Origin: a virus
Reading direction: 5' to 3' (one strand)
Virus record (IMG/VR): IMGVR_UViG_3300010885_020390
Location: 1-20,554 of that record
Length of the DNA: 20,554 bases
The notes under the pieces are model-generated. The model saw only the letters and a program-made list of their open reading frames with translations. It searched no databases and was not told where the DNA came from. A program made the position numbers and the translations under genes. Positions 1-20,554 of this stretch are shown one piece after another (position 1 is the first letter of the stretch; the number at the start of each line of letters is the position of its first letter).

Positions 1-1134
1 ATGTTTAACCTAACTTGTTATGCTACGGGATTAGATAAATTTCAAATTGAACCGTTGGATGAATGGTATAGTAAGGGGGCGGTAATTAAACTAAACGACA
101 TTGATGTTACGAGTATAGATATTGAAAGACATAAGCTATATAAGTCAATTTCTTTTGACTATGAAAAAAGCGAGTCTTATTATAACAAAGAATTTGCAAA
201 AGTAAATAATAGAGAGTTTGGGTGTGTGAAACAGTCGTTCCCTGATTACGACGGAGAAGAATATAAAGTAAACGTACCTTTTGAAAACATAAATTTTGTT
301 AGAGAAACAGCTTATCCAAACTGCCCAACAGTAGCTATTTTGTTTGCAGATGAAAACGATAACAAGCCATATAAAAACAAGCCTATATTTTTATATAAAT
401 CAAACGCAAAGGTCACTGATTTTTGGATTGATGCAACGGTTACCACTCCAAATCCATTTAACGTTACAACTTACATTGAAATGGGTAACACTAAGATATA
501 TAACAATGCCGTTTACTCTAATCACTTCTCGCAAGAAACAGACCCGTTCACATTAAACACGATTAACAACTCTTTATACGCCACTTATTACGAAGGTTAC
601 CTATCCAATCTATTTAATCAAAAAAACAGGCTAACAACAGTTAAGGCATACTTTCCAATTAGCTTAATCACTTCATTAAAGTTAAATGATAGGTTAATAA
701 TTCGTGACAAAAGATATATTATAAACGAACTAAAAGCCAACCTAACAACTGGAGAAGTTACTTTAGTTTTGATCAATGATTTTAGAAAAGTTTTAAATAC
801 AAGTGTACCCGTTCAAACAGGAATATCTACTGTTGAGTTACCTATCTTAGTGCCAAACGAAGTTAGCAGTGTGGCAGTAGCAACGACAAGTTCGGGTGTA
901 ACCTTTTCTTCCGCAAACTTTACAACTTCGGGATTGGTAACTGTAACAATGGGAGCAAGTCCAACGGAATTTATCGCACTAACAAGCGAGGCAGGGGTTG
1001 AGATAGTAAGCGAGGAATTGTTTAACATTACTTACGAAGGTGCGGCCCCGAGACAAATAGATATTAACTTAACTTCAACTTATATTAACGGGGCAACTCC
1101 AACAATAGAAACCACATATATAACTCAATTATGA
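1..1134 (+). CDS. Tail/baseplate hub-like protein, probably 5'-truncated by the window edge
   Basis: The visible 377 residues resemble the C-terminal half of large Bacteroidota phage tail proteins that sit next to the tape measure gene. Residues about 220-265 carry the recurring pattern LITSLKLNDRLIIRDKRY followed by IN-x-LKANLTTGEVTLVLIND, a beta-rich hub-like segment. From about residue 280 a separate Ser/Thr/Val-rich beta domain (roughly 70-90 residues) looks like an Ig-like or BACON-type adhesive domain. The open frame begins at the first base of the window. The methionine there may be internal, because relatives I recall are clearly longer. It overlaps the next small ORF by ATGA. A baseplate or tail-tip role is inferred from family resemblance and position before the tape measure; no catalytic motif is visible. 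Confidence 0.6.
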   Translation: MFNLTCYATGLDKFQIEPLDEWYSKGAVIKLNDIDVTSIDIERHKLYKSISFDYEKSESYYNKEFAKVNNREFGCVKQSFPDYDGEEYKVNVPFENINFVRETAYPNCPTVAILFADENDNKPYKNKPIFLYKSNAKVTDFWIDATVTTPNPFNVTTYIEMGNTKIYNNAVYSNHFSQETDPFTLNTINNSLYATYYEGYLSNLFNQKNRLTTVKAYFPISLITSLKLNDRLIIRDKRYIINELKANLTTGEVTLVLINDFRKVLNTSVPVQTGISTVELPILVPNEVSSVAVATTSSGVTFSSANFTTSGLVTVTMGASPTEFIALTSEAGVEIVSEELFNITYEGAAPRQIDINLTSTYINGATPTIETTYITQL

Positions 1135-1280
1135 TTGACGAGATACTACAATTACTTAAACTTTCAGATTATTACGGATGCCATGAAATTATTGATGTGG
1201 CAAAGGGTCAATATAAAATGACTGATAAAATTACTGAGATTTACAAACAAAAGAAAAGGAGGTTATGGAAAAAAAGATAA
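1131..1280 (+). CDS. Hypothetical 49-residue protein between tail hub and tape measure
   Basis: The ORF starts on an ATGA overlap with the preceding tail gene and ends inside the start of the tape measure gene (16-base overlap). It fills the only gap between the two, which argues that it is translated by coupling. The sequence begins MIDEILQLLKLSDYYGCHEI and ends very basic (KQKKRRLWKKR). I do not recognise a family. In many siphophages small assembly chaperones sit just before the tape measure, but no slippery frameshift site or similarity supports that role here. It could simply be a translated leader that delivers ribosomes to the tape measure gene. Confidence 0.5.
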   Translation: MIDEILQLLKLSDYYGCHEIIDVAKGQYKMTDKITEIYKQKKRRLWKKR

Positions 1281-3193
1281 TTGACTTAGAGATAAAGCAT
1301 AACACTCAATCGTTAAAGGCTCAGTTAGTAGCGGCACAAAAAGAGGTACAGATTTTAAGCGAAAAGTTCGGAGCGACTTCTAAAGAGGCTATTGAAGCGG
1401 CTAAAAGAGCAGGGGAGCTGAAAGACACGATAGGGGACGCAAAGGCTTTGACTGATGCCTTTAATCCTGATGCAAAGTTTAATGCACTTTCAAATTCATT
1501 AGGTGGGGTTGCAAGTGGGTTTTCAGCTTTTCAAGGCGCGCTTGGTTTGGTAGGTGTCGAAACAAAAGACTTAGAGAAACAACTTTTAAAAGTTCAAAGT
1601 GCAATGGCTATCTCTCAAAGTTTACAACAACTAGGGGAGGCAAGGGATTCATTTAAACAATTAAAAGCGGTTGTTATAGATGCTTTTAAAGGTATAAAAA
1701 CAGCAATTGGATCTACTGGAATAGGTTTATTGCTTGTCGCTTTAGGAACTTTGTACGCCTATTGGGATGATATTAAAGCGGCGGTTAGTGGTGTAAGTGA
1801 AGAACAAAAAAAACTAAATGCAAGCTCGCAACTTAATTTAGATATCCAAAAAGAAAAATTAGCCGCGGTAGATTCCCAAGATAACATTTTAAAGCTACAG
1901 GGCAAAACTGAAAGAGAGATTTTAGACATTAAAATAGCCCAAACAAATGAGGTAATTAATGCTACTAAAAAACAATTATTAAACAACGAAAAAACTGCCC
2001 TAGCACAGATAGAAGCTTCTAAAAGGAATAAAGAAATCTTATCTGGAACGTTGCAATTTTTATCTTACCCTTTATCACTTTTATTGAAATCTATCGATCA
2101 AGTTGGTAAGCTATTAGGCAAAGATTGGAACTTAGATAAAAAGCTTTTTGATGGTGTTGCAGCTTTTGTTTTTGACCCAGAAGAAACAAAAAAAGAAATC
2201 GCAGCAGTAAAAAAAGAAACTGAAAAGGGATTAAAAGAATTAGAAAACTCTAAGGCAGGTTATCAATTAGCAATAAAAGGAATCGACAAAACAGCCTCAG
2301 ACGAAGCCAAAACTATAAGAGATCAAACAAAAGAAACTAACAAACAAATAGAAGCCGAACGATTAAAGGCTAATCAAGACTTATTAAATTTAGAGGCTAA
2401 AAATAAACAAGATCGAAAAGACGAGGCGCTAAAAGAAATAGAAGACCAATTATCTCAAGCAAGCGATGCAAGGTTAAGCGAAACTAAAAAGGCAGAACAA
2501 GACGTTAACGATAGGTATTTTCTTTTAAAAGCTAAGGCAAAAGAGTACAAACAAGATGTTAAAGCATTAGAGCAAGCACAGGCTGATGAAATTGCTAATA
2601 TAAGAAAAACGGCTAGCGATGCTTTAAGCGAGGCACAAAAAGAAATAGACGCCAAAGCTTTATCCGCCAAAAAAGAAAAGGACGAAAAGGAAGTAGCAGA
2701 TGCAAAAAATTTGCAAGACAGAAAGGTGCAAATGGTTAGAAGTTCGTTTGATGTCTTAACGGGCATAGCAGACAGTCTTAGTAAAGGTAACGAGGCAGAC
2801 CAACGCAAGGCGTTTAAACTAAATAAAGCCGCTAGTTTAGGGCAAGCAATTGTAAACACGGGGTTAGCAATTACGGGAGCTTTAACAGCGGGTGGGAATC
2901 CTTTAAAATTAGCAACGGGTATGCAATTTGTTGAGGCTGGTTTAGTGGGAACTATTGGGGCTTTAAATATTGCAAAAATAGCAGGGTCACAGTTCGATAG
3001 TGGGGGTAGTGGTGGAGGTGGTGGTGCTACGGCTACGGCTCCGCAAATACCTAGGTTCGATATTATTGCCTCTAATCCTCAAACACAGTTGGCTCAATTA
3101 GACAAGCAACCTATACAAGCTTATGTGGTAAGTGGGGAGGTTACAACGGCTCAAAGTTTAGAAAGAAACAGGGTAAGAAATGCAACATTTTAG
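1265..3193 (+). CDS. Phage tail tape measure protein
   Basis: This 642-residue protein would set tail length and take part in DNA ejection. It is helical and Lys/Glu/Ala/Gln-rich. Residues about 147-167 (STGIGLLLVALGTLYAYW) form a hydrophobic segment flanked by helices, typical of Bacteroidota tape measures. Residues about 330-510 are strongly predicted coiled coil by eye (repeated KE, EAL, QAQADE patterns). Residues about 525-600 are hydrophobic and Gly/Ala-rich and end in NIAKIAGSQF followed by a poly-Gly run, a hallmark of this family. At roughly 0.15 nm per residue the length would fit a tail near 100 nm. The AGGAGG at 1257-1262 is only two bases from the ATG, too close to be a good Shine-Dalgarno site. 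No nearby alternative start exists. Confidence 0.85.
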   Translation: MEKKIIDLEIKHNTQSLKAQLVAAQKEVQILSEKFGATSKEAIEAAKRAGELKDTIGDAKALTDAFNPDAKFNALSNSLGGVASGFSAFQGALGLVGVETKDLEKQLLKVQSAMAISQSLQQLGEARDSFKQLKAVVIDAFKGIKTAIGSTGIGLLLVALGTLYAYWDDIKAAVSGVSEEQKKLNASSQLNLDIQKEKLAAVDSQDNILKLQGKTEREILDIKIAQTNEVINATKKQLLNNEKTALAQIEASKRNKEILSGTLQFLSYPLSLLLKSIDQVGKLLGKDWNLDKKLFDGVAAFVFDPEETKKEIAAVKKETEKGLKELENSKAGYQLAIKGIDKTASDEAKTIRDQTKETNKQIEAERLKANQDLLNLEAKNKQDRKDEALKEIEDQLSQASDARLSETKKAEQDVNDRYFLLKAKAKEYKQDVKALEQAQADEIANIRKTASDALSEAQKEIDAKALSAKKEKDEKEVADAKNLQDRKVQMVRSSFDVLTGIADSLSKGNEADQRKAFKLNKAASLGQAIVNTGLAITGALTAGGNPLKLATGMQFVEAGLVGTIGALNIAKIAGSQFDSGGSGGGGGATATAPQIPRFDIIASNPQTQLAQLDKQPIQAYVVSGEVTTAQSLERNRVRNATF

Positions 3194-3214
3194 TAAATTT
3201 TTAATTATATAGTT

Positions 3215-3781
3215 ATGCAGAATATAGAGTTGACAATAAAAGAGGATGACCAAGGCTGTTTCGCAATAAGTTTAGTAGACAAGCCAGCCATAGAAGAGGA
3301 TTTTATTTTCTTAAGTGAAATTAAAGTCGATTTAAGAGTTACCAACGATGAAAAAAGAGAGGTTGTTGGTTTGGCTTTAATCCCTAATAAAAAAATTTAT
3401 AGGAAAATTAAAGATAAGGAATTTACAATTTCGTTTTCAGAACAAACAATTGAGAAAGTACAAGAATTGTATTTAAAAAAGAACTATAATAACAACGTTA
3501 CAATTGACCACGATAGCAAAGTTGAGGGTGTTACGTTAATTGAAAGTTGGATAGTTGAGGACGAAAAACATGACAAGTCTAATATTTATAAATTAGATGC
3601 AATTAAAGGCAGTTGGGTTGTCAAAATGAAAGTTTACAATGAAGAAGTTTGGCAGTCAATCAAAGAGGGTAAATTCAAAGGGTTTAGCATAGAGGGTAAG
3701 TTTGACGGATTGGAGCAACTAAATGCTGAAAGTCAAGAGGGCATTATTGAAGAAATAAAGAAACTATTAAACAACATATAA
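3215..3781 (+). CDS. XkdF-like putative prohead serine protease
   Basis: The 188-residue product matches the XkdF-like protease family, which matures the phage prohead by cutting the scaffold and capsid N-terminus. Visible family landmarks, in order: LVDKPAIEEDF near residue 20; REVVGLALIPNKKIYR (48-63); a YNNNVTIDHD block with His99; GVTLIESWIVED (105-116, Ser111); KGSWVVKMKV (131-140); and EGKFKGFSIEGKF (151-163, Ser158). His99 with Ser111 or Ser158 are plausible catalytic residues, but I cannot assign the nucleophile from sequence alone. In most phages this gene is next to the scaffold and capsid genes; here a fibre cassette of about 2.6 kb separates them. Confidence 0.8.
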   Translation: MQNIELTIKEDDQGCFAISLVDKPAIEEDFIFLSEIKVDLRVTNDEKREVVGLALIPNKKIYRKIKDKEFTISFSEQTIEKVQELYLKKNYNNNVTIDHDSKVEGVTLIESWIVEDEKHDKSNIYKLDAIKGSWVVKMKVYNEEVWQSIKEGKFKGFSIEGKFDGLEQLNAESQEGIIEEIKKLLNNI

Positions 3782-3782
3782 A

Positions 3783-4817
3783 ATGGCTTTAACACAGATT
3801 GACAACACGCAAACAATTAGTAACGCAACGTACAAAGTACAAACGGATTTATTAAGTTCGGAGTCTGGTATTGTTATTGAAAACGGAACTATACACTTGT
3901 ACGATGGGGACTTAAAATTCCATGCGAACGGGGTAATTAACAAAGTAGCGAACGCGTCACAGTTGACAGTAGACTCTTTAAATGTAGATCCAGTTTTGTC
4001 GATACTTAACACGCCTCCTGGTTCTCCAACATTAGGTGATAGACATTTAGTTGGCACAGCTCCAACGGGTGTTTGGGTAACAAAGGCTAATTACATAGCA
4101 GAGTGGGATGGCTCAGGTTGGGTGTACACCACGCCATTAAACGACATGATAATTACCAACACGGGTACAAGTGCTACGATAAGATACAACGGGACATTAT
4201 GGGTACAATGGGGAGCTTCTGTTATCTTACAAAATGGTAACACGTTACAAGCTGCAATGACTATTGGCACAAATGACAGTAATGTTGTGAATTTTAAAAC
4301 AAATGGGACTACTAGATTACAAGTAGGCACAACTACAATTATCAATTATTTAGTTACTCGTTTTAATTCTGAGACAGCAGACACTTTAGTTTATTTAGAT
4401 GCAAGTAAAAACTTAAAAAGTTTACCAATTGCAACGTATCCAAACATCACAGAACTTAGTTATGTGAAGGGTGCAACGTCAAGTGTTCAAACTCAGTTAA
4501 ATGCTAAATCACCACTTAATGTTACATTAGACCGTAAGACAGCCTCTTATACCTTAGTAGCAGGGGACAATGGCAAAGTAATTGAAATGAACGTAGCTAC
4601 TGCAAACACGTTAACTGTAAATGCAAGTTTATTTAGTGCAGGCAATCAAATTGTTATTTCTCAATATGGAGCAGGTCAAACTACAATCACAGCAGGAACA
4701 GGGGTAACATTAAGAAGTGACGGGGGTAAATTGAAAATCAACACTCAGTATTCAATTGCTACTATTATATTTATTAGTGCAACAGAAGCTTATGTTTCAG
4801 GTAATTTAGCCGTATAA
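3783..4817 (+). CDS. Fibre/minor structural protein with DUF2793-like domain
   Basis: The 344-residue protein is Thr/Asn/Ser-rich and beta-rich, as expected for a phage fibre. Residues about 77-142 (PPGSPTLGDRHLVGTAPTGV, then EWDGSGWVYTTP) match the DUF2793 pattern found in phage tail or capsid-associated fibres. The segment around residues 217-240 (YPNITELSYVKGATSSVQTQ) is a fibre spacer common in Bacteroidota phages. The C-terminus (NGKVIEMNVATANTLTVN, GVTLRSDGGKL) is a beta module often found at fibre ends. The start is one base after the protease stop codon. It probably forms trimeric virion appendages. Tail versus head fibre cannot be decided from the sequence, and its position between head genes keeps head fibre open. 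Confidence 0.65.
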   Translation: MALTQIDNTQTISNATYKVQTDLLSSESGIVIENGTIHLYDGDLKFHANGVINKVANASQLTVDSLNVDPVLSILNTPPGSPTLGDRHLVGTAPTGVWVTKANYIAEWDGSGWVYTTPLNDMIITNTGTSATIRYNGTLWVQWGASVILQNGNTLQAAMTIGTNDSNVVNFKTNGTTRLQVGTTTIINYLVTRFNSETADTLVYLDASKNLKSLPIATYPNITELSYVKGATSSVQTQLNAKSPLNVTLDRKTASYTLVAGDNGKVIEMNVATANTLTVNASLFSAGNQIVISQYGAGQTTITAGTGVTLRSDGGKLKINTQYSIATIIFISATEAYVSGNLAV

Positions 4818-5065
4818 TGTCATTAACTCCTTCTCATGTTAGACACACCGAGGTTATAGAGCCATTAAATGCTGATGCTTTATTTATACAACCTACAACT
4901 TCTATTATTTCTAAAAAAATAACAGTAGAAGATTTTGCTAATTTTTTAGAGATAGGGGCTAGTATATTGTATGGAGGTGTTAATAATATAGATGAGGACG
5001 TGCCTTCATTAATAGGCGGTATAAACGGCGTTAGTATTCATTCAAAAACAATTAATAATGTCTAG
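4817..5065 (+). CDS. Small fibre-associated hypothetical protein
   Basis: This 82-residue protein starts on a TAATG overlap with the upstream fibre gene and overlaps the downstream one by eight bases, so the three are probably translated together. The N-terminal half (NADALFIQPTTSI, then SKKITVEDF) resembles the short attachment-like segment seen at the start of many Bacteroidota phage fibres: an acidic patch, a hydrophobic strand and SKKxT. No membrane segment or catalytic motif is visible. It is possibly an adaptor or a remnant N-terminal module of a fibre. The function is inferred only from context. Confidence 0.55.
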   Translation: MSLTPSHVRHTEVIEPLNADALFIQPTTSIISKKITVEDFANFLEIGASILYGGVNNIDEDVPSLIGGINGVSIHSKTINNV

Positions 5066-6086
5066 TCAAACAAGGCGTATAATAATTAAAAAGGGTGTTG
5101 GAATAGCAACTATTCCAGCAAGTAGCGACCACACAGATGGGACTTGGTTAAGTACCGATTTATATATTGGGGAGTTCTACATGAACACAACAAATGGCAA
5201 AATATATACAAGGACTTCAAGTGCTATAAAAGAAATTATATACGATGTAGCAGACTTTGAATTATTAGCTAATAAGGCTACAAATTTTACAACTTTAAAC
5301 AACACTAAGTACCCAACAACACAGGCGGTTGAAAATCAAATAGACGCTAAACTTGTTTCGACTGGATATTGGACTGTTGCAAGCTCAGAGATACAAAGAG
5401 GCTACCGAGCGCAACACAACTCAACAACGGTCTTTGCTGAAAATATCGCAACGGGTACTCTGCAAGGTACGGCTACAGCGGTGGCGGTGGCAACTACTTC
5501 TATACAAACAAAAAAAACACGATTAAAGATAGGTGTTTCAACTCCAGCGGCTAACGGGGTTTGTGGTTATAGGTCAACAAGTGCTTTTAACCTTATCAAT
5601 ATGGGGTGGAGGTTTGGAGTTGCTTTTGGAATTTCAGATACAGCTTTAAATACAGGAGCAAGACAATTTTACGGAATGACTTCGGTAACAACTTTGCTGG
5701 GCATTTCGTCTACTGTTCTAGTTGATAGTTTGACAAATATAATTGGTATAGGTTCGGATGCTTTGGATACTAATCTACAAATATTCCATAACGATGCAAC
5801 GGGAACGGCTACAAAGATAGACTTAGGAGCTAATTTTTTAGCCAACAGAACGGGGAGCGCAGCAACAGATTTTTTTGTGTTTGAACTTTACAATCCGTTT
5901 AATTCAATGACTGTTTTTTATAAGGTTACTTCCTTAGAAAACAACGTAACAGTTGAGGGGTCAATCACAACTAATTTACCAAGTGACACGACTCCAATAA
6001 CCATGCAAGCGGTTAGAACGTCGGGAGCGTCTTCAAATGCGTGTAGTTTTGATATTAGCCAATTAACAATAAATTGTGTGTCATGA
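5058..6086 (+). CDS. Putative fibre/receptor-binding structural protein
   Basis: The 342-residue protein has a modular fibre layout. Residues about 30-55 (YIGEFYMNTTNGKIYTRTSS) form the N-terminal module common to phage fibres and baseplate-attached proteins. Residues about 70-95 (NKATNFTTLNNTKYPTTQAV) form a short coiled spacer. From about residue 110 there is a long beta-rich Ser/Thr/Gly/Ala domain without Cys pairs or catalytic signatures, plausibly a jelly-roll-like receptor-binding head. It overlaps the preceding small gene by eight bases and the next tiny gene by ATGA. Receptor binding is inferred; a purely structural role is possible. Confidence 0.6.
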   Translation: MSSQTRRIIIKKGVGIATIPASSDHTDGTWLSTDLYIGEFYMNTTNGKIYTRTSSAIKEIIYDVADFELLANKATNFTTLNNTKYPTTQAVENQIDAKLVSTGYWTVASSEIQRGYRAQHNSTTVFAENIATGTLQGTATAVAVATTSIQTKKTRLKIGVSTPAANGVCGYRSTSAFNLINMGWRFGVAFGISDTALNTGARQFYGMTSVTTLLGISSTVLVDSLTNIIGIGSDALDTNLQIFHNDATGTATKIDLGANFLANRTGSAATDFFVFELYNPFNSMTVFYKVTSLENNVTVEGSITTNLPSDTTPITMQAVRTSGASSNACSFDISQLTINCVS

Positions 6087-6232
6087 TAACAGTATATCAA
6101 GAAATTAGAGGGGCTTACACGTATGTAGAGAGTAGCTATTTAAATGTAATTAAAATAGGTAACGAGGTGTTGAATGCGAATGTTACAGCAGAAATAACAG
6201 CTCAAGAAACGATTATAAATAACTACATATAA
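6083..6232 (+). CDS. Hypothetical 49-residue protein
   Basis: The ORF opens on an ATGA overlap with the fibre gene and closes one base before the next small gene, so spacing supports translation. The product starts MITVYQEIRGAYTYVESSYL and looks like a few beta strands with no Cys, membrane or nucleic-acid motif. It is acidic to neutral and could be a short cap or chaperone for the preceding fibre. I do not recognise the family. Confidence 0.45.
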   Translation: MITVYQEIRGAYTYVESSYLNVIKIGNEVLNANVTAEITAQETIINNYI

Positions 6233-6233
6233 G

Positions 6234-6404
6234 ATGAATGTTATGAAAAAAGGAGGAAAAAAAGGATGTCAGTGTAAAGATGGCACGTATTCAAAAGAAT
6301 GTTGTGACGGACAAGCTCAAGGCGTAGGAGCTACAATAGGACAAAGTACGTCCAATGTTGTTAATACGAGCGCTCAAGTGGTTAAAAATACAACAAACGG
6401 GTAA
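6234..6404 (+). CDS. Small Cys-rich protein (CxC...CC motif)
   Basis: The 56-residue product has a basic N-terminus followed by KGCQCKDGTYSKECCDGQAQ (Cys12, Cys14, Cys23, Cys24), then a hydrophilic Ser/Thr/Val tail. A CKCxDGTYSxxCCDG-like cluster recurs in small proteins of Bacteroidota genomes and phages as I remember them, but I know no assigned function. Four cysteines in this spacing could bind zinc or form disulfides. The start could be the ATG at 6234 or the one at 6243, which precedes the Lys-rich stretch. A region of about 50 A-rich noncoding bases follows before the next gene. Confidence 0.55.
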   Translation: MNVMKKGGKKGCQCKDGTYSKECCDGQAQGVGATIGQSTSNVVNTSAQVVKNTTNG

Positions 6405-6455
6405 TTAATTAATCTAATAAATAATAGAAAAATATAAATATAAATAAAAACAAAT

Positions 6456-6791
6456 ATGAGAGACGACATTTTAAAAGACGTATACAAAGTAGAGCTTAGC
6501 TCTATGGATGTACAATTAGGAGCAATAGAAGACTTAGTAAAACGAAGAATGGAAATTATACAAAAATATAATTATACTGACGAATTGAATAAAATAAAAT
6601 TAGCTATTGATACAAGAATGTCTTTTTTTACGAGATTAAACAATGATATAGCACCAATTTTAAAACAATTAACGGATTTGGGAGTTACAGATAAAGCAGC
6701 AGAGTTAAAAAAAATAATGGATTTAAATTCTGAACATATAAAAATTGACAATTCAAATCTGAAAAACGCACAAGCAATAAAATACATATAA
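6456..6791 (+). CDS. Hypothetical helical protein in the capsid module
   Basis: The 111-residue protein is almost entirely helical and charged and probably a coiled coil (residues about 15-70 and 75-105). It begins MRDDILKDVYK, nearly the same as the last ten residues of the next gene product (RDSILEQVYK), which suggests a shared docking peptide. It is preceded by an A/T-rich leader and ends two bases before the scaffold-like gene. Codons are more AT-rich than in the neighbouring capsid gene. A capsid-assembly or packaging-accessory role is guessed from position only. Confidence 0.55.
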   Translation: MRDDILKDVYKVELSSMDVQLGAIEDLVKRRMEIIQKYNYTDELNKIKLAIDTRMSFFTRLNNDIAPILKQLTDLGVTDKAAELKKIMDLNSEHIKIDNSNLKNAQAIKYI

Positions 6792-6793
6792 AT

Positions 6794-7312
6794 ATGAAAA
6801 AAGACGAAACATTACTTAAGAAAATTAAAAACTTCCTTGTTGATTTAGCAGGCGTAGAATTAGAAGAACAAAAACTAGAGGACGGGAACACAACTATTGA
6901 AGCGGATAACTTCGTAGAGGGCGATAGTGTTGTTATATTAGTCCCTGATGCTGAAAGTGTGCCATTAGAAGTTGGTGAATACAAACTAGAGGATGGACGT
7001 GTTCTAATAGTAGAAGAACAGGGTGTCATAGCTCGTATTGTTATGCCTGATACAGTTGGAGCAACAGCAGAGGAAGAAATGCCAGTAGAGGCGGAAGTAG
7101 CTCCTACAGTAGAGGCAAAACAACCTAAAAAAGTGGTATCAATTACGGAACAGCATTTTGAGAAAATCGAAGAGGCGGTTGTTGAATTAGGAGCTAATAT
7201 AAAGCCCATTCAATTTAACCCTGAGAACGTCAAAGAAACGACTCATTTCGATTTAGCACCGAATAAAAATAAATCGTTGAGAGATTCGATTTTAGAACAA
7301 GTATACAAATAA
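6794..7312 (+). CDS. Putative scaffold/capsid-assembly protein
   Basis: The 172-residue acidic protein lies directly before the major capsid gene, the classic scaffold position. Its first half has a charged helix and then beta-rich repeats with LEDGNTTIEADNF and VGEYKLEDGRVLIVEEQGV, patterns I know from proteins encoded between the protease and capsid genes of Bacteroidota phages. The middle (about 95-120) is Glu/Ala/Pro-rich and disordered, and the C-terminus is basic and ends SLRDSILEQVYK. A short helical C-terminal tail is what scaffolds commonly use to bind capsid protein. It has no catalytic motif. It could instead be a head decoration protein. Confidence 0.55.
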   Translation: MKKDETLLKKIKNFLVDLAGVELEEQKLEDGNTTIEADNFVEGDSVVILVPDAESVPLEVGEYKLEDGRVLIVEEQGVIARIVMPDTVGATAEEEMPVEAEVAPTVEAKQPKKVVSITEQHFEKIEEAVVELGANIKPIQFNPENVKETTHFDLAPNKNKSLRDSILEQVYK

Positions 7313-7330
7313 ACAAATAAATAAATAAAA

Positions 7331-8284
7331 ATGGCAACTTCAACTTCATTAACTACTTCATACGCTGGTCAAGATTCCAAACTATGGGTAAAGGCTGCGT
7401 TATTAAGCGGTAACACACTTTCTAAAGGTGGTTTAACTATTGTGCCGAATATCGCGTACAAAACAACTATGTTTAAATTGTCTACGGATGGTTTATTAGC
7501 AGACGAAACTTGCGACTTCAACGCAACTTCAACAGTAACGTTAACTGAAAGACAATTGATCTTAGAGAACTTTCAAGTTAATTTACAACTTTGTAAAAAA
7601 GACTTCATCACTTCATGGCAATCTGAAGAAATGGGCTTTTCAGCAAACAAAGTTTTAGCTAAGTCTTTTCAAGATTACCTATTAGCTTACGTAATTGAGA
7701 AAGTTGCGGAGTCTGTAGAGTCAACTATTTGGGAAGGTACAAACGCAACGACAGGACAAATTGCAGGACTTACTAAATTAGTAGCATTAGATGCAGCACT
7801 TCCAGCGGCTAACGAAGTCGCAGGTACTTCAATCACAGCGGCTAACGTTGTAACTGAATTAGGCAAAGTAGTTGATGCTATTCCTAACGCACTATATGGT
7901 AAGCCAGACTTGAAAATCTACGTTCCTTTAAACGTTGCTAAGGCTTATGTAAGAGCTTTGGGTGGGTTCTCAGTTGCTGCTACATCAAATTCAGGTGTTG
8001 ATGATAAAGGAACAACTTGGTACAACAACGGAAGTCTTACTTTTGACGGAATTGAAATCTTTGTTGCGAATGGTTTAGCTTCAAACAAAATTATCGCTAC
8101 TACTACAGATAACTTGTTTTTTGGTTGCGGTTTGCTCAATAATTTTAATGAAGTGTCTTTAATTGACATGGCACCTATGGACGGTTCACAAAATGTACGT
8201 TTCATTTTAAGAGCAGGTATGGCGGTTAATTACCATTCAATCACAGATATCGTTACTTACGGAATTACAAATTCAGTTAACTAA
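7331..8284 (+). CDS. Major capsid protein
   Basis: The 317-residue protein has the features of Bacteroidota phage major capsid proteins. The N-terminus is flexible and Ser/Thr-rich. It is followed by GQDSKLWVKAALLSGNTL, an aromatic/charged central helix with QLCKKDFITSWQSEEMGF, then a long helix (FQDYLLAYVIEKVAESVES) with IWEG, and a C-terminal beta domain rich in FDGIEIFVANG and MAVNYHSITDIVTYG. Codon use is the most GC-tolerant in the window, fitting high expression. The start codon follows an A-rich AAATAAATAAATAAAA leader, a good translation start for Bacteroidota. An intrinsic terminator immediately follows the stop codon. Confidence 0.8.
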   Translation: MATSTSLTTSYAGQDSKLWVKAALLSGNTLSKGGLTIVPNIAYKTTMFKLSTDGLLADETCDFNATSTVTLTERQLILENFQVNLQLCKKDFITSWQSEEMGFSANKVLAKSFQDYLLAYVIEKVAESVESTIWEGTNATTGQIAGLTKLVALDAALPAANEVAGTSITAANVVTELGKVVDAIPNALYGKPDLKIYVPLNVAKAYVRALGGFSVAATSNSGVDDKGTTWYNNGSLTFDGIEIFVANGLASNKIIATTTDNLFFGCGLLNNFNEVSLIDMAPMDGSQNVRFILRAGMAVNYHSITDIVTYGITNSVN

Positions 8285-8296
8285 TTATAAACTAAG

Positions 8297-8321
8297 AGAG
8301 GGTGTATAAGCCCTCTTTTTT
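8297..8321 (+). terminator. Intrinsic terminator after the capsid gene
   Basis: AGAGGG (8297-8302) pairs with CCCTCT (8311-8316) around an 8-base loop, and the U-tract continues to 8321. A nearly identical hairpin lies at 8898-8925. Because both sit inside a string of same-strand structural genes, they probably act as partial terminators that lower transcription of downstream genes. Confidence 0.8.
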
Positions 8322-8334
8322 AAACTATATATAT

Positions 8335-8877
8335 ATGCCTTGTTTACTTACTAAAGGTCGTGCAGAGTCATGTAAGGATACAGTTGGGGGTTTAAAATCG
8401 GTGTTCTTTATCGACTTTCAAATTTTGCCAGCTGATGTTACAATGACAAACGACTTAATTACAGCAATCACAAACGTTGATTACCTTTACAAATACGAAT
8501 TAAAAGGAAACGACAATACATTTGAACAAACAATTGTCTCTAATAGAGAGATGGGAACTACTTTTTTTCAGCAAGTATTGAACATTAAGTTGAAAAAACA
8601 AGATGCTACTACGACAAAAGAGGTTAAACTTTTAGCTTATGCAAGACCTCACATCGTTGTTGAGAACAATAACGGGCAGTTCTTTATTATGGGACTATAC
8701 AGAGGTTGTGATTTAACGGGTGGTACTATATCAAACGGTGGTGCATTAGGAGACTTTAACGGTTATTCTTTGACGTTCACAGCGGAAGAGTCATTACCTG
8801 CTAACTTTACAGACGTTGCTTCTGCTGCTACAATTGTATCAGATACTTTTACAGGTGCTTCGGTAGTTGCTTCATAA
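8335..8877 (+). CDS. Probable major tail (tube) protein
   Basis: The start is set at the ATG at 8335. An in-frame GTG at 8302 lies inside the capsid terminator and is unlikely. The 180-residue product begins MPCLLTKGRAESCKDTVGGL, a conserved opening of a Bacteroidota phage structural family. It continues with alternating beta strands and a helical segment (residues about 60-110, EQTIVSNREMGTTFFQQVLN), and ends in a Ser/Thr/Ala tail. Its size, beta-rich character and placement between terminators that isolate it with the capsid gene suggest an abundant virion protein; tail tube is the best fit. A head-closure or decoration protein is the main alternative. Confidence 0.6.
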   Translation: MPCLLTKGRAESCKDTVGGLKSVFFIDFQILPADVTMTNDLITAITNVDYLYKYELKGNDNTFEQTIVSNREMGTTFFQQVLNIKLKKQDATTTKEVKLLAYARPHIVVENNNGQFFIMGLYRGCDLTGGTISNGGALGDFNGYSLTFTAEESLPANFTDVASAATIVSDTFTGASVVAS

Positions 8878-8897
8878 CAATAATACCAATAAAACTA

Positions 8898-8925
8898 AGA
8901 GAGGGTCTAATAGCCCTCTTTTTTT
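8898..8925 (+). terminator. Second intrinsic terminator, near copy of the first
   Basis: AAGAGAGGG (8897-8905) pairs with CCCTCT and the following T residues (8914-8922, one G-U pair) around an 8-base loop; the T-run ends at 8925. The flanking sequence ACTAAGAGAGGG and the CCCTCTTTTTT arm are shared with the hairpin at 8297; only the loop differs. Confidence 0.8.
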
Positions 8926-8960
8926 ATGCAACAAAACTGCCTTATTTTAATTATATTAGT

Positions 8961-9299
8961 ATGATCGTGTTAAAGACAATTATAACTTCACAAAATGTTA
9001 AATTTATTCCAAGAAAAGGAACGGGGAACTGCAATTTAATCATAGTGACGGATGAACAAACAAATATCTCAACAAACGTCAATATAGTTACCTATACTTC
9101 AGGAGAATATTACGATACTGCAAGTGGTATTTTTGCATTAAAAGAGGGGCGTACTTATTCTGTTAAGGTTTGCAAAAACAATATCAATGATTTAAGGTTT
9201 TACGGTCGTGTATTTTGCACCGACCAAACATTAGCAACTTACACTTCAAACGACTACATTAGTTATAATGTAACAAACGAATATATAATATATGAATAA
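8961..9299 (+). CDS. Small beta-rich structural protein upstream of the portal
   Basis: The 112-residue product starts MIVLKTIITSQNVKFIPRKG and consists mainly of beta strands with aromatic residues, ending SNDYISYNVTNEYIIYE. Proteins with this opening and a closing FxxY-E pattern occur next to portal genes in Bacteroidota phages as I recall, without assigned function. It has no signal peptide or membrane segment. It overlaps the portal start by eight bases, so coupled translation is likely. The position suggests a head completion or neck protein. Confidence 0.6.
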   Translation: MIVLKTIITSQNVKFIPRKGTGNCNLIIVTDEQTNISTNVNIVTYTSGEYYDTASGIFALKEGRTYSVKVCKNNINDLRFYGRVFCTDQTLATYTSNDYISYNVTNEYIIYE

Positions 9300-11010
9300 C
9301 AATATCGTACAACTTTCATCCTATACAGCTCCCGTAATTGTAGAAACAAATCGTGATGCCTGGGTTGAGTATGGAGAGGATAATAACTATTATAAGTTCT
9401 TAATAGATAGATATTCCAATAGTGCAACCAACAACGCGGTTATTAATAATATTTGTAGGTTAATTTATGGCAAAGGATTGACTGCAACCAACGCTTCAAT
9501 AAAGCCTAACGACTATGCTCAATTTTTATCTATAATTGACGGGGAGGATTTAAAGCGTGTTATCTTTGACTTATATATGTTAGGTCAATGTGCCGTACAA
9601 GTCCATTACGACAAGTCTCACAAGTCTATATTAAGGGCATACCATACACCTATTCAATTATTAAGACCTGAGAAATGCAATAACTACGGAGAGATTGAAG
9701 CTTACTACTACTCAGACAATTGGAGTGATCCTCGTAAGTATGTGCCTCAAAGGATTGATTATTTTGGAACTTCAAAAAAAGAAATTGAGATACTATGTTA
9801 CGCACCATATACGGCAGGCATGAAGTATTTTTCCGCCGTTGATTACCAAGGTGGGATTGACTATGCTTTACTAGAAGAGAAAATTGCAGAGTATCTAATC
9901 AATGAGGTTAGTAATTCCTTCGCACCTACAACTATTGTAAACTTTAACAATGGCACACCAACAGATGAACAAAAAGACGAGATTAGTAACTCGGTTATTC
10001 AAAAATTAACGGGGTCAACAGGCAAAAAAATTGTTATCTCATTTAATGAAAGTGAGGCTACTAAGACAACTATTGACTCAGTCCCTTTAAACGACGCACC
10101 GGACCATTATCAGTATCTAAGTGACGAATGTACAGCTAAGATTTTAAGAGCGCACAACGTGACTACACCTTTGCTTTTTGGTGTTTCTTCAGCAACGGGT
10201 TTTAGCTCAAATGCAGATGAAATGAAAACGGGGAGTGTGTTGTTTGACAATATGGTTATAAAGCCAAAACAAGACGCTGTTATTAATATGATTAAAAAGA
10301 TTATGTTATTTAATGGCATTAATTTAAGTTTGAAATTTAAAAGTTTGCAACCATTTACAGACGGCGAGGAGGTTAAGCCTGTTGTTGAAATGGCTAAACA
10401 AGATGAATTGGACGTTGCAAAATATGGGGAGGATATTGATTTAGAAGAGTGGGTGCTTATAGATAGTCACGAGGTTAACTATGAGTTAGAAGAAACATTA
10501 GACAAGCAAATAAAGGACTTAAACACACCTACAACGTTGTCTAAGATAGTTAAATTTGTTAGCCAAGGTACAGCAATACCGAATTCAAAAAGTAAACAAG
10601 ACGGAGAGATTTTTAAACATCGATATAGATACGTGGGAGAGATAACTGATAAGTCTCGTTTGTTTTGTAGCAAAATGATAACAGCTAATAAAGTGTATCG
10701 AAAAGAGGATATTGTCAAAATGAACTCTCAAATAGTTAACGAAACAAGTACAAGACAAGATGGGTCAATAGGTGGTTTTGGTCCACGAGGAGCTACAACC
10801 TACGATATTTTTCTATACAAAGGCGGTGGGGCTTGTCACCATAAGTGGATGCGAGAAACGTATTTAAGAAAATCGGACGTAAACAATCCATTAGCTAAGA
10901 AATTTACGCCAGCACAAACACGTAAAGCGGGGGAGGTAGCACCAACAAACGACAAGCGAGTTTATACACGTCCGATTGATATGCCTAATAAAGGATTTTT
11001 ACCTAAATAA
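9292..11010 (+). CDS. Portal protein with MuF-like C-terminal extension
   Basis: The 572-residue protein contains a portal-type body at residues about 20-420: an N-terminal YSNSATNNAVINNICRLIYG helix region, AVQVHYDKSHKSILRAYH, and the stem/crown helices after residue 270 with ATGFSSNADEMKTGS. From about residue 428 a second domain starts, with KHRYRYVGEITDKSRLFCSK (Cys459) and KVYRKEDI. It closes with TTYDIFLYKGGGACHHKW (Cys515, His516, His517). The D-x-R-x-F-C and C-H-x-x-W spacing is that of MuF-type minor head proteins, usually separate genes after the portal. The portal forms the dodecameric DNA gate; the extension may sit inside the head or be ejected with DNA. Confidence 0.8.
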   Translation: MNNNIVQLSSYTAPVIVETNRDAWVEYGEDNNYYKFLIDRYSNSATNNAVINNICRLIYGKGLTATNASIKPNDYAQFLSIIDGEDLKRVIFDLYMLGQCAVQVHYDKSHKSILRAYHTPIQLLRPEKCNNYGEIEAYYYSDNWSDPRKYVPQRIDYFGTSKKEIEILCYAPYTAGMKYFSAVDYQGGIDYALLEEKIAEYLINEVSNSFAPTTIVNFNNGTPTDEQKDEISNSVIQKLTGSTGKKIVISFNESEATKTTIDSVPLNDAPDHYQYLSDECTAKILRAHNVTTPLLFGVSSATGFSSNADEMKTGSVLFDNMVIKPKQDAVINMIKKIMLFNGINLSLKFKSLQPFTDGEEVKPVVEMAKQDELDVAKYGEDIDLEEWVLIDSHEVNYELEETLDKQIKDLNTPTTLSKIVKFVSQGTAIPNSKSKQDGEIFKHRYRYVGEITDKSRLFCSKMITANKVYRKEDIVKMNSQIVNETSTRQDGSIGGFGPRGATTYDIFLYKGGGACHHKWMRETYLRKSDVNNPLAKKFTPAQTRKAGEVAPTNDKRVYTRPIDMPNKGFLPK

Positions 11011-11018
11011 ATAAAGAC

Positions 11019-11519
11019 ATGGCAGAGGCACTATTAATATCGAAAAAAGACTTACAGGAATATACGTCACTAAATGCTAATACGGACGTAGATAAAGTTA
11101 TTCAATTTGTTTTGATAGCTCAACAGATATGGATACAACAGTATACGGGGAGCAAGCTATTAAATAAGATAAAAACAGACATACAAAACAGTGCGTTAAG
11201 TGGTAATTATATAACACTTGTATCTACGTATTTAAAGCCTATGTTGATACATTTTACAATGGTTGAGTATCTACCCTTTTGTGCTTATACAATCTCTAAT
11301 AAAGGCATATATAAGCATAGTTCTGAGAATGCTGAGATAGTAAGTAAAGAGGAAGTGGATTATTTGATAGAAAAAGAAAAAAGAATAGCGGAAAGTTACG
11401 CTCAAAGGTTTTTAGATTATATTTGTATTAATCAAAATTTATTCCCTGAGTACAACACAAATACGCAAGGAGACCAATACCCTCAAAGTAATAATTTTTT
11501 AACTAATTGGTACTTATGA
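11019..11519 (+). CDS. Head-tail connector/adaptor protein (DUF6712-like)
   Basis: The 166-residue helical protein begins MAEALLISKKDLQEYTSLNA, followed by FVLIAQQIWIQQYTGSKLLN and several helices. The C-terminal part is low-complexity. The pattern of a short N-terminal strand and four to five helices with a conserved YTG-x-x-L motif fits the DUF6712 connector family of Bacteroidota phages, which forms the ring between portal and tail. Its location directly after the portal agrees. It overlaps a tiny downstream ORF by ATGA. Confidence 0.65.
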   Translation: MAEALLISKKDLQEYTSLNANTDVDKVIQFVLIAQQIWIQQYTGSKLLNKIKTDIQNSALSGNYITLVSTYLKPMLIHFTMVEYLPFCAYTISNKGIYKHSSENAEIVSKEEVDYLIEKEKRIAESYAQRFLDYICINQNLFPEYNTNTQGDQYPQSNNFLTNWYL

Positions 11520-11590
11520 AAAAAAAATATAAAATTAAAAGCGACAATATTGTTAAACTTGAAATATATTTAAATGCTCAAAGTAAGTGA
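11516..11590 (+). CDS. Tiny 24-residue Lys-rich ORF
   Basis: It opens on ATGA at the end of the connector gene and runs 17 bases into the next gene. The peptide is MKKKYKIKSDNIVKLEIYLN plus four residues. Apart from its overlap with both neighbours, nothing marks it as a functional protein. It may serve only to keep ribosomes moving to the fibre gene at 11574. Confidence 0.3.
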   Translation: MKKKYKIKSDNIVKLEIYLNAQSK

Positions 11591-12020
11591 TTTTCCAGCG
11601 AAAGGCGCACAGATTGAAGACTCCGACTTATTGCTAATAAGTGACTATAACGGTGCAACTTATGACTCTAAGTATGTCACGGGTGCAAATGTACGACCAT
11701 TTAAAACTGTTATATTTAACATTAGCCAAGTAGGTACTAATGCACCAACGGTTAACTATTCTTATGTAGGGGAGGTTACACAAACATTTACCTTTGCTAG
11801 GGTATCAACAGGTATATATGAATTAACGGCTAATAGTGCTTTGTTTACCAATAACAAGACATTTATTTCTATTTCACATGGCGGTAGCGGTGGTGGGGCT
11901 ACTTTGGGGGCGTTTGTAAACTCAACAACTGTTTTAACATTTTACACAACAACTTATTTAGGCGTAAATGCCGACACGTTGTTAGATGGCGCTAATTTAC
12001 AAATAACTATAATCAAATGA
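11574..12020 (+). CDS. Fibre-like minor structural protein
   Basis: The 148-residue beta-rich protein begins with a fibre-type attachment segment (DSDLLLISDYNGATYDSKYV) followed by a compact beta domain. The domain includes a Gly-rich turn near residue 103 (SHGGSGGGATLG) and ends DTLLDGANLQITIIK, the style of C-terminal phage appendage domains. It is translated in overlap with the next gene (ATGA). It likely forms a short spike or an adaptor for the LamG-like protein that follows. No enzymatic motif is present. Confidence 0.55.
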   Translation: MLKVSDFPAKGAQIEDSDLLLISDYNGATYDSKYVTGANVRPFKTVIFNISQVGTNAPTVNYSYVGEVTQTFTFARVSTGIYELTANSALFTNNKTFISISHGGSGGGATLGAFVNSTTVLTFYTTTYLGVNADTLLDGANLQITIIK

Positions 12021-12826
12021 TATTATCTACACATGGAATAATAAGTAGTGCTGGGGGCGTTTCATACGATACAGACGCACAAGCATTTATTACAGCAGCT
12101 GCAATTACCGACACCACTCAAAAAACAGCAGTTAACACTTTGGTAACTGATTTGAAAACTGCAAATATTTGGACGAAAATGAAAGCTCTTTATCCATTTG
12201 TTGGAGGTACAGCGGCTTCACATAGGTTCAATTTAAAAGACCCCAGAACAGTAAATGCAGCGTTTTATTTGGATTTCTTAGGAGGTGGTACACATAGCGC
12301 AAATGGTTATCAACCAAATGGTACAACTTCTTATGCTGATACTAAACTAACACCATCAACTTCATTATTGCAGGATAGCACTCACATTTCATATTATTCA
12401 AGAACAGATGGAGGGTCAAGTGGTATAGAGTTTGGGACTTATCAAATAACGCCAGCGGCTTCTTTGTATGGTTATATAAAGTATATAGATGGAAAGGCCT
12501 ATGTTAGAGTTAACAGAAATGCAGGAAATCCCGAAAGTGAAAAAGTGATGACCTCCGCAAATGTTTTTTTTATGGTAAATAGAATTGCTAGCAATAGCGA
12601 AGCTATATTTGTTAATAACACTAAAACAGCATTTAACATAGCCTCAACAGGATTATCAACGAATCCTTTGCCATTTGCGGCTTTGTCAAACAATGGGGTT
12701 CTTGCTAATTTTTCTATAAGACAATCAGCATTTGCGTCAATCGGAGATGGTTTAACAGATGGAGAAGCGTCCGCATTCTACACAGCGGTGCAAGCATACA
12801 ACACAACTTTAAATAGACAAGTATAA
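12017..12826 (+). CDS. LamG/concanavalin-like fibre or receptor-binding protein
   Basis: The 269-residue protein has an N-terminal helical segment with DAQAFITAAAITDTTQKTAV and WTKMKALYPFVGGTAASHRF, then NLKDPRTVNAAFYLDF. This opening is widely shared among Bacteroidota phage appendage proteins. The remainder (residues about 90-265) is a jelly-roll-like beta domain with SYYSRTDGGSSGIEFG and a closing helix GDGLTDGEASAFYTAVQAYN. The fold is consistent with a LamG/concanavalin-type carbohydrate-binding domain. It probably recognises the host surface. It overlaps both neighbours by the TGA/TAATG style. Confidence 0.65.
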   Translation: MILSTHGIISSAGGVSYDTDAQAFITAAAITDTTQKTAVNTLVTDLKTANIWTKMKALYPFVGGTAASHRFNLKDPRTVNAAFYLDFLGGGTHSANGYQPNGTTSYADTKLTPSTSLLQDSTHISYYSRTDGGSSGIEFGTYQITPAASLYGYIKYIDGKAYVRVNRNAGNPESEKVMTSANVFFMVNRIASNSEAIFVNNTKTAFNIASTGLSTNPLPFAALSNNGVLANFSIRQSAFASIGDGLTDGEASAFYTAVQAYNTTLNRQV

Positions 12827-13041
12827 TGAAAGTAAGACAATTAACAACAGAGCAAAAAGACTTATTAATCGGTCAAACATTTGACGGTGTTCAATATTTC
12901 AATCCAACTTTAGATGCAAATGGCAATTGGTTTATCTCAAATGAAGAGGTTAACGGATGTACTCATGAGGGTGTTGTTGAATGGATACACACTTTAGAAG
13001 AAATTGACCATAATCCAATTATACATGAAGCGTTTAATTAA
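12826..13041 (+). CDS. Small conserved protein following the fibre gene
   Basis: The 71-residue product starts MKVRQLTTEQKDLLIGQTFD and has YFNPTLDANGNWFISNEEV in the middle. I know this pattern from short genes that follow fibre genes in Bacteroidota phages. It starts on a TAATG overlap with the LamG-like gene, and its end overlaps the holin-like gene by 17 bases. Function is unknown; a fibre assembly or cap role is only a positional guess. Confidence 0.6.
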   Translation: MKVRQLTTEQKDLLIGQTFDGVQYFNPTLDANGNWFISNEEVNGCTHEGVVEWIHTLEEIDHNPIIHEAFN

Positions 13042-13216
13042 TCGTTGGAACGCACCAACGCCTGCTTTTTGGCTTAAAGTTCAGAAGTTAGGGATAGTTG
13101 CTGGGAGTTTGGGAGTGGTATTTATCGCTCCCCCTTTTGGCATGGCTGTACTTGGAGGTTACTTAATAGCTACGGGGTCGGTTATAAGTGTTTTATCACA
13201 ATTGACAATTAAATGA
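13025..13216 (+). CDS. Holin-like two-TM membrane protein
   Basis: The start is set at the ATG at 13025; an in-frame TTG at 13004 is weaker and deep inside the upstream gene. The 63-residue product has a basic amphipathic N-terminus (MKRLINRWNAPTPAFWLKVQ), then two hydrophobic segments at about 19-36 and 38-57. Its position next to the endolysin and its size fit a holin that opens the inner membrane for lysis. Similar KRxxxRWxAPTPxFWxxVQ proteins accompany phage lysis genes in Bacteroidota. No experimental assignment can be read from sequence. Confidence 0.65.
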   Translation: MKRLINRWNAPTPAFWLKVQKLGIVAGSLGVVFIAPPFGMAVLGGYLIATGSVISVLSQLTIK

Positions 13217-13482
13217 AAATGGAAATGTATAACTATATTTTAACTGGCTTGATTGCTATAATTTCGTACTTTTTAAAGTGTGTGATAAGCGAACATAAAC
13301 AGATGCAAAAAGAGGTCGTTGAACTTAGGAATAAAGTAGACCTTACGCACCAAGCTAGCGAGATAAAAATACATAACATTGAAAAAGATTTACAAAATAG
13401 TTTGAAAGATTTAAACAAAAAAATAGATCATTTGACAACTTGTATTGATAAATTATTTGAAATAAGCAGAAAACATGGTTAG
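13213..13482 (+). CDS. TM plus coiled-coil protein, lysis-module accessory (possible holin/spanin)
   Basis: The 89-residue protein carries an N-terminal transmembrane segment (residues about 7-24) and then a charged coiled coil (EVVELRNKVDL, KDLQNSLKDLNKKIDHL). The layout resembles XhlA-like or i-spanin-like accessory lysis proteins. It overlaps both the holin-like gene and the endolysin gene (start of next at 13475), so all are probably co-translated. Spanin versus holin antagonist cannot be distinguished. Confidence 0.55.
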   Translation: MKMEMYNYILTGLIAIISYFLKCVISEHKQMQKEVVELRNKVDLTHQASEIKIHNIEKDLQNSLKDLNKKIDHLTTCIDKLFEISRKHG

Positions 13483-14053
13483 AAATTATACAGACTTAGA
13501 AATAATAAACAGAATTAGAGGGCTTAAATCATTCAAAGGTTTTCCTTTACAAAGGTATATTGTAGGCATTCGTTCAACTGAGGACAAAACAAATACGCCT
13601 GATGACAAGTTTTACATTTTTGAAGGAGAAAGATTTATAACAATGACAACAGGGACCACCAACCCGGGATCTCCAATTTTAGAAGGTGGGTTCTTAAAAT
13701 ACAATAAAGTTGGTGCGGCGGTTGTGAAGTCAAATGAGTGTTACTACGACCTTTGGAAGCATGGTTACCACATGGGTAAAATGGAAGCACTTGTACAAGT
13801 CAATCCTATTATCGTATATCGTGACGGGGATCGTGACGGGAAGAGTGAAGAAATCGGAACTCCTATAACGGGGCTTTATGGTATCAATTTCCACACCATG
13901 GATTACAATAAGTTTTCAAAAGAAATTAAAACAAATATAGGCAATTGGTCCGCAGGGTGCCAAGTCATAAATGACTGCGAAAAATATTATCAATTGATCC
14001 CTACATTTAGAGTTCAAAAGTTTGTCACATATTTTTTATTGCAAGAATTTTAA
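13475..14053 (+). CDS. Endolysin, L,D-transpeptidase/YkuD-like
   Basis: The 192-residue protein has the His...Ser-x-Gly-Cys arrangement of the L,D-transpeptidase fold: His140 in GINFHTMDY and SAGCQV at residues 159-164 (Ser159, Gly161, Cys162). In phages such domains act as peptidoglycan-targeting lysis enzymes; Cys162 would be the nucleophile. Residues 117-122 (DGDRDG) form a D-x-D-x-D-G loop that resembles a calcium-binding loop, and PDDKFYIFEGERF (42-54) may be part of the fold. There is no signal peptide, so release through the adjacent holin is expected. Its gene is in the lysis cluster. The exact bond cut cannot be deduced. Confidence 0.65.
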   Translation: MVRNYTDLEIINRIRGLKSFKGFPLQRYIVGIRSTEDKTNTPDDKFYIFEGERFITMTTGTTNPGSPILEGGFLKYNKVGAAVVKSNECYYDLWKHGYHMGKMEALVQVNPIIVYRDGDRDGKSEEIGTPITGLYGINFHTMDYNKFSKEIKTNIGNWSAGCQVINDCEKYYQLIPTFRVQKFVTYFLLQEF

Positions 14054-14065
14054 ATGCAAGAATTT
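14040..14065 (+). repeat. Tandem 11-base repeat at gene junction
   Basis: TGCAAGAATTT occurs at 14040-14050 and again at 14055-14065, a 15-base period. The first copy encodes the C-terminal LQEF of the endolysin and the second the N-terminal MQEF of the next gene. It looks like a small local duplication. Confidence 0.8.
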
Positions 14066-14413
14066 AAATTTGATAAATACGATTTATTATTAAGCTTTAA
14101 TCCTTGCGAGATTTTTACACATTTTGGAGTTACTGAAATGCATGGACTAAGTTTTGAAGATTGTCAATTACGTTCCAATACAACAGAAAGCGCATACATA
14201 GCAGGCTTCTGCAACTTAGACCCAAATGGGAAAATTTTTGTCTTTATTAACCTATCAAGATGTACAGATGACATTCACACAACGGGCTTAGTCATGCACG
14301 AAATGATTCACTGTTCATTTGATCTACATACAGATGAAGAAGAATTGATCACTTGGGCAGAAAAAGAAACCTACAAAAATGTTAAAATAATTAAAAAAAG
14401 TTTGTTGTATTAG
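14054..14413 (+). CDS. HExxH zinc-metalloprotease-like protein
   Basis: The 119-residue protein contains a zincin signature: MHEMIHCSFDLHTDEEE (His82, Glu83, His86), with Glu96-97 or His92 as candidates for the third ligand. It starts directly after the endolysin stop. The N-terminal half contains beta-like LLLSFNPCEIF and GKIFVFINLS segments. It has no signal peptide or membrane anchor. The role is open: it could cleave peptidoglycan-linked proteins during lysis or act on a virion or host protein. The motif is short, so a non-proteolytic use of the HExxH cannot be ruled out. Confidence 0.55.
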   Translation: MQEFKFDKYDLLLSFNPCEIFTHFGVTEMHGLSFEDCQLRSNTTESAYIAGFCNLDPNGKIFVFINLSRCTDDIHTTGLVMHEMIHCSFDLHTDEEELITWAEKETYKNVKIIKKSLLY

Positions 14414-14432
14414 TTTTAATTGTGTATATTTG
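14405..14432 (+). promoter_or_regulatory. Bacteroidota-type promoter for the small-gene operon
   Basis: TTG at 14405-14407 is 17 bases before TATATTTG at 14425-14432, matching the Flavobacterium-type consensus TTG...TAnnTTTG. It lies in the 47-base gap before the gene at 14461, with the transcription start expected near 14438. No other promoter this good was seen between 1 and 14400. Confidence 0.7.
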
Positions 14433-14454
14433 TAATATATAACAATTAAAACTA
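14411..14454. promoter_or_regulatory. Perfect 13-bp inverted repeat enclosing the promoter -7 box (operator candidate)
   Basis: TAGTTTTAATTGT (14411-14423) is the exact reverse complement of ACAATTAAAACTA (14442-14454). The 18-base spacer holds the TATATTTG box. The arms are about 31 bases apart centre to centre, close to three helical turns, as expected for a dimeric or looping repressor site. Only the right arm would be in the mRNA, so this is more likely a DNA operator than a leader hairpin. Confidence 0.55.
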
Positions 14455-14460
14455 GAAATC

Positions 14461-14643
14461 ATGAGAGACTTTAATTTTAGACCCCAAGGTTACGGAGCTT
14501 ACCTTGTCGAGTACATTTCGCCCAAAACAAGCAAAATTTGGAAAAAAGTTATTACCGACATGCAGGTAATTGATGCAACCAAAAACGCAGAATACCCAAA
14601 AATCAAAGATATTGAACAACTAAAAAGGATGGTTAAATCATGA
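14461..14643 (+). CDS. Hypothetical 60-residue protein, first gene of the small-gene operon
   Basis: The first gene after the promoter starts with MRDFNFRPQGYGAYLVEYIS and is basic. Residues SPKTSKIWKKVITDMQVIDA suggest a short beta-hairpin and helix. No known family is recognised. It overlaps the next ORF by ATGA. First-gene position after an apparently repressible promoter would fit an early regulatory or host-takeover protein, but the sequence itself does not show a DNA-binding motif. Confidence 0.6.
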   Translation: MRDFNFRPQGYGAYLVEYISPKTSKIWKKVITDMQVIDATKNAEYPKIKDIEQLKRMVKS

Positions 14644-14789
14644 CTAATCCTGAAAAAATGATCCTCTTTTTACTGGTTGTAATAAGTGGATTGATTGGTT
14701 ACCTGGTTGGCGGTTACTATGTTTCTTTTTTAGCCGTTGTTGGTTTAATATTAATCTTTTCAATACTTTGTGATAATGACGAAAACTAA
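14640..14789 (+). CDS. Small two-TM membrane protein
   Basis: The 49-residue product (MTNPEKMILFLLVVISGLIG then VGGYYVSFLAVVGLILIFSI) consists almost entirely of two hydrophobic helices, residues about 7-23 and 27-43, with an acidic tail DNDEN. It overlaps the previous gene by ATGA and the next gene by 14 bases. The function is unknown. Candidates are a superinfection-exclusion or membrane-anchored accessory protein, inferred only from size and topology. Confidence 0.6.
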   Translation: MTNPEKMILFLLVVISGLIGYLVGGYYVSFLAVVGLILIFSILCDNDEN

Positions 14790-15114
14790 TAGAATATACT
14801 CAAAGATTTTCGGCTATGAAGAGCCTGTTTACTTCTCAGATAGCGAGCTAACATTTGATTTTTTAAATGAATGCGAATTAATGGCTTACTCAAATGAAAT
14901 GAAAGTACATCTAATTATTGACGATGGCGAGGTGTTTTCATACGAAGGGGATTTTGTTTGTTTCGTTGCGGATCTCGAACTTTTTGGAGACTTTGAGGAA
15001 AAAAACAAATGTCAAATCTGTATGGACACAGGTCACTTTAAAGCTACAATAGGGCTTAATTTACAAGAAAGTTGGATTGAATGCGAATGCGATAAACACT
15101 ATAAGTATGTTTAA
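14776..15114 (+). CDS. Hypothetical protein with zinc-ribbon-like Cys pairs
   Basis: The start is taken at the ATG at 14776 rather than the in-frame GTG six bases earlier. The 112-residue protein has an N-terminal acidic domain (residues about 15-75). A C-terminal Cys arrangement follows: C79-x-x-C82 (KCQICMDTGHFKA) and C103-x-C105 (IECECDKHYK). This looks like a single zinc ribbon similar to those in DnaJ-like or phage regulatory proteins. It overlaps the next gene. No catalytic motif is visible. Confidence 0.55.
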   Translation: MTKTNRIYSKIFGYEEPVYFSDSELTFDFLNECELMAYSNEMKVHLIIDDGEVFSYEGDFVCFVADLELFGDFEEKNKCQICMDTGHFKATIGLNLQESWIECECDKHYKYV

Positions 15115-15313
15115 GTGCGAAATAAGAGCCATAGAGGAACTTAAAAGAGAAAAACAAAGGAATATAGAGCTTGCGTCTATTGGGTCAATCTTAGGGCATA
15201 AAAACGTGCCATATTATGAGGGGGAGGATATAGAGTTTAAGCACCCTCGGTTTATGAGTGATTTAAGTCCAGATGAACAAAAAATATTTAACAATATAAT
15301 TTTAAGAACATGA
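15107..15313 (+). CDS. Hypothetical 68-residue protein
   Basis: The ATG at 15107 is preferred over an in-frame TTG at 15077. The product begins MFKCEIRAIEELKREKQRNI with a charged helix, then a YYEGEDIEFKHPRFMSDLSP segment and a final amphipathic helix. It overlaps the previous gene by eight bases and the next by four. No family is recognised. Confidence 0.5.
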   Translation: MFKCEIRAIEELKREKQRNIELASIGSILGHKNVPYYEGEDIEFKHPRFMSDLSPDEQKIFNNIILRT

Positions 15314-15549
15314 CAAATTTTAAAGATAAAAATGGAATTGAAATCCTAATTGACGATGTAGTGTTTGAACGCGTACATGATGCGTGCGAGGTTAACCAAG
15401 AGCTAATAATCTTTTCTAAGGTAAAAGAAATCAAAGGTCGGTTCTTTTTATTGACTGCTGGCTTCGACTATTCCAATACACCAATTAGCGAGATCATAAC
15501 ATTAGAAGAAAATCATTTAAACATAGAAGTATTAACTGAACTAAGATGA
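15310..15549 (+). CDS. Small beta-barrel-like phage protein (YopX/KOW-like opening)
   Basis: The 79-residue protein begins FKDKNGIEILIDDVVFERVH, which resembles the DKNGxEIxxGDxV opening of YopX-type or KOW-like small phage proteins. The rest alternates beta strands (ELIIFSKVKEIKGRFFLL). These are common small genes in phage early operons with no firm function. It overlaps both neighbours by four bases. Confidence 0.55.
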   Translation: MTNFKDKNGIEILIDDVVFERVHDACEVNQELIIFSKVKEIKGRFFLLTAGFDYSNTPISEIITLEENHLNIEVLTELR

Positions 15550-15767
15550 AAGCAATAGACAAAGCGAATGAGTTAGTAGATAAATACCGAATAATGTTAA
15601 TGAATGAAGATACTGAATGCGGTCAAGAGATACTTTGCACTATTATAGCTAAAAAATCGTCATTAATTGCGGTTGATGAAATAATGAAAGCAATGGACGA
15701 TGTCATGCTTCCTAATCCATTTAAGCAATATTGGGAGCAAATTAAACAAGAAATAAAAAAATTATAA
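15546..15767 (+). CDS. Hypothetical 73-residue helical phage protein
   Basis: The product has KANELVDKYRIMLMNEDTEC followed by QEILCTIIAKKSSLIAVDEI and ends NPFKQYWEQIKQEIKKL. I recall this KAxELVDKYxxxLMNEDTxCG pattern as frequent in Bacteroidota phages and prophages, always without an assigned role. It is helical with two conserved Cys. It is part of the overlapping early operon. Confidence 0.6.
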   Translation: MKAIDKANELVDKYRIMLMNEDTECGQEILCTIIAKKSSLIAVDEIMKAMDDVMLPNPFKQYWEQIKQEIKKL

Positions 15768-15770
15768 ACC

Positions 15771-16004
15771 ATGGAAAAAACTAACCAAGTATTCTGGACA
15801 ATGAAGGACGGAACACAAATAGACATTGATAATATGAGTATAAATCATTTAAGAAATACTTTAAAAATGATTATTAAAAATATAAAAGCAAAAAAACGCC
15901 TAACTCATCTACATGGAGAAATAGCACAACAAATGTATGATCAAATGATTGAAGAAGAATTCAGCAGTGATAGTGACTTTGAAATTTTTATTGGTGAATT
16001 ATAA
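15771..16004 (+). CDS. Hypothetical 77-residue protein, last gene of the small-gene operon
   Basis: The product begins MEKTNQVFWTMKDGTQIDID and continues with a basic helical centre (LRNTLKMIIKNIKAKKRLTH) and an acidic C-terminus (EEEFSSDSDFEIFIGEL). It has no recognisable domain. The gene is followed 30 bases later by the terminator at 16035, so it closes the operon. Confidence 0.55.
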   Translation: MEKTNQVFWTMKDGTQIDIDNMSINHLRNTLKMIIKNIKAKKRLTHLHGEIAQQMYDQMIEEEFSSDSDFEIFIGEL

Positions 16005-16034
16005 TTATTAACTTTACCGCTCATGGTTTAGGTT

Positions 16035-16068
16035 CTGCGATTCTCGAAAGGGGGTCGCAGTTTTTTTT
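16035..16068 (+). terminator. Strong intrinsic terminator closing the small-gene operon
   Basis: CTGCGATTCTC (16035-16045) pairs with GGGGGTCGCAG (16050-16060) through 11 pairs including G-U, capped by a GAAA tetraloop at 16046-16049. Eight T residues follow (16061-16068). It is the most canonical terminator in the window. Confidence 0.9.
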
Positions 16069-16084
16069 GGGAAATATTTAAAAA
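16069..16084 (+). repeat. Left arm of perfect 16-bp inverted repeat
   Basis: GGGAAATATTTAAAAA starts directly after the T-run of the terminator. Its exact reverse complement is at 16314-16329, 229 bases further on. The GGGAAA start is shared with the iteron-like copies between the arms. Confidence 0.85.
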
Positions 16085-16313
16085 TAGCAAAACTAAAAGT
16101 TTCCCGTTTTATAACAAGTTAAAAGTTTAATAATTAAATAGTTAAATCAAAAAAAAAATATTTATAAAAAAAAACAAATTATATAGACCCTATACTATAC
16201 CGTAAAAAATTATTTTTTTTCTGAAAAAAAGTTTAAAAGTTTCCCGATTGGTTTAACTTACTATATATCAATAAATTACAAGGGAAACTTTAGGGAAACT
16301 TTTGCTTTATGGA

Positions 16314-16329
16314 TTTTTAAATATTTCCC
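16314..16329 (-). repeat. Right arm of perfect 16-bp inverted repeat
   Basis: TTTTTAAATATTTCCC is the exact reverse complement of 16069-16084. It lies about 65 bases upstream of the promoter at 16373-16404. Confidence 0.85.
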
Positions 16330-16372
16330 GAAAATTAAGCAAATGTAATTTATATTTAATTTTAAATAAATT

Positions 16373-16404
16373 TTGTTTTTATTAGTAAATTATTTGTATA
16401 TTTG
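16373..16404 (+). promoter_or_regulatory. Bacteroidota-type promoter for the replication operon
   Basis: TTG at 16373-16375 (within TTTTG) and TATATTTG at 16397-16404 are separated by 21 bases, at the long end of what Flavobacterium promoters allow. The -7 element overlaps the first copy of a TTTGTAAACGTG repeat. Transcription would begin near 16410, giving a leader of about 100 bases before the nuclease ATG at 16514. Confidence 0.55.
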
Positions 16405-16474
16405 TAAACGTGTTAGATCTCATACATAGTAACACTAAAGGTATTAGCCCTATCAATTTGTAAACGTGAGATCT
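16401..16474 (+). repeat. Direct repeat TTTGTAAACGTG...AGATCT in the leader
   Basis: Copy one is TTTGTAAACGTG at 16401-16412, two bases, then AGATCT at 16415-16420. Copy two is TTTGTAAACGTG at 16457-16468 followed directly by AGATCT at 16469-16474. The copies are 56 bases apart. They could be repressor sites or duplicated leader elements. Confidence 0.75.
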
Positions 16475-16498
16475 TTACACTTTGATGGGGCTTTTTTA
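16446..16498 (+). promoter_or_regulatory. Composite hairpin with U-tract, attenuator-like leader terminator
   Basis: AGCCCTATCAA (16446-16456) pairs with TTGATGGGGCT (16482-16492) over 11 bases, with T residues continuing to 16497. Within it TGTAAA (16459-16464) pairs with TTTACA (16474-16479) as a second stem. The hairpin sits 3' of the promoter and 16 bases before the nuclease start, so it would terminate the transcript in the leader unless relieved. AGATCTCA (16415-16422) could pair with TGAGATCT (16467-16474), offering an alternative fold. Confidence 0.6.
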
Positions 16499-16513
16499 TT
16501 TAAATTAACAATA

Positions 16514-17443
16514 ATGAATAATTTTAAATTTGTTAGAAGAGCAACCGAGAGAGATCTTGAAATTAGAAAATCAAGAATTGATAAATCTCAAAACAAAGCT
16601 ACACTGGATCAGCTTCAAAAGATTTCAGATTTAATAATTAAATTACATGATGAATATTATGAAATTCAATATAAAGAGTGGATTAATAAAATCACTTTAC
16701 AATATGAGGAGAAAAAATTTAACTATGAAATTAATACTGATAAGTTTGATAGAATTGTTGAAAGCATAAAAAATGGAGAGCAACCTAAATGCAATTGTCA
16801 AAGTGATATTATTTATCATAATACTCATTTTGAATTGTTAGGATGTAGAAATTATAATGATACTAATTTTGAACATTTTAAAATGTATAGACCTGAAAAA
16901 AGTAGAATGAGTTTAGAACAAAGGCTTTTTGAATATCCTTTTGAAGTTAAAAAACATTATTTATCTGATATTTGCAAAGCATTATCTATTAAAGTAAAAG
17001 CTTCTGATTTATTTGAATTTTTAATTTTGAATAAAATAAAACTTTGGAGAAATGATATTAATAGAGAGTTTTTTTACACTGCTAGAGATGCTCAAGAATT
17101 ATCTAGGAAAAGAGAAAATCTTATTTATTCTGAGCTACAAAAAAAATATAAAAAAATAGAAAAACAATTAGTAATTTCATATCAATATAATTACGAGAAT
17201 TTTATTAGGTTTGCTATTCCAGATGTAATTGTGTTTGATAATAAAAATATAATTATCTATGAACAAAAAAAATCAATAGAAAATATTAGTTTTCTACAAA
17301 CAGAATTATACGTTGACTTAATTAAAGAAATGGTTGACGATTCTTTTAATGTAATTGTAAAATTTGTTATTGAAGAGGATTATCCATTTATGCCTGATTT
17401 TGTAAATAAACATGATATATTAACCTTAAAAACTTTATTATGA
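16514..17443 (+). CDS. PD-(D/E)XK nuclease-like protein with topoisomerase-type Cys cluster
   Basis: The start is set at the ATG at 16514; an in-frame GTG at 16466 lies inside the leader hairpin. The 309-residue protein has a charged helical N-terminus (1-85). PKCNCQSDIIYHNTHFELLG with Cys93, Cys95 and Cys111 followed by RNYND resembles the topoisomerase C4 zinc ribbon, though one Cys seems to be missing. Residues about 203-285 read like a PD-(D/E)XK core: helix YSELQKKY (Glu207), AIPDVIVFDN (Asp237), IIIYEQKKS (Glu250, Lys252), then the TELYVDLIKEM helix. It overlaps the primase-helicase by ATGA. Replication, recombination or nicking at the adjacent repeats is plausible. I do not recognise a named family. 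Confidence 0.6.
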   Translation: MNNFKFVRRATERDLEIRKSRIDKSQNKATLDQLQKISDLIIKLHDEYYEIQYKEWINKITLQYEEKKFNYEINTDKFDRIVESIKNGEQPKCNCQSDIIYHNTHFELLGCRNYNDTNFEHFKMYRPEKSRMSLEQRLFEYPFEVKKHYLSDICKALSIKVKASDLFEFLILNKIKLWRNDINREFFYTARDAQELSRKRENLIYSELQKKYKKIEKQLVISYQYNYENFIRFAIPDVIVFDNKNIIIYEQKKSIENISFLQTELYVDLIKEMVDDSFNVIVKFVIEEDYPFMPDFVNKHDILTLKTLL

Positions 17444-19869
17444 TAGATTATGCTTACGACTTATTGAGTGAAGGTCTTAATCCCTTGCCATTAAAACACA
17501 ATAAAGCTCCAATGCTTGAAAAGGGACACAATTACCTTTATGAGAAAGTGGATGAAAACGATATTGAAAAGTTATTTATTAATGCTCAAAAAATTGGCAT
17601 AGCTTGTGGATCTGTTTCAGATGGGTTTTATTGTTTAGACTTTGATAAACACAACGGTGAAAACATAGATGTTATTTACGATGCATTTATAAGCCAACCT
17701 TACATTTATTCTTTTATTGAAGAGGGTAAAATGTCTGTTTATAAAACAATGGGGGGTGGATATCATATTTATTTTAGATACACTAAACAAGTTTTAAGCG
17801 GTGAAGTTTTTTCATTTTGGGATACTAAGTCTGTAATGATTGAAATACGTGGAAACGGTCAATATTGCGCTTGCTATCCAAGTGAGGGCTATACTCATTT
17901 AACAGGAGTTGAATATTTAAAACTAACTGAAATAGATTCTGAAAAAGAATGGCTTTCAATAAAAGATTTTGCTCATTCGTTTAATCTTTATAAAGAGTTA
18001 GTAAGCAAAAATAAAATAAGTACCAACGATAAAAAATGGGCGGATTCATGGAAAATTGACACACCTGATGGTAAGTATAATTTAGAGTTTGAAAGCGAAG
18101 CAAAAGAAATATTATCAAAAGCAGGATGGCAAGTTACTGAACAAAAAGATATTGAATATTGGACTAGACCAAACAAAGATAGTAAGGATGGTTTTTCAGC
18201 AACGTTTGGGCATTTTAAAGGTATGTTCTATATTTTTTCTGAAGATGCTTCATGTAGACCTTTTAATGCTAGACAAGCCTATTCACCTTTTAATATACTT
18301 ACAGAATTAAAGTATGATGGTGATTGGAAACGGGCAAAGGATGAGTTAAGGAAACGTTTTAACATGGTCGATAACGAGGAGTTTTGGAGCAAAAATGAGA
18401 AGGGTAATTATTCACTTAACAACAAAAGATTTAAAGATTTTTTAGAAGCTAATGACTTTTTTAAAAATTCACCAAATGAAGATAGTACATTTGACTTTAT
18501 ACATAAAGATGGTATTTTCTTAAAAATTGTTTATGAAAAAGACATCAAAGATTTTGTTATTGATTGGATTGAAAAGAACCAATGCGATGAGGGAGTTTTT
18601 AATTTAATGACTGGTAACTTGAAGTTTTTTAAAAGAGATTATTTGTCTTTATTAAAATCAAAACCAATTAAAACATTAAAAGATACATCAACAGAATGCT
18701 ATTCTTTTTATAAAAATTGCATTTTAAAAATAACAAAAGATGAAAAAAAGATATTAAGTTATTCCGATATTGATTTAGCTATTTGGCAGGATCAAGTAAT
18801 TAATCGTGACTACTCTCCTTATGATCATCACCAAGCGGAATATAGAAAATTTATCTGGAAAATATCAGGTGAAAATGTTGAAAAATATAAAGCTTTTCAA
18901 AGTGTTATTGGATATTTAATGCATGGTTATAAAAATAATTCTAACAATAAAGCAATTGTTTTTAACGATGAAATTATCAGCGAAAACCCTAATGGACGAA
19001 GTGGCAAGGGTATCTTTTGGAATGCCTTAAAACATTTGCGAAAAGTTCAATCTTTGGATGGCAAAAACTTCGATTTCAATAAGCCTTTTCCTTATCAAAA
19101 TGTTTCAACAGATTGTCAACTTTTAATCTTTGACGATGTTAGGAAGAATTTTAATTTTGAGAATTTGTTTAGTGTAATTACTGAGGGTATAACGATTGAA
19201 TACAAGGGTAAAAATTCAATAAAATTAGACGTTACTGAAAGTCCTAAAATAATGATCACGACTAATTATACAATTAATGGGGATTCAGCTTCTTTTTTAG
19301 CACGAAAATATGAGGTTGAAATGAGCAGTTATTTTAATGATAAATTTACTCCTGTTCAGGAATTTGGGCATCAACTTTTTAACGATTGGGATAAAGATGA
19401 ATGGTTAAGGTATGATAATTATATGAGTGAATGCGAAAAAATTTATTTGAATAGAGGATTAATTGAAATGCCTTTAAAAAATCTTAATTTCAGAAAATTA
19501 GTAAATGATATTAGTGATGAAATGCATACTTATTTTCATGGTATTATTGAAAACAATGAATGGATGAGTGTAAAGGATGTTTATGATAATTTTTTGATTA
19601 ACTATCCAGAAATGAAAAACAAAAATATTACTCAAAATATAGTGACTCGCAACTTAAAAAAATTCTGCGAATATTACAATTGTATTTATGAAAACATAAC
19701 TAGTCATGGTGCTTCAAGAATTAAACTTACAAAAAAAATATTAATTGAAGAACCACAAGCTGAAGAAATAATAGCTGAAGAAACACCGCAAGTCATTGGT
19801 AACAGACTCGTTAAAAATGAAGTAGAGGAAGCAAACGAATGGGATTTACTTGATAAAAAAGTATTATGA
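17440..19869 (+). CDS. Primase-polymerase/SF3 helicase fusion
   Basis: The 809-residue protein combines the two enzymes that start phage DNA replication. N-terminal PrimPol (PF09250-like), residues about 1-190: LDFDKHNGE with Asp67 and Asp69 as metal ligands, MGGGYHIYFRY with His109, and MIEIRGNGQYCACYPSEGY with Glu135 and Arg137. A linker follows (about 190-440). C-terminal superfamily 3 helicase, about 450-690: Walker A NPNGRSGKGIFW (Lys523), Walker B LLIFDDV (Asp565-566), motif C PKIMITTNY (Asn609) and a probable arginine finger at Arg622. The C-terminal 100 residues contain acidic repeats. The ATGA overlaps at both ends indicate an operon with the nuclease and the methyltransferase. Confidence 0.9.
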   Translation: MIDYAYDLLSEGLNPLPLKHNKAPMLEKGHNYLYEKVDENDIEKLFINAQKIGIACGSVSDGFYCLDFDKHNGENIDVIYDAFISQPYIYSFIEEGKMSVYKTMGGGYHIYFRYTKQVLSGEVFSFWDTKSVMIEIRGNGQYCACYPSEGYTHLTGVEYLKLTEIDSEKEWLSIKDFAHSFNLYKELVSKNKISTNDKKWADSWKIDTPDGKYNLEFESEAKEILSKAGWQVTEQKDIEYWTRPNKDSKDGFSATFGHFKGMFYIFSEDASCRPFNARQAYSPFNILTELKYDGDWKRAKDELRKRFNMVDNEEFWSKNEKGNYSLNNKRFKDFLEANDFFKNSPNEDSTFDFIHKDGIFLKIVYEKDIKDFVIDWIEKNQCDEGVFNLMTGNLKFFKRDYLSLLKSKPIKTLKDTSTECYSFYKNCILKITKDEKKILSYSDIDLAIWQDQVINRDYSPYDHHQAEYRKFIWKISGENVEKYKAFQSVIGYLMHGYKNNSNNKAIVFNDEIISENPNGRSGKGIFWNALKHLRKVQSLDGKNFDFNKPFPYQNVSTDCQLLIFDDVRKNFNFENLFSVITEGITIEYKGKNSIKLDVTESPKIMITTNYTINGDSASFLARKYEVEMSSYFNDKFTPVQEFGHQLFNDWDKDEWLRYDNYMSECEKIYLNRGLIEMPLKNLNFRKLVNDISDEMHTYFHGIIENNEWMSVKDVYDNFLINYPEMKNKNITQNIVTRNLKKFCEYYNCIYENITSHGASRIKLTKKILIEEPQAEEIIAEETPQVIGNRLVKNEVEEANEWDLLDKKVL

Positions 19870-20554
19870 ACGTAATTAGCTTATTCAATGGAATGAATAC
19901 AGGTAGACAAGCGCTTGAAAATGTAGGTATCAAAATAGATAAATACTATTCAAGTGAGATTAAGCCTTATGCAATTCAATTAACACAACACCACTTTCCT
20001 GACACAATTCAAGTAGGTGATGTAACTAAATGGAGAGATTGGGATATTGACTGGAAAAGCATTGATTTAATATTAAGCGGATCACCTTGTCAAGACCTTT
20101 CAGCAGCAGGAAAACGTGCAGGAATAAATGGAAGTAAAAGCAGTTTGTTCTTTGTGTTTGTAGAAATATTAGAACATATTAAATCATTAAATCCAAAGGT
20201 TTTATTTCTTCAAGAGAATGTAGGAAGTGCAAGTAAGTTGGACGTTGGAATAATGTCAAGAGCATTAGGAGTTTATCCAGTACGCATAAATAGTAGTTTA
20301 GTAACCGCACAACTACGTGATCGTTATTACTGGTCCAACATAAGAACAAAAGAAACAATGTTTGATTTAGTTACCGATATACCACAACCGAAAGATATGG
20401 GTATAATGTTTAAAGATATTATTACAGATGTATATGTTGAAAGGGTTAAATCACTTGCACTATTGGAATCCGAAAGTAGAATTTGTACAAGTCAAGAAAG
20501 TATTAAAAAACGAGCAAAAAAAGAATTTATAAATATGATTTATGTCGATACAGA
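19866..20554 (+). CDS. DNA (cytosine-5) methyltransferase, cut by window end
   Basis: About 229 codons are open to the end of the window with no stop. Motif I is SLFNGMNTGRQAL (residues 5-17), motif IV GSPCQDLS with catalytic Cys75, motif VI QENV (Glu117-Val119), and motif VIII TAQLRDRYYWSN (148-158). The product methylates cytosine-C5 from S-adenosylmethionine, likely to evade host restriction or mark phage DNA. The target-recognition domain would begin near the missing part. The start overlaps the helicase stop (ATGA). Confidence 0.9.
   Translation, partial: MNVISLFNGMNTGRQALENVGIKIDKYYSSEIKPYAIQLTQHHFPDTIQVGDVTKWRDWDIDWKSIDLILSGSPCQDLSAAGKRAGINGSKSSLFFVFVEILEHIKSLNPKVLFLQENVGSASKLDVGIMSRALGVYPVRINSSLVTAQLRDRYYWSNIRTKETMFDLVTDIPQPKDMGIMFKDIITDVYVERVKSLALLESESRICTSQESIKKRAKKEFINMIYVDT

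Follow-up and report, generated by a model that had tools for sequence, protein, structure and literature searches.

A candidate iteron-type replication origin and a structured leader RNA upstream of a primase-helicase gene in Bacteroidota tailed phages

Layout of the locus

The window, meaning the whole stretch of DNA analysed here, is a linear virus record of 20,554 bp that encodes portal, tape measure, protease, endolysin and replication proteins. The parts of its replication module are as follows.

16035..16068, plus strand: intrinsic terminator for the cluster of small genes upstream, and left border of the module (11-pair stem with 6 G-C, then T8)
16069..16084, plus strand: left outer arm, GGGAAATATTTAAAAA, an exact inverted repeat with 16314-16329
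16096..16105, minus strand: iteron 1, AAAGTTTCCC, one of four copies in 20.5 kb
16188..16231, plus strand: conserved core, CCCTATACTATACC...TTTTTTTTCTGAAAAAAA, between the array halves; presumed melting and priming region
16236..16245, minus strand: iteron 2, AAAGTTTCCC, adjoining the core
16282..16291, plus strand: iteron 3, GGGAAACTTT, 46 bp past iteron 2
16293..16302, plus strand: iteron 4, GGGAAACTTT, a tandem copy of iteron 3 whose start lies 11 bp further on
16314..16329, minus strand: right outer arm, TTTTTAAATATTTCCC, an exact inverted repeat with the left arm
16372..16404, plus strand: Bacteroidota-type promoter of the replication operon, TTTG-N21-TATATTTG, read from the sequence
16405..16500, plus strand: structured leader RNA, two hairpins with complementary loops and U6
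16514..17443, plus strand: 309-aa protein, probable PD-(D/E)xK nuclease (IPDVIVFDNKNIIIYEQKK motif, by eye), a cargo gene
17440..19869, plus strand: Prim-Pol/SF3 helicase with a C-terminal winged helix (PF09250, DUF5906), the proposed initiator

The original prediction described six copies of a GGGAAA/TTTCCC motif, and all six are present, starting at 16069, 16100, 16240, 16282, 16293 and 16324; the only other copy in the window starts at 14228, and none of 2000 dinucleotide shuffles of the region contained six. The longer form, said to occur four times with two copies per strand, is found at exactly that number (AAAGTTTCCC at 16096 and 16236, GGGAAACTTT at 16282 and 16293). All four exact copies in the 20,554 bp lie inside the array and none elsewhere, which is the opposite of the even spread that had been named as evidence against an origin. 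The perfect 16-bp inverted repeat at the borders is likewise real: an exact inverted repeat of at least 16 bp arose in just 6 of 2000 dinucleotide shuffles of the region, and its arms sit inside a longer inverted repeat of 42 nt, which is imperfect, with 83% complementarity (16064-16105 and 16293-16334). The description of the repeats as a nested, mirrored pattern holds for the strand order and for the two outer pairs, which are in register, but not for the inner copies at 16236 and 16282, which are not placed as mirror images. The surroundings are as predicted, noncoding and very AT-rich (GC 0.23 across 16005-16465), with the array lying between the terminator and the promoter. Two features, the conserved core with its T8 and A7 tracts and the structured leader RNA, had escaped the earlier description.

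The promoter boxes are TTTG at 16372-16375 and TATATTTG at 16397-16404, and they are named as such on the established Bacteroidota promoter consensus. A second promoter of this type lies elsewhere in the window (TTTG at 14401, TATATTTG at 14425), ahead of a 60-aa ORF. A perfect 12-bp inverted repeat, TAGTTTTAATTG (14411-14422) and CAATTAAAACTA (14443-14454), stands on either side of that promoter's -7 box and looks like an operator.

The primase-helicase is an 809-aa protein in which the winged helix occupies residues 691-765 and the DxD, Walker A, Walker B and sensor-1 residues are invariant. A first model built from 22 sequences had a pLDDT of 63 and was replaced by a deeper AlphaFold2 model, with a pLDDT of 71 overall and mostly 75-97 in the helicase and the C-terminal winged helix. 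The best PDB structure matches to this model are AsfvPrimPol, the African swine fever PrimPol, and the SaPI5 primase-helicase (E 1.1e-11, TM 0.60 by target for the latter); a profile search of the protein against PDB sequences returned no match. Within the wider helicase family the primase domain has been exchanged, the window group carrying PF09250 and most of the distant members BT4734-like_N, which replaces the Prim-Pol domain in 23 of 35 sampled distant proteins (alignment A2, 35 helicases). The C-terminal end varies too: residues 745-809, which form the wing and tail, are unrelated between the window's clade and its sister clades, at 7-20% identity, whereas overall identity to the nearest clade is 77-79%.

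Conservation and switching of the array among relatives

Scanning IMG/VR with the window primase yielded 44 relatives. The exact motif is limited to four near-identical contigs (the window, L005, L006 and L007, with primases 95-97% identical) and was not found in relatives below about 95% primase identity. In IMG/VR the tandem form of GGGAAACTTT is restricted to the window's clade and one unrelated pair of GC-rich phages, which have it as a 10-bp tandem repeat downstream of a tail gene, in 3 copies (L164 9654-9683) and 4 copies (L166 7930-7969); I regard this second occurrence as a coincidence. Absence from relatives with the same replication genes had been named as grounds for rejecting the origin, and for the exact motif such absence is indeed what is seen. 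The array itself, however, is in place: all 36 loci with upstream sequence have a homologous noncoding region directly 5' of the primase-helicase operon. Thus, it is the layout that is conserved and not the letters.

In the relatives that were read, the parts follow the same order of terminator (in most), repeats, core, repeats, promoter and leader. A terminator-like stem with a T-run stands at the matching place in most close relatives, TAnnTTTG is present at the promoter position in most relatives, and outer arms of the GAAATATTT type are seen again in sister clades. Each clade has its own repeats, which are GGGAAACTTT in the window's clade, GTCACTTTTTAC and GTAAAAATGAC in L008-L014, CCGAAATATTT with ATTTTTACGGGTTAA in the L019 clade, and ACTTTACGGGTTAA and CCGTAAAGTTT in the L024 clade. 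On a finer scale, nearly identical phages can differ at individual sites in the right half of the array (L008, L010, L012/L050 and L036), which are replaced or inverted, GTAAAAATGAC versus GTCACTTTTTAC, as though the exchange had gone site by site.

The noncoding region is kept whatever gene intervenes before the primase-helicase, be it the nuclease, an HNH gene, another gene or none. The 309-aa protein, which has no Pfam or PHROG match, is encoded by a gene that in relatives is swapped for HNH or other genes, or is absent. L006 is instructive in this respect, as it retains the window's array yet differs in its leader, and a NUMOD4-HNH gene takes the place of the nuclease, and so the array goes with the primase-helicase and not with the nuclease. 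Such NUMOD4-HNH-AP2 genes, which resemble homing endonucleases, lie between the origin leader and the primase in L006 (7507-7998) and in L013 (3912-4412).

Relatives judged complete by their terminal overlaps are 30.8-33.2 kb long. In two of them, G001 (32.6 kb) and G002 (30.8 kb), the array gap is the sole noncoding stretch of at least 140 bp. The original prediction had also proposed a GC-skew analysis, in which a minimum elsewhere would count against the array. That analysis leaves the origin neither supported nor refuted: both in the window and in the complete relatives the skew stays positive from end to end of the gene strand and never reaches a minimum. The complete relatives carry all their major genes on a single strand, and for these reasons the minimum was dropped as a test.

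An alignment-based scan extended the family to at least 554 distant relatives, 80 of which were kept, and five were found in Bacteroidota assemblies. Their helicases are about 45-50% identical to that of the window, and most of these more distant lineages have arrays with other iterons upstream of the gene (GGTACACA, AGCACAAA, ACTTACCT, CGTGCCGC, GGGCACAT, TTCCACAT, ATACACAT and more), with 2-8 exact copies within the array compared with 0-2 elsewhere. Across 40 independent lineages the repeat sequence switches and the left and right halves still match. The two halves share 6.7 8-mers within a locus and 1.6 across loci (0 of 5000 permutations), whereas an array half shares 1.9 with other pieces of the same locus. 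This matching is uneven, as halves share fewer than two 8-mers in 8 of the 40 lineages, it exceeds 95% of same-locus controls in just 21 of the 40, and motif enrichment per locus is not significant in many loci.

In the lineage comparison the core reads CCCTATA(C)TATA with T- and A-tracts behind it, and it occurs once per genome. CCCTA(T/C)N or CCCTTAG is found on the coding strand in 19 of the 40 lineages (shuffle mean 2.6, maximum 6) and on the opposite strand in 3. Under unrelated motifs there also recurs a four-site geometry, in which 46-51 bp separate an inverted site from a tandem pair spaced at 10-13 bp, with values of 46/11 in the window, 46/12 in L131 and L147, 47/12 in L116 and 51/13 in L118; it was spotted post hoc, and the values are descriptive. 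The tandem spacing of 10-13 bp, equally descriptive, is about one helical turn in several lineages with different iterons. Upstream of the homologue in MW202828, a deposited spring phage, the order of parts is alike by eye.

The leader RNA

The leader consists of a hairpin (16410-16435) followed by a terminator hairpin (16446-16492) with U6, and the loop GATCTCA (16416-16422) is complementary to the apical loop TGAGATC (16467-16473) of the terminator hairpin, so that the two may kiss. It has an MFE of -26.4 kcal/mol (z -3.9). About 40 relatives have such a kissing-loop terminator leader at the matching place; in relatives the letters of all stems differ and pairing is kept at constant positions. 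In an alignment of 11 leaders, which somewhat favours structure as the sequences were chosen and the structure was read from one member, 93.8% of cells pair, both sides change in 21 of 29 pairs, a level of covariation that 0 of 500 shuffles reached, and the loop-loop helix is 97% paired.

A covariance model made without the loop-loop helix gave one match per locus in 649 kb of loci, always this leader; the window's own match has an E of 4.6e-8, with the window locus in the training set. In 250 Flavobacteriaceae genomes the model found a single match (L167 312-413), and it lies directly 5' of an unrelated phage replication initiator, phrog_11233 (DnaD/O-like). Against Rfam the best hit to the leader is a sub-threshold NsiR1 (18.6 versus 39 bits), and the relatives' leaders have none; the RNA is apparently undescribed, with no Rfam family. 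A second leader type, in which the partner of the terminator loop is placed downstream of the U-run, just ahead of the start codon, is seen in L024, L026, L037, L038, L116, L118, L134, L142, L144 and L147. Its pattern is AGGGG, a hairpin, AAAGG, the loop and CCTTTCCCCCT, then the U-run.

As the leader of the operon ends in an intrinsic terminator, the dose of the initiator is probably set there. The RNA is most likely an attenuator or a small RNA that controls initiator supply, and its presence ahead of an unrelated DnaD/O-like initiator gene might make it a general replication-control RNA of these phages.

The array as a replication origin

What does the array do? I consider it quite likely that 16069-16329 is an iteron-type replication origin of a Bacteroidota tailed phage. 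The locus has short repeats found nowhere else in the window (four exact GGGAAACTTT and the two outer arms), an AT-rich stretch between them suited to unwinding, and spacing that is helically phased in a descriptive sense. The original suggestion of an origin bound by a phage initiator therefore stands as the best-supported reading, given that position, layout and core of the array are conserved. Its remark that no described origin has this exact motif also agrees with the searches made here. A DnaA-dependent origin was considered and set aside, as strict DnaA boxes (TTATNCACA) number 0 in the window array and occur in 3 of 64 arrays overall.

The reader of the iterons is most likely the adjacent Prim-Pol/SF3 helicase. 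It is the only gene present in almost every locus (62 of 64, in loci chosen by this gene), and since loci were gathered through the helicase gene, the association of array and helicase is partly by construction. Once helicase identity is accounted for, the partial rank correlation between shared iterons and the C-terminal winged helix is +0.02, and the best among other segments of the protein is +0.16 (residues 1-60). With values so close to zero, the reader could be another protein; no neighbouring gene clearly accompanies the GTACACA-type iterons.

Several copies of the initiator, most likely the Prim-Pol/SF3 helicase encoded downstream, would bind the iterons, and the mirrored strand order would seat two assemblies face to face across the core. 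The CCCTATA and T-tract/A-tract core might then melt, allowing helicase rings to load and the Prim-Pol domain to prime, so that initiation would be two-sided. The promoter on the right would drive the initiator operon through the terminator-ended leader RNA.

Other explanations of the array deserve consideration. It could be a regulatory site, as it lies directly upstream of the promoter at 16372-16404, lineage-specific operators are frequent in phages, and the covariation test did not single out the primase-helicase as reader. However, the array does not overlap the promoter, its near end being 43 bp and its far end about 300 bp away on the upstream side, a conserved AT-rich core with T- and A-tracts separates its halves, and no conserved regulator gene stands alongside, only the primase-helicase. 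In G001 and G002, moreover, there is no other noncoding gap that could house an intergenic origin. A purely regulatory role thus seems unlikely. Even less probable is an origin read as a DNA structure, a cruciform or stem-loop, instead of through iteron sequence. This reading draws on the 42-nt inverted repeat and on plasmid pRN1, for which recognition of this kind has been proposed, whose initiator has the same domain order and whose stem-loop origin is essential (PMC4234260). Yet the inner sites are out of mirror register and include tandem direct repeats, sites in sister clade B are replaced or flipped singly in a way that breaks left/right pairing, and the motifs recur at helical spacing.

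Finally, the array might serve another DNA transaction, as an attachment site, a packaging site or the remnant of a transposon or MITE, and this I find the most improbable of all. A core with inverted arm-type sites does resemble attP in outline, but a search for tyrosine integrase (PF00589) found none in 10 records and was positive in 14 of 14 controls. TerL is located on the far side of the replication module, in G001 at a distance of about 11 kb. The inverted repeats at both ends recall a MITE, but no target-site duplication was seen, and relatives without these arms have a homologous core, meaning that nothing was inserted.

If the array is indeed an iteron origin, its closest parallel would be that of the PICIs, in which two iteron sets flank an AT-rich region immediately 3' of rep (PMC6092414). 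The SaPI origins, compared here by their published descriptions, likewise have two sets of short iterons around an AT-rich stretch, iteron sequences that vary between members, and an adjacent self-loading SF3 primase-helicase with a C-terminal DNA-binding domain, as the window has in PF09250, DUF5906 and the winged helix. Relatives of the SaPI5 primase-helicase, the protein that the window model matches, bind iterons through their C-terminal domain (PMC7581432). In contrast, the window array is 5' of the gene and its promoter, its family has the conserved CCCTATA and T/A-tract core, and a kissing-loop leader RNA follows. The genomes are those of Bacteroidota tailed phages of about 30-34 kb and not integrated satellites: the 10 records lack PF00589, and the phages have their own capsid, portal, tail and terminase. 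The layout is already known from PICIs (PMC6092414), and it is the position, the core and the host group that would be new.

The pRN1 protein ORF904 shares with the window protein an archaeo-eukaryotic primase, an SF3 helicase and a winged helix (PMC4234260). The pRN1 origin, a stem-loop that lies 3' of the gene, is explicitly without iterons, and the authors of that work proposed stem-loops for phages with the same domain order (PMC4234260). The window family departs from that proposal and does not fit a pRN1-type origin, as an iteron array lies upstream of the initiator. In the Vibrio cholerae PLE, with its ori and RepA and the phage nuclease Odn, origins are also modular and iterons switch with specificity (PMC8263062). 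There, however, the initiator is of the RepA_N type without helicase or primase, the iterons are semi-palindromes of about 30 bp, and iteron co-variation with the DNA-binding domain of the initiator was shown (PMC8263062), which was not found in the window family.

The P4 ori/alpha system is alike in pairing a helicase-primase initiator with an iteron origin. In satellite phage P4, pairing and termination of a leader RNA also govern the alpha operon, and the P4 iterons and crr probably differ from the window array in sequence and layout. The P4 alpha primase is of the Toprim type (PMC4234260).

Taken more broadly, the cassette may be widespread in Bacteroidota tailed phages as a 5' PICI-style origin with lineage-switching iterons and a fixed core, its initiator operon gated by a new class of kissing-loop terminator RNA with a general part in replication control, a proposal that I hold tentatively and with slightly more doubt than confidence. 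The phage family, with at least 80 loci sampled, brings this order of enzyme domains together with mirrored iterons that switch between lineages and enclose a conserved core. Its matched origins and enzymes would offer a natural series for learning how a self-loading helicase reads its origin and how it changes it, and the leader RNA, absent from Rfam, would offer a new handle on how phage replication is timed or limited. The phage with this array is virulent-looking. In its complete relative G001, a protein with a sigma-70 region 2 domain (L064 12905-13462) is encoded 5' of the terminase gene.
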